Origin: Acidobacteriota bacterium
GTDB taxonomy: Bacteria; Acidobacteriota; Vicinamibacteria; Vicinamibacterales; UBA2999
Length of the DNA: 54,679 nt
Assembly: GCA_030650395.1 (NCBI GenBank)
Contig: JAUSDY010000165.1
Location: 1-54,679 of the forward strand
Direction of reading: 5' to 3'
The position numbers and the translations under genes are program-made. Each line of letters starts with the position of its first letter. Position 1 is the first letter of the stretch. This document shows, piece by piece, positions 1-54,679 of this stretch. Below the pieces are notes generated by a model. The model saw only the letters and a list, made by a program, of their open reading frames with translations. It did no database searches and was not told where the DNA came from.

Positions 1-282
1 GCGACGGGATCTCGACGCGGACGATGTTCACGCCGAGGCGCTTGTTGAGGGTCGTGAAGGACTCGTGAAGATGTTCATCCCTTCGCTCGTGCTGCGCGTC
101 AGCGCGATCTCGTCGGGGGTGGCGCCCACGAACCCGGCGACCTTGTCGCGGACCTTTTCCACCTCTTCGGCGCGGGAGCCATTGCTCGGATCCTCCATGA
201 TCTCGCGCATGTAGCGCTGGTTGGCCTCAAAGACGACGCGCGGCACCGGTCCGAGCGTGCCGTTGTTCAAGAAGGTGAAGGC
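1..282 (-). pseudogene. Aminotransferase class V remnant (isopenicillin-N-epimerase-like)
   Basis: Reading leftward, the piece starts with FLNNGTLGPVPRVV, the N-terminal substrate/PLP-fold signature of class V aminotransferases of the isopenicillin N epimerase type. It continues through a helix rich in E and R to DEIALTRSTSEGMNIF. At about position 70 the frame breaks and a second frame continues with LNKRLGVNIVRVEIP up to the left edge. That segment lies roughly 50 residues further on in intact family members, so an internal deletion with frameshift is inferred. The normal signal sequence and first residues upstream are absent as well. The active-site lysine region would lie outside the window. 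It is called a decayed gene; a true deletion is more likely than an assembly slip because sequence is missing, not merely shifted. Confidence 0.7.
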
Positions 283-391
283 GCACCGGTGGGCTTGAGC
301 GAATCAAGCGACAGCGCCGGACTCTGCATGCCAGAGGCGAGTGCCCCGGCTTCGACCAGGTGGCCCGACAGGCTCCCCGCCGCAGCTCAAG

Positions 392-421
392 TTCGAAGGG
401 GCGAGGTCCACCGTCGCTCAG
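392..421 (+). repeat. Direct repeat copy 1 flanking the HigBA-type locus
   Basis: Thirty bases starting TTCGAAGGGG and ending GTCGCTCAG recur at 1495-1524 with a single difference. The two copies bracket the toxin remnant, antitoxin and hypothetical gene. The motif GAGGTCCACC occurs again at about 1575, so this may be a dispersed repeat family, not a transposon end. Confidence 0.7.
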
Positions 422-461
422 TCTGAGAAGACTTCACCAGGCTGCTTCGCGACGCCTAAAT

Positions 462-498
462 ATATTCCTTTGACAGAATATTCATTCCAGCCTATTAT
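462..498 (+). promoter_or_regulatory. Promoter and candidate operator of the HigBA-type operon
   Basis: A perfect -35 box TTGACA (470-475) is followed after exactly 17 bases by TATTAT (493-498), in a locally AT-rich patch. The inverted hexamers ATATTC (462-467) and GAATAT (476-481) flank the -35 box, which would suit autorepression by the antitoxin. The predicted start point lies close to the GTG at 505, so the transcript could be nearly leaderless. Confidence 0.7.
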
Positions 499-504
499 TC
501 GGAT

Positions 505-728
505 GTGGCGTGGGACGTCGAGTTCACGGACGAGTTCGGCTCCTGGTGGGACAGCCTCACGCCCGAGGAGCGGGAATCCGTAGAGTTCTTTACGCGTTCG
601 ACCCTCTGCGCGTCGCACTGTTGCTGGTAGGAGGCGACAAGACCGGGGATGACACCTGGTACGACCGGATGGTGCCACTAGCGGACAAATTGTTCTCGGC
701 GCATCTCGCAGAGGTTAAGAAGAAGTAG
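505..728 (+). pseudogene. RelE/HigB-family toxin with internal deletion
   Basis: From GTG 505 the frame reads VAWDVEFTDEFGSWWDSLTP and continues EERESVE, the N-terminus of phage-derived Gp49-like/HigB (RelE superfamily) toxins. A different frame then carries VLYAFDPLRVALLLVGGDKT through AEVKKK to the stop at 728, which is the C-terminal half of the same family. The middle third, normally about 45 residues with the substrate-binding arginines, is missing at about position 575, and the halves are out of frame. No functional toxin can be made. The promoter is intact and the antitoxin begins 29 bases downstream. Confidence 0.8.
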
Positions 729-757
729 AACGAGAAAGAGACCAAGAGGAAATCATC

Positions 758-1087
758 ATGGCCCGCAAGTTTTCTGAACTTCGCTCAAAGATGAGCCCCG
801 AGGCGCGCGCGCGCGTCGATGCGCGCGTCATTGCTGCGCTCCAACAGCTGCCATTGCTCGAGCTCAGAAAGGCCCGCAACCTGTCTCAGCAAAGGCTTGC
901 GCAAGCCCTGGACACCACGCAAGGCGAAGTCTCGAAGATCGAGCACCGCACAGACCTGTACTTGAGCACGTTGCGCAACTACATCGAAGCAATGGGCGGC
1001 GAACTGGACATCATCGCGCGGTTCAAGGACGGTGCCGTACGTATCTCAACTTTTCAAGACGCCAGCGATCGCGAGCCAAACGCGTAG
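758..1087 (+). CDS. higA: HigA-type XRE-family antitoxin
   Basis: A 109-residue protein with an N-terminal helical extension followed by a helix-turn-helix (about residues 36-90, containing LRKARNLSQQRLAQALDTTQ and GEVSKIEHRTDLYLSTL). This is the layout of antitoxins encoded downstream of Gp49-like HigB toxins. It normally binds the toxin and represses the shared promoter. Here the toxin gene is deleted while this gene is open from end to end, so it is an orphan antitoxin. It could survive as a self-regulated repressor or as an anti-addiction protein against related HigB toxins (inference). A GAGGAAATC stretch upstream of ATG 758 gives a plausible ribosome-binding site. Confidence 0.85.
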   Translation: MARKFSELRSKMSPEARARVDARVIAALQQLPLLELRKARNLSQQRLAQALDTTQGEVSKIEHRTDLYLSTLRNYIEAMGGELDIIARFKDGAVRISTFQDASDREPNA

Positions 1088-1096
1088 GAGAACCTC

Positions 1097-1408
1097 ATGC
1101 CTGATACGACTCGACGGATGGCACTAGCGAATCGCTCTCGAGCTCTTCGGAACAACGCGAATTCGTTGATGGACCAGCTTCAAGACAACGGTCTGAAGTC
1201 GATGGTAAGAGTCTCGATACTTCATCCTCTCGATGACGTCGATTCCCTCTTCCTCGGTGATCCTGCAAACAGACCCAGCGTGGAACTAACTGAAGACATG
1301 TGGCTAAACAACACTGAGTTCGTGTTGGCCCGCGCTGAGCAAGAGTACGAGCGGCTTGACACCCTTATTGCCCAATACGGAGGCGCGGAGAACGCTCGGA
1401 CCATCTGA
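1097..1408 (+). CDS. Hypothetical protein, third gene of the HigBA-type operon
   Basis: A 103-residue acidic, soluble, mostly helical protein starting nine bases after the higA stop, preceded by TAGGAGAACC as a good Shine-Dalgarno site. No family is recognised. It has no signal peptide, cysteine cluster or membrane segment. Its base composition is lower in GC than most of the window, as is that of higA, which fits joint acquisition. Tight spacing suggests co-transcription with the antitoxin. A role in toxin-antitoxin control is possible, but nothing in the sequence shows it. Confidence 0.6.
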   Translation: MPDTTRRMALANRSRALRNNANSLMDQLQDNGLKSMVRVSILHPLDDVDSLFLGDPANRPSVELTEDMWLNNTEFVLARAEQEYERLDTLIAQYGGAENARTI

Positions 1409-1494
1409 GTGGAGAAATCGCACGAATTGTGATCGTCTTAACGACCAATTGACTCGGGGAGCAATTCGCGCGATCCGATCCCGCCACGGTTGGA

Positions 1495-1524
1495 TTCGAA
1501 GGGGTGAGGTCCACCGTCGCTCAG
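1495..1524 (+). repeat. Direct repeat copy 2 flanking the HigBA-type locus
   Basis: Matches 392-421 at 29 of 30 positions. The stretch 1409-1648 has no convincing gene. It is packed with related fragments: GAGGTCCACC near 1506 and 1575, and a palindrome in which GCTACGGTGGACACCCTTCG (1609-1628) is answered by GCGAAGGGTGG (1641-1651). Confidence 0.65.
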
Positions 1525-1648
1525 CTTGCAGGTTTAGACGGGTTGGCTTGCCACCCGTAGCTCAGAGACGTGGGGTGAGGTCCACCTTCGCTCGTCTGAA
1601 TCGGTGCGAGCTACGGTGGACACCCTTCGCCAGAATCTGAGCGAAGGG

Positions 1649-1725
<77 letters not shown>

Positions 1726-1829
1726 ACACGGAAGAGACAGATCGTAGCACATTGGCCCGGAACCACACAAACTTGCCCGGGCCAATCGGCACATCGTGTG
1801 ACCTGTTGATTACACGATGGGCCGTTCGT

Positions 1830-3059
1830 TTATCTGGCGCGCGTGGTCGCTGACTCTGCGAGCAGCCGTTCGATGGTCGCGGTGATTTCCGTCTTTGCGT
1901 CCGAGTGGAAGACGCCACTGGCCGCTCCTGCGAAGCCGGCGTGCACGCCGCGCACCAGGCCGTCCTTGCCGAGGAAGATCGTCGTCGGGAACGAATTGAG
2001 ATTGTGAATCTGCGGCACCTTCTCCGCCAGGTCCGCCTGCTCGCCCGCGAGCAGCACCGGATACTCGACACCGTAACGCTTGTTGAAGGCCTTCAGCCGC
2101 TTCAGTTCCGGCAACTGCTTCGCTTCTTCAAATGACAACGCGACAATCTCGAGGCCCTTGCTCTGATACTTGCGGTACAGCTCCGCAAGAAACGGCGCCT
2201 CGTCGTGGCAGTTCGGGCACCAGCTGCCGCTGATGCTGACGATCAACACCTTGCCGTGGAAACGCGGATCGGCGTTCGTCACAATCTTGCCGTTCATGTC
2301 GGGGAAGCTGAACTTGAAGGGCTCGGTCGGGTCCTTCACGCTCGAGTGCCGCGACGGGTCGGTCGGCTCGGGCACGTCCTTCAACTTCGCCTCGGCGGCG
2401 CGCACGGCGACCATCTTCTCTTGCCGGTTACGAACGATTTCAAGAGCGCCGTCTTTCGTTGGCGTCAGCTCCAGCACCAGCGGCCGCGCGCCCGAGAAGT
2501 GACTGACGATGAACTTGCCGTCGCGGAAGGTGCCGGCCAGCGCGCCGGTGTCGCCGTCGACGCGCAAGATGGCGGCGGTCACTTCGGCGCCGGACTGGCG
2601 GACGATCAAGCGCCACGCCGCTTCACCCTTGTTGCTCCTCACGCCTCCGATCTGCCAGAGGCCGTCGATCTGCGGCACCTCATTGGGAAACGCGGGCGAC
2701 GGTTCGAAGCGCTTCGCGTAGAACGGATAGAAGCCGGTCGCGCGGTTGTAGGCCCCGACGAGGCGGCCGTTGACGAACGCGGCTTCCACCGACGTGGCGT
2801 AGTGATCGAAGTTGAGCAGGAGCAATCCGTGCTCGAACTTGCCGCCGGTGGAGGTGACCTTCTCGTCACCATTGAAGAACGAAGCGCTGACGGCCGATCC
2901 GTTGGCCGCGATCTCGAAGCGGAACGGGATCTCGAGGCCGCCGACGACGACGGCGGCGTCCCAGAGGCCGGCGGGTGACGGCGTTTGCGCGCTCGTCGAG
3001 GTGCCAAGGGCGGCGGTGACGACCGCGGCGGCGAGTGCGAGACGAATGGACCGTGACAT
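1830..3059 (-). CDS. Secreted/periplasmic TlpA-like thioredoxin-domain protein
   Basis: A 409-residue protein with a clear signal peptide (MSRSIRLALAAAVVTAALG, cleavage near AQT). About 240 residues of beta-rich domain of unknown fold follow, then a C-terminal AhpC/TSA-thioredoxin domain (about residues 255-400) with the redox motif WCPNC and the cis-proline loop SFPTTIFLG. The family transfers disulfide electrons outside the cytoplasm. ATG 3059 is chosen because GGGGAG lies six bases upstream and the signal peptide begins there. A longer frame to 3101 only reads through a REP hairpin (3074-3099) and is rejected. A tRNA gene lies downstream and a minus-strand terminator upstream, so it is probably monocistronic. 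Confidence 0.88.
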   Translation of the reverse strand: MSRSIRLALAAAVVTAALGTSTSAQTPSPAGLWDAAVVVGGLEIPFRFEIAANGSAVSASFFNGDEKVTSTGGKFEHGLLLLNFDHYATSVEAAFVNGRLVGAYNRATGFYPFYAKRFEPSPAFPNEVPQIDGLWQIGGVRSNKGEAAWRLIVRQSGAEVTAAILRVDGDTGALAGTFRDGKFIVSHFSGARPLVLELTPTKDGALEIVRNRQEKMVAVRAAEAKLKDVPEPTDPSRHSSVKDPTEPFKFSFPDMNGKIVTNADPRFHGKVLIVSISGSWCPNCHDEAPFLAELYRKYQSKGLEIVALSFEEAKQLPELKRLKAFNKRYGVEYPVLLAGEQADLAEKVPQIHNLNSFPTTIFLGKDGLVRGVHAGFAGAASGVFHSDAKTEITATIERLLAESATTRAR

Positions 3060-3073
3060 TGTTTTCTCCCCAT

Positions 3074-3099
3074 GGACAAACCTAAAGGTTTGTCCCCAC
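3074..3099 (-). repeat. REP-like hairpin 1 (GGACAAACC stem)
   Basis: Nine-base perfect arms GGACAAACC and GGTTTGTCC enclose the loop TAAA, followed by CCAC; read on the minus strand this is a GTGG foot plus hairpin. It lies in the 5' leader of the thioredoxin gene, 15 bases before its start. The same 26 bases occur at 54155-54180. Confidence 0.85.
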
Positions 3100-3103
3100 A
3101 CAC

Positions 3104-3139
3104 AAACAAAAAGGCCCGAAGGTTTTCACCTCCGGGCCT
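3104..3139 (-). terminator. Rho-independent terminator
   Basis: On the minus strand an 11-base-pair stem (3129-3139 with 3112-3122, one mismatch, GC-rich AGGCCCG core) and a six-base loop are followed by TTTTTGTTTG. It sits where leftward transcription from the msrP-msrQ-NmrA genes would end. Confidence 0.8.
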
Positions 3140-3160
3140 CGGAATCGGCTGTTCTGTAAT

Positions 3161-3184
3161 AGCGGAACTAAAGTTCCGCTCTAC
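3161..3184 (-). repeat. REP-like hairpin 2 (AGCGGAAC stem)
   Basis: Arms AGCGGAAC (3161-3168) and GTTCCGCT (3173-3180) enclose TAAA and are followed by CTAC. Compared with the copy at 9706 the outermost base pair is A:T instead of C:G, a compensated change. The 132 bases between here and the NmrA-like gene hold no recognisable gene. Confidence 0.85.
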
Positions 3185-3316
3185 CTAATCTCTACATGAT
3201 CTCTTCATGCGTGGACACAGCGCGACCGGCCTCGGAGATGTCTCCGAGGACGCTACACATGCAGGTCCACGCGCTCTTCATTGCCCTACCGTTATCGCTG
3301 AAGGGTCGCGGCCTTG

Positions 3317-4180
3317 TCAAGCCTTCCACTGGGATGCCGTTTCCTTCGCGAACGCATCGAAAGTCCTCATGGGATGGCCAAGCAGCTTCTCGGTGGCCTC
3401 GCGTTCGCCGGCGCCGGCCTTGAGTCCGTGCTGCTGGAACCAGGCGTACATCATCTTGAAGTCGAACACCATCCACGGTGGCAGGTACTTCAGGCTGCCC
3501 TGTTCCCACGCCTCGAGGTCATCGCCCAGGTAGGCGATCGGCTTGCCGAGGTGCTTCGACCAGGTGGCGGCCGTCGAGGCGCCGGTCTCGCTGCTCGGCC
3601 CGGCCAGGATCACGGTCTTGCCACTGGCGCCGCCACCCTCGAGTGCCTTGGCCGCCGCGTCCGCGATATCGCGAATGTCGACACGGTCGGTGCCAACACT
3701 GCCGAGCGGCTGCGGGTACGCGCCGTACTGCAGCATGACGTCCTTGAACCAGTAGTCGTTCTGATAAAAGTTGTTCGGCTGAAGGATTGTAAAGTCGATG
3801 CCCGACTGCTTGATCGCCATCTCGATGGCGATCTTGCCGGCAAAATGAGGCAGGTGCGGCGCGCGGTCAACGTGCTGCACCGACAGGTGCACCAGCTTCT
3901 TGACGCCGTGCCGCTTCACCCATTCCAGCGCGAACAGGCCTTCCTGCGTTTCGGTGGAGCTCACCGCGTTCAGCAGGAACACCGCCTCCACGCCCTTGAA
4001 CGCATCGCCCACCTGGTAGGGATCGTTGAGGTCGCCGATCCTCGCCTCGACACCGGCCGGCAGGTTCTTGGCCTTGTCGGCGCTGCGCGTGAGCGCGACG
4101 ACTGATGCGCCCGCCTTCAACAGATTCTGAACCACGACGCTGCCGACCGATCCGGTTGCGCCCAACACCAGTACTTTCAT
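3317..4180 (-). CDS. NmrA-like NAD(P)-binding oxidoreductase
   Basis: A 287-residue cytoplasmic protein of the atypical short-chain dehydrogenase/NmrA family. The N-terminal Rossmann motif GATGSVG is at residues 7-13, followed by the strand-turn segments typical of sugar-epimerase-like folds and ILQPNNFYQN in the substrate region. The classical YxxxK pair is absent, as in NmrA regulators and quinone oxidoreductase-like members, so it may bind rather than turn over nucleotide. The ATG at 4180 overlaps the msrQ stop in a TGATG junction. That argues for translational coupling to the msrPQ genes. What it does for periplasmic methionine sulfoxide repair is unknown. Confidence 0.85.
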   Translation of the reverse strand: MKVLVLGATGSVGSVVVQNLLKAGASVVALTRSADKAKNLPAGVEARIGDLNDPYQVGDAFKGVEAVFLLNAVSSTETQEGLFALEWVKRHGVKKLVHLSVQHVDRAPHLPHFAGKIAIEMAIKQSGIDFTILQPNNFYQNDYWFKDVMLQYGAYPQPLGSVGTDRVDIRDIADAAAKALEGGGASGKTVILAGPSSETGASTAATWSKHLGKPIAYLGDDLEAWEQGSLKYLPPWMVFDFKMMYAWFQQHGLKAGAGEREATEKLLGHPMRTFDAFAKETASQWKA

Positions 4181-4791
4181 CACGACCTCCGTAACTGTCT
4201 TTTCGAATAGGCTGACCACACGCGCACGCCCAGCAGCGCCGCCACGATCACCCCGTAATAAATCGGGTTGGTGGTGTCGAGCTTCACCTTCCAGAAGTAG
4301 TGCAGCACCCCCGCCATCGCGGTGATGTAAATCAGCTTGTGGAGCAGGTTCCACTTCTTGCCGCCCAGCCGCCGGATCCAGCCGGTTGTGGAGGTGAGCG
4401 CCAGCGGGATCATCAGCACGAAGGCCGTGAACCCGGCGGTGATGTACGGCCGCTTCAACACGTCCTGCCACATCGCCGCGAAGTCGAACTGGTGATCGAG
4501 AAAAAAAAAGATCGTGAAGTGCACGCTGCCGTAGGAGAACGCGAACAGCCCGATTAGCCGTCGATAGTTGATCAGCTGATTGATGCCGGTCAGCCACCGC
4601 AGCGGCGAGATCGCGAGCGTCAGGACGATGAAACGAAGCGTCCAGATGCCGGTCGTGTTGGTGATATCTTCAACCGGGTTCGCGCTGAGCTCGTCACGAA
4701 CGAAGTGATAAATGAGCAGCGCTAGTGGGGTCAGGCAGGCGACCCAGACGGCGGGCTTGATCACCCGCCGTCGCCATTGAGTCTGTGTCAC
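4180..4791 (-). CDS. msrQ: MsrQ, haem-binding membrane subunit of the MsrPQ methionine sulfoxide reductase
   Basis: A 203-residue membrane protein with about six hydrophobic spans of the ferric-reductase-like (YedZ) family. Conserved histidines for haem lie in FSYGSVHFTIFFFLDHQ, WNLLHKLIYI and GVLHYFWK. The family carries electrons from the quinone pool or flavin to MsrP, which reduces oxidised methionine in envelope proteins. It follows msrP by 40 bases, a gap holding a REP-like hairpin, and precedes the NmrA-like gene with overlapping stop and start. Length is normal for the family. Confidence 0.92.
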   Translation of the reverse strand: MTQTQWRRRVIKPAVWVACLTPLALLIYHFVRDELSANPVEDITNTTGIWTLRFIVLTLAISPLRWLTGINQLINYRRLIGLFAFSYGSVHFTIFFFLDHQFDFAAMWQDVLKRPYITAGFTAFVLMIPLALTSTTGWIRRLGGKKWNLLHKLIYITAMAGVLHYFWKVKLDTTNPIYYGVIVAALLGVRVWSAYSKRQLRRS

Positions 4792-4801
4792 TGGATATCT
4801 T

Positions 4802-4826
4802 GGCCGCCCTCAAAGGGCGGCCCTAC
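4802..4826 (-). repeat. REP-like hairpin 3 between msrP and msrQ
   Basis: Arms GGCCGCCC (4802-4809) and GGGCGGCC (4815-4822) enclose TCAAA and are followed by CTAC. Being inside the msrPQ operon, it could tune the ratio of the two subunits by stabilising or terminating the message (inference). Confidence 0.82.
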
Positions 4827-4831
4827 GACAG

Positions 4832-5797
4832 CTAGTAAGACTTGCGCAGGTCCATGCCGGTATAGAGCGACGCGACCTGGTCGCCGTAGCCGTTGAACAT
4901 CAGCGTCTTGCGCCGGAAGAATTCGCCGAGACGACGCTCGCTGCCCTGCGACCAGCGCGGGTGATCGACCTGCGGATTGACGTTGGCGTAGAAGCCGTAC
5001 TCGGACGCCTGCTGCTGCTTCCAGGTGTTGAGCGGCTCGTTCTCGACGAAGCGGACGCGGACGATCGACTTGATGCTCTTGAAGCCGTACTTCCACGGCA
5101 GCACGAGCCGGATCGGCGCGCCGTTCTGGTTGGGCAGCACTTCGCCGTAGAGCCCGAGGCCAAGCAGCGCCAGCGGATGCATCGCCTCGTCCATCCGCAG
5201 CCCCTCGTTGTACGGCCACTGCAGCGCGGGCTCGGTCTGGCCGGGCATCTGCCTTGGATCCACCAGCGTCTTGAACTCGACGTACTTGGCCTTGGTGGTG
5301 GGCTCGAACCGCTTCAGGAAGTCGCCGAGCGGATAGCCGATCCACGGCACCACGATCGACCAGGCCTCGACGCAGCGATGCCGGTAGATTCGCTCCTCGA
5401 GCGGCGCCCACTTCATGATGTCTTCGATGTTGTAGGTACCGGGCTTGCCGCACTGCCCCTCCACCACCACGCTCCATGGGCGCGGCTTGAGGGTGTGGGC
5501 GTACTTCGCCGGGTCGCCCTTGTCGAGACCGAACTCGTAGAAATTGTTGTAGGTGGTGACGTCTTTATAGGAGTTGAGCTTTTCGTCGGTGCTGAACGGG
5601 CTCTTCGTCAGGTTGGTCAGCTTCTGCGCGCCCGGGTTCTGCGCCGCCACCGTCGATGGGCCGGTAAAGTCGAGGCCGTTGGCGGCGACCGCCACCGCCG
5701 TGCTCCCCGCCACCGCGAGAAACTCCCGCCGCCGGAGATACAGCTCCTTCGGGGTGACGTCGGATTCACGAAGATCGGGCGACCTCTTGATGAGCAT
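4832..5797 (-). CDS. msrP: MsrP, molybdopterin catalytic subunit of periplasmic methionine sulfoxide reductase
   Basis: A 321-residue sulfite-oxidase-fold protein. It opens with a Tat signal ([20 protein letters not shown]) for export of the folded cofactor-bearing enzyme. The molybdenum-ligating cysteine lies in [20 protein letters not shown], and downstream blocks such as [20 protein letters not shown] match YedY. It reduces methionine sulfoxide residues in periplasmic proteins with electrons from MsrQ. ATG 5797 is chosen because the Tat motif then falls at the expected distance. The upstream gap to a divergent kinase-like gene is only 71 bases and includes a short GGCAGAAGGCAAAA repeat on the minus strand. 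Confidence 0.93.
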
Positions 5798-5868
5798 AGT
5801 GAGCCCTTTTTTGCCTTCTGCCTTCTTGATGATACCGCAGGCGAGATTTCGTAGTAGTACCCTTCGGT

Positions 5869-6510
5869 ATGGCAGACGCTGCACTTTCCGCCCTGCTTTC
5901 ACTTGCGTCCCACGAGCTGCGCGGCCCGACCGGCGTGCTGCGGGGCTATCTCAAGATGCTCGACCAGGACCCCACGCTCGGCGAGCGGCCCCGCCGCGTG
6001 GTCGGCGATGCGACCCGGGCCGCCGATCGCCTGGTCACGCTGCTCGACGAAATCGCCGAGCTCGCGCGGCTCAAAGACGAGGCGCTGCGCCCGACGCTCC
6101 GATCGATGTCGCTGCGGTCGATCCTGAATCAGGCGGTTCAAGCCGTGACGCTGCCGCCCGGCTACGAAGTCAAGCTCGACGTCGTCGCACCGGCCGACGT
6201 CCGGCGGCGCGTGGACGAAGCGCGGTTGCGGGCGGTCTTTGAAACGCTGATCTTCACGCTGGTGCGCGGGCACTCGGGTGCCGCCACCATCGATCTGCGG
6301 CTGGTGAAAGGCCGCGCATCGACGCTCATCACCGTCACGCCGCAGACCCTCGGGCATGGCGCGGTGATCGATCGGCCGCTCGATCCGACACGCGGCGGCA
6401 CGGGGTTGCGGCTGCCGATCGCCGAAGCCGTGGTCCAGGCGCACGGCGGACGATTGCGAGAGCGCTGGATCGCTGGACGCTGGGCGGGGTTTGCGGTGAA
6501 GCTAACCTGA
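5869..6510 (+). CDS. Orphan histidine-kinase-like protein with degenerate ATPase domain
   Basis: A 213-residue soluble protein. Residues 1-65 form a HisKA dimerisation helix with the H-box [18 protein letters not shown]. The C-terminal half resembles an HATPase domain but is eroded: the N-box position reads [10 protein letters not shown] with no asparagine, no DxGxG G1 box is visible, and only the G2-like [18 protein letters not shown] remains. There is no sensor, membrane span or adjacent response regulator. It may act as a phosphotransfer or scaffold protein like other pseudo-kinases (inference). It is transcribed divergently from msrP, so shared control is possible. Confidence 0.75.
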
Positions 6511-6521
6511 GGACTTGCTTG

Positions 6522-6603
6522 CCCACCGTAGCCTTGGCGAAGGTGGGAGGGCTTGGGGGCTTGAGGCTTGGGGACTTGAGGCTTGAGGGCTTGAGAGCTC
6601 AAT
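6522..6603 (+). repeat. CCCACC/GGTGGG palindrome plus GGCTTGAG tandem repeat
   Basis: CCCACC (6522-6527) and GGTGGG (6542-6547) flank GTAGCCTTGGCGAA, a motif related to sequences near 1610-1651 and inside the palindrome at 34256-34279. It is followed at 6549-6597 by about six degenerate 7-8 base units around GGCTTGAG. The 227 bases between neighbouring genes hold no coding potential that I can see. Confidence 0.65.
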
Positions 6604-6737
6604 TGCAATTGCCGGGTGGCGAATGCGGGGTATTCTCACAACGGCTTCGGTGGCGCAGCCGGCTGACCCCGGCACCGCGCGTCACGCCCGCCACTCGTCC
6701 TGTTGTTGTTGTCGGATTGTTGTATTGAGGAGGACAC

Positions 6738-9602
6738 ATGCACGGCTTACCCCGAGTGCTTTGCGGCGTTGTACTACTGTCGTTTGTGCTGGCCGCTGAC
6801 TACGGCTGGGCTCAGACGCAGACCGGCGAAATTTTCGGCAAGGTCAACGATCGCACGGGCGCGGTGCTGCCCGGCGCCTCGGTTACGATTTCGGGCGACG
6901 CGCTGATTCAGCCGCAATCGACCTCGGCGGCGGCCAGCGGCTCCTATCGCTTCCCCAACGTTCCGATCGGCGTCTACTCGGTGACGTTCGAGCTCGCGGG
7001 CTTCAAGCGCATGGTTCGCACGGACGTGCGCATCCAGGCGGGCTTCAACGCCGAAGTCAACGCCCGACTGGAGCTGTCGAGCGTCGAAGAGACGGTGACG
7101 GTGACCGGCGAGAGCCCAATCATCGACACGCGGTCGAACACGCTGGGCACCAACTTCGGCAAGGAGCTGCTCGAAGCCATTCCGTCGGCGCGCGATCCGT
7201 GGGTCATCCTCGAACAGACGCCCGGCATGGTGATGAACGTGCAGAACGTCGGCGGCAATGCCTCGGGCCAGCAGGCGAGCTTCGGCGCGCACGGCAGCAC
7301 CGGCAACCAGCAGTGGAACCTCGACGGCGCGACGATCACCGACATGGCGTCCAGCTCGTCGCCGGGGTACTTCGATTTCGACTCGTTCGAGGAAATCCAG
7401 ATCACCACGGCCGGCGGCGACGCGTCGCAGGAAGCCAGCGGCGTGGCGATCAACTTCGTGACCAAGAGCGGCGGCAACGCGTTCAGGGGGTCGGGCCGCG
7501 TGTTCGACAGCAACAAGAAGTTCCAGTCGTCCAACACGCCGGCCGAGGTCGCGGCGCAGGGCGGCGGCGCCGGCAATCCGCTGAAGGACGTGATCGAGTA
7601 CGGCACGGAGCTGGGCGGGCCGATCGTGCGGGACAAGGCCTGGTTCTGGGGCGGCGTCAGCCGGCAGAGTATCAAGGTCGGCGTGCTGGGCTTCCTCAAG
7701 GCGGGCGCGCCGGCGGGCTCGACCGACGCGGACGACCTCGAAACCGACCTGACGGTCCTGAACAACCAGAACCTCAAGTTGAACTACGGGTGGACGGCGC
7801 GTCACAAGACGACGTTCCTCTATAGCCGGGGCGACAAGATCCGCAACGCCCGCGGCGCCAATTCGACGACGCGCATCGAGGCCACGACGCGGCAGACCGG
7901 CCCCAACAACTACTACAAGGGCGAACATCAGTGGGTGGCGAGCGATCGCCTCATGATCGAAGGCGAGTACAGCTACAACAACGCAGGGTTCATGCTCAAC
8001 TTCCACGACGACAGCCTGGCGACGGTGCAACGGCTGCGCTACGTCGACCAGGGCGATACGTTCGCGCGCTCCGGCACGTTCAGCGACAACATCCGTCCCA
8101 CCTACGAGTCGCGGCTCGACGGCAACTACTTCATGCCGGGTTTCCTGGGCGGGGATCACTCGACCAAGTTCGGCGTTCGCTGGCGCAGCACCCCGTTCGA
8201 GACCATCAGCAAGTGGGGCGGTGGCGTCACGGCTCGCATCCGCGCCTCCGGCCAGCACGAGGTCGACGTCGCACGCGACGGTGACAGCGCCCGCGAGATG
8301 TGGCAGTACTCGGTCTACTTCAGCGACTCGTACAAGGTCAAGCGGACCACGGTCACCTGGGGCCTGCGGTTCGATCATCAGAACGACAACGCCATTGCGA
8401 CCACCATTCCGGCGAACCCGCTGTTGCCGGATCTGCTGCCGTCGGTCTCGTTCAAGGGCGCGGACGGCGAGGCGGTGTACAACGACCTCGCCCCGCGCGT
8501 CGCGGTCGCCTACGACCTGCGCGGCACGGGACGCACGGTGCTCAAAGCCAGCGCGGCGCGATATTACGGCCTGGGCATCTACACCGCGGGCAGTGTGAAC
8601 CCGACCGGACAGACGACGCTCTCGTACTTCTGGAACGACGTGAATGGCGACCTGTTCGTGACCCGCAACGAGATCGACCTCGCGCGCGGCTTTCGGGCCA
8701 CGCCGAGCGCCAACTACGATCCCGCCAATCCGTCCTCGGTGGTGTCGCCCAACAAGATCGACCCGAACCTCGAGAACGACATCACCGACGAATTCGTCGC
8801 CAGTGTCGACCACGAGCTGATGCAGGACTTCGCGGTCGGCGTCAGCTATATCCGGCGGAAGTACCACAACTTGCAGGACGACTATCGCAACGTCACGGCG
8901 GATTCCTATGCGCCCGTGACGTTCACGGCCAATTGCGGCAACGCGCTCTGCGACAAGCCGGCCTATTCCGGGACCTATTACCAGCGCAGCGTCGCGCTGC
9001 CCGCCGGCACCACGCTACGCAACACCAACTCGTTCCGCAACTACCACGGGCTGGAAGTGACGGCGCGGAAGCGGTTCAGCCACAACTGGTTGTTGAACAG
9101 CAGCTTGACGCTGAACAACACGGTCATCAACTACCGCGGGGTCGATGACTTCTCGACGAGCATCGATCCGACCAACTTCGACTTCACCAACGGACGCGAC
9201 TCGAGCGGCCTGAACGGGGCCAAGTGGACCGCGAAGCTCTCGGGGATGTATGCCCTGCCCTGGAACATGTCGGTCGCCGCGTTCTACAACTTGCGCGACG
9301 GCCTGCAGTTCAACCGGACGATTCAGTCCCCGAATCGCACCGGCTCCGGCGGCACCGTGAACGTGCAAATCGAGCCCCAGGGCACGACGCACTACCCCAA
9401 CTTCAGTCAGCTGGACGTGCACTTCGACAAAGGCGTGCTGTTCGGCAAGCGGCGCATCCAGATCAACGTCGACGCCTTCAACATCATGAATGCGTCCACA
9501 GTACTGGCGCGCCAGACGCGTCAGAACTTCGCGCAAGCCAATTTCGTGACGAGAATCCTGGCGCCGCGCGTGGTTCGGTTCGGGTTGAAAGTGAACTTCT
9601 AG
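6738..9602 (+). CDS. Oar-like TonB-dependent outer-membrane receptor
   Basis: A 954-residue outer-membrane protein. A signal peptide (about residues 1-26) precedes a carboxypeptidase-regulatory-like beta-sandwich (about 30-115, GEIFGKVNDRTGAVLPGASV), then a plug with VTVTGESPIIDTRS and NQQWNLDGATITD, then a 22-strand-type barrel ending RVVRFGLKVNF with the terminal phenylalanine expected for BAM recognition. This architecture matches the Oar/SusC-like receptors that are greatly expanded in Acidobacteriota; the ligand cannot be told from sequence. GAGGAGGACAC before ATG 6738 is a strong ribosome-binding site. No SusD-like partner or TonB system is adjacent. Confidence 0.92.
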   Translation: MHGLPRVLCGVVLLSFVLAADYGWAQTQTGEIFGKVNDRTGAVLPGASVTISGDALIQPQSTSAAASGSYRFPNVPIGVYSVTFELAGFKRMVRTDVRIQAGFNAEVNARLELSSVEETVTVTGESPIIDTRSNTLGTNFGKELLEAIPSARDPWVILEQTPGMVMNVQNVGGNASGQQASFGAHGSTGNQQWNLDGATITDMASSSSPGYFDFDSFEEIQITTAGGDASQEASGVAINFVTKSGGNAFRGSGRVFDSNKKFQSSNTPAEVAAQGGGAGNPLKDVIEYGTELGGPIVRDKAWFWGGVSRQSIKVGVLGFLKAGAPAGSTDADDLETDLTVLNNQNLKLNYGWTARHKTTFLYSRGDKIRNARGANSTTRIEATTRQTGPNNYYKGEHQWVASDRLMIEGEYSYNNAGFMLNFHDDSLATVQRLRYVDQGDTFARSGTFSDNIRPTYESRLDGNYFMPGFLGGDHSTKFGVRWRSTPFETISKWGGGVTARIRASGQHEVDVARDGDSAREMWQYSVYFSDSYKVKRTTVTWGLRFDHQNDNAIATTIPANPLLPDLLPSVSFKGADGEAVYNDLAPRVAVAYDLRGTGRTVLKASAARYYGLGIYTAGSVNPTGQTTLSYFWNDVNGDLFVTRNEIDLARGFRATPSANYDPANPSSVVSPNKIDPNLENDITDEFVASVDHELMQDFAVGVSYIRRKYHNLQDDYRNVTADSYAPVTFTANCGNALCDKPAYSGTYYQRSVALPAGTTLRNTNSFRNYHGLEVTARKRFSHNWLLNSSLTLNNTVINYRGVDDFSTSIDPTNFDFTNGRDSSGLNGAKWTAKLSGMYALPWNMSVAAFYNLRDGLQFNRTIQSPNRTGSGGTVNVQIEPQGTTHYPNFSQLDVHFDKGVLFGKRRIQINVDAFNIMNASTVLARQTRQNFAQANFVTRILAPRVVRFGLKVNF

Positions 9603-9614
9603 TTCAAGAGCTCG

Positions 9615-9705
9615 CAGGGATCAGGGATCGGGGATCAGCGAATCAGAGAGCACTGGTGCGCTGATCTCTGATCCCTGCCCCGATCCCTGATCCCTGATCC
9701 CTGAT
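9615..9705. repeat. Heptanucleotide array, GGGATCA arms in opposed orientation
   Basis: Left of about 9640 the strand reads GGGATCAGGGATCGGGGATC; right of 9660 it reads repeated TGATCCC units (about five). The arms are reverse complements separated by about 20 bases, so the whole block could fold into a long imperfect hairpin. It sits between convergent genes (receptor and SpoIID-like), followed directly by a REP-like hairpin. Confidence 0.8.
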
Positions 9706-9729
9706 CGCGGAACTAAAGTTCCGCGCTAC
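9706..9729 (-). repeat. REP-like hairpin 4 (CGCGGAAC stem)
   Basis: Arms CGCGGAAC (9706-9713) and GTTCCGCG (9718-9725) enclose TAAA and are followed by CTAC. It lies between the convergent stops and could act as a bidirectional transcript end. Confidence 0.85.
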
Positions 9730-9730
9730 T

Positions 9731-11236
9731 TTACTTGATCCCAACGCTTGCCGTCGGCGATCGCGCGCGCGAAGCAGGATTCAGCGCGGGCGTAGGCTTC
9801 GCGCTGTGCGCCTGCGGATAGCGGACGCAACAATTCCGCGGCGCTCGGGCAGGGCACGCGCGCGGGTCGATCGCCGCTTTCCTCAACGGGCTCGCAAAGT
9901 ACGCCGCGGCGCCCTCACGCACCCACATCGGACGCTTGGCCAGCGCGCCGTCGAGCACGGCGTGCGTGACTTCGTGCCGCACCGCGCGCTCGAGCTGGCC
10001 CTGCTGCTTCAGCATCGCGATCGGCAGCAGATCGATCGCCGGCCCATCGGTGGCGCCGGCCACCCACCACGGCTGGCCCGTGGCGCGCCCGAAACTTTCA
10101 ACGTTGGGATGGACCGTCACTCGAAGGCGCGCCGGTGCAACGGCACCAGTCGCCTTCGTCAACTCGTCGCGGCTCTTTCGAATCAACGAAAGCAGGGCCG
10201 CGCGCTCCCCTTCTTCCGATCCTGGAAGCGCCAAGGCGATGTCGGCGGCGCCAGCGGGCCTGCCCGGAGCGGCGTTAGTAACGGCTTGGGCGCGCCTGCC
10301 GACCGACAGGCCCGGAAAATAGAAGCGTAGGATCTGATCGGCCGTTGCGCCTCGCGAGGCGCGGTGGCCCGCGCCGATCACGCACAGACCGACCCCATGC
10401 CCGAACCCGCGGCCGCGGAAGCGGTAACCGCTGCTGGTCCGCTCGACGTCGAAGGCGGTGCTCTTGAGCGCCTGCCATCCGACGATCCGGCCAACGGCCA
10501 TCCGGAACTCGTGGCCGTTCATCTCGGGCGGGTTGAAGCCCTCGACACGGATTCGTGCGACACGGTCCGACTGATTCCTCGACACGATGCGGAGATCTCG
10601 CAGCGACGATCCGCGCAGCCCCGCCGCGCGCAGCGCGCGCTCCAGATCGCTCGCCTTGACCTCACTCGTCCATCCCGGCTCGCGCGCGCAAGCATCGTCT
10701 TCGAGCGACGGCTCGTAGGCGTAGTCGAGGGCACCGGGCCAGACCTGCGACGCGAGCTCCGAATGACCGCCGCACCACGCGGAATAAAAGACAAACGCGG
10801 GCTGCCCCTGGTAAAGCAGCATCCGTCCCGATGTGGCTTCAGCCGCGCGCTTCGTGACGGCGGTGGCAGGTCGCACCACCTGGCAGTGCGTGGTGTCGCA
10901 GAGATCGAATCCTTCACGGCGGTGCCGGTTGCGATTCGCAATGGCGAAGGTGCGAGCGGTGATCGCGAGCGCCTGCTGTGCCGCATCCGCAGCGGCCGGC
11001 TGTCCCTCCCCCGCCAACACTTGCGCGATGTAGTCATCAACCGGCAGAACTTCTACCCGCGTTCGCCCGTTAGGGAGCGAACGGCCCAAACGTACCGGTG
11101 CCAAAGGTGCCAAACGTGCCTGGGGTGCCAATGGGGGTGGTGCCAAAGGTGCCAAGGGTGCCTGGGGTGCGGACAAAACCTCCGCCGCGATCGCGGCGAA
11201 CACTGCAAGCGCGATGGCGCCGCGGCGCCGGCTCAT
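9731..11236 (-). CDS. SpoIID/LytB-domain protein with C-terminal HExxH-type peptidase domain
   Basis: A 501-residue exported protein: signal peptide, a low-complexity APLAP-rich linker (about residues 22-50), a SpoIID/LytB domain (about 55-315, VLPVDDYIAQVLAGE, ALAITARTFAI, GRGFGHGVGLCVIGA) and a C-terminal domain with HEVTHAVLDGAL and WVREGAAAYFA, typical of gluzincin-like (MA clan) peptidases. SpoIID proteins cleave denuded glycan strands. ATG 11236 overlaps the stop of the SET gene as ATGA. After AAYFASP the frame seems shifted: the +1 frame reads VEESGDRPARVP and AELLRPLSAGAQREAYARAE before a stop at 9726. A one-base loss near 9897, or a sequencing slip, therefore probably altered the last 60 residues. 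Confidence 0.82.
   Translation of the reverse strand: MSRRRGAIALAVFAAIAAEVLSAPQAPLAPLAPPPLAPQARLAPLAPVRLGRSLPNGRTRVEVLPVDDYIAQVLAGEGQPAAADAAQQALAITARTFAIANRNRHRREGFDLCDTTHCQVVRPATAVTKRAAEATSGRMLLYQGQPAFVFYSAWCGGHSELASQVWPGALDYAYEPSLEDDACAREPGWTSEVKASDLERALRAAGLRGSSLRDLRIVSRNQSDRVARIRVEGFNPPEMNGHEFRMAVGRIVGWQALKSTAFDVERTSSGYRFRGRGFGHGVGLCVIGAGHRASRGATADQILRFYFPGLSVGRRAQAVTNAAPGRPAGAADIALALPGSEEGERAALLSLIRKSRDELTKATGAVAPARLRVTVHPNVESFGRATGQPWWVAGATDGPAIDLLPIAMLKQQGQLERAVRHEVTHAVLDGALAKRPMWVREGAAAYFASPLRKAAIDPRACPARAPRNCCVRYPQAHSAKPTPALNPASRARSPTASVGIK
11090..11175 (-). repeat. In-frame TTTGGCACC-type 9-bp repeat inside the SpoIID-like gene
   Basis: About eight degenerate copies of a unit close to TTTGGCACC (minus strand) encode the Pro-Ala-Leu linker between the signal peptide and the SpoIID domain. 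Because the unit is a multiple of three, copy-number change keeps the frame. Confidence 0.65.
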
Positions 11237-11655
11237 AGCTTGGTCTTGCAATCAGGCCGGCACCGGCACGGGATCACTTTGTCCCCTTCGGTGTTGTAGT
11301 CGTAGGTCAGCTCGGTTCCGGCAGCGATCGGCTTCGCAGCCCGGACCCAGATCGTCTTGGTCTTGGCGTCAACTTCGATCCAGCAGTTCGGCTCGCAGGA
11401 ATGATTGATGAAGCGCGCCACGTTGCCGCCGACCGCCGCGTCGCGGCTCCAGTTGCGGTTGACGCGGAACACCCAGATGCAGCCCTTCTTCAGGTAGCGA
11501 TCCTCGCGCTTCTCGCTTTGCTTGTTGCTGATCATCTCGCCGGCATAGTCGATGATCCGCTTGTTCTTGTTGATGGGCTCCTTCGCGAAAACGCCGAAGC
11601 CGTGCAATTTGGATTTCTTACGCTGGATTTCAGGAAGGACCGCCGCTCTAGACAT
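11233..11655 (-). CDS. SET-domain protein lysine methyltransferase-like
   Basis: A 140-residue protein that is nearly a bare SET domain. Visible motifs are the SAM-binding start KSKLHGFGVFA, the pseudoknot NVARFINHSCEPNC and ELTYDYN, and a post-SET-like cysteine cluster CRCRPDC that would bind zinc with the NHSC cysteine. The fold transfers methyl groups to protein lysines; bacterial targets are rarely known. ATG 11655 removes seven residues that precede the conserved start, but 11673 cannot be excluded. It is transcribed divergently from the triple-RidA gene and its stop overlaps the SpoIID-like start, so the two are probably co-translated. Confidence 0.88.
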   Translation of the reverse strand: MSRAAVLPEIQRKKSKLHGFGVFAKEPINKNKRIIDYAGEMISNKQSEKREDRYLKKGCIWVFRVNRNWSRDAAVGGNVARFINHSCEPNCWIEVDAKTKTIWVRAAKPIAAGTELTYDYNTEGDKVIPCRCRPDCKTKL

Positions 11656-11708
11656 GTCTGGAGAGTGTAACAAGAGGAGTGATACATTGTCGCGCGAGAG
11701 GTGACAAC

Positions 11709-12872
11709 GTGCGAGGCTACTTCACTGCTGTGCTCATGACCGTGGCAATCCTGGGGGTGACCGTGCAAGGCCAACGACAGGTGTTTCCGGGCTCCGGACA
11801 ATTTCCCTTCAGCGCGGCGACCAAGGCCGACGGGTTGATCTACGTGGCCGGCACGCTGGCCACCACAGGCGACATCAAAGCCCAGACGAAAAGCGTGCTC
11901 GATCAAATCAGCCAGACGCTGACCAAGGCGGGATCCAGCCTGTCCATGGCGGTCGCGGCTCACGTCTACGTGAAGAACGCGGCCGACGCGGCGGGCATGA
12001 CCGAAGTGTGGCGGCAGACGTGGCCGAAAGACGCCCCGGCCCGTACCACCGTGGTCTCCGACTTCGTCGTGCCCGGCGCGCTGGTCGAGATTTCGATGGT
12101 GGCGGTGCCGACCGGCGGCGAGCGCGTCATCGTCACGCCGGCGGGCTGGTCGACGGCCAACCCTTACAGCAACGCCATCCGCTCGGGCGACAGCCTGTTC
12201 CTCTCCGGGCTGGTCGCGCGCGGCGCCAAAGACAACCAGCCGATCGAAGGCGACATGACCACGCAGGTGAACGCGATCATGGCCAACGCGGAGGAGCTCC
12301 TGAAGGCCGCGGGCTTCGGCTTCGAGCACGTCGTCGCCAACCGCGTCTACATCACCGACGGCGCGCAGTTCCAGGAGATGAACAAGGCGTACGTGACGCG
12401 ATTTACGAAAGACCCGCCGGCGCGCGCCACGGTGATCGTGGGCCTGCCGGGACCGACTTACAAAGTCGAGATCACGATGACCGCCAATCGCAAGCCGAAG
12501 CAGGCGTTCACGACGCCGGCGGCCGACGGCACGCCCGGCAAACCAAGCCCGACGCTGAGCGCCGCGATCAAGGTCGGCAACCGCCTGTATCTCTCGGGGC
12601 TGCTGGGTAACAACGCCACCAACAAGGGCGACATGGAAGCCCAGACGAAGGAGCTCATGGCGCGCGTCGGCCGCACGCTGACGGCCGGCGGGTTCGGTTG
12701 GGCGGACCTCGTCGACGGCATCGTCTACATCACCGACATCGCCAACTTCCCCGCGATGAACACCGGCTATCGATCGGTCATCTCGAAGGACTTCCCGGCC
12801 CGCGCCACGGTGAAGGCCGGCCTCGTCGGCGCCGACGGCCTCGTCGAGATCATGTTCGTGGCGTCGAAGTAG
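11709..12872 (+). CDS. Exported protein of three tandem RidA (YjgF/UK114) domains
   Basis: A 387-residue protein with a short signal peptide and three repeats of the RidA fold: about residues 30-135, 145-260 and 275-385. Each has the family pattern of a beta strand with GLIYVAG/SLFLSG/RLYLSG, a helix AQTKSVLDQI-like, and the closing PARxTV...VEI segment. Canonical RidA is a single-domain cytoplasmic trimer that hydrolyses reactive imines; the key arginine appears in PARTTV, PARATV and PARATV. One chain might thus form the whole trimer, outside the cytoplasm. GTG 11709 is chosen because GAGAGGTGA precedes it and the hydrophobic signal follows at once. Its 3' end overlaps the end of the converging Ehr-like operon by 23 bases. 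Confidence 0.87.
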   Translation: MRGYFTAVLMTVAILGVTVQGQRQVFPGSGQFPFSAATKADGLIYVAGTLATTGDIKAQTKSVLDQISQTLTKAGSSLSMAVAAHVYVKNAADAAGMTEVWRQTWPKDAPARTTVVSDFVVPGALVEISMVAVPTGGERVIVTPAGWSTANPYSNAIRSGDSLFLSGLVARGAKDNQPIEGDMTTQVNAIMANAEELLKAAGFGFEHVVANRVYITDGAQFQEMNKAYVTRFTKDPPARATVIVGLPGPTYKVEITMTANRKPKQAFTTPAADGTPGKPSPTLSAAIKVGNRLYLSGLLGNNATNKGDMEAQTKELMARVGRTLTAGGFGWADLVDGIVYITDIANFPAMNTGYRSVISKDFPARATVKAGLVGADGLVEIMFVASK

Positions 12873-13731
12873 CAGCGGCGGCCGGGGGCGGCGCGCCGGT
12901 GCGAGCCGCCCTCTTCCCCATCGCCACCAGCAGCCCGTTGAGGAGGGCCGACGGCGATGGCGGGCAGCCGGGCACGTAGACGTCGACGGGCACAATCCGG
13001 TCGACGCCGCCGAGGGCCGCGTAGGTGCCCTCGCCGAAGATGCCTCCGCTGCAGCCACAGGCGCCGACAGCCACGACGATGCGCGGGTCCGGCGCCGCCT
13101 CGTACGTTCTGCGGAGCGCGACCTCCATGTTGCGGGTCACCGGACCGGTCACCAGCAGGACGTCGGCATGACGCGGGCTCGCCACCATGTGGATGCCGAA
13201 GCGCTCGAGATCGTAAACGGGATTCGACATGGCCGCGATCTCCAGCTCGCAACCATTACAACTGCCCGCATCCACCTGCCGAACGTGGAGCGAGCGGCCA
13301 AGCCGTCCCTGAATGCGCGCGCGCAGGCGCGCGGCCGCTTCTTCCAGGCTGGGCGCCGGCTGTGCCTCCACATGCCGCAGCGTGCACGCTCCACTCGCGG
13401 GGTCGACATCGAACGAGGCGGACTGCTGCAGCTGCCCCCTGGTGTAGGCGGCCACCTCGCCCTGTGTGCCGGCGCTCACCGCTTGCTCCGGGCAGGCCGA
13501 TACGCATTCGCGGCACTGGATGCAGGCGCCGTACGACAGCGCGAGCGTCCGCCGGCCGGCGACGGGGGCGGTCGATTGGATCGCCCCGCTCGGGCACGCC
13601 TTCGCACATGCGTCGCACATCGTGCATCGCGTGAAGTCGATCACCGGAAAGCCAAACGGCACGGGCCGATCGAACGGGGCCATCTCGGTGACGATTCCGG
13701 TGGTCAGGCTCTTGACGAGGATGCTGAACAT
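12850..13731 (-). CDS. Fused ferredoxin-NuoB/HyfI-like Fe-S subunit of an Ehr-like complex
   Basis: A 293-residue protein. Residues 30-95 hold two 4Fe-4S motifs (CTMCDACAKACP and CIQCRECVSACP), corresponding to HyfH/NuoI. Residues 145-270 match the 20-kDa NuoB/HyfI subunit with the N2-type ligands in SCNGCELEI, GACGCSGGIFGEG and VPGCPPSP. In complex I and group 4 hydrogenases these are separate proteins, so this is a natural fusion of the peripheral electron wire. It is the last gene of a minus-strand operon, eight bases after the NuoCD-like gene. It should sit on the cytoplasmic face and pass electrons to the modified large subunit. Confidence 0.9.
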   Translation of the reverse strand: MFSILVKSLTTGIVTEMAPFDRPVPFGFPVIDFTRCTMCDACAKACPSGAIQSTAPVAGRRTLALSYGACIQCRECVSACPEQAVSAGTQGEVAAYTRGQLQQSASFDVDPASGACTLRHVEAQPAPSLEEAAARLRARIQGRLGRSLHVRQVDAGSCNGCELEIAAMSNPVYDLERFGIHMVASPRHADVLLVTGPVTRNMEVALRRTYEAAPDPRIVVAVGACGCSGGIFGEGTYAALGGVDRIVPVDVYVPGCPPSPSALLNGLLVAMGKRAARTGAPPPAAAATSTPRT

Positions 13732-13739
13732 GATGGCGC

Positions 13740-15323
13740 CTACCGATCGTTTCCGGAATATGAGAGGTTGAAGCTCTTGTTGATCACGGGAAAGTCCGGA
13801 ACGATGTTACCGGGCACCGCCTGGATCACGCCGGGCCAGTTCAGGAAGCTGGGATCGTTGATCTTGACGCGGGTCAGCCGGCCCCGCTCGTCGGTCGCCA
13901 CATAATGCAGGACCGGTCCGCGCCACGCTTCCACCCAGCCGAGGGCCGACGATGCCGCCGGCAGATCCGCGGGCATCGACGCGCACAGCGCCGTCGCGGG
14001 GAGCGTGTCGAGCACCTGCCGCAGGATGCGGAACGACTGCTCGACTTCGCGGGCCCGCACCATCAGTCGCGCCCGCACATCGCCGCCATCCTCGAGGGGC
14101 ACGTCGAACTGCAGCCCCTCGTAGGCATCGTGCGGAAGGTCACGTCTCAGGTCTCCATCCACGTGTGAGGCACGAGCCGCCACGCCGACGATGCCGAGAT
14201 CGCGCGCGGCTTGATGCGTCAGCACTCCCGTGGCATCCACCCGATCGGTGAACGTGCCGGCATCGATGAGCGAGGTGATGAGATGGTCGAACTCAGGCTC
14301 GAGCGACGTCAGATGCGCCTGCAGAGCGCGCCGGCCCGCGTCGGCGAGATCGGTCTTCACCCCGCCGAGGGCGACCGTCCCACGTAACAGCCGCGTCCCG
14401 AACAGGCGCTGATGAAGACGGACGAGGCCCTCGCGCAGGCTCTGGGCCTGGCTGGCCGGCACGGTGAAGGCGACGTCGGTGGCGAGCGCCCCGATGTCGG
14501 CCACGTGGTTGTAGAGGCGCTCCAGTTCGAGCAGGATCACCCGCAGCGATCGTGCGCGCGGGGGGACCTCAATCGACGCCAGCCGCTCGATCGCGTGCGC
14601 GTACGCCAGGGCGTGCCCCACCGCGGTGTCGCCGGAGATCGACTCGGCGAGGAACAGGCCGTGGCGCCAGGGGAGGCGCTCGAAGCGCTTCTCGGTGCCT
14701 TTGTGGACGTAGAAGAGCCGCATCTGAAGATAGAGCACCGGCTCGCCGGCCACGCCGAAACGAAAGTGCCCGGGCTCGATGACGCCCGCATGCACGGGCC
14801 CCACCGGCATCTGAAACACGCCTTCGCCCGAGACCGGCCGGAACGGGTGCAGGTCACCGGCCACGCGACCCACCGTCGTGTCGTCGGCGAAGTCTTTCCG
14901 CAGCGCAAAGACGCCCTCGGGCCAGTCGTCATGCAGCGCCACTCGCCCTGGGTTGGGATGCCCCTGCGGCGACAGGCCGAAGAGGTCCATGACCTCGCGC
15001 TCGAACCAGTTGGCCGATGGATGCCTCGTCGCAATGGACGGAAACGACGGCTCGGCGGGATCGACGCCGGCCGACGCGCGGAGCAACGTCCGCAGCTCCG
15101 GGAGCCACCAGACATGCTGCACGGTGAAACGGCCGTGCGCGGCGCGCTCGTCGGTCGCAAAGATCGACAGCAGGCGCGCACCAAGCTTTGCCACCGCCGC
15201 ATCGGCCAGCGCCGGAAGGTCGGCGGCGCCGGCGTCGATCACCAGTTCTCCGGATCGCACCTCCCGAATGACGCCGTCCCGCAGCCCCAGGCGTTCCGCC
15301 GCCGTACTTGCCACTGCGCTCAT
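13740..15323 (-). CDS. NuoCD/HyfG-like large subunit lacking the NiFe-site cysteines
   Basis: A 527-residue fusion of a NuoC-like domain (about 1-150, SANWFEREVMDLFGL, HPNPGRVALHDDWP) and a NuoD/hydrogenase-large-subunit domain (about 165-527). At the first metal motif, where hydrogenases have RxCGxC, this protein reads AESISGDTAVGHALAYAHAI; at the C-terminal motif, DPCxxC is replaced by DPSFLNWPGV. All four nickel ligands are missing, so it cannot be a NiFe hydrogenase. It fits the Ehr (energy-converting hydrogenase-related) group described as intermediate between complex I and group 4 hydrogenases. The start overlaps the HyfF-like stop by four bases (ATGA). Confidence 0.9.
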   Translation of the reverse strand: MSAVASTAAERLGLRDGVIREVRSGELVIDAGAADLPALADAAVAKLGARLLSIFATDERAAHGRFTVQHVWWLPELRTLLRASAGVDPAEPSFPSIATRHPSANWFEREVMDLFGLSPQGHPNPGRVALHDDWPEGVFALRKDFADDTTVGRVAGDLHPFRPVSGEGVFQMPVGPVHAGVIEPGHFRFGVAGEPVLYLQMRLFYVHKGTEKRFERLPWRHGLFLAESISGDTAVGHALAYAHAIERLASIEVPPRARSLRVILLELERLYNHVADIGALATDVAFTVPASQAQSLREGLVRLHQRLFGTRLLRGTVALGGVKTDLADAGRRALQAHLTSLEPEFDHLITSLIDAGTFTDRVDATGVLTHQAARDLGIVGVAARASHVDGDLRRDLPHDAYEGLQFDVPLEDGGDVRARLMVRAREVEQSFRILRQVLDTLPATALCASMPADLPAASSALGWVEAWRGPVLHYVATDERGRLTRVKINDPSFLNWPGVIQAVPGNIVPDFPVINKSFNLSYSGNDR

Positions 15324-16804
15324 CGGCGCCCTCCCACAACCTGCGTCGCCGCGCGAATCAGTTCCATCAGCGGGTTCGGCAGATAGAACCCGGCGATCAC
15401 GGCAATGACGGCCGCGGCGACCGCCGTGCCCAAACAGAGATCCAGGGTCTCGGGCGTGACCTCGCTCCGGCGCTCCGCGGGCTGCGGCCCGAGTACCAGC
15501 CTTCCGACCTGATAGGCGAAGCCGCAGAACAACACCACCAACGCGGCCAGCAGCACCGACGTGACCAGCGCGTGCGGTCCGGCGAAGCCCGCTCGCAGGA
15601 TCATCATCTCGCTGAAGAAGATGCCAAAGGGCGGCGACCCGGTGATGATCACGGTCGCCAGCAGGAGCAACACGCTCGACACCGGCGCGCGGCCGAGCGT
15701 CCCGGCGCCGATGGTCTCGAAATCCGACGAGCTATGGAGCTGCGCCAGTGTGCCGGCCGAAAAGAACGCGACCGGCTTCGCGAAGGTGTGGTAGGTCATG
15801 TGCAGGAGGGCGCCAAAGGCGCCGGCCTCTCCGCCAATCCCGATGCCGATGGCCATGATCCCGACGTGCTCGATGCTCGAGTAGGCGAGCAGTCGCTTGA
15901 GGTTCCACTGAATCACGATGAACGGCACCGCCACGAGCACCGACAGCAGGCCGAGCGACAGCAGCAGGCCGCCCGAGAATTCCGGACCGAGGGCGGCGCT
16001 CGAAATCAGGTGGACCCTCAAGATGCAGTACACCGCGGCGTTCAACATGCCGACCGCCATCAGCACGCCGGCCGGCGACGGCGCTTCGCGATACGCGTCC
16101 GGCTTCCAGGTGTGCATCGGCGCCAGCCCTGCCTTGGTGCCATAGCCGATCAGCGCGAACACCACGCCAAGCCGCAACGTAAACGGGTGCAGGCTGGGCG
16201 CCGTCTCGATGAAGCGCGTCCAGTTGAGGGCCGCCATCCCTTCGCCGAGCCGGCCCTGCGCGGACGCAAACAGCAACACCGTGCCGAGCAGCGCGAAGCC
16301 AAGACCGAGACTGCCGAGCACGAGGAATTTCCACGCCGCCTCGAGCGACGTGTCGCGATTGTGGAAGGCCACCAGGAACACCGACGCCAGCGTCGTCAGC
16401 TCCACCGCAATCCACAGGATGCCGATGTTATTGGAGACCGACACCAGCAGCAGCGCGAAGACGTAGGCCGGGATCAAACCGTGGAACTCGCGCCGCATGC
16501 GAACGGTGACCAGGCCGCGGTCTTCGTTCCGCCGCAGGTAGCCCAGGCCATAGACGCCCGCCAGGAGGCCCACGAAGCCGTTGAGCACGAGCATGAGCGC
16601 CGACAGACCATCGACGCGCAACGCCGCGTCGAAGTGTTCGATCGGCCTGCCGCCCAGGAACGCGGCGGCGGTGGCCAGGCACAGGCCGAAGGTGAGGGCG
16701 AGGCCCGACACCAGGACGGCCTCCTTGAGCCGGCGAGGCCCGCCCACGCTGCCGATCGCGGCCGTGACGAGAGGAACGATCAGGGTGAGCAGCAGAGATG
16801 ACAC
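15320..16804 (-). CDS. HyfF/NuoN-like antiporter-type membrane subunit
   Basis: A 494-residue polytopic membrane protein of the proton-conducting transporter family. The helical core carries the conserved charged residues: WIAVELTTLASVFLVAFHN with the membrane glutamate, GYGTKAGLAPMHTWKPDAYR with the lysine, and KRLLAYSSIEHVGIM. The sequence matches hydrogenase-4 component F better than NuoL or NuoM. It would couple redox change to ion movement. It overlaps the next gene by four bases and follows the HyfE-like gene by one base, so translation is likely coupled. Confidence 0.9.
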   Translation of the reverse strand: MSSLLLTLIVPLVTAAIGSVGGPRRLKEAVLVSGLALTFGLCLATAAAFLGGRPIEHFDAALRVDGLSALMLVLNGFVGLLAGVYGLGYLRRNEDRGLVTVRMRREFHGLIPAYVFALLLVSVSNNIGILWIAVELTTLASVFLVAFHNRDTSLEAAWKFLVLGSLGLGFALLGTVLLFASAQGRLGEGMAALNWTRFIETAPSLHPFTLRLGVVFALIGYGTKAGLAPMHTWKPDAYREAPSPAGVLMAVGMLNAAVYCILRVHLISSAALGPEFSGGLLLSLGLLSVLVAVPFIVIQWNLKRLLAYSSIEHVGIMAIGIGIGGEAGAFGALLHMTYHTFAKPVAFFSAGTLAQLHSSSDFETIGAGTLGRAPVSSVLLLLATVIITGSPPFGIFFSEMMILRAGFAGPHALVTSVLLAALVVLFCGFAYQVGRLVLGPQPAERRSEVTPETLDLCLGTAVAAAVIAVIAGFYLPNPLMELIRAATQVVGGRR

Positions 16805-16805
16805 A

Positions 16806-17453
16806 TCAGCCCTTCAGTTGCGATAGCCGGCTCACGTCCATCGACTCGAACCGGTCGACAATCCGATGCACGAGGATGCCGAGCACGAGCACGGCGAGCA
16901 GGACGTCGAAGGAAATGCCGAGCTCCACGACGAGCGGCATGCCCGAGGTGATGCCCAGCGCAATCAGGAAGACGGCGTTCTCGACGGTGAGCAAGGCCAG
17001 GATCTGCGTGATGGCCTTTTTGCGGGTGACCATGAGGAACAAGCCGATCAGCAGCGTCGACAGCCCCACGCCGATCACGTGGTGCGCGACGCCCGTCGCG
17101 CCTTCGGGAAACCCCGTGCTCACGCGATAGCCGACGACGGTGAGTCCCAGGCAGATCAACAGCGAGGCCGGTACGTTGAGGAACGGTTCGACCTCGCGAC
17201 GGATGCCGATGCGGTCGACGACCCGCATCAGGAACCACGGGATGAGCAGGCCCTTGAGACTCGCCGTCAGCGCCGCGGTCACGAACAAGTGGGGGCGATG
17301 GTCGGCCAGCGCGATCGTCACGCCCACGACGGCGAGCAGCCACGACTGCGCGCCGTATAACCGGATCGCCGTAAAGAGCGCCTTCTGCCCCACCATCAGG
17401 TACGCGGTCACCAGCATGCCGGCAGCGGACAGGACCAGGATGTTGTTCGCCAT
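16806..17453 (-). CDS. HyfE-like membrane subunit
   Basis: A 215-residue protein with seven or so hydrophobic segments matching hydrogenase-4 component E, which is related to NuoK plus an extension. Segments RKKAITQILALLTVENAVFL and GISFDVLLAVLVLGILVHRI are typical, with the NuoK-like membrane glutamate in VENAVF. It is the fourth subunit of the operon in transcription order after the two HyfB-like genes and HyfC. No features argue against function. Confidence 0.88.
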   Translation of the reverse strand: MANNILVLSAAGMLVTAYLMVGQKALFTAIRLYGAQSWLLAVVGVTIALADHRPHLFVTAALTASLKGLLIPWFLMRVVDRIGIRREVEPFLNVPASLLICLGLTVVGYRVSTGFPEGATGVAHHVIGVGLSTLLIGLFLMVTRKKAITQILALLTVENAVFLIALGITSGMPLVVELGISFDVLLAVLVLGILVHRIVDRFESMDVSRLSQLKG

Positions 17454-17463
17454 GTGATGGACC

Positions 17464-18411
17464 TCAGAGGAAACGGATGGCGAGCGCCAGGAACCCCAGG
17501 CCCAGCGAGACGGCCATGAGATCGGGAACGCGGAAGAGCCGGAGTTTGGCGTTGGTGCTCTCGACCAGCGTCACGGCCACCGCCAGCAGGAAGATCTTCG
17601 CCGCCCAGATCGGCACGGCTTGCAGGAGCAACACCGGCGTGGCGGCAGTCGCGATCCCGATCGGCGCGAAGAGATCGGCCAGCAGCGTCAGATAGAGGAG
17701 TTCTTTGACGGCTGACGCCCACTCGACCAGCGCCAGGTCGGGTCCCGCGTATTCGAGCACCATGGCCTCGTGAATCATCGTGAGTTCGAGGTGCGTGGCG
17801 GGGTTGTCCACCGGCACCCGGCCGGTTTCGGCCACGACGACGATGAACAGACCGGCCAGGGCGAGGATGTCGCTCGGATGGAAGGTGGCCCCGCGATCGA
17901 GCAGGCCCCTGACGAGGGCGCCGAGATTCAGCGATCCGGCCGAGAGCGCCACCGTGAACAGCCCGAGCATCAGTGCCGGCTCGGCGAGCGCGGCGATCGT
18001 CATCTCGCGGCTCGCGCCCATGCCGCCGAACGGACTACCGGTATCGAGCGCCGCCGTCGCCAGGAAAAAACGGCCGAGCGCGAGAATCCCGACGAGGGCG
18101 AGCACGCCGCCGGCGGCTTCGAGGGGTGCGGCGGCCATCCAGACCGGCACCAGCGTGGTCGCGGCGACGGCCGTGGCGAAGTACATGCGCGGACCCGCGA
18201 CGTACAGCCATGACGCGGTCTCGGATCGCACGGACTCCTTGCGGAGCAACTTCGCGAGGTCGAAGTAGACCTGTAAGAGCGGAGGCCCTTGCCGCGTCTG
18301 CAGCGTCGCCTTCATTTTTTTGATCAGCCCGCGGAGCAACGGCGCCAGGGCGAGCATGCCCGCGGCTTGCAGGATGGCCAGGCCGATCGTGGCCAGCGTG
18401 CCTTCGGTCAT
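17464..18411 (-). CDS. HyfC/NuoH-like membrane subunit
   Basis: A 315-residue membrane protein homologous to NuoH and HyfC, the subunit that connects the peripheral arm to the membrane arm. The cytoplasmic loop signature is clear: ETGRVPVDNPATHLELTMIH followed by EAMVLEYAGP. RQGPPLLQVYFDLAKLLRKE is the usual N-terminal loop. ATG 18411 overlaps the HyfB-like stop by four bases. A longer open frame running right to 19734 is only the shadow of the HyfB-like gene. It is followed after ten bases by the HyfE-like gene. Confidence 0.9.
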   Translation of the reverse strand: MTEGTLATIGLAILQAAGMLALAPLLRGLIKKMKATLQTRQGPPLLQVYFDLAKLLRKESVRSETASWLYVAGPRMYFATAVAATTLVPVWMAAAPLEAAGGVLALVGILALGRFFLATAALDTGSPFGGMGASREMTIAALAEPALMLGLFTVALSAGSLNLGALVRGLLDRGATFHPSDILALAGLFIVVVAETGRVPVDNPATHLELTMIHEAMVLEYAGPDLALVEWASAVKELLYLTLLADLFAPIGIATAATPVLLLQAVPIWAAKIFLLAVAVTLVESTNAKLRLFRVPDLMAVSLGLGFLALAIRFL

Positions 18412-20441
18412 CGCTTTCCTCCGAGCCAGATCAGCAGTCCGACGCCCAGCGCCAGCACGTACGCCAGATAGGCGTGCAGACTGCCGGCCTGCAAGACCTT
18501 CAGGCGATCGGCCACGCCGAGGATTCCGCTGGTGAGCGGGCCGTACAAGTACCGCTCGAACACCGGTTCGATCGCCGTGCGGTAGCGGACCTCGCGCGGG
18601 AAATACGGCGACACATCCGCCAACGCCTCGACTTCGCGCGTGGGGCGCAGCACGGTCTTGAAGATCATCATCAGGGGCTTCGAGAACGCCGTCCCCGTGT
18701 ATTCCGTGCCGGGGCCGAGCACGCCGCCACACCCCCACGTGGGCACGCGCCGCCCGGCCACTCTCGCAGCAGCGAGGAGGGCGGCGGCAAATGCGGCGGC
18801 CGCCAGGGTCAGCGCCAACACCATGGGCGTCACGTGGTCGAAGCCTGACGGTCCGGGCGCCAGGGTCAGGGCGGTCTGCCGCGCGCCAGGCGGCACGCGC
18901 AACCCGAGCAGCGAGACCAGCACCGTGTCGATCGAGCGCAAGACGACGCCGGGAAACAAACCGACGCCGATGCAGAGTGCGGCGAGCAGGCCCTGAGGCA
19001 CGAGCATCACGGCCAAAGACTCGTGCGCGCCGGTCGCGGCCCGGCTCCGCGGCAACGCGAGAAAGGCGGTGCCGAATGCCTTGACGAAACAGGCGGCCAC
19101 GAGCGCGCTGGTCATGGCCAGCAAGGCGCCCGCGAGGGGAAAGTTCATCCGCGCGACGCCGGGCAGCGAGGCGAAGCCCAGGAGCAGCGCCTGGAACGTC
19201 AGCCACTCGCTCGCAAACCCATTGAGGGGCGGAAGCCCCGAGACCGCGAGTGCGCCGACGAGGAAGAACAGCGCTGTCCACGGCATTCGCCGGATCAGTC
19301 CGCCAAGGGCCTCGAGGTGTCGCGTGCCCGTGGCCGCCACCACGCCGCCGGCGCTCAGAAACAACAGACCCTTGAACAGCGCGTGGTTCAAAACGTGAAA
19401 GAGGCTGGCCGCAATACCGGCCGCCGCCAGCTGGCGGCGGCCGAGCGCGGCGGCGGTCATGCCGGCGCCGAGGCCGAGCAGAATGATGCCGGCATTCTCG
19501 ATCGTGCTGTACGCCAGCATTCGCTTCAGATCGGATTGGGCCAAGGCATAGAGCACACCCAGAATGGCCGACAGAGCGCCAACGGCCATCACCGCCAATC
19601 CCCAGTTGACGTCGGGCACGCCCAAGCCAAACGCACAGACGCGAAAGAGCCCGTAAATGCCGGCCTTGATCAGCACGGCCGACATCAGCGCCGAAATGCT
19701 GCTCGGCGCCGCGGGGTGGGCCTCGGGCAGCCACACGTGCAGCGGAATCACGCCCGCCTTCACGCCAAACCCCAGGAAGAACAGCACGAACAAGACGTCT
19801 CGCCAGCGGCCCGACACGACGTTGCCGGCCAGCACCACATCAAACGACCACGAGCCCGACGCCGACGCCAGCACCAAGAAGCCGGCAATGAGGCATCCCG
19901 TGCCCGCGTGCGACATCACGAGGTACAGGTACGCCGCACGGCGGGTGCTGCGGATTTCGTGCTCGGTGGCGACCAGGGCGGCCGTCGCCAGCGTCATGAT
20001 CTCCCACGCGAAGAGCAGCGTGATCACATCGGCGGCGGCAAACACCACGGCCACCGCGGCCAACAGGACGTTGAATGAAGCCCCGACCGCTGCCGTGCGG
20101 GCGGCGGGAATGGCATGGGGCAGATAGCCGATGCTGTAGAGGGCCACCGGCGCCGCCACGAGCCCGAGCACCAGCAGGAACCACGCGGCCAGCGGCGTGA
20201 CCAGGTAGCCGAACGCCATCCCCGACGCTGCGTGGGTCATGAGCGGTCCACCGATCGGGCCACGTGCCAGCACGCTGACGGCCACGGCGACGACGATCGC
20301 GGATCCCACAATCGCGCCGCCGAACGCCACCACGCCGCAAAGCCGAGGTCGCCGCACGAAGACCAGCGAAGCCGCCGCCGTGATCACGTAGACGGCCACG
20401 GCGCCGGGAAGCCACCACTCCCTGCGGAAAAGAATGTCCAA
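18408..20441 (-). CDS. HyfB/NuoL-like antiporter subunit, copy 2
   Basis: A 677-residue polytopic protein of the hydrogenase-4 component B family. The proton-path residues are present: LFAWEIMTLATAALVATEHE with two glutamates, GFGVKAGVIPLHVWLPEAHP with the lysine, KRMLAYSTIENAG, and the HyfB-type tail VPTWGCGGVLGPGTEYTGTA. It is a clear paralogue of the 20443-22482 product over its full length, so the operon holds a tandem duplication. Only one base separates the two genes. Two HyfB-like plus one HyfF-like subunits would give three antiporter modules, as in complex I. Confidence 0.92.
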   Translation of the reverse strand: MDILFRREWWLPGAVAVYVITAAASLVFVRRPRLCGVVAFGGAIVGSAIVVAVAVSVLARGPIGGPLMTHAASGMAFGYLVTPLAAWFLLVLGLVAAPVALYSIGYLPHAIPAARTAAVGASFNVLLAAVAVVFAAADVITLLFAWEIMTLATAALVATEHEIRSTRRAAYLYLVMSHAGTGCLIAGFLVLASASGSWSFDVVLAGNVVSGRWRDVLFVLFFLGFGVKAGVIPLHVWLPEAHPAAPSSISALMSAVLIKAGIYGLFRVCAFGLGVPDVNWGLAVMAVGALSAILGVLYALAQSDLKRMLAYSTIENAGIILLGLGAGMTAAALGRRQLAAAGIAASLFHVLNHALFKGLLFLSAGGVVAATGTRHLEALGGLIRRMPWTALFFLVGALAVSGLPPLNGFASEWLTFQALLLGFASLPGVARMNFPLAGALLAMTSALVAACFVKAFGTAFLALPRSRAATGAHESLAVMLVPQGLLAALCIGVGLFPGVVLRSIDTVLVSLLGLRVPPGARQTALTLAPGPSGFDHVTPMVLALTLAAAAFAAALLAAARVAGRRVPTWGCGGVLGPGTEYTGTAFSKPLMMIFKTVLRPTREVEALADVSPYFPREVRYRTAIEPVFERYLYGPLTSGILGVADRLKVLQAGSLHAYLAYVLALGVGLLIWLGGKR

Positions 20442-20442
20442 G

Positions 20443-22482
20443 CTAACTGCTCCACCAGACGAAGATCACCAGTCCAAGCACGAGCACCATGACGTAGGCG
20501 AGATATGCATGCAGGCTGCCGGCCTGCAGCACCTTCAGCCGGTCGGCCATCCGCCACACTCCCAACGTCAATGGACCGTAGATGTAACGTTCGAAGGTTG
20601 GCTCGATCTCCGCGTGATAGCGCACTTCCCGTGGGAAGTACGGCGACACGTCGGCCAGCGCCTCCACCTGGCGCGTCGGCCGATACACGGCCTGGAAGAT
20701 CATCATCAGCGGCTTTGAGAACGCGGTGCCGGTGTACTCCGTGCGCGCCGACAGCTCGCCGCCGCAACCCCACGTCGGGACCGGCCGCACGGCCATGTAG
20801 CGCCGCCACGCGAGCGCGCCCGCCACGGCCAGCGCGCCAAGCAGCACGAGCGTCAGGGTCAGCGGCACGACCCGGTCGAAGCCCCCGCGACCCGGAGCAA
20901 TCGCCAACGCGCCGCCGGTCATCACCGGGTCCACCAGCAGGCCAGGCAGCATCGCCGTCACCCCGCCGATCACGCCGAGCACCGCCCCCGGAAAGAGGCC
21001 GAGGCCGAGACACGTGCCGGCCAGGAACAGTTGCGGCGTCAGCATCACGGCCGGCGATTCACGCGCCTCGGCGGCCGCGCGGCTGCGCGGCAGCGCCAGG
21101 AAGCCGATGCCGAAGGCCTTGACAAAGCAGGCGGCGGCCAGCGCGCTGGTCAACGCCAGCAGCGCGGCCGACACCGGCAGCAGCAGTCGTGGCAGCGTCT
21201 CGGTGGCGTCGCTGAATCCGTACAGCAGTGACTGGAACGTCAGCCACTCGCTGGCAAAGCCGTTGAGCGGCGGCAGGCCCGAGATCGCGATCGCCCCCAC
21301 CAGGAAGAAGAACGCGGTCCACGGCATGCGGCGGATGAGGCCGCCGAGCTCCTCGATCTGCCGCGTCCCCGTACTCGCCACCACGCCACCGGCACTCAGG
21401 AACAGCAACCCTTTGAACACGGCGTGGTTCAGCACGTGAAAGAGACTGGCGGCCACGCCGAGGGCCGCCAGTTGCGGCTGCCCCATGGACAACGCCGTCA
21501 TGCCGGCGCCAAGTCCGAGCAGGATGATGCCGATGTTCTCGATGCTGTGGTAGGCCAGCAATCGCTTGAGGTCGTGCTGCATCAGCGCGTAGAGCACGCC
21601 GAGGACAGCCGACACGCCGCCGAGAATCACGATGACCACACCCCAGGACAATCGCGGCACGCCGAGGCCGAACGCGCCAAACCGCACCAGCCCGTAGATG
21701 CCGGCCTTCAGCAGCACGCCCGACATCATCGCCGAGATGTTGCTCGGCGCCACCGGGTGCGCCTCGGGCAGCCAGATGTGCAGCGGGATGATGCCGGCCT
21801 TCACGCCGAACCCGATCACGAACAGAACGAAGACCGCGTCGCGCCCCGGGCTCGAGAGGACGTCGCCCGACAGCATGTCGGTGAAGGCAAACGATCCGGA
21901 CGCCACGGCCAGCGTCAGGAAGGCGGCCATCGCGCAACCCGTGGCGAGATGCGACATGGCGAGGTACAAGTAGGCCGCGCGCCGATGCTCGCGGATCTCG
22001 TGCTCGGTGGCGACCAGGGCCGCCGTGGCGAGCGTCATCACTTCCCACGCGCACAGGAAACCGATCCCGTCATCAGTGGCAAATACCAACTCGACGGCGC
22101 CCACCAGCACGTTGAACGCCACGCCGACGTACGCTGATCGGTGGCTAAGGGAACCCTGATTGAGATAGCCGATGCTAAAGATCGCAACCGGAATCGCGAG
22201 CACGCCCAGCACGAGCAGGAACCAGGCCGACAGCGGATCGATCGTAAAACCCAGCGAGTAGCCTGACGCCCCGTGCACAAACAGCACGCCGTGGGCCGGA
22301 GGGGCGCCCACCAGCACCCCTAGGGCGATGAGCGTGGAGAGCACTGACGCGGCGGCCGACCCGCCGAACGCAATCCACCGCGCGGCCGCCGCCCGGCGGG
22401 CCATGACGAGGGTGAGGAGGATGACGCCCGCGCGAATCGCCACGACCGCGGGCAGCCCCGCCCACCCCTCGACGCCGATCAC
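20443..22482 (-). CDS. HyfB/NuoL-like antiporter subunit, copy 1
   Basis: A 679-residue membrane protein, the first structural gene of the Ehr-like operon. Conserved stretches are LCAWEVMTLATAALVATEHE, GFGVKAGIIPLHIWLPEAHP, DLKRLLAYHSIENIGIILLG and SEWLTFQSLL, plus the HyfB-specific C-terminal PTWGCGG and SPYFPREVRYHAEIEP. The start at 22482 overlaps the ArsR stop as ATGA, so expression is coupled to the regulator. All expected charged membrane residues are kept, suggesting an active ion-translocating module. Coupling ion (proton or sodium) cannot be told from sequence. Confidence 0.92.
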   Translation of the reverse strand: MIGVEGWAGLPAVVAIRAGVILLTLVMARRAAAARWIAFGGSAAASVLSTLIALGVLVGAPPAHGVLFVHGASGYSLGFTIDPLSAWFLLVLGVLAIPVAIFSIGYLNQGSLSHRSAYVGVAFNVLVGAVELVFATDDGIGFLCAWEVMTLATAALVATEHEIREHRRAAYLYLAMSHLATGCAMAAFLTLAVASGSFAFTDMLSGDVLSSPGRDAVFVLFVIGFGVKAGIIPLHIWLPEAHPVAPSNISAMMSGVLLKAGIYGLVRFGAFGLGVPRLSWGVVIVILGGVSAVLGVLYALMQHDLKRLLAYHSIENIGIILLGLGAGMTALSMGQPQLAALGVAASLFHVLNHAVFKGLLFLSAGGVVASTGTRQIEELGGLIRRMPWTAFFFLVGAIAISGLPPLNGFASEWLTFQSLLYGFSDATETLPRLLLPVSAALLALTSALAAACFVKAFGIGFLALPRSRAAAEARESPAVMLTPQLFLAGTCLGLGLFPGAVLGVIGGVTAMLPGLLVDPVMTGGALAIAPGRGGFDRVVPLTLTLVLLGALAVAGALAWRRYMAVRPVPTWGCGGELSARTEYTGTAFSKPLMMIFQAVYRPTRQVEALADVSPYFPREVRYHAEIEPTFERYIYGPLTLGVWRMADRLKVLQAGSLHAYLAYVMVLVLGLVIFVWWSS

Positions 22483-22820
22483 TGGCGGCGGCGTCCTTGG
22501 TGGGCCATTTCGCCGAGCATCGCTTTCGACTCGGCGAGATGCGAGTGGAAATACCGTCGCAGCAGGTCCAGGACGTCGATCAGCACGGGATCGCGGACGG
22601 TGTAGTAGACCTGGTTGCCGACCTTGCGATTGACGACGATATGCTTGGCGCGCAGAACCGCAAGATGCTGCGAGAGATTCGACTGTTCGACCCGCAGCAG
22701 CGCCCTCAGCTTGCTGGCCGGCAGTTCATCGTCGCGCAAGGCTTCGATGATGGCAATGCGGGTCGGGTGGGCCAGCGCCTGGAAGATCTGCGCCTTGAAC
22801 CGGCGCAGCGCGTCCTGCAT
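22479..22820 (-). CDS. ArsR-family winged-helix regulator opening the Ehr-like operon
   Basis: A 113-residue winged-helix protein: FQALAHPTRIAIIEALRDDE, then the recognition helix VEQSNLSQHLAVLRAKHIVV and the wing RKVGNQVYYTV. There is no ELCVCDL metal box and no cysteine in the visible sensory positions, so a metal sensor is unlikely. A related regulator type without metal sites is common before hydrogenase-like operons. ATG 22820 is chosen over 22856, which would place the start inside the palindromic promoter. It lies first in the operon and overlaps the HyfB-like start, so it probably represses its own operon. Confidence 0.87.
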   Translation of the reverse strand: MQDALRRFKAQIFQALAHPTRIAIIEALRDDELPASKLRALLRVEQSNLSQHLAVLRAKHIVVNRKVGNQVYYTVRDPVLIDVLDLLRRYFHSHLAESKAMLGEMAHQGRRRQ

Positions 22821-22825
22821 GCGCG

Positions 22826-22840
22826 TTAGTATATTCCTAA
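22826..22840 (-). promoter_or_regulatory. Candidate ArsR operator of the Ehr-like operon
   Basis: The 15 bases TTAGTATATTCCTAA form an imperfect dyad (TTAG...CTAA) six bases upstream of the regulator's ATG, in an AT-rich pocket between divergent ends. Position and symmetry suit an ArsR autorepression site. No clear -35 box was identified. Confidence 0.55.
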
Positions 22841-22856
22841 CTGCGCATGTACTCAA

Positions 22857-24653
22857 TTAGGAGTCAGGTGGGATGGACCAGAACGCCGCCTCGTAGCTCC
22901 ACACCGTGAACGCGATGCGGGCGCCATCAGGTGACCATGCCGGCTGGCTCTTGTGCGACGGATCGGTGGTCACCTGTACCGGATCGCCGCCGGCGATCGG
23001 CATGCGGAAGATCTGGAAGAAACCGTCGGTGGCCGGCGCAGTGAAGGCGACATCGCGTCCATCGGACGACACGCCGAGCCCTGGAAAATCGTGCTCGGTC
23101 GCAAACCGATGCACGACCGCCGGGCGGCCGCCCGCGATCGGCATCGTGATGATCGCGTGCCGGCCCGGACTTTCTTTCGCAATCGCGATCACGGCGTTGC
23201 TACCGGGCAGCCATTCCGCATGCGTGATGTCTCCGTCGAAGCCAACGGCGCTGACCTCGCGCAGATCCGATGTGAGCGTGCCCGTCTCCTGGTCGACGCC
23301 AATCGTGTAGATCACCGAGCGGCCATCGCCCTTGCGGGCGCCGTCGAGGAGCACAGTCTTTCCGTCAGGCGACCAGCGCGGCCACCCGACCTCGGCGCCG
23401 CGACCCAGAAACGTGATCCGCTTGTCGGGCGCACCGCCAGCAGTGGGCCGCAGCCAGATGTCGTCCGACATTTCGCGATGGCTGTGGAACGCAATCCAGC
23501 GGCCGTTCGGCGACCACGCCATCGCCTGATCTTCGGAATCGGAGCGCGCGATGATCTCGAGCGGCGCGGCCGCAGGCGGGCCGTCTTTTGCCTCGATGAC
23601 GCCGATCTCCTGCGCAATATCCGGATACTTCGCATCGTCCACGACCCGCCGCCACGTGCCGTAAGTGACGGCAAGGCGAGGCTGCGCCGGATGCCACGAC
23701 GGCGTCTCTGCCTGAAAGCTGGTGAGCTGGCGTGTCGCTCCGCTGGACGCCGGCGCATCCGCGACGAAGGTGCGATAGGACTGCACCTTGAAGACGGTGG
23801 TGCCGTCGGCGGCCACCGACGGCGCATACGCGTCGCGCGCGAAGGACGTCAGCCGTCGAGCACGATTACTGGATCGTTCGAGCGACCACAATTCAACCAT
23901 TTCGCCCGAAGCGTTGGGCGACGCAAAGTACACAGTGCTCCCATCCGGTGAAAACGCAACAGGACCGATCACATCAACATCGGGCTCCATGCGGATGAGC
24001 GGCTCGCTGCAGGGAATCGACAGGCGCGGCCGTCCCCCTTCACTATGGACGCACGCGATGTCGCCGGCCGGCGACCATGCGGGAGCGGACGGCCGGCCTG
24101 AATTTCGCTTGCGCGCACCGCGCGTACCGTCCGCCGTGATGCGCCACAACGCGGGGCCATCGTTTCCGGCGGCGATCGCCGCGACCCACCGGCCGTCACC
24201 GCTCCAGACCAGTTGACGCAGGTCGTTGACGTGAACCGGCGAGCCGCCCTCGGCCTCGTTGCCGATGTCTTTGGCGCCCCAGAGCGGTTGCCGATCCGTG
24301 GACATGACGTCGTACGTCCACCAGCGATTGGCGGCGCCGGTATCTTCAGCGGCGATGTGGCTGTTGTCGATCCAGTTGAGATAACGGATCTGCCCGTTAC
24401 CGGCGGCGAGCGTGTGCGGCGCGCCGCCGCCGATCGGCATCACGCGGATGCGCCGGCCCTCGGTGTAGGCGATCTTCGTACCATCAGGGGAAACGACGCC
24501 GATGGGATCGCGGTAGCCGATGACCCCGAGCTGCCGCGCGGTGGTGACGTAGGTGAATCGTGGCGGAGCCGCATCGGGCGCGACGGCGGGCCGCGCCCAA
24601 CACATGGCAACCACGGCGGCGACGAGAAGGCCGATCACGACCAGCGCTCGCAT
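22857..24653 (-). CDS. Exported TolB/PD40-type beta-propeller protein
   Basis: A 598-residue protein with an N-terminal hydrophobic segment (RALVVIGLLVAAVVAMCWA), then repeated WD40-like PD40 motifs: VSPDGTKIAY, WSPAGDIACV, FSPDGSTVYF, WSPNGRWIAF, WSPDGKTVLL and WSPDGARIAFT. Such propellers act outside the cytoplasm as scaffolds or together with prolyl-oligopeptidase domains, but no peptidase domain is present here. The start at 24653 is preferred since the signal segment then begins at once; 24692 and 24701 are alternatives. It converges on nothing and reads toward the ArsR promoter, whose operator lies just past its stop, so read-through could affect the regulator. Confidence 0.82.
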   Translation of the reverse strand: MRALVVIGLLVAAVVAMCWARPAVAPDAAPPRFTYVTTARQLGVIGYRDPIGVVSPDGTKIAYTEGRRIRVMPIGGGAPHTLAAGNGQIRYLNWIDNSHIAAEDTGAANRWWTYDVMSTDRQPLWGAKDIGNEAEGGSPVHVNDLRQLVWSGDGRWVAAIAAGNDGPALWRITADGTRGARKRNSGRPSAPAWSPAGDIACVHSEGGRPRLSIPCSEPLIRMEPDVDVIGPVAFSPDGSTVYFASPNASGEMVELWSLERSSNRARRLTSFARDAYAPSVAADGTTVFKVQSYRTFVADAPASSGATRQLTSFQAETPSWHPAQPRLAVTYGTWRRVVDDAKYPDIAQEIGVIEAKDGPPAAAPLEIIARSDSEDQAMAWSPNGRWIAFHSHREMSDDIWLRPTAGGAPDKRITFLGRGAEVGWPRWSPDGKTVLLDGARKGDGRSVIYTIGVDQETGTLTSDLREVSAVGFDGDITHAEWLPGSNAVIAIAKESPGRHAIITMPIAGGRPAVVHRFATEHDFPGLGVSSDGRDVAFTAPATDGFFQIFRMPIAGGDPVQVTTDPSHKSQPAWSPDGARIAFTVWSYEAAFWSIPPDS

Positions 24654-24848
24654 GCGGAGTAGTCTGCCATGGCCAGCTTCAAAAGTGTCCATGGCGAACA
24701 AGGCGATCGATGGTTGGTGATCACCGTCCGGATCGACCCCACATCGTCACACTGCAGGTGCCTGGCGCGACGTTGTTGGGAACGTTCACCACGATCATCG
24801 TGGGCGTCGTAGTGACGAACGAGGGGCCGATACCGCGCTCAGCGCCAG

Positions 24849-25451
24849 ATGCACAATTCTGCCGATTCCGCATATGACTTTGGCTTGGTCAAGGTCGGCG
24901 TGACTGATAGCGACGTCGCAGCTCGCATTGCACAACTCCAAACAGGTAATCCTTACGAGCTCCGTTGCTTGGCAAGTTTCGAAACCCCGTGTGCACTAGA
25001 GGTGGAACACTTCGTACACCGAACACACGCGGCGGTTGAGATTGCTGCAAATCAGCTGAAGGCGGCCACAGGCGCGACGCATGGCATCGAGGGAGTCGTT
25101 CGCGTGAAGCATGTTCCAGCGACCATACGCTTCAGCGCTCAACGCGCACAGGCCGCGTTTCCAACTCTCGCTTCCCGTTGCTCTATCGAGGACGTGCATG
25201 GTCGATTCATTTGGAGAAAGGTGGCCCGACGGTCCCGCTTTGTTGCCGAGAACCAAAGGGCTAAGGAAACGGCCGCCATCGCCGAAGAGGTGGCAAATGC
25301 TGTCCTTGCCTCATCTGCGCAGCTGCAAGGATGGGCACTGCGAACCCAGGAGGCGGAACGTGTTCACGACGACTTTCTGCGCGCGATGCAGATCGTCAAT
25401 CGTCTTGCGGCTGATCTCGCAGACGGAACCAAAGGGCAAGATGCCATATAA
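24849..25451 (+). CDS. GIY-YIG (T5orf172-like) nuclease-domain protein, probably N-terminally truncated
   Basis: A 200-residue frame whose first 60 residues carry the middle of a GIY-YIG/T5orf172 domain: YDFGLVKVGVTDSDVAARIA, QLQTGNPYELRCLASF and EVEHFVHRTHA. The GIY strand that should precede is missing, so the start is probably lost. The remaining 130 residues are charged and helical with no recognised family. Its base composition is visibly poorer in GC than the flanks, suggesting recent arrival. The end overlaps the first possible start of the Xre antitoxin by 11 bases. Nuclease activity is doubtful without the first motif. Confidence 0.55.
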   Translation: MHNSADSAYDFGLVKVGVTDSDVAARIAQLQTGNPYELRCLASFETPCALEVEHFVHRTHAAVEIAANQLKAATGATHGIEGVVRVKHVPATIRFSAQRAQAAFPTLASRCSIEDVHGRFIWRKVARRSRFVAENQRAKETAAIAEEVANAVLASSAQLQGWALRTQEAERVHDDFLRAMQIVNRLAADLADGTKGQDAI

Positions 25452-25947
25452 TACATGGCAGGTTGCCCTTGAGGTTAGAGGAGGCTTTTTGCCCAAAGCG
25501 GCCATCGCGGAACCCCCAGTCGTTCAACAGCTGAGCCTGCTGAAACGTGTTCAAGAGATGCTCGGTGTTCACCGGTTGCGGTCCGACCAAGACCTCGTCA
25601 GGTTGGTCGAAGACCGCCTCGCTACGGGAGCAATCGCGGGGCTTCGTCGCTCAGGTCTGACCGACGATGAGATCTACTCGCTGATCGTCCCTCGGCGCAC
25701 GCTGACCCACCGTCGCGCGCGGCGCGAGTCCTTGAGCCGGGACGAATCGGATCGGGCCGTACGCCTCGCCCGTATTGCCGCGCTTGCCGAACACGTCTTC
25801 GGAGACAGCGGACGCGCGTGGCGCTGGCTCCGTGCGGCCAAGCGGCAGTTTAAGGATCGCAGCCCCCTGCAACTCACGGCTACTGAGGCCGGCGCGCGCC
25901 TCGTCGAAGAACTGTTGTACCGCATCGACGAGGGCATGGCGGCGTAA
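25441..25947 (+). CDS. Xre/MbcA/ParS-type antitoxin of a RES toxin
   Basis: A protein of 168 residues (or 152 from TTG 25489) of the DUF2384 antitoxin family. The N-terminal helical DNA-binding part includes SDQDLVRLVEDRLATGAIAG and LRRSGLTDDEIYSLIVPRRT. The C-terminal toxin-binding part has the typical AEHVFGDSGRAWRWLRAAKR and ends near ATEAGARLVEELLYRIDEGM. GAGGAGG stands four bases before TTG 25489, whereas ATG 25441 has only a weak site, so the shorter form may be real. The stop is followed directly by the toxin GTG. Confidence 0.85.
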   Translation: MPYNTWQVALEVRGGFLPKAAIAEPPVVQQLSLLKRVQEMLGVHRLRSDQDLVRLVEDRLATGAIAGLRRSGLTDDEIYSLIVPRRTLTHRRARRESLSRDESDRAVRLARIAALAEHVFGDSGRAWRWLRAAKRQFKDRSPLQLTATEAGARLVEELLYRIDEGMAA

Positions 25948-26397
25948 GTGTTTCTCTGGCGGATCAGCAACCATCTGTCCCTCGCGGGTGACGGAGCGTT
26001 GCGCACACCGGGACGGTGGCACACGCGCGGCCGGCGCGTCGTGTATTGCGCTCAGAATCCGGCCGCCGCGCTGCTTGAGATCCTGGTCCACTTCGAAATC
26101 GACATTCAGGACCTGCCCCTCCGGTACCGCTTGTTGAAAATCGAAGCGCCTGATGAGGTGCACATCGAGCGCGTGACTGTCGACCAACTGCCGGCGGACT
26201 GGCCGGAAAGAACCGAGCTGACGAGTGCGCTCGGTGACGGCTGGCTCACCAAGGGTTCAGCGGCACTCTTGAGCGTACCGTCGGCGATCGTTCCCGAGAC
26301 ATTCAATGTCCTGCTGAACCCCGCTCACCAGGACGCCAAGCGCATCGTGATCGTCCAGACTGGCGAGCACGCGATCGATCCTCGATTGCTCAAGTAG
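25948..26397 (+). CDS. RES-domain toxin (NAD-degrading or ADP-ribosylating family)
   Basis: A 149-residue RES-domain protein starting with GTG immediately after the antitoxin stop. The three family residues are visible: the Arg in LWRISNH, the Glu in ALLEILVHFE, and the Ser in KGSAALLSVPSAIV. GRWHTRGRRVVYCAQNPAAA is the conserved first core. Known members (ParT, MbcT, Res of Photorhabdus) consume NAD or modify nucleotide-metabolism enzymes by ADP-ribosylation. Together with the upstream gene this is a complete ParST/Res-Xre type II module. Nothing suggests decay. Confidence 0.9.
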   Translation: MFLWRISNHLSLAGDGALRTPGRWHTRGRRVVYCAQNPAAALLEILVHFEIDIQDLPLRYRLLKIEAPDEVHIERVTVDQLPADWPERTELTSALGDGWLTKGSAALLSVPSAIVPETFNVLLNPAHQDAKRIVIVQTGEHAIDPRLLK

Positions 26398-26454
26398 ACG
26401 GTGACGACGTCCGCTACTCTGAACTGCTGTTCCTTGAATCATTTCGCGGCGTAG

Positions 26455-29400
26455 TCAATGAAAATCGTGGGAATCAAACGCCGCCTGTTCGGACAAGCCA
26501 TCCAGTTTCGTCACGCGCTCCGCCTTGATCGACGTCACGCCGTCCTGGTTCTGCAGCACGCCCTCGACGAGGAGAAAAGACGACTCGACGATGGTGAGGC
26601 GATCGGTGGCGTAGAGGTCGGGCCGGATGATGATGTTCGAGATGCCGGTCTCGTCTTCCAACGTGAGAAAGACGAACCCTTTCGCGGTGCCGGGGCGCTG
26701 GCGCGTGATCACCATGCCGGCGGTGCGCACGCGGCGGCCGGCGCGCGCCTTCGGCAAGTCGATCGCCGGTAGCACGCCGCGCATCGCCAACTCGTGACGG
26801 CGGAAGGTCAGCGGATGCGGGCCGGCGGTAAGGCCGGTGCCAGAATAGTCGGCTACCAGTCTTTCCGAGATGTTCATTTCGGGAAGAGGCGACTCGTTTG
26901 TGCCTTCTGCCTTTTGCCTTCTGCCTTCCGTCTCTTCGAAGAGCTCGCCCGCGGGACGGACCGCGCGTTCGATCTGCCACAACGCTGAACGGCGATCGTG
27001 TCCCAGCGAGTTGAGCGCGCCGACTTCGGCGAGCGTCGCGATTTCGTCACGGCGCAGGCCGGTACGGCGGATCAGCTCGTCGATCGTGCCGAACCGTTGC
27101 AAAGAACGCTCAGGCTCAACCTTCCATTCGTTCGAGCACACGTTGCAAAAGAGGGCTTGAGGACTTGAGGGCTTGAGGGCTTGGACGGCTTCAATCAGCG
27201 TCGGATCATCGCATCCGCATTTGGGACACCGCGGTTCGCTTTCTGCCTTTTGCCTTTTGCCTTCTGCCTTGGCAATGGCCTGTCCTTTTTCTTCGCGCAG
27301 GCCCCGCACATAACGCAGGCCGACGCGAATCGAGCCGTCGGCTTCGACCGTGCAATCCCAGTCGGACACCTGCACGTCGATCGATCCGAACCGCACGCCG
27401 CGCCGCTGCGCGTCTTTCACCAGCGTGGCCGGATGGTAAAACCCCATCGGCTGGTTGTTGAGCAGCGCCGTATAGAACGCCGCCGGGTAATGCGCCTTGA
27501 AGTACGCGCTCGCGTAGGCCAGCAGCGCGAAGCTCGCCGCGTGCGACTCGGGGAATCCGTAGAGCGCAAACGAGGTGATCGCGAGCACGATGCGATCGGC
27601 CGCGTCGCCGGTGATGCCGTTCTTCGCCATGCCCTCGCGCAGCAGGCCTTCGAGCTGCTTCATGCGCTTCTCGGATCGCTTGAACCCCATCGCGCGCCGC
27701 AGGTCTTCGGCCTGACCGCCGGTGAACCCGGCGACCACCATCGCCATCCGCAGCAACTGTTCCTGGAACAACGGCACGCCGAGCGTCCGCTTCAGGATCG
27801 GCTCGAGCAGCGGATGATCGTACACGACTTCTTCGCGCCCGGCGCGGCGATTGAGATAGGGATGCACCATCTGCCCGACGATCGGGCCCGGGCGGATGAT
27901 CGCGACCTCGACGACGAGATCGTAGAAGTGCTCGGGCTGCATGCGCGGCAACGTCGCCATCTGCGCGCGCGATTCGACCTGGAACACGCCCACGGTGTCG
28001 GCCGCGCACAGCATGCGATAAACCTCGGGGTCATCCGGTGGAAGAGACGCAAGACTGACCCCTCGCTGACGGGAGGGCATAAAAGCCGCGTCGGGAGAAT
28101 GATCATTGTCGGGAGCCTGACTGTTGTCGGGAGAGTGCTGCTTGTCGGGAAATGCCTGACGCGAATTTCCCCGACCCGTAATGTCCTCCCGACCCGTCGT
28201 TTCCTCCCGACCCAGAGCACCCTCCCGACCGAAAGTTCCCTCCCGACTGTTTATAAGATGAATGGTGTCCTGTAACACCGCCATCATGCCAAGGCCGAGC
28301 AGATCGACCTTGATGATGCCCATGTCGGCGCAGTCTTCCTTGTCCCACTGCACCACGACGCGGCCGGGCATGCTGGCATTCTCGAGTGGCACCACCGACG
28401 ACAGGTCGCCCTGGCACACCACCATGCCGCCCGAATGCTGGCCGAGGTGGCGCGGCAGGTCCTGCATTTGCCGCCACAGCTCGGCGAAATGCTTCACGCG
28501 CGGGGCGTCGCCGGCCATGCCGACCTCGGCGAGCCGCCTGGCCAGCGTGTCGTCGGGATCGATGTACTCGAACTGGTGCATCACCTTGGCCAGTCGATCG
28601 ATCTGGACCTCGTCGAGATCGAGCGCCTTGCCAACCTCGCGCGCCGCGCTCTTGCCGCGATAGGTGATGACGTTGGCCGTCATGGCGGCGCCGTGCTGCC
28701 CGTACTTCTGGTAGACGTGCTGGATCACGCGCTCGCGGCGATCGCCGCTCGGCAGATCGAGATCGATGTCGGGCCACTCGCCGCGCTCTTCCGACAGGAA
28801 CCGCTCGAACAGCAGCTCCATGCCCACCGGATCCACGGCGGTGATGCCGAGGCTGTAGCACACGGCGCTGTTGGCGGCCGAGCCGCGGCCCTGCACCAGG
28901 ATGTCCTGCTGCCGGCAGAAATTGACGATGTCCCAGACGATCAGGAAGTAGCCGGCGAGCTCGAGCTTGTCGATCAGATCGAGCTCGCGTGTCACCTGCA
29001 CGCGCGCCTTGTCGTGATACGGCCGGTAGCGATCGCGCGCGCCGACTTCGGTGATCTTGCGGAGGAACGAGGTCTCGCTCTCGCCATCGGGCACCGGGTA
29101 TTTCGGAAAGCGATAGCCCAGGTCGCGCATGCTGAACTGCAGGCGATCGGCCAGCTCGCGCGTGGCATGCACGGCTGCGGGGCGATCGGCAAACAGCCGC
29201 GCCATTTGCGCGGGCGGCTTCAGGTAGCGCTCGGCATTGGCCGCCAGCCGGCGCCCGGCGAGGTGCAGCGGGATGTGCTCGCGAATCGAGGTCAGCACGT
29301 CGAACAGCGGCCGCTCCTCAGGCGTGGCAAAGCCGACGCCGCCGGTGGCAACCACCGGCACGCGAAACGCATCGGCCAGGCAGGCGAGCGTGTCGTTGTC

Positions 29401-29958
29401 GTCTTCCTGGTCGCGATGCAGGTGGCGCTGCAGCTCGACGTAAGTATTATCGCGGCCGAAGGTGCCGACGATGCGATCGAGCAGGCCGCCGACCCCGTAG
29501 CGCTCGGCATGCAGCAGCGGCCGGCCCGGCATGGCGACGAGTCCCGTGGTGTAGCCGTCCATCTCCGCGAGCGTGAGCGCGCCCTCCCCCTTCGGCGCGC
29601 GCAGCTTCATGCACGAGATCAAGCGACAGAGATTGCGCCAGCCTTCCTGGGATGACACTAAAACTGGTAGAGAAAAGGCAGAAGGCAAAAGGCAAAAGGC
29701 AAAACTACGGCCACGCTTTTCTGCATTCTGCCTTCTGCCTTCTGCATTCACTTCGATCGTGAGTTCGGCGCCGATGAGCGGGCGGAGGCCGGCGGCGAGG
29801 GCGGCTTTATGGAAGCGAGGCGCGCCCGACACGCCGTCGCGATCGAGCAGCGCTACCGCCGGATAGCCGAGCAGGGCCGCGCGATCGACCAGTGTCTCGG
29901 GCACCGACGCCGCGCGCAAAAAACTGAACGCTGAAGAAGCATGGAGCTCGATATACAC
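26455..29958 (-). CDS. dnaE2: Error-prone DNA polymerase DnaE2 (ImuC)
   Basis: A 1167-residue C-family polymerase: PHP domain (start to about 250), palm with the catalytic acidic cluster EWPDIDLDLPSG, thumb/fingers, helix-hairpin-helix and a C-terminal OB fold (RVRTAGMVITRQRPGTAKGF). It performs translesion synthesis with ImuA and ImuB. The first PHP metal motif is degenerate (LHASSAFSF in place of HxHxxxS). Translation starts at GTG 29958. Compared with the family, the chain carries five extra low-complexity segments that map onto DNA repeats: 26900-26930, 27150-27185, 27238-27272, 28065-28250 and 29667-29750. All keep the frame. The gene is longer than usual because of them; the catalytic blocks remain continuous. 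Confidence 0.95.
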   Translation of the reverse strand: MYIELHASSAFSFLRAASVPETLVDRAALLGYPAVALLDRDGVSGAPRFHKAALAAGLRPLIGAELTIEVNAEGRRQNAEKRGRSFAFCLLPSAFSLPVLVSSQEGWRNLCRLISCMKLRAPKGEGALTLAEMDGYTTGLVAMPGRPLLHAERYGVGGLLDRIVGTFGRDNTYVELQRHLHRDQEDDNDTLACLADAFRVPVVATGGVGFATPEERPLFDVLTSIREHIPLHLAGRRLAANAERYLKPPAQMARLFADRPAAVHATRELADRLQFSMRDLGYRFPKYPVPDGESETSFLRKITEVGARDRYRPYHDKARVQVTRELDLIDKLELAGYFLIVWDIVNFCRQQDILVQGRGSAANSAVCYSLGITAVDPVGMELLFERFLSEERGEWPDIDLDLPSGDRRERVIQHVYQKYGQHGAAMTANVITYRGKSAAREVGKALDLDEVQIDRLAKVMHQFEYIDPDDTLARRLAEVGMAGDAPRVKHFAELWRQMQDLPRHLGQHSGGMVVCQGDLSSVVPLENASMPGRVVVQWDKEDCADMGIIKVDLLGLGMMAVLQDTIHLINSREGTFGREGALGREETTGREDITGRGNSRQAFPDKQHSPDNSQAPDNDHSPDAAFMPSRQRGVSLASLPPDDPEVYRMLCAADTVGVFQVESRAQMATLPRMQPEHFYDLVVEVAIIRPGPIVGQMVHPYLNRRAGREEVVYDHPLLEPILKRTLGVPLFQEQLLRMAMVVAGFTGGQAEDLRRAMGFKRSEKRMKQLEGLLREGMAKNGITGDAADRIVLAITSFALYGFPESHAASFALLAYASAYFKAHYPAAFYTALLNNQPMGFYHPATLVKDAQRRGVRFGSIDVQVSDWDCTVEADGSIRVGLRYVRGLREEKGQAIAKAEGKRQKAESEPRCPKCGCDDPTLIEAVQALKPSSPQALFCNVCSNEWKVEPERSLQRFGTIDELIRRTGLRRDEIATLAEVGALNSLGHDRRSALWQIERAVRPAGELFEETEGRRQKAEGTNESPLPEMNISERLVADYSGTGLTAGPHPLTFRRHELAMRGVLPAIDLPKARAGRRVRTAGMVITRQRPGTAKGFVFLTLEDETGISNIIIRPDLYATDRLTIVESSFLLVEGVLQNQDGVTSIKAERVTKLDGLSEQAAFDSHDFH
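26900..26930 (-). repeat. In-frame GCCTTCT/GCCTTTT heptamers in dnaE2 (site 1)
   Basis: About four 7-base units GCCTTCT, GCCTTTT, GCCTTCT, GCCTTCC are read on the minus strand as EGRRQKAEG just before the OB-fold region. Confidence 0.8.
27150..27185 (-). repeat. In-frame GGCTTGAG-type units in dnaE2 (site 2)
   Basis: Four units of 8 bases around GGCTTGAG encode VQALKPSSPQALF. The insert lies within a small cysteine pair region (CPKCGC and CNVCSNEW) and splits it. The same unit recurs at 6549-6597. Confidence 0.75.
27238..27272 (-). repeat. In-frame GCCTTTT/GCCTTCT heptamers in dnaE2 (site 3)
   Basis: About four heptamers encode AKAEGKRQKAE. Only about 55 bases separate it from site 2. Confidence 0.8.
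28065..28250. repeat. 18-bp repeat array with opposed arms inside dnaE2
   Basis: CGGGAG cores begin at 28070, 28092, 28110, 28128 and 28146, then the orientation flips and CCGAC cores begin at 28171, 28189, 28207, 28225 and 28243. All right-arm steps are exactly 18 bases; three of the left steps are 18 and one is 22. The product has a matching six-residue period, GREGAL/GREETT/GREDIT, then PDKQHS/PDNSQA/PDNDHS. It sits between the polymerase core block ending LINSREG and the segment SLASLPPDDPEVYRMLCAAD. Confidence 0.9.
29667..29750. repeat. Heptamer array with opposed arms inside dnaE2 PHP domain
   Basis: The left arm carries AAGGCAG/AAGGCAA units (about four), the right arm CTGCCTT/CTGCATT units (about four), separated by GACTACGGCCACG-like sequence. 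In protein it gives AEGRRQNAEKRGRSFAFCLL and PSAFS, an interruption of the PHP domain after GAELTIEV. Confidence 0.85.
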
Positions 29959-29960
29959 AA

Positions 29961-30052
29961 AACCAGGAGACTTAAAACAGGAGGCCAGGCGATCAGGAGG
30001 TATTTTTTAAAATGCCTTTAAAAATAAAACTCCTGACCTCCTGGTCTCTTGT
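29961..30052. repeat. Opposed-arm CAGGAGG repeat between imuB and dnaE2
   Basis: The left arm contains CCAGGAG, CAGGAGG, CCAGG and CAGGAGG; the right arm CTCCTGA, CCTCCTGG and TCTC. The AT-rich loop TATTTTTTAAAATG...TAAAAATAAAA is itself partly palindromic. It fills the whole 96-base gap, so dnaE2 transcription from imuB must cross a strong potential hairpin. Confidence 0.75.
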
Positions 30053-30054
30053 TA

Positions 30055-31530
30055 TTAATCCACTACGCCTTCCAGGAACCACTGCCCGACGCCGCGTTCG
30101 ACGACCAGGCGGTAGATGGTGCCGTCGGCCATCGCCACGTCCCATTCGTCGCGGTCCCAGGCCTGCCCTGCTTCCCACCATTCACCCGACGTGCGCCATG
30201 GGCCGGCCGCTTGGAGAATTGCGCCGCTACTAAACCCTTGGCGCTCGACCTGAACACGAACAGGCCTTCCCTCGGTTACCACCACACGGGCGGGGACGGG
30301 AAACCTGAACCTGCGGAGTGAAGAGTTCAGAGTTAAGAGTTCAGAGGCTAAAACGCCAGCGGTTCTTAACTCTGCACTCTGAACTCGAAACTCTTTCATT
30401 TCAAAGGCTCCTGGCCGCCAGGTATCTACCAACTGCGGGGAGCCGACGTGTCCGTGTCCCATCAGGGCCGTGAGCCGCGCGATCAATGTCGACACCTGTT
30501 CCACCGCCGGCTGCGCGCGCGCGAGCAGCGTCCACTGCACGACGCGGCCGGGCGTCGGCTCGATCAACACCCGCACGGTGTCGATCGGCGCGTCGGGCGG
30601 ATGCGTCTCGAGGTCGAGCAGGATCAGCGTGCGCAACGTCTTGGGATCGCGCATCGGCGCCGGCAGCTGCAGCGTCCGCGTGAACACCGCCTTGGTGGTG
30701 AGCCGCAGCGAAGTCAACAGCACGGAGGCGCCGCGATCGGCGCGCTCCAGCCGTTCCGACAACGGCTCGAGCAACCGCGCCAGCACGAACGACAGTGGCT
30801 CGAGCCCTTCGATCGGCCATTCGAGCTCGAGCGCGGCTTCAAACGGCACCTCGTCGACCCACGGCACCATTGGCCGGGCATCTTCGCCGCGCGCGACGGC
30901 CTGCCACTGCACGCCGCGATCGCCGAGCCGCTCGAACACCTCGGGACCCGGCAGCGCGGCAAGCGCGCCAAGCGTGCGGATGCCCCACTTGGTCAGGATG
31001 TCGAGTTGGCGATTCTCTCCAACACGGCGCTTGCCCCGGCTCGCTTGATGGGTATGGCGAGGATGATTCCATCCGCCGTCGGCCTTCTGCCTTGTGCCTT
31101 CTGCCTTCTGCCTTGTCTCGGGCTCGGTTTCGACACCCAGGAGCTCGAATGCATCGAGTACCGACACGCCGAGAGGCGCGAGCGCGTGCGCTTCTTTGCC
31201 AGGCTCGACCACGGTGAGGCCGGGGCGGCCTAATGCGAGCAGGGCCGCGGCGGTTTGCGTGGACGCGATCGCCACGCGAGGCTGCATTTCATGACGGGAG
31301 GGCACTTCTTGTCGGGAGGGCACCTCTTGACGGGAGGGCATTTCTTGTCGGGAATTCAATGCCTCACTCAGATGCTCCCCGAGTTCCCGCGCGGTGCCAA
31401 ACAGGCGCGACAGGCCGCTGGCATCGAGCAGCACCAGCGGGCCGACCTGTTCGAAGCGCGGCGTAAACGCGCGCGCCACGCCGACCAGCGCCGCCACCGG
31501 AGTGGACGGGGAATATAACGCGGCAAACAC
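30055..31530 (-). CDS. imuB: ImuB, Y-family polymerase-like mutasome protein
   Basis: A 491-residue DinB/UmuC-like protein lacking the usual polymerase catalytic start; it opens FAALYSPSTPVAALVGVARA, then LLDASGLSRLFGTARELGEH. The helix-hairpin-helix and little-finger parts include TKWGIRTLGALAALPGPEVF and WPIEGLEPLSFVLARLLEPL. ImuB is the catalytically dead adaptor that links DnaE2 to the sliding clamp. It starts with GTG 31530, two bases after the imuA stop (TGATCGTG), so the genes are coupled. Three repeat insertions keep the frame: 30321-30397, 31083-31118 and 31290-31360. Confidence 0.9.
   Translation of the reverse strand: MFAALYSPSTPVAALVGVARAFTPRFEQVGPLVLLDASGLSRLFGTARELGEHLSEALNSRQEMPSRQEVPSRQEVPSRHEMQPRVAIASTQTAAALLALGRPGLTVVEPGKEAHALAPLGVSVLDAFELLGVETEPETRQKAEGTRQKADGGWNHPRHTHQASRGKRRVGENRQLDILTKWGIRTLGALAALPGPEVFERLGDRGVQWQAVARGEDARPMVPWVDEVPFEAALELEWPIEGLEPLSFVLARLLEPLSERLERADRGASVLLTSLRLTTKAVFTRTLQLPAPMRDPKTLRTLILLDLETHPPDAPIDTVRVLIEPTPGRVVQWTLLARAQPAVEQVSTLIARLTALMGHGHVGSPQLVDTWRPGAFEMKEFRVQSAELRTAGVLASELLTLNSSLRRFRFPVPARVVVTEGRPVRVQVERQGFSSGAILQAAGPWRTSGEWWEAGQAWDRDEWDVAMADGTIYRLVVERGVGQWFLEGVVD
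30321..30397. repeat. Opposed-arm GAGTTCA heptamer array in imuB
   Basis: The left arm reads GAGTTCAGAGTTAAGAGTTC; about 25 bases later the right arm reads TTAACTC, TGCACTC, TGAACTC, GAAACTC. It encodes FEMKEFRVQSAELRTAG...SELLTLNSSL near the C-terminal third. Confidence 0.85.
31083..31118 (-). repeat. GCCTTCT heptamers in imuB
   Basis: Four to five units (GCCTTCT, GCCTTGT, GCCTTCT, GCCTTCT, GCCTTGT) encode TRQKAEGTRQKADG, a repeat visible in the protein as well. Confidence 0.8.
31290..31360 (-). repeat. 18-bp array in imuB
   Basis: Four cores CGGGA begin at 31295, 31313, 31331 and 31349, exactly 18 bases apart. Units differ at one or two positions (CACTTCTTGT, CACCTCTTGA, CATTTCTTGT). They encode the six-residue repeat SRQEVP. 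Confidence 0.92.
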
Positions 31531-31532
31531 GA

Positions 31533-32402
31533 TCAGCCCGCGTTGATGAGGGCGGTTTCAAAGCCCACGTGCCGAACCTGCGACGATCGCGCCGCGCTGA
31601 TGCCCGCGCTCGTGCGCACGCCACCTAGTCTTCGCGTCCGATCGTGATTGCCCTTCCACAGAACCTGACGGGAGGCACTGCTTGTCGGGAGGGCATCACT
31701 TGTCGGGAGGGCACTGCCCGTCGGGAGGGCACTTCTTGTCGGGTTTTCACCGCCAAGAACAATCGATTTCCCCCCGCTGCTACGCGCGACAGGGATGGCG
31801 GCGAGAATCAGCACCGCGGTAGCGCTGCCTTCGATGGCGCGCTCGATGCGGAACCAGGTGGCAGCGGGCAACCGGCGTAGCGCGTTGGCGGGCACGTCGA
31901 TCAAATCGATCACCACCAACGTGCACACGCCCGACTGCACGACGAGATTGAGCGACTTCAGCGCGCGATCGATCACGCGCTCCACGAACGTGCCGGGCCC
32001 GCCCACCGCGCGCACGCCCGGCAGCCACGCCGGATCGACGGCGCCCGAGGTTTTCGAGACCGCCTGGCCGCGCACCCACAGCAGGCGCGCGAGATCGATC
32101 CCGCAGGCCGCCGCCGTCGGCGGATCGAACCGATCGAAGGTGTCGACGAGCGCGACGTATTCGCCACGCCGCGTGGCGGCGGCCATCGCGGCCCATGCCA
32201 GGCTGGTGCGCCCCGATGACGCCGGGCCCACCACTTCGGACACGTGCCCGCGCGGCAGCCCGCCGGCTAATCCGCGATCGAGCGCCTCGACGCCAAGCGG
32301 CGACACGGCATCTTCACCCGGGCATTCGGGAAGCGCAGAGGTCAGGGTGCGGTCGAGCTTTCGATCTCGAAGAAGGGCTTCCACGGTGGCGCGAGCGGCC
32401 AT
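31533..32402 (-). CDS. imuA: ImuA, RecA-like mutasome protein
   Basis: A 289-residue protein with a RecA/SulA-type core: GLAGGLPRGHVSEVVGPASS contains a Walker A (GPASSGRTS, about residues 59-67), then YVALVDTFDRFDP and the Walker-B-like CTLVVIDLIDVP. ImuA is needed with ImuB and DnaE2 for damage-induced mutagenesis. GAGGTGATTT precedes ATG 32402. The last 80 residues include an in-frame 18-bp array (31664-31745) that encodes SALPTG/SALPTS/DALPTS. It is the first gene of the imuA-imuB-dnaE2 unit. Confidence 0.87.
   Translation of the reverse strand: MAARATVEALLRDRKLDRTLTSALPECPGEDAVSPLGVEALDRGLAGGLPRGHVSEVVGPASSGRTSLAWAAMAAATRRGEYVALVDTFDRFDPPTAAACGIDLARLLWVRGQAVSKTSGAVDPAWLPGVRAVGGPGTFVERVIDRALKSLNLVVQSGVCTLVVIDLIDVPANALRRLPAATWFRIERAIEGSATAVLILAAIPVARSSGGKSIVLGGENPTRSALPTGSALPTSDALPTSSASRQVLWKGNHDRTRRLGGVRTSAGISAARSSQVRHVGFETALINAG
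31664..31745 (-). repeat. 18-bp array in imuA
   Basis: Cores CGGG begin at 31669, 31686, 31704, 31722 and 31740. Steps are 17, 18, 18 and 18; the single 17 reflects one missing G in the first unit. The open reading frame survives across it. Confidence 0.9.
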
Positions 32403-32414
32403 AAATCACCTCTA

Positions 32415-32456
32415 TTCGCTTAACTTTCGCCTATTATACCGATCAAAAAGCGAAAG
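32415..32456 (-). promoter_or_regulatory. Promoter and possible SOS-type operator of imuA-imuB-dnaE2
   Basis: On the minus strand a perfect -10 TATAAT (32438-32433) lies about 30 bases before ATG 32402, with TTTACT as a fair -35 at 16-base spacing. Inverted heptamers GCGAAAG (32450-32456) and CTTTCGC (32424-32430) flank the -10, and a further TTCGC lies at 32415-32419 as a direct repeat. A LexA-type repressor site is plausible by position, but the motif is not one of the well-known LexA boxes. Confidence 0.65.
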
Positions 32457-32464
32457 TAAAGGGC

Positions 32465-34165
32465 CTATCGCGTGTAAACCACCTTGCCGCCGACAATGGT
32501 GTAGACCACCATCGTCGAGGGGATCTCGTCCTCGGGCACGGTCATGATGTCTTTCGACAGCACGGTGATGTCGGCCAGCTTGCCGGCGGCCAGCGATCCC
32601 TTCAGTGATTCCTCTTTCGCCGCATACGCGCCGTTCCAGGTATAGGACTTGAGCGCTTCGGCGCGCGTCATCTTCTGATCGCCGTAGAACACCGAGCCAT
32701 CCTTCGTTTTGCGGGTAATCGTCGCGTGGAAGTTCGCCATCGGGTCGATGCGCTCCACCGGCACATCAGTCCCGTTGGCGATGATCGCGCCCGTCTTCAT
32801 CAGCTTCTGCCAGACGTAGGCGCCCTCTTCGGCGCGGGCCGGGCCGAGGCGCGCCGGCACGTAGGGCGCGTCTGAGGTGGCGTGAATCCCCTGCATCGCG
32901 GCAATCACGCCGAGCTGCCCGAAGCGCGGAATGTCGGCGGCATCGAGGTGCTGCGCGTGCTCGATCCGCCACCGCAGATCCTTCTGCGCGGCATTCTGCT
33001 TGAACGTGCGCTCGTAGACGTTCAGCACCTCGCGGTTGGCGCGATCGCCGATGCAGTGCACGCAGAGCTGCACGCCGTTGTCGATCGCGATCTTCGCCGT
33101 CTCGGCGATGCTCTCGAGCGGAACCGTCGCCAGGCCCGAGCTCGAGGGTGAATCGGCATACGGCTCCAGCATCAGCGCGCCGCGCGAGCCGAGCGCGCCG
33201 TCGGCGGTGACCTTGATCGCGGCGATCGTCAGGTGATTTTCGTTCAAGCCGACGGCCTTGTATTGCGCCAGCTTCGCGCGCAGGTTGTCGTTGCTGTCGC
33301 GGATCATCACCCACAGCCGGATGCCGAGGAGCCCGTCAGCGGCGGCCTGCTTGTAGACATCCACCGTCGCGAAATTCGCGCCGGCGTCGTGGAAGCTCGT
33401 GACGCCGTTCTCGAGGCTCGCCTTCACGGCCAGCTCGATCTGCCGGCGCGCATCCGCGAGGCGCTCCTCCGGCGTCTTCTTCGCGCGCCAGTCTTCGAGG
33501 GCGCGGTTCACCAGTGCCGAGGCGGTCTCGCGCAACAGGCCGATCGGCCGGCCGGTCGCGTCCTTGAGGATCTCCCCGCCCGCGGGGTCGGGTGTCTTGC
33601 TGGTGAGCCCGGCCGCCGCCATCGCCCTGGCGTTGACGAAGCTCGCGTGGCCGCTGGCGTGGCTGAGGATCACGGGATTGTCGGGCGACACCTTGCTCAG
33701 CTCGTCGTGGAACGGAAAGCCTTCGACGTTGGGCTTGGGCACGCTCGCCCATTTTTCCTGGTGCCAGCCGTTGCCGAGGATCCACTCACCGGGCGTGGCC
33801 TGCTTCGCCGCGGCCTCGACCATCGACACGATCTCGCTCCAGTCCTTCACATCCATCAGGTCGAGCATCGTCTTGGTCTGGCCAAGGCGCATGAAGTGAC
33901 CATGGCTCTCGATCAGTCCCGGAATGGCGGTCTGACCGGCGAGGTCGATGACCTTGGTCTCAGGGCCGACGTAGCGCTGGATGTCGTCGTTGCTGCCAAG
34001 GGCGGTAATGCGATCGCCCTTGATCGCCATCGCTTGCGCTTCGGGTTTGGCGTCATCAACCGTCACGATCTTGCCGTTTCGCAGCACCAGCGTGGCCGGT
34101 TCGACGACCGTGCGCTGCAGGCAGGCGACGGTCAACAGGATGAATAGAGTGGAGAGATGTTTCAC
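32465..34165 (-). CDS. YtcJ/NfdA-like metal-dependent amidohydrolase, probable lipoprotein
   Basis: A 566-residue amidohydrolase-fold protein. Metal and catalytic residues appear in ESHGHFM, FHDAGANFATVDVY, the lysine-containing AAIKVTADGALGSRGAL, CVHCIGDRANREV, EHAQHLDAADIPRFG and NGTDVPVERIDP. YtcJ-type enzymes hydrolyse formamides or amides; the substrate is unknown here. GTG 34165 is preferred because it gives a signal with lipobox LTVAC, so the enzyme would be anchored outside the cytoplasm. The alternative at 34210 would add an unlikely charged leader. It is transcribed divergently from the ADOP permease. Confidence 0.87.
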   Translation of the reverse strand: MKHLSTLFILLTVACLQRTVVEPATLVLRNGKIVTVDDAKPEAQAMAIKGDRITALGSNDDIQRYVGPETKVIDLAGQTAIPGLIESHGHFMRLGQTKTMLDLMDVKDWSEIVSMVEAAAKQATPGEWILGNGWHQEKWASVPKPNVEGFPFHDELSKVSPDNPVILSHASGHASFVNARAMAAAGLTSKTPDPAGGEILKDATGRPIGLLRETASALVNRALEDWRAKKTPEERLADARRQIELAVKASLENGVTSFHDAGANFATVDVYKQAAADGLLGIRLWVMIRDSNDNLRAKLAQYKAVGLNENHLTIAAIKVTADGALGSRGALMLEPYADSPSSSGLATVPLESIAETAKIAIDNGVQLCVHCIGDRANREVLNVYERTFKQNAAQKDLRWRIEHAQHLDAADIPRFGQLGVIAAMQGIHATSDAPYVPARLGPARAEEGAYVWQKLMKTGAIIANGTDVPVERIDPMANFHATITRKTKDGSVFYGDQKMTRAEALKSYTWNGAYAAKEESLKGSLAAGKLADITVLSKDIMTVPEDEIPSTMVVYTIVGGKVVYTR

Positions 34166-34243
34166 GGTTCCGAATAATATCGCCTCTCCACGTCCCGGCC
34201 AGTGAAACATGCGGACGCCGCCATTCGTCTACTTCGAAGGCTA

Positions 34244-34299
34244 GGCGGGTCTTCCGCCTCCGCTGAAGCTACGGCGGGACAAGGAAGACCCGCCTCTAC
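34244..34299 (-). repeat. REP-like hairpin 5 with nested palindrome
   Basis: Twelve-base arms GGCGGGTCTTCC (34244-34255) and GGAAGACCCGCC (34283-34294) are followed by TCTAC. Instead of a TAAA loop they hold a second palindrome with CCGCC/GGCGG and CTGAAGCTACGG, the family also seen at 6522-6547. It lies eight bases before the permease ATG and includes no usable ribosome-binding site. Confidence 0.8.
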
Positions 34300-34306
34300 G
34301 ATCATT

Positions 34307-36835
34307 ATGTGGACACCCTGGCAGGACCTTCGCTACAGCTTCCGCCTTCTCGCCAGGCATCCGGGCTTTACCGTCACCGCGGTGTGCGTGCTCGCGCTCG
34401 GCATCGGCGTCAACGCCGGCATTTTCGGCCTCATCAACGGCATGTTGCTGCGGCCCTTGCCCGGCGCCTCGGCCGACGGCGAACTAATCGGTCTGTACAG
34501 CCACGACCGCACCACCGAGCGCAGCTACCGGGCCTTTTCGTTTCCCGACTTCACCGACATTCGCAGCGCCGGCGGACCGTTCCGGCACCTCGCCGCGCAC
34601 AACCTGGCCATGGTCGGGGTCAAGAAAGACAACAATGTCCGCCAGGCATTCGCCGATGTCGTCGGCACCGGCTACTTCGAGACGCTCGGCGTCCGGCCCG
34701 CGATCGGACGCACCTTTACCCTCGAGGAAGAACGGCCGGGCAGCGGGTTGCGATCGGTCATCGTCAGCTATCGCTACTGGGAGCGCACCGGATTCGATCG
34801 CGGCATTCTCGGACACACCGTCCATATCAACGGTCAGGACTACGGCGTAGTGGGCGTGGCGCCCGAAGGGTTCGCCGGCACGACGTCGATCATGGGGGCC
34901 GAGTTCTGGGTGCCGCTCGGGGTGCACGACGAGATCGAGAACGATTTCGATTCGCGCGAACATCGCCGGCTGAGCGATCGCCAGGCGTACGCGCTCATCG
35001 TCATCGGGCGGCTCAAGCCCGGCGTGACGCCCCCGCAGGCCGAGCAACAGCTCAAGGCCATCGCGGCGGCGAACGAACGTGCCTTTCCGGCCGAGAACCG
35101 CAATCAAGACCTGGTGGTGCGGCCACTCAGCCGGATGAGCATCAGCACCAGCCCCATGGACGACAGCCAGTTGTGGTCGACCGTGGCGCTGCTACAGGCG
35201 CTGGCCGGGGCCGTGCTCCTGATCGCGTGCCTCAACCTCGCGAACATGATGCTGGCCGCCGGCGCGGCGCGGCAAAAAGAAATCGCCATCCGCCTCGCGG
35301 TGGGAAGCGGACGCCTCGCGATCGTCCGCCAACTGATGGTGCACGGAATGCTCCTGTCGCTGATGGGCGGTGTGGCCGGACTGCTTCTGGCGTCGTGGTC
35401 GCTGCAGCTGGCGATCTCGTCGTTCTCGACCGTGCTGCCGATCGCCGTGGTGTTCAGCACCGCGCCAGACAGCCGGGTGGTCGGCGCGACCTTCCTGTTC
35501 TGCACGCTGGCAACCGTCGGATTCGGCCTGTGGCCCGCGCTGAGGCTGGCACGTACCGATGCGGTACCGGCACTGAAAGATCAGGCTGGTGAAATCGGCG
35601 GACGTCTTGGCGGTCGTGTCACCGTACGCGATGCATTGCTGGCCGCGCAATTGGCACTGTCACTGGCGCTCCTGATCGTGAGCGGCCTCTTTGTTCGTGC
35701 CGCATCGGCAGGTGCGGAGGCCGATCCGGGGTTCCGGCTCGAGCCGATCGTCGTGGCTCAAGTCGAACCGCGCCTCGGCGGCTACGACGACGCGCGCAGC
35801 CGCGAACTGCGGCGGGCCTCACTCGAACGGCTTCGCGGAGTGTCAGGTGTGGAAGCCGCCTCATCATCGTCGGTGCTTCCGTTCGGAATCATCTCCATCA
35901 GCGCGGGCGTGCAGCGGGAAGGCCCGCGGCTTACGCACGAAGATCCCGAGGCACGCGGCAAGCTGGTGGAAGCCTTGCAATACGTCGTGGGCTCCGACTA
36001 TTTCCGCACGCTCGGCGTGACGATGCTGCGCGGCCGCGAGTTCACGCCTGCCGAAGAAGCCGGTCCCACCGGCTCGCAGCCGGTGATCATCGACGCGCCG
36101 CTTGCCGCGAGGCTGTTCCCCGATCAAGATCCGGTCGGCCGGGTGCTGCAATTCGGCGCCCAGTCCGGCACCGCCGCCGCGCATCCGATGGAGATCGTCG
36201 GCGTGGCCCCCGGCCTGCGGCACGATCTGTTCTCGAGCGAATTCAGACCGCACATATATCTCCCTTCCGGCGGCAGCAACGCGGCGATGCTGCATCTGTT
36301 CGTGCGCACGGCGGCGCCAGGCGGCGCCGACGGCATCGTGCCGGCTATCCGTAACGAACTGATGGCCGTCGATAGTGAGATGCCCCTGATCCTGGTGCAG
36401 TCATTTGCCGCGATGCACGAACAGAGCGCCGCGGTGTGGATGCTGCGAGCGGCCGCACGATTGTTCCTCACCCTCGGCTTGGCCGCGGGTTTCGTAGCCG
36501 TGGTCGGGTTGTACGGCGTCAGGAGTTACATGGTCTCTCGCCGGACTCGCGAGTTTGGCGTCCGAATGGCGGTGGGCGCATCGCCGGCCGATATCCTCCG
36601 CCTCGTGATGCGCGAGGCCGCGTCCACCACGACGGTGGGCCTCGCCGCAGGCCTCGCGATTGGCGCCCTGCTTGGATTGGTGATGGACCGCTTCCTCTAC
36701 CAGGTGAGCTCGTTCGATCCCATCAGCTTCGTCAGCGCGAGTGCCGCGCTGACGGCGGCGTCGCTCGCGGCGACGCTGGTGGCCGCGCGCCGCGCGGCGC
36801 GGGTGTCTCCGATGGCGGCGTTGCGCGATTCGTAG
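34307..36835 (+). CDS. ADOP-family (duplicated MacB/FtsX) ABC permease
   Basis: An 842-residue membrane protein with two MacB_PCD-FtsX units: the first transmembrane helix near residue 25 (VCVLALGIGVNAGIFGLING), a periplasmic domain, three helices around 280-420, a further helix near 445 (DALLAAQLALSLALLIVSGL), a second periplasmic domain and three C-terminal helices ending RRAARVSPMAALRDS. This full-length duplicated orphan permease, with no ATPase gene nearby, is characteristic of Acidobacteriota. ATG 34307 is chosen since the family begins MW.DLRYS.R.L. Substrate and ATPase partner are unknown; peptide or lipoprotein export is the usual guess. Confidence 0.92.
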   Translation: MWTPWQDLRYSFRLLARHPGFTVTAVCVLALGIGVNAGIFGLINGMLLRPLPGASADGELIGLYSHDRTTERSYRAFSFPDFTDIRSAGGPFRHLAAHNLAMVGVKKDNNVRQAFADVVGTGYFETLGVRPAIGRTFTLEEERPGSGLRSVIVSYRYWERTGFDRGILGHTVHINGQDYGVVGVAPEGFAGTTSIMGAEFWVPLGVHDEIENDFDSREHRRLSDRQAYALIVIGRLKPGVTPPQAEQQLKAIAAANERAFPAENRNQDLVVRPLSRMSISTSPMDDSQLWSTVALLQALAGAVLLIACLNLANMMLAAGAARQKEIAIRLAVGSGRLAIVRQLMVHGMLLSLMGGVAGLLLASWSLQLAISSFSTVLPIAVVFSTAPDSRVVGATFLFCTLATVGFGLWPALRLARTDAVPALKDQAGEIGGRLGGRVTVRDALLAAQLALSLALLIVSGLFVRAASAGAEADPGFRLEPIVVAQVEPRLGGYDDARSRELRRASLERLRGVSGVEAASSSSVLPFGIISISAGVQREGPRLTHEDPEARGKLVEALQYVVGSDYFRTLGVTMLRGREFTPAEEAGPTGSQPVIIDAPLAARLFPDQDPVGRVLQFGAQSGTAAAHPMEIVGVAPGLRHDLFSSEFRPHIYLPSGGSNAAMLHLFVRTAAPGGADGIVPAIRNELMAVDSEMPLILVQSFAAMHEQSAAVWMLRAAARLFLTLGLAAGFVAVVGLYGVRSYMVSRRTREFGVRMAVGASPADILRLVMREAASTTTVGLAAGLAIGALLGLVMDRFLYQVSSFDPISFVSASAALTAASLAATLVAARRAARVSPMAALRDS

Positions 36836-36837
36836 TC

Positions 36838-36863
36838 AGGCGGGTCTAAAGACCCGCCTCTAC
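36838..36863 (-). repeat. REP-like hairpin 6 (AGGCGGGTC stem)
   Basis: Arms AGGCGGGTC (36838-36846) and GACCCGCCT (36851-36859) enclose TAAA and are followed by CTAC. It begins two bases after the permease stop and separates it from the convergent esterase. The stem is shared in part with hairpin 5 on the other side of the same gene. Confidence 0.87.
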
Positions 36864-36890
36864 AATCACGAACAATCACACGAATCAGCG

Positions 36891-37628
36891 TCAGGGGCGA
36901 TTGAACGGATAGCGGTAATACTTGGGGTCGGTCTGTAGCGCTTCCTTCTGCAGGAACGCCCACGCCTGCGCCGTCACGTCCTTCGCAAGCTCCGAGTAGG
37001 AGTGGGTGTGTCCAGGAATTTCCGTCACCTTCGCCGGAAACCCGCGCGCCGTCAGCACGGCCAGCGTGTCGCGCGCCATCTTGAGCGGCACCATCTGATC
37101 CTTCGTGCCGATCCAGATCGCCATCGGGATCTTCCGCTTCGGCACATCCAGTAACGCAGTATCACTCGGCCTCAGCGCGCCCGCATGCGCGGCCACCGCG
37201 GCGAAGTACTCGGATTCGAGCAGCCCGAGCAGCAACACATGCCCGGCGCCGCCGGAGTGGCCGGCCAGGTAAACGCGGCGGGGATCGATCGGGAACCTGG
37301 CCTCGAGAGCTTCCACCAGCTCGCGCGTGAAGTCTGGAGAATCTTCCGGAATGCGCCACGCGCCTTGTTGAAACGCGCCGGGCCCGAAGCGGGCGATGTC
37401 TTTCCACGGATCCATCAGCCCGTCGACGCTGCTGCCCGATCCGTTGAAGAGCACGACGGCCGGCCCGGGACCGCTGCGGCCGAAGCCGTCGGGCACGAAG
37501 ACGCGATAGCTGCGTTCGCGTCCGCCTGAGGAGACCTTCTCCCGTAGATCCTGATCGCTCGCGACAGGCTCAGCGCAAAGCAGCACGCCGGCTGTGAGCC
37601 ACAGAGCGAGCATGCAGCGAGTGGGCAT
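36891..37628 (-). CDS. Secreted alpha/beta-hydrolase (LpqC/PHB-depolymerase-like esterase)
   Basis: A 245-residue protein with a signal peptide (MLALWLTAGVLLCAEPVAS) and an alpha/beta-hydrolase fold. The nucleophile elbow is AGHSGGAGHVLLL, the acid lies in WIGTKDQMVPLKMARDTL, and the histidine in IPGHTHSYSEL. YRVFVPDGFG and GPAVVLFNGSGSSVDG form the first strands and oxyanion region. Similar proteins cleave polyesters or feruloyl/acetyl esters. It follows the amidase on the same strand, separated by 40 bases that hold a REP-like hairpin. Confidence 0.85.
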   Translation of the reverse strand: MPTRCMLALWLTAGVLLCAEPVASDQDLREKVSSGGRERSYRVFVPDGFGRSGPGPAVVLFNGSGSSVDGLMDPWKDIARFGPGAFQQGAWRIPEDSPDFTRELVEALEARFPIDPRRVYLAGHSGGAGHVLLLGLLESEYFAAVAAHAGALRPSDTALLDVPKRKIPMAIWIGTKDQMVPLKMARDTLAVLTARGFPAKVTEIPGHTHSYSELAKDVTAQAWAFLQKEALQTDPKYYRYPFNRP

Positions 37629-37639
37629 CTGAAAAAGGT

Positions 37640-37665
37640 GGGCACCCCATAAAGGGGTGCCCTAC
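37640..37665 (-). repeat. REP-like hairpin 7 (GGGCACCCC stem)
   Basis: Arms GGGCACCCC (37640-37648) and GGGGTGCCC (37654-37662) enclose ATAAA and run into TAC, so the foot C is part of the stem. It lies between the amidase stop and the esterase start on the same strand. Confidence 0.82.
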
Positions 37666-37668
37666 GTG

Positions 37669-39453
37669 TCATTGCGCCTGCGTGGTGGTCGTCGTATCCA
37701 GCTTCGTCGGCTTTCGCAAATGGAAGCCGGCCGCATCCTGATACGCCTTGGCCAGCGCGACGATCTCCAGCTCGCGATACGGCTGCCCGTAGATCACGGC
37801 ATTGGTCGGGCTGCCGGTGTCGGCAAATCCATTCGGCAGGTTGATCGCCGGGTAGCCCGCTGCATTCGCCATCGAAAAATGACGCTGCGTCGGCGACTGC
37901 GGACGCTGCGGCTGCGCCGGTGGCGTCGCGGGCGGTGCGCCGGCCGCGCGCGGGCCGGGGCCGCCGACGCCGGTGTTGTTCGACCCGACGATGTAGACGT
38001 CGACGTGCGAGGTCGCCTTGGCGAGCTCGATCATCATCATCATGCGGGCGCGTTGCTGCTGCAGGTACTCGGGCGCCGACACCAGCCGGCCGCCCTGCGA
38101 GTTGCCGCCGCGCGTGCCCTTCATGCGCCCGGCACGGAGGTGCTCGTCGAAGTAGGCGGTGCGCTCGATGTTCAGGCCGCTGATGTTCGCGGAGAACTCG
38201 GGCACGATCACGGGCACCAACTGCGTGATGCCGAGCCTGCGCAGGGTGTCGAGCGTCTTCTGCGCATTGGCCTTGGCCGAGGCGTTGCTGATGTCGTCGA
38301 ACGAATTCTGGATGATCCCGACCTTCAGCTTCTTGATGTCGAACTGCGCGTTCCAGTTGAACGGCACGTCGGTCACGCTCATGTCGCGGCCATCGGGCCT
38401 GGCGATCGCCTGCATGACGATGGCGCAATCCTCGGCGTAGCGGCAGATCGGCCCAAGTCGATCGAGCGTCCACGACAGCGCCATCACGCCGTAGCGGCTG
38501 ACACGGCCGAAGGTCGGGCGCAGCGCCGCCAGTCCACAACGCGCCGCCGGGCTGAGGATCGAACCGCTCGTTTCCGAGCCGATGCCAAACGCGATACCGC
38601 CCGCGGCGGTTGCAGACGAGGGGCCCGCCGACGATCCGCTGGACCCTTGTGTTGGATCCCACGGGCTCTTGGTCTGCCCGCCGAACCAGTTGTCGCCGCT
38701 CGCCAGCTCGCCGGTCGCGACCTTGGCGATCAGCACGGCGCCGGCCTCGCGCAGCATCTCGATCACGCTGGCGTCGTAGTCGAGCACCTGTTCCTTGAAC
38801 GGCGCCGATCCCCACGTCGTCTTGTAGCCCTTGAGCGAAATGATGTCTTTCGCGCCCCACGGAATGCCGTGCAGCGGGCCCTTGTACTTGCCCGACGCGA
38901 TCTCGGCATCGGCGCGCCTGGCTTCGGCGCGGCCGTGATCGTCGAGGAACGTGACGACGTTATTGAGCAGCGGGTTGTAGCGATGCAGCCGCGACAGGTA
39001 CATGTCGGTGAGCTCGAGCGACGTCACCTGCCGCGTGCGGATCAACTCGCCGAGATTGCGGATCGGCCAGAACGCGGCGTCCTCGAGGTTGGCGGGCCGC
39101 TTGACCGACGGCGCCGCGCTCAACCGGAACGGCTGCTTCACCTTGTTGACGGTGAGGCCGGGCACGACCGGGCTGAAGTGGAACGGCGGCGAGACGTCCG
39201 GCGGAATGTGGAGCTTGCGGATCTCCTCGTAGCCGGCGAGGTTGCGATTGGCGCCCTCGACGAGCGCGGTCCGCTCGTCTTCGGGCAGGTCGATGCCAGA
39301 CAGCATCAACGCGTCGGTGACCATCGCGAGCGTGACACGCTTCGTGCCGGCGTCCTGCATGCGGGCCCACAGAATGCCCGGCGCCAGCGTGGTGCCGAGG
39401 CCCACGCCCGCAAAGTGCGCCATGAATCGCCGTCTCGTCTGGTCGATGTTCAT
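37669..39453 (-). CDS. Tat-exported amidase-signature-family hydrolase
   Basis: A 594-residue amidase. A Tat signal opens the chain (MNIDQTRRRFMAHFAGVGLG). The Ser-cisSer-Lys triad is visible: lysine in IPWGAKDIISLKGY, the first serine in QGSSGSSAGPSSATAAG and the nucleophile in FGIGSETSGSILSPA. A proline- and glutamine-rich loop (about 505-530) interrupts the C-terminal part. Members hydrolyse amides from fatty acid amides to peptide amides; the substrate cannot be predicted. ATG 39453 is preferred to 39537 because of the Tat motif. It is divergent to the MFS gene with only 30 bases between starts. Confidence 0.9.
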   Translation of the reverse strand: MNIDQTRRRFMAHFAGVGLGTTLAPGILWARMQDAGTKRVTLAMVTDALMLSGIDLPEDERTALVEGANRNLAGYEEIRKLHIPPDVSPPFHFSPVVPGLTVNKVKQPFRLSAAPSVKRPANLEDAAFWPIRNLGELIRTRQVTSLELTDMYLSRLHRYNPLLNNVVTFLDDHGRAEARRADAEIASGKYKGPLHGIPWGAKDIISLKGYKTTWGSAPFKEQVLDYDASVIEMLREAGAVLIAKVATGELASGDNWFGGQTKSPWDPTQGSSGSSAGPSSATAAGGIAFGIGSETSGSILSPAARCGLAALRPTFGRVSRYGVMALSWTLDRLGPICRYAEDCAIVMQAIARPDGRDMSVTDVPFNWNAQFDIKKLKVGIIQNSFDDISNASAKANAQKTLDTLRRLGITQLVPVIVPEFSANISGLNIERTAYFDEHLRAGRMKGTRGGNSQGGRLVSAPEYLQQQRARMMMMIELAKATSHVDVYIVGSNNTGVGGPGPRAAGAPPATPPAQPQRPQSPTQRHFSMANAAGYPAINLPNGFADTGSPTNAVIYGQPYRELEIVALAKAYQDAAGFHLRKPTKLDTTTTTQAQ

Positions 39454-39483
39454 GCGGGAAATATCGCATAAAATCGAATCTCT

Positions 39484-40719
39484 TTGCAGAACAGATTGAA
39501 TCAAGCCGCGCTGCGCATCGCGGTTGCCCTCACCCACCGCAACTTCCGGCTCCTCTGGTTAGGCGCGCTCACCTCGAGCATCGGCACCTGGATGCAGAAG
39601 ATCGCGCAGGCGTGGCTGATCGTCACGATGACCGGCTCGGCGTCGGCGTTCTACGTCGGCCTCGACAGCTTTGTCGGCGAGCTGCCGATCCTGTTGTTCA
39701 CGCTGATCGGCGGCGTGGTGGCCGACCGGCGCGACCGCCGGCACATGATGCTGACCTCGCAGGTCACGCAGATGGCGGTGGCGTTCACCCTGGCGGCGCT
39801 GGTCTACACCGAAGCCATTCAGATCTGGATGATCCTGACGCTGTCGTTTATCTCGGGCTGCGGGCAGGCGTTCGGCGGGCCGGCCTACCAGTCGCTGATC
39901 CCGACGCTCGTCGGCAAGGAACATTTGCCGAATGCGATAGCGCTGAATTCAATCCAATTCAACCTCGCGCGCGTGATCGGTCCGATTGTCGCCGGCACGG
40001 CGCTGGCCGCCTTCGGCATGGTCGCGTGCTTCGGCCTGAACGGCATCTCGTTTCTGTTCGTGATCGCGGCGATCCTCGCGCTGCGTAACGTGCACGTGCC
40101 GCCGGCTGCCACCACCAACATGCTCGAGCAGATGAAAGACGGCCTGCGCTACGTGCGCAACTCGCGCAACCTGATGATCGTGACGATGCTCGGGTTCACC
40201 GGCGCGTTTCTCGGTTTGCCGCTGTTGACGTTCCTGCCGGTGATCACGAAAGACATTTTTCACCAGGACGTCGGCTTCTACTCGTGGCTGATGACGTGTT
40301 CGGGCGCCGGCGCGGTGAGCGGCGCACTGATCGTGGCGTGGGTCGGCAAGCACCGCCACATCGGGCGGATGCTGCTGGTATTCCTGGCGCTGTTCGGCAC
40401 GGCGATGGCGGCGTTCTCGCTGTCGAGGACGCCGATCCTGAGCGCGGTGATCCTCTTCATCGCCGGGTCGTTGCTGGTGATGTGCTTCTCGCTGACGACG
40501 TCGCTCGCGCAATTGCTCGCCCCGCCCGAACTACGCGGGCGCGTTGTCAGCATCTACATGGTGGCGTTTCGCGGCGGCTCACCGCTCGGCGGGCTCGCCA
40601 GCGGCTGGCTGGTGACGCAGGTCGGCTCGGCGCCGGCGGTGTTGATGGTGAACGGGGTTGCGTTGGCGTGCATCGCGGTGTTCTTCCTGATCCGCGGCCA
40701 CGGACTGAAGGACATCTAA
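39484..40719 (+). CDS. MFS exporter (EntS/MFS_3-type)
   Basis: A 411-residue, 12-helix major facilitator of the enterobactin-exporter-like MFS_3 group. FRLLWLGALTSSIGTWMQKI opens helix 1, GGVVADRRDRRHMM is the loop 2-3 signature, and QSLIPTLVGKEHLPNAIALN marks helix 5. TTG 39484 is the start that fits helix 1; no ATG lies upstream of residue 36. The last 60 residues are found again at 48325-48504 with four changes. An 18-bp array begins 15 bases after the stop in both places. No regulator or siderophore gene is adjacent. Confidence 0.88.
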   Translation: MQNRLNQAALRIAVALTHRNFRLLWLGALTSSIGTWMQKIAQAWLIVTMTGSASAFYVGLDSFVGELPILLFTLIGGVVADRRDRRHMMLTSQVTQMAVAFTLAALVYTEAIQIWMILTLSFISGCGQAFGGPAYQSLIPTLVGKEHLPNAIALNSIQFNLARVIGPIVAGTALAAFGMVACFGLNGISFLFVIAAILALRNVHVPPAATTNMLEQMKDGLRYVRNSRNLMIVTMLGFTGAFLGLPLLTFLPVITKDIFHQDVGFYSWLMTCSGAGAVSGALIVAWVGKHRHIGRMLLVFLALFGTAMAAFSLSRTPILSAVILFIAGSLLVMCFSLTTSLAQLLAPPELRGRVVSIYMVAFRGGSPLGGLASGWLVTQVGSAPAVLMVNGVALACIAVFFLIRGHGLKDI

Positions 40720-40733
40720 TCCAAGGGATCCTC

Positions 40734-40910
40734 CGGGAGGGCAATTCTTGTCGGGAAGACAACCCTTGACGGGATGGCACTCCTTGACGGGAACGCACAT
40801 CCTGACGGGACAACGCGCGCAACGCGAGATCCCGTCAAGCCCCACCTTCCCGTCAAGAATCATCTTCCCGTCCAGAAGTGCCTTGCCGTCGAGAAGTGCC
40901 TTCCCGTCGT
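40734..40910. repeat. 18-bp array D, opposed arms, downstream of the MFS gene
   Basis: Left-arm CGGGA cores begin at 40734, 40752, 40770, 40788 and 40806; right-arm CCGTC cores begin at 40832, 40850, 40868, 40886 and 40904. Every step is exactly 18 bases. Arms are separated by about 20 bases (ACAACGCGCGCAACGCGAGA). Units conserve an 8-9 base core and vary in the rest. No gene is needed to explain it; frames across it simply repeat DGKALL. Confidence 0.93.
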
Positions 40911-40918
40911 GCTCCGAG

Positions 40919-40955
40919 CTACAGAGAATCGAGAAAAGCGAGGAGCGCACGCCGC
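40919..40955 (-). repeat. Left boundary repeat: 3' end of a di-haem peroxidase-like gene
   Basis: On the minus strand it encodes RRALLAFLDSL and a TAG stop, identical at protein level to the end of the gene at 54199. The 37 bases match 54199-54235 at 32 positions. No more of that gene is present here, so this is a duplicated tail or a site-like end marking the left limit of the accessory island. Confidence 0.75.
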
Positions 40956-40960
40956 GATAC

Positions 40961-41361
40961 TTACGACGGGGCAATGCGCAGGGTTCTGAAGAACCGGCCG
41001 AAAAACCCTCGCGGATATGTCAGCAGGCCTCCGGTCTGGACGAGGCGTGAGCGCCGACCAGGAAATCCACGGGCAAACGCTCTCGCCTCGCGGCGGACGG
41101 TCGGAAGCGGCGCCAGATGCGACCGGCTTCGAGAGCTGCGGCGCTATTGAGGCCGTCGAATTCGACACCTGCCACGATGATCGCTTTCGCGAATGCGTCT
41201 GGAGACGAGAATCGCGCAGACACTTCAGCCCACACGGAATCGCAGGCCACGAGTCGTCCGGCGAGTCGAGCGCGATCGAGGGCCCGGTGCGCCCGGCTGT
41301 GGCTGGCGGATTTCGAGTCGAGGGCATCGAGCAGGATGTCAGCGTCGATTGCAGTGATCAT
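40961..41361 (-). pseudogene. VapC-like PIN-domain toxin with C-terminal frameshift
   Basis: From ATG 41361 the frame gives a PIN domain: AIDADILLDAL with the first acidic residues, ACDSVWAEVSARF with the second, and LPVDFLVGAHA with the third. It then breaks at about 41045 and stops early at 41020. The +1 frame continues QTGGLLTYPRGFFGRFFRTL to a TAA at 40961, which is the normal VapC ending. A single base has been lost, or the read is wrong. No VapB lies upstream, where the CRISPR array begins 37 bases away. It abuts the island's left boundary repeat. Confidence 0.8.
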
Positions 41362-41397
41362 GACGGCACCATACTTTAGTTGGCGCAGGATTCTCCA

Positions 41398-41560
41398 GCT
41401 TCAATGAGGCCGCCGCTCTTCAGCGGCGGAAACCCGCATCGTCACCCCTCGCATCGCCGCTTCCATCCGGCTTCAATGCGGCGGAAACTGAAGCGGAGAA
41501 GTTGAGTCCGGTCGGGGCGCAGTAATCGCCGCTTCCATCCGGCTTCAATGCGGCGGAAAC
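41398..41560 (-). CRISPR. Short CRISPR array of three repeats, type I-U/I-G context
   Basis: Two identical 36-base repeats occupy 41453-41488 and 41525-41560, with a 36-base spacer between. They contain CTTCAATGCGGCGGAAAC at the right end. A third, distal copy ends the same way at 41433 but differs in its left part: there CTTCAATG is separated from CGGCGGAAAC by 17 extra bases forming a clean stem (CCGCCGCT/AGCGGCGG), and the spacing to the next copy is 55 instead of 72. The array follows cas4-cas1 on its left, as expected. With one normal spacer it is nearly empty. Orientation is given by analogy with repeats that begin GTTTCCGC on the minus strand. Confidence 0.85.
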
Positions 41561-41743
41561 AGACCTGCTCGCAAGTATCCGGTTTTCAACGACCTGCGAT
41601 GCCGGTTGCGAGCGCCTGCTGCGGCCACGCGCAGCCCATGATGTATCACGTGGCTTCCGGTCGAGCAAGTCTTCTCCTTTCAACAGGTTCCGTCCCCGCG
41701 AGCGGTATGCGGGAATTCATGACGACCGAAGCGCTCGCGTCGA

Positions 41744-42686
41744 TTATCGCGTTTCGAAACCAGGGTACCGCGGAATCTCGCCCGAGATGTAGCGGGCGAG
41801 CAAGCGTACCTGCACCTCGAGCACCCGTCGGTAGCTGATTCTGTATCCGAACACCGGGTGGGTCACCAGTTGATCCATCCGCTGCTCGTACGCGCGAATG
41901 AAGCCGGTGCGTCCCCGCTGGCTCATCGTAACCGCATCCCCCGCGCGAAGGAAGTCATCCGGGGAGACCATCCGGGTATTCAAGGCGGTGAGCACGGCGG
42001 AATCCGCAATCAGGGGACGAAAGCCCTCCATGAGATCCAACGCCAGCGCCGCGCGTCCGAACCGCGGCTGATGATAGAAACCCACGAACGGATCGAAGCC
42101 GACCGCGTGACACACGATCGTCAGGTCGCGAGTGAGAAGGCTGTACGCGAACGATCGGCACGCGCACACGCTGCCGGGTTTCATAGTAAAAGAGCAGGCC
42201 CTCGTCGCACGCATAGCCGTTGTCGCGCAGGACGATGGCCTGGGCAGCGATCTGCGCGAGGTCGGCCGGCCAGGCTTCCGGGCCGCTGTCGGTCTCTTTC
42301 GGTGATCCGCGCTTGTAGTCGACGGGCTTCACCTTCCCTTGATCGGCCTCCACCAGATCCAGCTTGGCGATCAGGCCGACCTGCTGGCTTGACAGCGTGA
42401 CGCCACGGGCCTTGAATGTTTCGCCTTCGAGATCTTCCTGCTGTGGTAGTTCGTCTTCCCGATCGTCGCCCTTCTGATGTTTCTGCGCGCCATCGACGGT
42501 GTCGCTGCTGTGGCGGAACACACCTTCCACCCACTCGTAGAAGAAGAGCCGCGGGCAATAGACGAACTCGTTCAGCATCCGCGCCGGCAGATATTCTGGT
42601 AGGTCGACGGACCGCCGCAGCGACGCCTTGGCTGGAATCGGGTGGAGCGGGAAGATCAACGGGCGCGGTGCGGGCTCGGCGCTCAT
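41744..42686 (-). pseudogene. cas4-cas1 fusion with large internal deletion
   Basis: The minus strand begins with a Cas4 (RecB-like) domain: LPARMLNEFVYCPRLFFYEW with the first Fe-S cysteine, GLIAKLDLVE and PVDYKRGSPKE with nuclease residues, up to LLFYYETRQRVRVPI. At about 42175 the frame changes and the C-terminal 145 residues of Cas1 follow: FAYSLLTRDLTIV, FVGFYHQPRFGRAALALDLM (metal-binding His and Asp) and the end RYISGEIPRYPG. The three C-terminal cysteines of Cas4 and the N-terminal half of Cas1, including its first catalytic glutamate, are missing. Such fusions are typical of type I-U/I-G systems. Spacer acquisition cannot work from this copy. Confidence 0.88.
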
Positions 42687-43058
42687 CTACTCTTCCCCCG
42701 CCGCGTGCCGCGCCGCGCGTTCTTCCCTCGCCTTGCCGGTGCGGTTCTGTTTGTTCACGACCGTGCCGTCGATGACGATGCACGGGGCATCGATGAGTGC
42801 GTAGGGCCGGCCGAGCGCGGTGATGACGCGGTCGCCGCGGCCTTCGGCGGGGCCGAGGTCCACGAAGAGGACCTGGTCGTCTTTGTGGTGGATCACCTTG
42901 CCGAGGGCGTGGCGGCACCTGACCAGATCGGTCGGCGTGAATTGGCACTCGAATACCGAGTACTGCAGGTGGTCGCCGAAGCCGAGCATGGTCTTGTGGA
43001 CCCTGCGCAGGCGCAGGTCGTTGGAGATGTCGTAGGTGACGAGGAATGTGTTGCGCAC
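42687..43058 (-). CDS. cas2: Cas2 adaptation nuclease/structural protein
   Basis: A 123-residue Cas2 with the ferredoxin-like start NTFLVTYDISNDLRLRRVHK (catalytic-position Asp in TYD), LQYSVFECQFTPTDLVRCRH and the family's QVLFVDLGPAEGRGDRVITA. The C-terminal basic tail is long, as in I-U/I-G relatives. Its stop is followed directly by the cas4-cas1 ATG at 42686, so the two were one operon. It is the only cas gene here that looks intact; without Cas1 it has no known adaptation role. A REP-free gap of about 115 bases lies upstream. Confidence 0.93.
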   Translation of the reverse strand: MRNTFLVTYDISNDLRLRRVHKTMLGFGDHLQYSVFECQFTPTDLVRCRHALGKVIHHKDDQVLFVDLGPAEGRGDRVITALGRPYALIDAPCIVIDGTVVNKQNRTGKAREERAARHAAGEE

Positions 43059-43173
43059 AGCGACACCTGTCTCGCGGTCGCCGTACGTTTCGGCAGGTGT
43101 AGGCTCGGACTTGAGGCTTGGCGCGACCAGGCTTGATTGTCGCTCGACGCAGTCCTAAGTGCGGCCGGACGGC

Positions 43174-43356
43174 TCAGGCAGACCGAGGCACGCTCTGATC
43201 GTCGGGCCGCTTGGGTGGAAGGACAACCACGGTTCGTCCGGCGGCCTGCTGCTGTCGCTCGAGATAGTCGAAGAGGTTTTCAAGCGTGCCACCGGCGGCC
43301 TTCAGCAAGGCTTCTCGCGCCTGTCGAACCTCGTCCACGATGGGATCCCTTGCCAT
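43174..43356 (-). CDS. Small antitoxin-like protein paired with a PIN toxin
   Basis: A 60-residue protein, ARDPIVDEVRQAREALLKAA at the start and RTVVVLPPKRPDD near the end. The pattern DPI.EEVR.ARE followed by a basic proline-rich tail is common in small proteins encoded next to PIN-domain toxins. The ATG at 43356 overlaps the toxin stop as ATGA. It lacks an obvious DNA-binding domain. It is intact, whereas its toxin is N-terminally damaged, a pattern also seen for the higA gene at 758. Confidence 0.7.
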   Translation of the reverse strand: MARDPIVDEVRQAREALLKAAGGTLENLFDYLERQQQAAGRTVVVLPPKRPDDQSVPRSA

Positions 43357-43793
43357 TACGGGGTCTCCAGCAATTCCTCGGGTGTACAGATCACAGGAGC
43401 AGCATACCCCGCATCAAGGCACGCGCGCTCGATTCGGAACCTCATCTGGGCATTGGCGATGTGCCGAAGGTTCCAGGTCATCAGGTAGTCGATCCCGTGA
43501 ACCGCAGCGAGCGCGATATGTGCGGCATCCGCCGCCGCCGCCACCGGCACTATCCGTCGGTCGACAAGAGCGGCGGCAAGGTCACGAACGCCTGGCGTCA
43601 GGGCGAGCGAAACCAATCCGTTCATGATTTCGCCGCGACGTCCGGCTTCCTCGCGGTCACCGGCGGCTGCTTCCTGATGGACCAGTTCAGACACGTACAA
43701 CGAGAATGCGTTCCGGCGTGTGTGCCACCGGCGGCAACAGTAGACCTCCCGCGGGTACTGATAAGTGCCGACGTGTCCTTCCTGGAAGGACAC
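43356..43793 (-). pseudogene. PIN-domain toxin lacking its N-terminus
   Basis: The C-terminal two-thirds match PIN-domain toxins: LYVSELVHQEAAAG, LVDRRIVPVAAAADAAHIAL with the acidic residue, and GIDYLMTWNLRHIANAQMRF ending VICTPEELLE. The expected first strand (YLDTSV-like, with the catalytic Asp) is absent in all three frames; the residues before LYVSEL (GTYQYPREVYCCRRWHTRRN) do not resemble the family. An N-terminal replacement or deletion is inferred. The open frame nonetheless runs from ATG 43793, so an inactive product may be made. Confidence 0.72.
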
Positions 43794-43930
43794 ATTGCAG
43801 TCCCGCGCTTTTCATGGCTGTTAACCCCTGTGGTCCAGTGGGACCCTCAAAGTTGTCAGCTTTTCCCGGCGGCGGCGAGGATGGGTGCGACCGATGAGGA
43901 TGGGCAGGCGCGCAGCGATCCGGTCTGGCT

Positions 43931-44131
<201 letters not shown>

Positions 44132-44135
44132 TCAG

Positions 44136-45595
44136 TCACCGGGACCTCCTGCCCGCGAGCCAGGCTCGGCCCTTGTCCGTGGGCCGGTATTTCTGGAGCC
44201 GACTCGTGGGCTTGTCGGGGATGGTCATCTCGATGAGGCCTGCGCTCAGCGCGGGGACGAGATAGGCTTCCCGAAAGTGCTCCTGGTGCTTGAGGCCGAG
44301 GCTGGCCTGGATTTCTTGGCGCTTCATCGTCCCGGTCATCGCAGCCAGCAGTCTCGCAACCTCCTCGGTGACTTCCCCGGTGACTTCCCCGGTGACTTCC
44401 CCGGCAGTCCCGGGCCGTACTCCTCCTGCGGCAACGGCCACCTGGAACGTCACGACGGCCGCTCCCGCGATCTCGGCGAAGTCCGGCGGAGCGACGCCCG
44501 CGGTGCGGCACATGTCGGCGACGCGGTTCGTGCCGCGGCCCCACTTCTCGATGAGGCCGGCTCGGTGGAAGACTTCGGCGATGATCGGGTTTCGCTGCAC
44601 CGACGGGTGTGCGTGCTTCAGCGACTCGGGCGTGATGCCGGCCGGGAATCGGCCAGCGCTCCACACCTCGACGCGGTCGTCGAAGATCGCGAGTGACACG
44701 GCGCCGCCCGCGATTGTGTAGTCGCGGTGGATCAGCGCGTTGACGAAAATCTCGCGCATGGCATCGGGCGGGATGAGCGGCGATCGACGCGCTGCAGGCG
44801 GCCGGGCTCGATGCGGCCCGGCAGCGGGAAGTGGCGCTGACAGAAGAGCTCGGCCTCTTCGAGGAGCCTGAACGCGGGCCCGCGCACGTGGCGCTGGTCG
44901 AGGAACTCGGTTTTGTCGACGCCACGGAAGCGCGCCATGCGCAGCTCGCACTGCGGGTAGTCAGGCAGGAAGGTCTTGCCGAAGAGCACGACCGCGACGC
45001 GCAGGAGCTTGCCCTTGCGACGGACGCCGAGCCGGTCGAGCAGCTCGGGCAGGCTACGACCCACCGGGCCTACGAGCCGTCCCGTCGAGCGCGCCGCGTC
45101 GACGATACGCTGCACTTCCTCGCGGTCGATATCCTTGATGGTGAGCTCGTCGGCTTCCTGGTTCTCCCAACGCCGGCGGCTGTGCGCGCGCTCGAGCAGC
45201 AGCGCCTCGTAGCGCTCCTGCGTCATCTTCCGCGTCGTGTTGTCAACGCGATCGAAGGCGCGGCCGTCGTAGGTGAACGGTACCGAGTCGCTGATGCCGG
45301 CCACGGTGAGCACGATCGCCGTGCGCCCGGTCGCCAGCTCCACACTCTCGACCTCGAACTCGATGGGCGGCTCGAAGCGGTCTCGCGCGGCAGCGATCTC
45401 GTGGAAGGTTTGGTCGCTGACTTGTTGCCCGGCGAGCTGCCCGTCTGGCTTCACGCCGATGATAACGCGGCCGCCTCCGCCGTTCGCAAAGGCGCAGATG
45501 GTCTGCAACGCTTCACGCAGCTCACCCGTCGAGCGTTTGAACTCTAGTGTCTTCGATTCGCCCTTGGCGACGAGCTTGGTGAGGCTGGGGATCAT
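44136..45595 (-). pseudogene. AlbA_2/Schlafen-domain ATP-binding regulator, frameshifted
   Basis: From ATG 45595: IPSLTKLVAKGESKTLEFKR begins an AlbA_2 (Schlafen-like) domain with AFANGGGGRVIIGVKPDGQL. At about 44780 the frame shifts by one base: RIEPGRLQRVDR is followed in the other frame by LIPPDAMREIFVNALIHRDY and an HATPase_c_4-like part (DDRVEVWSAGRFP, HPSVQRNPIIAEVFHRAGLI). A 12-base tandem repeat gives GEVTGEVTGEVTEEV before a C-terminal winged helix ending at 44136. Such proteins are often called transcriptional regulators and sit in defence islands. The start overlaps the Csb2 stop as ATGA. The shift may be a sequencing error; otherwise function is intact. Confidence 0.8.
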
Positions 45596-46245
45596 GGTGG
45601 CGTTGGCACGAACGACCCGAGACCGAAGTGGCAGCCCCACCCAAGGCAGAGCGGACCGGCGACCGGGCTCTGGAGGGTCAAGGTGAGATGAAACAGGCCA
45701 GGCGGCGGCCCGGCTTTCCCGCCTTCGCGTCTTGTTCGCGCGAAGTGCCGGAACCGGCGGGCCTGGCGCCCGGCCGCGTCCTCGCCGCTCGGCAAGGTGA
45801 CCATGGGAGCCGTGACGAGGTCCGGAAGCCCGCGCCGGCGAAGCTCCGCGCGCACCTGACCCTCGAGCGAGTCCTTCCCATCGGCCTTGAGGAAACGGGG
45901 CGGGATGAACGGAGTCTGGCTCACCCATGTCGCACTCGAGGCGAGCTCAGGGATCGCGTTGCCTCCGACTTCGAGGAAAGACTCCCGACTCCCGATGCCC
46001 AGAAGCGTGACGGCAATGTCGACGAGCGTGCGCATGGGTAGGCAAAGAACAAGGCGCCGTGGCCATCCGTCATTCTTCCGATGCACGCGGTTCCAGAGCC
46101 AAGTAATCGTAACGCCCGCTGTCTTGCCGAAGCCGGTGGGGATGCGGATAAGCCGGTCTCTGCATACATCGTTCACAGCAATGCGCGACTGCCACTCGTG
46201 GGGGCGGCAATTGGTGAGGCGTTGGAAAAATTCGTCGAATGTCAT
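45592..46245 (-). pseudogene. In-frame cas3-csb2 chimera left by operon collapse (copy B)
   Basis: A 217-residue open frame from ATG 46245. Residues 1-70 are the start of a type I-U/I-G Cas3: TFDEFFQRLTNCRPHEWQSR, Walker A RIPTGFGKTAGVTITWLWNR, WPRRLVLCLPMRTLV. From about residue 100 it is the C-terminus of Csb2: WVSQTPFIPPRFLKADGKDS, ARRFRHFARTRREGGK and GPLCLGWGCHFGLGSF. The intervening cas3 remainder, cas8-like and cas7-like genes are deleted, yet the frame stays open. A dominant-negative or RNA-binding product is imaginable but unproven; it is most simply a deletion scar. Confidence 0.78.
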
Positions 46246-46435
46246 GCTGCCCTCAACCCGTGCGCGGCGACCGCCAAACCGCCGACAACAGTTACCGCAC
46301 ATCCGTTTCGCTTAGCGCGCGGGCGATCGCTTCAAGGCTTGCGAGCTTCATGTTCGCTGCACCTATAGTTCCATCGCTGAGTATTGGATACGCGTTTCAA
46401 GCTCGAGGTGCCTTCGCCTTCTGCGTATCGACATT

Positions 46436-46702
46436 TCAGCCCTCGATCTTCTTCAGGCCCAGCACCTGCGGACTGTGGTCGAGAATGTCGTGCTCGCCAA
46501 CTTTGTAAAATGCCGCGAGTTCCTCCACATCGATCGTGACGCCCAAGTCGTCGTGTCTTAGCTCGTAATCGGTAAAGCGTTCACGATCATGGTGGACGCG
46601 AAACACCATAGCGCCGCCGAGCGTGCGGATGAGCGTGCCCTTTACTCCTGCCGCCGAATTGACTTCGGCCGGTACTCCGCCGTACCAACATTTGTCGTTC
46701 AC
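46436..46702 (-). CDS. Small protein of unknown function
   Basis: An 88-residue soluble protein: NDKCWYGGVPAEVNSAAGVK, GTLIRTLGGAMVFRVHHDRE, then FTDYELRHDDLGVTIDVEEL and the acidic tail. The regular alternation suggests a small beta barrel or beta-sheet fold. I do not recognise a family. It lies between Cas3/Csb2 and Fic remnants, alone on its operon stretch, and is not obviously damaged. Location hints at a toxin-antitoxin or defence accessory role, nothing more. Confidence 0.5.
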   Translation of the reverse strand: MNDKCWYGGVPAEVNSAAGVKGTLIRTLGGAMVFRVHHDRERFTDYELRHDDLGVTIDVEELAAFYKVGEHDILDHSPQVLGLKKIEG

Positions 46703-46781
46703 CTTCGTTGTACCTTAGTTTCAGATGGCATTCGATAGAGGCAACGACCGGCAACGTGCCTGGGCAAACTCGAAGCGCGAT

Positions 46782-48208
<1,427 letters not shown>

Positions 48209-48266
48209 CTATGCCAATGTGGTGACAGATGAGGTCACAATTCGCAAACGATCGAGGGATGATCCC

Positions 48267-48330
48267 GGTAGCGTCGTGCTCAAACGGACGTCCCTCCGGG
48301 TCGAAACCATATCGATGGCGCGGGCGCGTC
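48267..48330 (+). pseudogene. Remnant of a SEC-C-protein-like gene
   Basis: Encodes GSVVLKRTSLRVETISMARA plus RR, matching residues of the SEC-C protein at about 53719-53784 with three changes in 22. The similarity ends inside GGGCGCG, where the MFS-like piece begins. It is a fused scrap, not a gene. Confidence 0.8.
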
Positions 48331-48504
48331 GTCGGCATCTACAGAGTGGCGTTTCGCGGCGGCTCACCGCTCGGCGGGCTGGCCAGAGGGTGGCTGGTGA
48401 CGCAGGTCGGCTCGGCGCCGACGGTACTGATGGTGAACGGGGTTGCGCTCGCGTGCATCGCGGTGTTTTTTCTCATTCGCGGTCATGGACTAAAAGACAT
48501 CTGA
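48325..48504 (+). pseudogene. Duplicated 3' end of the MFS exporter gene
   Basis: Sixty codons, GRVVGIYRVAFRGGSPLGGL through FFLIRGHGLKDI and stop, match the end of the MFS gene (40537-40719) in 56 of 60 residues. No start or N-terminal part is present. An 18-bp array follows, as it does after the parent gene. The joint with the SEC-C-like piece lies in a shared GGGCGCG, suggesting microhomology-mediated fusion. Confidence 0.88.
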
Positions 48505-48514
48505 CCGCGACAGA

Positions 48515-48640
48515 CGGGACCGCACTTCTCGACGGGATCGCACTTCCTGACGGGAAGATGTTGCTAGCCGGGATCCCGGTCAAGAATCACCTTCCCGTCA
48601 AGCCTCACCTCCCCGTCAAGAGGTGCCTTCCGGTCTACAG
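48515..48640. repeat. 18-bp array E, opposed arms, disrupted by the IS element
   Basis: Left-arm cores CGGGA begin at 48515, 48533, 48551 and 48569; right-arm GTC positions are 48579, 48597, 48615 and 48633. All steps are 18 bases. The arms meet in the perfect palindrome CCGGGATCCCGG (48568-48579). The ISKra4-family element is inserted in the last unit. Confidence 0.92.
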
Positions 48641-48693
48641 GGGCGCACGTCAGCAAAGTGAGGGAAGTGATCTAAGGTCGGGAATGTGGTCTT

Positions 48694-48722
48694 GATATTA
48701 CAGTGTATAGAGCTGTAATATC
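48694..48722 (+). promoter_or_regulatory. Palindromic operator/promoter of the IS transposase
   Basis: Perfect ten-base arms GATATTACAG (48694-48703) and CTGTAATATC (48713-48722) surround TGTATAGAG, seven bases before the first ATG. TTGATA at 48692-48697 could be the -35. It may bind a repressor or form a hairpin that hides the start. Confidence 0.6.
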
Positions 48723-48728
48723 TGAGAC

Positions 48729-49148
48729 ATGAAACATTCCTCTGCATCTGCCGCCGCGATTCGTGCCCGCCTCGCCGCGCAGCTCGCCGATCCGATCCCG
48801 ATGCGCCGGGGCTCCCTCACGGAGCGCACGGTCAAGTGCAATCGCCCTGGGTGCCCGTGTAAGGACCGCCCTGAGGCCCGGCACGGCCCCTACTTCAGCC
48901 TCACCCGCTCCGTCGCGGGGACCACGCAGACCCGGCTCATCGCCCAGGCGCAGGCCGACACCGTGCGCCGCCAGATCGAGACCGGCCGGCAGTTCCGTGA
49001 TGCGACCGAGCTGTACTGGGGTGCCTGTGAGCGGTTAGCGGATGCGGAGATCGAGCGCCTCGCCGAGCCCGCCGCGGACCGGCGGGAAAAAGGGGGCTCG
49101 GTGCGACGCTTCAGGCGGAAGTTGCGCATGAAATCGACACGCTCGTAG
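48729..49148 (+). CDS. ISKra4-family transposase, upstream frame (DUF6788-like)
   Basis: A 139-residue frame whose core MRRGSLTERTVKCNRPGCPC and RHGPYFSLTRSVAGTTQTRL matches the small N-terminal protein of ISKra4 elements, with a probable zinc-knuckle CNRPGCPC. After residue 118 it runs through a GAAAAAGGGGG tract into a non-conserved tail. The downstream transposase frame lies at -1 and has no strong start of its own, so this frame probably supplies the N-terminus by frameshifting. Confidence 0.82.
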   Translation: MKHSSASAAAIRARLAAQLADPIPMRRGSLTERTVKCNRPGCPCKDRPEARHGPYFSLTRSVAGTTQTRLIAQAQADTVRRQIETGRQFRDATELYWGACERLADAEIERLAEPAADRREKGGSVRRFRRKLRMKSTRS

Positions 49149-50449
49149 GCGTCGGCGCCGCCGACGGCTGGGATTTCGAGGCCATTGAGACGGCCGCGCG
49201 TCGACAGGCGCTGCACGTGGCCGCGTGCGCGGTCCAGGCGCGGCTCAACGCGGACACGTCGGACCAGACCGGTCCGATCGTCGCGTGCGCGTGCGGCCAG
49301 CCCGCTCGCTACGTCGATCGGCGAGCCAAGCGCTTCCAGAGCGTGCTGGGAGAGCTGGTCCTTGAGCGCGCGTACTACCATTGCGCGGCCTGCCAGGCGG
49401 GCTTCTGTCCCCGCGACCGGGCGCTGGGACTGTCGGGATCGTCGCTGTCGCCGGGCGTCCTGCGGATGGTCGGGCTGGTGGGGGCGATGGTCAGCTTCGA
49501 GGAGGGCCACGAGTTGCTGCGCGAGCTGGCCAGCGTGCGCGTGCCCACCACACACGTCGAGCGCGCCGCCGAGGCGCTCGGCCGGGAGATCGCCAACGAC
49601 GAGCGCACGGTGGTCGAGCCGCCGACGGCGGGCGAGCCGGTGGCGCCGACCTTGTATCTCGGCATGGACGGGACCGGCGTGCCGATCCGGAAGGAGGACC
49701 TGGCAGGCCGTGCGGGCAAACAGCCGGACGGCACGGCCACCACACGCGAGGTCAAGCTCTGTACGATCTGGAGCGCCGAGGGGCGGGACAAGGACGGCAC
49801 GCCGGTGCGTGACGCGGGGTCGATCAGCTACTCGGCGGCGATCGAGAGCGCGGCGCAGACGGACACCGACGAAACGCCGAGCGCCTTCGCGGCGCGCGTC
49901 GAGCGCGCGGCCACGCGGCGCGGCTTCGATCACGCAGTGCGCCGGGCCGTGCTCGGCGATGGCGCCACATGGATCTGGAACCTCGCGGACGAATACTTTC
50001 CCGATGCGGTCCAGATCGTGGACCGGTTCCACGTCAAGCAGCATCTCTCCGACGTGGCCAAATCCATCTACGGGGCAACCAGCGACCTGGCGCGCGCATG
50101 GGCGCGCACGCGCCACGACGAGTTGGACGCCGGCGACCTCGACGCGGTGCTGGGCGCGCTGCGACCACACGCGGTCGCCCATGACGAAGCGCGCACGTGC
50201 CTCGACTACGTTGAGCGCAACCGCGAGCGCATGCGCTATCCGGCGTTCCGGGCGGCGGGCCTGTGCACCTCGACCGGCGTCGTCGAGGCGGGCTGCAAGG
50301 TGGCGATCGGGACACGCTGCAAGCGGGCGGGCATGCACTGGACGGTGGCCGGGGCCAACGCGATTATTGCGCTGCGTTGCTGCAAGCTAAGTGGGCGCTT
50401 CGAGGACTTCTGGGAGCGGCGGGCATCCGCCAGGGTGGCGGTCGCATGA
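49085..50449 (+). CDS. ISKra4-family DDE transposase (downstream frame)
   Basis: About 450 residues read in the -1 frame from the slippery A5G5 tract (49087-49096): GLGATLQAEVAHEIDTLVG leads into the conserved domain. Zinc-type cysteines appear in CACGQPARYVDRR and YYHCAACQAGFCPRDR. The catalytic acids are in LYLGMDGTGVPIR (Asp), AVLGDGATWIWNLADEYFPD (Asp) and TGVVEAGCKVAIG (Glu). The first in-frame ATG lies late, so -1 frameshifting or internal GTG initiation (49217) is needed. No inactivating change is visible. Confidence 0.9.
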   Translation, partial: GKRGLGATLQAEVAHEIDTLVGVGAADGWDFEAIETAARRQALHVAACAVQARLNADTSDQTGPIVACACGQPARYVDRRAKRFQSVLGELVLERAYYHCAACQAGFCPRDRALGLSGSSLSPGVLRMVGLVGAMVSFEEGHELLRELASVRVPTTHVERAAEALGREIANDERTVVEPPTAGEPVAPTLYLGMDGTGVPIRKEDLAGRAGKQPDGTATTREVKLCTIWSAEGRDKDGTPVRDAGSISYSAAIESAAQTDTDETPSAFAARVERAATRRGFDHAVRRAVLGDGATWIWNLADEYFPDAVQIVDRFHVKQHLSDVAKSIYGATSDLARAWARTRHDELDAGDLDAVLGALRPHAVAHDEARTCLDYVERNRERMRYPAFRAAGLCTSTGVVEAGCKVAIGTRCKRAGMHWTVAGANAIIALRCCKLSGRFEDFWERRASARVAVA

Positions 50450-50538
50450 CCTCATCTCACAATCCTGACGTGCGCCCGGTCTACAGTAGCGCCGTGACAC
50501 GCGAACAGTGTTAATGTCTCCTTGAACCTCTAACTGCT

Positions 50539-50754
50539 ATGAACAAGGCCACATTCTCTGTCACGATTAGCCAGGACGAAGACGGCTACTTCATCGCCGA
50601 ATGCCCCGAGGTACCGGGGTGTGTCAGTCAGGGGCGGACGAAGGTCGAGGCGATGGAGAATGTGCGCAACGCGATCCGGGAATGTTTGGAAGTCAGACGA
50701 GAGCAGGGGCTACCGCTGACGATACGCGTCGAACAAGTCGAGGTCACAGTGTAA
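50539..50754 (+). CDS. hicB: HicB antitoxin
   Basis: A 71-residue HicB with the partial RNase H-like fold: ATFSVTISQDEDGYFIAECP, EVPGCVSQGRTKVEAMENVR, NAIRECLEVRREQG. It has no C-terminal DNA-binding domain, so autoregulation must use another surface. The gene order hicB-hicA is the reverse of the more common hicA-hicB. The stop is directly followed by the hicA start (TAAATG). The IS element ends 61 bases upstream and may have replaced the native promoter. Confidence 0.92.
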   Translation: MNKATFSVTISQDEDGYFIAECPEVPGCVSQGRTKVEAMENVRNAIRECLEVRREQGLPLTIRVEQVEVTV

Positions 50755-50976
50755 ATGCCGCCAGTGCCGTTGCTACGCCCGGATGACGTCGTTCGGGCGT
50801 TTGAGCGGTTAGGCTGGACGGTGGCGCGACGCAAGGGCAGCCACATCATCCTGACGAAGGCCGGCAATCCGGCCACCCTCTCGGTTCCCAATCACGAAGT
50901 CGTCGCCCGAGGCACCTTGCGCTCGCTCATCGCACGTTCAGGTCTTTCGATCGAGGCGTTCCTGTCTGATAGTTGA
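50755..50976 (+). CDS. hicA: HicA mRNA-interferase toxin
   Basis: A 73-residue protein with the double-stranded-RNA-binding-like HicA fold: LRPDDVVRAFERLGWTVARR, then the catalytic histidine in KGSHIILTKAG, and the C-terminal VPNHEVVARGTLRSLIARSG. It cleaves mRNA when released from HicB. All conserved positions are present. The 195 bases after it, up to the MazE operator, hold no recognisable gene; they include GGAGCCTTCGCC-type scraps. Confidence 0.93.
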   Translation: MPPVPLLRPDDVVRAFERLGWTVARRKGSHIILTKAGNPATLSVPNHEVVARGTLRSLIARSGLSIEAFLSDS

Positions 50977-51171
50977 CTGCGGGGCCTCTCCGGATTGACG
51001 AGGCTCCGCCTCGGAGGACAGTAGACACGTGGAGCGGATCACCTTGTGGGGGCGGAGCCTTCGCCAAGCCCAAGCAAGCACGGCCCCTTCGGTCGTGCCG
51101 AGGCCGAAAAGAGCGCCCTGATTGCGCGCGCGACCGGGCCAGGTCCTGACCGCAGAGCGCGCGGAGATTGT

Positions 51172-51194
51172 GATACTGTATTCAATACAGTATC
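51172..51194 (+). promoter_or_regulatory. MazEF operator
   Basis: A perfect ten-base inverted repeat, GATACTGTAT and ATACAGTATC, with TCA between, ends six bases before the antitoxin ATG at 51200. Its symmetry and place suit autorepression by the MazE-MazF complex. No Shine-Dalgarno motif fits before the ATG, so initiation may be leaderless. Confidence 0.8.
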
Positions 51195-51199
51195 GAACC

Positions 51200-51427
51200 A
51201 TGCCCGTCCGCCTCAACATCACCATTGACGAAGACGTCCACCAACGCCTTAAGCGCGAGCTTCCCGCCAAGGGCATCAGCCGGTTCATCAACGACGCAGT
51301 GCGCGCCCGGCTGCGCCCGTCGCGCGAGGTTCTGGACGAGGCCTACAAGGCGGCGGCGCGCGAACGGTGGCGACAGTTCGAAGCGCGCGAGTGGGAGTCC
51401 ACTGACACGGAAGGCTGGCCTGAATGA
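51200..51427 (+). CDS. MazE-type ribbon-helix-helix antitoxin
   Basis: A 75-residue protein: PVRLNITIDEDVHQRLKREL starts with the beta strand of a ribbon-helix-helix dimer, then AKGISRFINDAVRARLRPSR, followed by a charged toxin-binding tail (EAYKAAARERWRQFEAREWE). ATG 51200 follows directly after the palindromic operator. Its end overlaps the MazF start by four bases. The RHH-type antitoxin is one of several kinds paired with MazF. Confidence 0.87.
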   Translation: MPVRLNITIDEDVHQRLKRELPAKGISRFINDAVRARLRPSREVLDEAYKAAARERWRQFEAREWESTDTEGWPE

Positions 51428-51762
51428 GTCGCACGCCCCGGCGCGGCGACGTCTACTGGGTCAACCTCGATCCCGTCGTCGGAACGGAGATTCGCAAGAC
51501 GCGACCGGCTGTCATCGTCTCGAACGATTCGTGCAACCGTTACGGCACGAGGGTCGTCGTCCTGCCGATTACGAGCAACGTCAGCTCGCTGCACCCCGGC
51601 GAGGCGATGGTGGCGCTCAAAGGTAAACCCGGCCGCGCGCTGGGCGATCAGATCCGATCGATCGACAAGGCCCGGCTAAAGGCCCGCGCCGGCGTCGTCA
51701 CTGCCGATGAGATGGCACACATCGACAAGGCGCTGGCGGTCACACTCGCCCTCCAGATGTAG
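51424..51762 (+). CDS. mazF: MazF/PemK mRNA-interferase toxin
   Basis: A 112-residue MazF: RGDVYWVNLDPVVGTEIRKT, RPAVIVSNDSCNRYGTRVVV, LPITSNVS, and the catalytic-site ALGDQIRSIDKARL. The conserved Arg and Thr of the active site are in place (RPAVIVSN and KT). It is a sequence-specific endoribonuclease. Length and ends match the family, so the module with the upstream antitoxin should be functional. The 116 bases to the converging gene hold nothing that I recognise. Confidence 0.93.
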   Translation: MSRTPRRGDVYWVNLDPVVGTEIRKTRPAVIVSNDSCNRYGTRVVVLPITSNVSSLHPGEAMVALKGKPGRALGDQIRSIDKARLKARAGVVTADEMAHIDKALAVTLALQM

Positions 51763-51878
51763 GCTCACAAGTATCAAGAGACGTGACCAGGGTGGCTGCG
51801 GGTCGTTCGAACCTGCACCGGTGATGTAACTGACACGGAGAGTGTCGACAGTTCGGGTCGCATGTTGCGGTCGGCGGT

Positions 51879-52451
51879 TCATTCCTGCGCCCTCGCCAGC
51901 GACCTCTCGAACGATCGCAACAGGTCGGGCTCTTCCTTCAACTCCGCGAAGAGCACCCCGAACCGCCGGATGCGCTCGACATCCAGGACCGACGCCTGCC
52001 GTCGGACGATGCCTTCAATATCCGCGACATCGCGGGCACGGCCAGCGACCAGCTTATACAGGACCAGGTCTTCCGCCGAGCACGTGACTATGGAGAGGCC
52101 GTCGGCGAAATCCCAAGCCGACGATCGGTCAAGCACCTCGACCTCGAACGGGCTGGCAGCAAGGCCAACATCCACGGCCACCTTGTTGGTCGACTGGATC
52201 AGCAACACCCGATTGGCGATGGCGAACGCCCGCGCATCGGCTCGTCTGGGCGTGAAGGCCTCGAGCAGCAGATCCAACGGGCGCTGCTCTTCGCCGGGCG
52301 GCGCCAGGACCGAGAAGTCCACATCCTGTGTGGCTCGCGGCTCGCCCCATCGTTGGACCGCCAGCCCTCCGATGACGCACGACCGAATTCCCGCGGCGGA
52401 GAGCACCGCCTGGACTTCAACTGTCGCCTCGACCAGCGCAGGCGCGATCAC
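51879..52451 (-). CDS. Nucleotidyltransferase of the AbiEii/MNT type
   Basis: A 190-residue protein with the nucleotidyltransferase signature GGLAVQRWGEPRATQDVDFS, where GG and DVD form the nucleotide and metal site, and a third acidic region KVAVDVGLAASPF. C-terminal helices (SAEDLVLYKLVAGRARDVAD) match those of AbiEii-like proteins. Such enzymes act as toxins of type IV modules by adding nucleotides to tRNA or as antitoxins in HEPN/MNT pairs. The start overlaps the upstream gene by four bases, indicating a two-gene module. Confidence 0.85.
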   Translation of the reverse strand: MIAPALVEATVEVQAVLSAAGIRSCVIGGLAVQRWGEPRATQDVDFSVLAPPGEEQRPLDLLLEAFTPRRADARAFAIANRVLLIQSTNKVAVDVGLAASPFEVEVLDRSSAWDFADGLSIVTCSAEDLVLYKLVAGRARDVADIEGIVRRQASVLDVERIRRFGVLFAELKEEPDLLRSFERSLARAQE

Positions 52452-52726
52452 ACCTTCTCGCGAGCGCGCAGACGCGCGAAGGTGCGTTGCTGCAAAACGA
52501 TCGCCTCTCCGTCATCGCCCGCTACACCCGGTTGCCACAAGGCCAGCAAATCCTGAGACTGCTGCCGCAACTCGGCGTCCGAACTAGCCAGAAGCCGCGC
52601 CCACCGCTCCGCCTCCAACAGCGGCCCAACGACCTTCCAGCGGTCCACCCATCGGCGCATCTCGGCCTTCGCCTTGACACTCGTTGCCGACGAGGGCGGG
52701 CCACTGTCTTGACCGCTCTCGCTCAT
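52448..52726 (-). CDS. Small partner protein of the nucleotidyltransferase
   Basis: A 92-residue, largely helical protein: KAEMRRWVDRWKVVGPLLEA, ERWARLLASSDAELRQQSQD, LLALWQPGVAGDDGEAIVLQ. No DNA-binding motif is evident. The pairing with a nucleotidyltransferase through an ATGA overlap is common in Acidobacteriota and Proteobacteria toxin-antitoxin-like loci, where the small protein is taken as antitoxin (inference). ATG 52726 and 52732 are both possible starts. Confidence 0.7.
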   Translation of the reverse strand: MSESGQDSGPPSSATSVKAKAEMRRWVDRWKVVGPLLEAERWARLLASSDAELRQQSQDLLALWQPGVAGDDGEAIVLQQRTFARLRAREKV

Positions 52727-52777
52727 GCGCACAGTCTACCGTCGTCCAGCGCCCCGGGGTAGGATTCCGGACACACG

Positions 52778-54166
52778 ATGCCTGCAGCCGGTCGCAACGA
52801 ACCCTGCCCGTGCGGCAGCGGACGAAAGTTCAAGCAGTGCTGTGGCGGTCCGGCGGCAACGACGACCGCCCTTCCGACCCGCGCCGATCGCGACGCCGCG
52901 TTCGCGCTACTGGACAGGCTGAGCGGCCTTCGCCGTTTCGAAGAGGATGTCGTCGCCGCATACGTGATGATCTGGGGCGCGATGCTGGACCGCGAGGAGG
53001 CCGCGCGGCTGATGGAGACCCCGGCCAACGACCTTTTCCTCGAATGGATCTGGTTCGATCACCTGATCCATACGGGACAGACCATCGCGGAGTACGCGCT
53101 CGAACGGCACGCCCAGGACGTCGGTCCTGGCGCTCGTTACTTTCTTCGCGCGTGCACGGCGGCGCCACTCCGCCTGCTCCAGGTCCACCGCGTCGAGCCC
53201 GGCCGCGTCCACGTGCGCGACGTGGTCGACAAGGGTGCTGTCATCGTCGTCTCCGAACGTCTCGGGAGCGAACAGTTGGTCCGCCACGACGTGCTGGCCG
53301 CCCGCATCGCGCGGTACGACGACGAGATGCAATTCGAAGGCATGAACATGCTCTTCGGCATCGACGACAAGCTGGCCATTGCGGCCGAGGTTCGGCGCCT
53401 CCGCCGCCCGTTGGCGCGCGAGCTGCCGGCGGGCGCGGCCCGGGACCGGGTGATGCGCATGGCCGGCGGCGCCGCCATCGTGATCTCGGCCCTCGCGCTC
53501 TACGATCGCCCGCGACCGCGACTCACGACCGTTGACGGGGACGAGCTGGCGCTGGCCGACGCGATGTTCAGCGTGACCGACCTGAATGCCGTCCGCGCCG
53601 CCCTCGATGACGCCGCCGACATCGAGCCGGATGATGGGACACCTGAATCGCCGGTTGACACGACGCGATACTCGTGGCTCGAACGTCCACGCCACGACGA
53701 TGATGAAGGCATTCGCATCCTCGGCAGCGTCGTCCTCGACCGCACCTCCCTCCGGATCGAAACTATGTCGATGGCCAGGGCGCGCCGGGCGCAAGAGTAC
53801 TTCGGTGCGCTGGCCGGCGAGACCGCGCTGCGCTTCAAGGCCATCCAGGTCAAGAGCGTGGAGGCGATGCTGCGGAGCACCCGGGCGGATCCCAACCCTT
53901 CGGAGCCCGAGATCGATCCAGCGGTGGCCGCAGACATCGAACGTGCGTTTTACGAAAAGCACTATCGGGAATGGCTTGATCTGCCGGTGCCGGCCCTAGA
54001 CCATCGGACGCCGCGCGAAGCCGCGCGCGTCAAGCGCCTGCACGCGAAATTGTTGGCGCTGGTCGAGGGGATTGAGAACCAGGCCGCGCGTCAGCACAAG
54101 GAAGGCCGGGGGTTCGACACCGGCTATCTGCGGACGGAACTCGGCCTGCCGTCAGGACAAACCTAA
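52778..54166 (+). CDS. SEC-C-motif protein of unknown function
   Basis: A 462-residue soluble protein. The N-terminus GRNEPCPCGSGRKFKQCC is a SEC-C zinc motif, as at the end of SecA. A large alpha-beta domain follows (RRFEEDVVAAYVMIWGAMLD, LFLEWIWFDHLIHTGQTIAE) with no recognised enzyme motif. Residues 314-335 (GSVVLDRTSLRIETMSMARA and on) recur as a relic at 48267. The C-terminal KHYREWLDLPVPALDHRTPR is typical of this protein group. The stop TAA is supplied by the loop of a REP-like hairpin, so the last residues SGQT are repeat-derived and the original end may have been different. Confidence 0.8.
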   Translation: MPAAGRNEPCPCGSGRKFKQCCGGPAATTTALPTRADRDAAFALLDRLSGLRRFEEDVVAAYVMIWGAMLDREEAARLMETPANDLFLEWIWFDHLIHTGQTIAEYALERHAQDVGPGARYFLRACTAAPLRLLQVHRVEPGRVHVRDVVDKGAVIVVSERLGSEQLVRHDVLAARIARYDDEMQFEGMNMLFGIDDKLAIAAEVRRLRRPLARELPAGAARDRVMRMAGGAAIVISALALYDRPRPRLTTVDGDELALADAMFSVTDLNAVRAALDDAADIEPDDGTPESPVDTTRYSWLERPRHDDDEGIRILGSVVLDRTSLRIETMSMARARRAQEYFGALAGETALRFKAIQVKSVEAMLRSTRADPNPSEPEIDPAVAADIERAFYEKHYREWLDLPVPALDHRTPREAARVKRLHAKLLALVEGIENQAARQHKEGRGFDTGYLRTELGLPSGQT

Positions 54167-54180
54167 AGGTTTGTCCCCAC
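54155..54180 (-). repeat. REP-like hairpin 8 (GGACAAACC stem)
   Basis: Identical to 3074-3099: arms GGACAAACC (54155-54163) and GGTTTGTCC (54168-54176), loop TAAA and CCAC. It overlaps the end of the SEC-C gene; the loop contains its stop codon. A 15-base tandem duplication (AAGGAGTCGCACTAC) follows at 54187-54215. Confidence 0.9.
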
Positions 54181-54198
54181 GCACTACAAGGAGTCGCA

Positions 54199-54235
54199 CT
54201 ACAAGGAGTCGAGGAATGCGAGGAGCGCACGCCGC
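54199..54235 (-). repeat. Right boundary repeat: 3' end of the di-haem peroxidase-like gene
   Basis: These 37 bases match 40919-40955 at 32 positions. They are the natural end of the gene that continues to the right edge, and so mark the right limit of the 13.3-kb accessory island. Confidence 0.75.
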
Positions 54236-54679
54236 ATCGGTTCGCTCGCTGCGCGGTAGCGCTCGATCACACCCGCCGCTTCGCCGCGGTGCTGGCCGAT
54301 CGCGTCGGTCACCGTGGCCGCGCTGCCGTCGTGCATCAGCGGCCGCCGCACCCGCAGCCCCCACAACGCCGGCGTCCGGATCTCATTCTGCTCCGCCGCT
54401 CCTTGCTCGATGCCGTCACCGGTGCCGACGTCGTGCAGCAACAGATCAGAAAACAGCGCCAGCGTCTTGCGATTGAGTGCGGCCGATCGGTTCGCGCCCG
54501 TGGTCAGCGTCGGAACGTGGCACGAGGCGCAGCCGACCGCGGCGAAGACCTGCTCCCCCGCCCTGACTTCATCCGTGATGGCGCCTCTCGGAATCGGCGC
54601 CAGGAACTTCATGAACGCTTCGAAGTTATCGATCGCGCGCTTGCCGGTGCGCGGGTCCACGAAGTCTTCGGGATCCTTG
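54199..54679 (-). CDS. Di-haem cytochrome c peroxidase-like protein, partial at the right edge
   Basis: The visible C-terminal 160 residues continue in frame to the window edge (KDPEDFVDPRTGKRAIDNFE). A c-type haem motif CASCH lies in FAAVGCASCHVPTLTTGANR. RTPALWGLRVRRPLMHDGSA, then TVTDAIGQHRGEA, is the typical distal block of DHOR/di-haem peroxidase-like oxidoreductases, with the axial-ligand region MHDGSA. It ends EPMRRALLAFLDSL. The protein should be periplasmic; its N-terminus and first haem lie outside the window. Confidence 0.87.
   Translation of the reverse strand, partial: KDPEDFVDPRTGKRAIDNFEAFMKFLAPIPRGAITDEVRAGEQVFAAVGCASCHVPTLTTGANRSAALNRKTLALFSDLLLHDVGTGDGIEQGAAEQNEIRTPALWGLRVRRPLMHDGSAATVTDAIGQHRGEAAGVIERYRAASEPMRRALLAFLDSL

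Follow-up and report, generated by a model that had tools for sequence, protein, structure and literature searches.

The FB elements of Drosophila are foldback elements. The nematode foldback element Tm1 is described as having long inverted ends built from short tandem units whose number varies, with unequal arms, a variable middle and MITE-like copies devoid of a transposase gene; its ends are on average 93.15% identical and its target-site duplication is about 9 bp (PMC3169594). REPINs and the GTAG- and CGTC-type REPs of bacteria are reported to be dispersed and mostly arranged in head-to-head pairs (PMC3733652; PMC3116915), with a palindromic unit of 20-40 bp, singletons that are remnants of pairs in one species, copies inside genes including DnaE2, and no dedicated transposase described for the CGTC type (PMC3733652). 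STAR elements of Staphylococcus have a conserved G+C-rich core of 14 bp and a recurring spacer of at least 40 bp and are interspersed as intergenic direct repeats, their means of spread being given as not known (PMC3532100). The BrickBuilt minisatellite in a Porphyromonas MITE combines tandem units with inverted ends at many loci, in the form of a single tandem array with small inverted ends that is always intergenic in the published account (PMC4596501). TAACTGA heptamers and the constant-size repeats of Bacillus form short tandem arrays at many genomic places and are described as direct repeats without opposed arms (PMC4679880; PMC8161180), with one indirect repeat among 169 sets in the case of TAACTGA (PMC4679880).

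Here we analyse a family of arrays of 18-bp units in an Acidobacteriota genome, taking as reference the window, i.e., the whole stretch of 54,679 nucleotides from which the family was described. These arrays share with foldback elements the inverted arms made of short tandem units in variable number, the unequal arms, the variable middle and the copies without a transposase gene, but they are bacterial, no target duplication was seen, no transposase-bearing copy was found, and within an element the linkers of one arm are unlike those of the other. With the REP families they have in common dispersal, pairing, singletons and presence within DnaE2, whereas their unit hardly folds, is tandemly repeated and is not an imperfect palindrome of 20-40 bp; a RAYT gene flanked by the repeat, as in the GTAG type, was not seen in the 10 of 44 Y1 matches viewed. 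They resemble STAR elements in core, recurring spacer and interspersion, BrickBuilt in tandem units, inverted ends and number of loci, and the heptamer-type repeats in being short tandem arrays at many places, and differ from all of these in the opposed arms. The 18-bp arrays work most like a foldback element and live like a CGTC-type REP pair, and we class them as neither because the tests for the target duplication and transposase of the former and for the palindromic unit of the latter were negative. Searches of the open-access literature yielded no bacterial foldback element with tandem-unit arms, and the convergent 18-bp arms look like a new variant among dispersed bacterial repeats and a small mobile DNA family. 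A sequence-only reading had recognised neither a CRISPR nor an iteron, and this holds: CRISPR arrays are direct repeats beside cas genes with unique spacers of about 25-40 bp, in contrast to related 11-bp linkers in two orientations at about 50 loci, and plasmid iterons form one array by a replication gene, in contrast to arrays on many contigs with no plasmid match to one 101-base query.

The array at 40732-40908 and its neighbours in the window

The array at 40732-40908 comprises ten cores spaced by 18 bp, five per arm. The left arm (40732..40810, + strand) has cores at 40732 (degenerate, TCCGGGA), 40750, 40768, 40786 and 40804; a loop (40811..40829) separates it from the right arm (40830..40908, - strand), with cores at 40830, 40848, 40866, 40884 (degenerate) and 40902, so that orientation flips between the cores at 40804 and 40830. 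The ten cores, 18-base steps and central flip first read from the sequence are therefore confirmed, with the qualification that two cores are degenerate. Compared with a loop motif from other loci, the loop scores 9 of 14 when read from the + arm and 12 of 14 from the - arm. The left arm begins 12 bp past the stop codon of an MFS transporter gene (39592..40719, + strand), and a PIN-domain protein gene (41020..41361, - strand) lies downstream. Allowing up to three mismatches, the 18-mer has nine matches in the window against 0.03 expected, a count reached in none of 100 shuffles.

The coordinates also bear out the initial count of five arrays in the window. A two-arm array (28068..28247, + strand) lies inside the ORF of a DnaE2-type DNA polymerase III alpha (26455..29958, - strand) without a stop in read-through, and single-arm arrays (both + strand) lie inside the ORF of an ImuB-like protein (array 31293..31364; gene 30055..31530, - strand; named from its place in the cassette, with no Pfam match at E 0.001) and in the 3' part of the ORF of an ImuA/RecA-like protein (array 31667..31743; gene 31533..32402, - strand). 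The three reading frames stay open through their 18-mer arrays. The fifth, a two-arm array (48513..48635, + strand), starts 8 bp past the stop codon of an MFS fragment (48307..48504, + strand) that corresponds, with 89% identity, to the final 65 codons of the full MFS gene (39592-40719); nothing else of this second copy was found. The segment 48307-48635, with the fragment followed by its own two-arm array, repeats the arrangement at the full gene, and the array may have travelled together with the fragment.

Arrays of shorter units occur in the same window. Two convergent arms of 7-mers are found at 29675..29749 (AAGGCAG type, inside DnaE2, hereafter site 1; tract 29673-29749), 30322..30386 (AGAGTTC type, inside the ImuB ORF; tract 30316-30386) and 9615..9711 (CAGGGAT type), all listed on the + strand, and further arrays of 7-8-base units at 26901-26928, 27151-27183 and 27239-27270 in DnaE2 and 31075-31116 in ImuB. 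The 7-8-base-unit arrays in these two genes encode low-complexity inserts such as RRQKAEG. An Rfam search of window positions 27900-48800 returned three matches (E up to 0.5), all below gathering scores and none on an 18-mer array; one of them covers a 7-mer array (29668-29753). A sub-threshold match to CRISPR-DR16 (28.9 bits against a gathering score of 35) is seen at one place, 41398-41434.

Unit, core and spacing

Anatomy was scanned in 40 regions of the host genome (G000), 36 of them around pattern matches, which together with the window amount to 732 kb and yielded 60 clusters, two weak ones being removed before the context count. The initial description of a conserved core of 8-9 bases with a variable remainder stands as to the conserved core, whose best-kept stretch, GWCGGGA, is shorter at seven bases. 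Conservation is also good at some positions of the linker; units were selected by their core, hence the linker frequencies alone are informative in this profile. Arms consist of 2-5 scored units, or up to 6 if degenerate cores are included. Adjacent units within an arm resemble each other more closely than they resemble units from elsewhere (0.65 versus 0.58-0.59 in G000; 0.78 versus 0.65-0.66 in the related genome G008), a sign of local duplication. Another type of linker, combined with an unchanged core at 21-base spacing, was observed at G000:C116:38931-38979 and G008:C1:13943-13991. Taken singly, the two 18-mer units tested had folding energies of 0 and -0.6 kcal/mol and were no more stable than shuffled sequences.

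The same core recurs with spacing of 15-22 bases (mostly 16-20) in G036, from another genus of the family, and of 15-18 bases in the MAG SJ725. It had been proposed that a unit length divisible by three makes the arrays harmless in genes. This is borne out in part only. By rough ORF calls, 10 of 58 arrays lie in long ORFs, three of them in the window, and the A-type unit (A as second core base) has a TGA in one frame. The T-type unit has no stop in any of six frames, as is also true of 31% of shuffled units, and its enrichment inside ORFs (8 of 10 arrays versus 21 of 48 elsewhere, p 0.08) is only suggestive. Since spacing in G036 runs from 15 to 22, the length of 18 looks unlike an adaptation to the reading frame.

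Distribution among genomes

A search of the host genome (5.41 Mb, 180 contigs) for three successive cores gave 99 exact matches, against none for the reversed control, and manual grouping assigns these matches to approximately 50 places. The other genomes of the genus are uneven, with 122 matches in G008, 66 in G004, three each in G001 and G006 and none in G002, G003, G005 and G007; two of the eight are thus comparably rich. The G005 copy of the MFS locus carries a related array below the triple-core threshold. At the family level, 6 of 43 genomes have the pattern. Hence the arrays are neither limited to the five of the window nor missing from relatives. Assembly error is an unlikely source, as other assemblies contain 18-mer arrays at orthologous positions.

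When the core is relaxed and spacing left free, the pattern is found in 18 of 193 genomes of the class, some of its matches resembling other repeats, and its reversed control also matches (control against pattern: 6 against 23 in G000, 19 against none in G064 and 13 against none in G128). Arrays of the 7-mer GTCGGGA are present in G038, G188 and G050. A wider contig scan gave at least 113 stretches, at least two of which (L039 and L099) contain no fewer than two units that reach a score of 14 under the G000 profile; both belong to the MAG 'Acidobacteria bacterium ND5_Bin_50', which is identical to G008 (4215 bases at 100%). Virus, plasmid and phage sequences gave no match to one pattern or one 101-base array query.

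Orientation and correspondence of the arms

Opposed neighbouring arms no more than 1 kb apart converge in all 28 pairs from three genomes (convergent versus divergent: 20 versus 0 in G000, 6 versus 0 in G008 and 2 versus 0 in G004), and divergent neighbours appear only beyond 1 kb (seven in G000, three in G008). All five two-arm clusters of G036 are likewise convergent, its remaining clusters being one-stranded, and SJ725 has one facing pair. Thirty of the 70 arms of G000 have no opposed arm within 1 kb.

The inner ends of the arms also recur. In G000, GGGATCTCGCTTAG-like sequences are found at 13 of 70 inner ends (0.5 in shuffles) and CGGGAAAATGC-like sequences at 16 of 70 (2.65 in shuffles), with none of either at outer ends; both motifs were picked by eye from the same arms in which they were then counted. 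They are not enriched at the inner ends of G008 (0 and 1 of 23) or G004 (0 and 0 of 9). We read the recurring loops as the spread of whole elements within the G000 lineage. Ordinary minisatellites, formed by in-place replication slippage around a chance core without movement between loci, would account for the local homogeneity of units, the variable spacing in G036 and the GTCGGGA arrays of G038, G188 and G050, and are in line with our finding neither a mover nor a target duplication in the searches described below. Slippage arising independently at each locus would not be expected to give one and the same core at about 50 places, a pair of loops that recur and neighbouring arms that converge, and we regard this origin as unlikely.

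Covariation between the arms, proposed in the sequence-only reading as a check, was seen at one position at most. Left and right linkers are no more alike within elements (0.58, 0.56) than between them (0.57, 0.56; permutation p 0.46, 14 elements of G000), and no signal was obtained from the two testable elements of G008. The second core base (A or T) agrees more often within than between elements (0.60 versus 0.42), a marginal result (p 0.049) and a weak sign that the arms of one element share a subtype. Arm lengths within an element are not matched beyond chance (p 0.37). Neither a hairpin maintained by linker covariation nor equality of arm lengths is accordingly supported. Two arrays fold as single strands into one long hairpin (z -7.3 as DNA, -5.7 as RNA), as expected because opposed cores must pair in this way. 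At L326 the arms meet without a loop. The linker result also speaks against a foldback-like nature of the arrays, in that a recently copied hairpin should show linker correspondence and these arms show none.

Placement relative to genes

By rough ORF calls, the 10 of 58 arrays inside long ORFs include the three in DnaE2, ImuB and ImuA of the window, and in many others one boundary lies no more than a few tens of bases from a called gene, in some cases directly after its stop codon. One array (L146) sits between a divergent gene pair. As read from the context table, arms point away from the adjacent gene regardless of its strand. A selected cis element near gene ends, such as a protein-binding array, a terminator or an RNA hairpin, might explain the many arrays near gene boundaries and right after stops, the long hairpins of two arrays (z -7.3 as DNA, -5.7 as RNA) and those arrays that are common to orthologous sites. 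It agrees poorly with the 30 of 70 arms lacking an opposed arm within 1 kb, with arrays in ORFs and between divergent genes, with the outward direction of arms beside genes of either strand, with linkers that do not compensate between arms, and with the 45 of 67 syntenic pairs in which the relative has neither type of array (see below). Such a function is doubtful as the main explanation.

Convergent arms 201-1000 bases apart were found at five places in G000 and two in G008, and those viewed in G000 enclose small genes. They flank an alpha/beta-hydrolase gene at L154 (8239-9263), a 23S rRNA intervening-sequence protein gene at L163, an OmpH-like protein gene at L158 and unnamed short proteins at L152 and L171; the L154 locus of G001 and G008 has a plain + array without the gene. 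The stretch between the arms of L152 (9375-9661) matches the same locus of G002 (L235 9763-9963) in inverted orientation. In our reading of L171, each arm has a separate loop, beyond which lies a decayed partner arm, so that some distant arm pairs appear to be two separate elements.

Orthologous sites and 7-mer arrays

Among 67 pairs of a G000 array and a syntenic relative, several of which represent the two arms of one locus, the relative shows an 18-mer array in 15 cases, a 7-mer array in 7 and no array of either type in 45. For 150 random places, which gave 99 syntenic pairs, the corresponding counts are 3, 1 and 95, these control places being 80 bases long and thus shorter than the array-site segments of up to 1.8 kb. 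The excess of 7-mer arrays at array sites has a Fisher p of 0.003, or 0.018 after removal of one weak case and one double count. By genome, an 18-mer array is present at 6 of 28 syntenic sites in G001 and at 7 of 12 in G008 and 2 of 2 in G004, whose loci had been fetched for having arrays. G001 has the highest DnaE2 identity yet lacks 18-mers at 22 of 28 sites, and gain and loss are therefore inseparable at most sites. An example of an orthologous site without the array is L160 7705, where the sequences of G001 and G008 can be aligned and that of G000 is longer by approximately 175 bp.

Corresponding positions of DnaE2 and ImuA bear different tandem arrays, mostly of 7-mers, from one species to the next. 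Read by eye, site 2 of DnaE2 has 18-mers in G000 and G008, and at least three kinds of 7-mers across G001, G002, G003, G004 and G007; in G005 and G006 it is empty. At site 1, differing 7-mer-type arrays are present in six of the seven genomes with sequence there (a loose one in G003), and none is evident by eye in G008. The ImuA site (31667..31743 in the window) has 7-mers in G005 and G008. Opposed 7-mer arms of G000 form 16 pairs, 12 in one order and four in the other, the sign being a convention; all pairs in the minority order come from the AGATCTG-like and ATTTGTT groups of units, in which no other order is seen. G001 has one pair of each order and G003 one pair. Many 7-mer unit groups consist of a single pair and thus cannot speak to constancy of order.

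It is conceivable that all of these arrays, from the 18-mers and the 15-22-base units in G036 to the several families of 7-mers, belong to a single class of DNA. A shared machinery would then write or move tandem arrays of any unit present in a given genome, always with one strand facing inward and always at a small set of permissive sites, leaving different species with different arrays at orthologous positions. We consider this improbable; in its boldest form, it would involve a repeat-writing enzyme unrelated to the reverse-transcriptase family PF00078.

Search for a mover

Searches for Y1 transposases, reverse transcriptases and IS256-type transposases revealed no candidate that tracks the arrays, and no linked transposase of the kind suggested by the sequence-only reading apart from one decayed IS256-type fragment in a G008 element. 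Y1 transposase (PF01797) is present in all nine genus genomes, including those without 18-mers. Of the 44 matches, the ten inspected have a core cluster nearby only at L207 of G008, where four cores on one strand lie about 1 kb from the gene. The sole Y1 gene of G000 has another repeat beside it, the 26-bp GGACAAACCTAAAGGTTTGTCCCCAC (L210 3062-3140), which is likely a separate REP family. Copies of GGTTTGTCCCCACG appear to the right of the array at 15.4 kb in L160. A RAYT-driven REP is not supported, given that the Y1 genes inspected are not flanked by arrays and the unit is not palindromic.

IS256-type transposase was detected in 8 of 13 genomes searched and not in G000 or G004, which argues against it as the mover in G000 and means that the Mutator/IS256-type transposase associated with foldback elements was not found in either genome. 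In G008 (L352 1-370, G008:C6), convergent arms enclose the decayed IS256-family fragment, a remnant of 38 residues that is 66% identical to a G005 protein; seven other fetched IS256 loci have no core cluster. Flanks of 28 elements show no target-site duplication (match 1.54 within versus 1.50 between elements), with element ends that were set automatically, overran at L160 7705 and, if decayed or misplaced, could mask a duplication. A possible 6-9-bp repeat was noticed by eye at the flanks of L160 7705.

Telomerase- or DRT10-like addition of repeats to 3' ends at breaks, followed by joining (for DRT10, see PMC12632851), would place the same strand on each end, so that arms would always converge and be independent of each other. 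It would fit the convergence, the unequal and single arms, the loop-free meeting at L326, the absence of linker correspondence, the constant strand order in 7-mer families with more than one pair (manual grouping) and the presence of Ku in 14 of 16 genomes. Within the genus, however, reverse transcriptase (PF00078) was found in a single genome of nine, and the fragment concerned resembles a group II intron protein. Among other genomes searched, 5 of 11 have the family; it was not found in G004, G008, G036, G038, G188 and G050, all six of which carry 18-mer or 7-mer arrays. Its distribution does not follow the arrays, and neither a reverse-transcriptase product in general nor a DRT10- or telomerase-like product in particular is supported in terms of PF00078. 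The recurring loops of G000 and the second core base common to both arms also disagree with such addition; Ku, missing in G002 and G003 (which have no 18-mers), is present in other 18-mer-poor genomes. We judge repeat addition at breaks very improbable.

A foldback-like reading and its implications

On balance, it is somewhat probable that the arrays are copies of a foldback-like repeat that is non-coding and dispersed, in which the GWCGGGA core is conserved and the linker drifts. What the sequences show directly is the family, its dispersal, the convergence of neighbouring arms, the recurring loops in G000, the lack of linker correspondence and orthologous sites of relatives without the array. 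The likeness of neighbouring units, the second core base and the gene between arms at L154 also favour the reading. The searches that found neither a mover nor a target duplication, arms unmatched in length and linker, and the 22 of 28 G001 sites without 18-mers weigh against it. An element would run from an outer end through a few units (GWCGGGA core and 11-bp drifting linker) to a short loop, often palindromic itself, and into an opposite-strand arm built from the same units. A trans-acting factor needing the core may have copied whole elements to new places in this lineage. Arms would then grow and shrink by local tandem duplication, and one arm would frequently be lost, leaving single arms beside genes. 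Insertions would survive between genes and in tolerant parts of proteins. As the least certain step, arms flanking accessory genes may offer short homology for gene exchange.

If the foldback-like reading is right, the arrays would be a bacterial counterpart of eukaryotic foldback elements in which the core is kept while linkers drift, and the core would be a direct handle on the factor that moves the element. The replacement of one array family by another at corresponding sites in DnaE2 and ImuA is an unusual feature that lends itself to testing. Moreover, captured repeat DNA would account for some of the disordered repeat inserts found in the proteins of these bacteria, and calls of starts and stops near gene ends could be affected.
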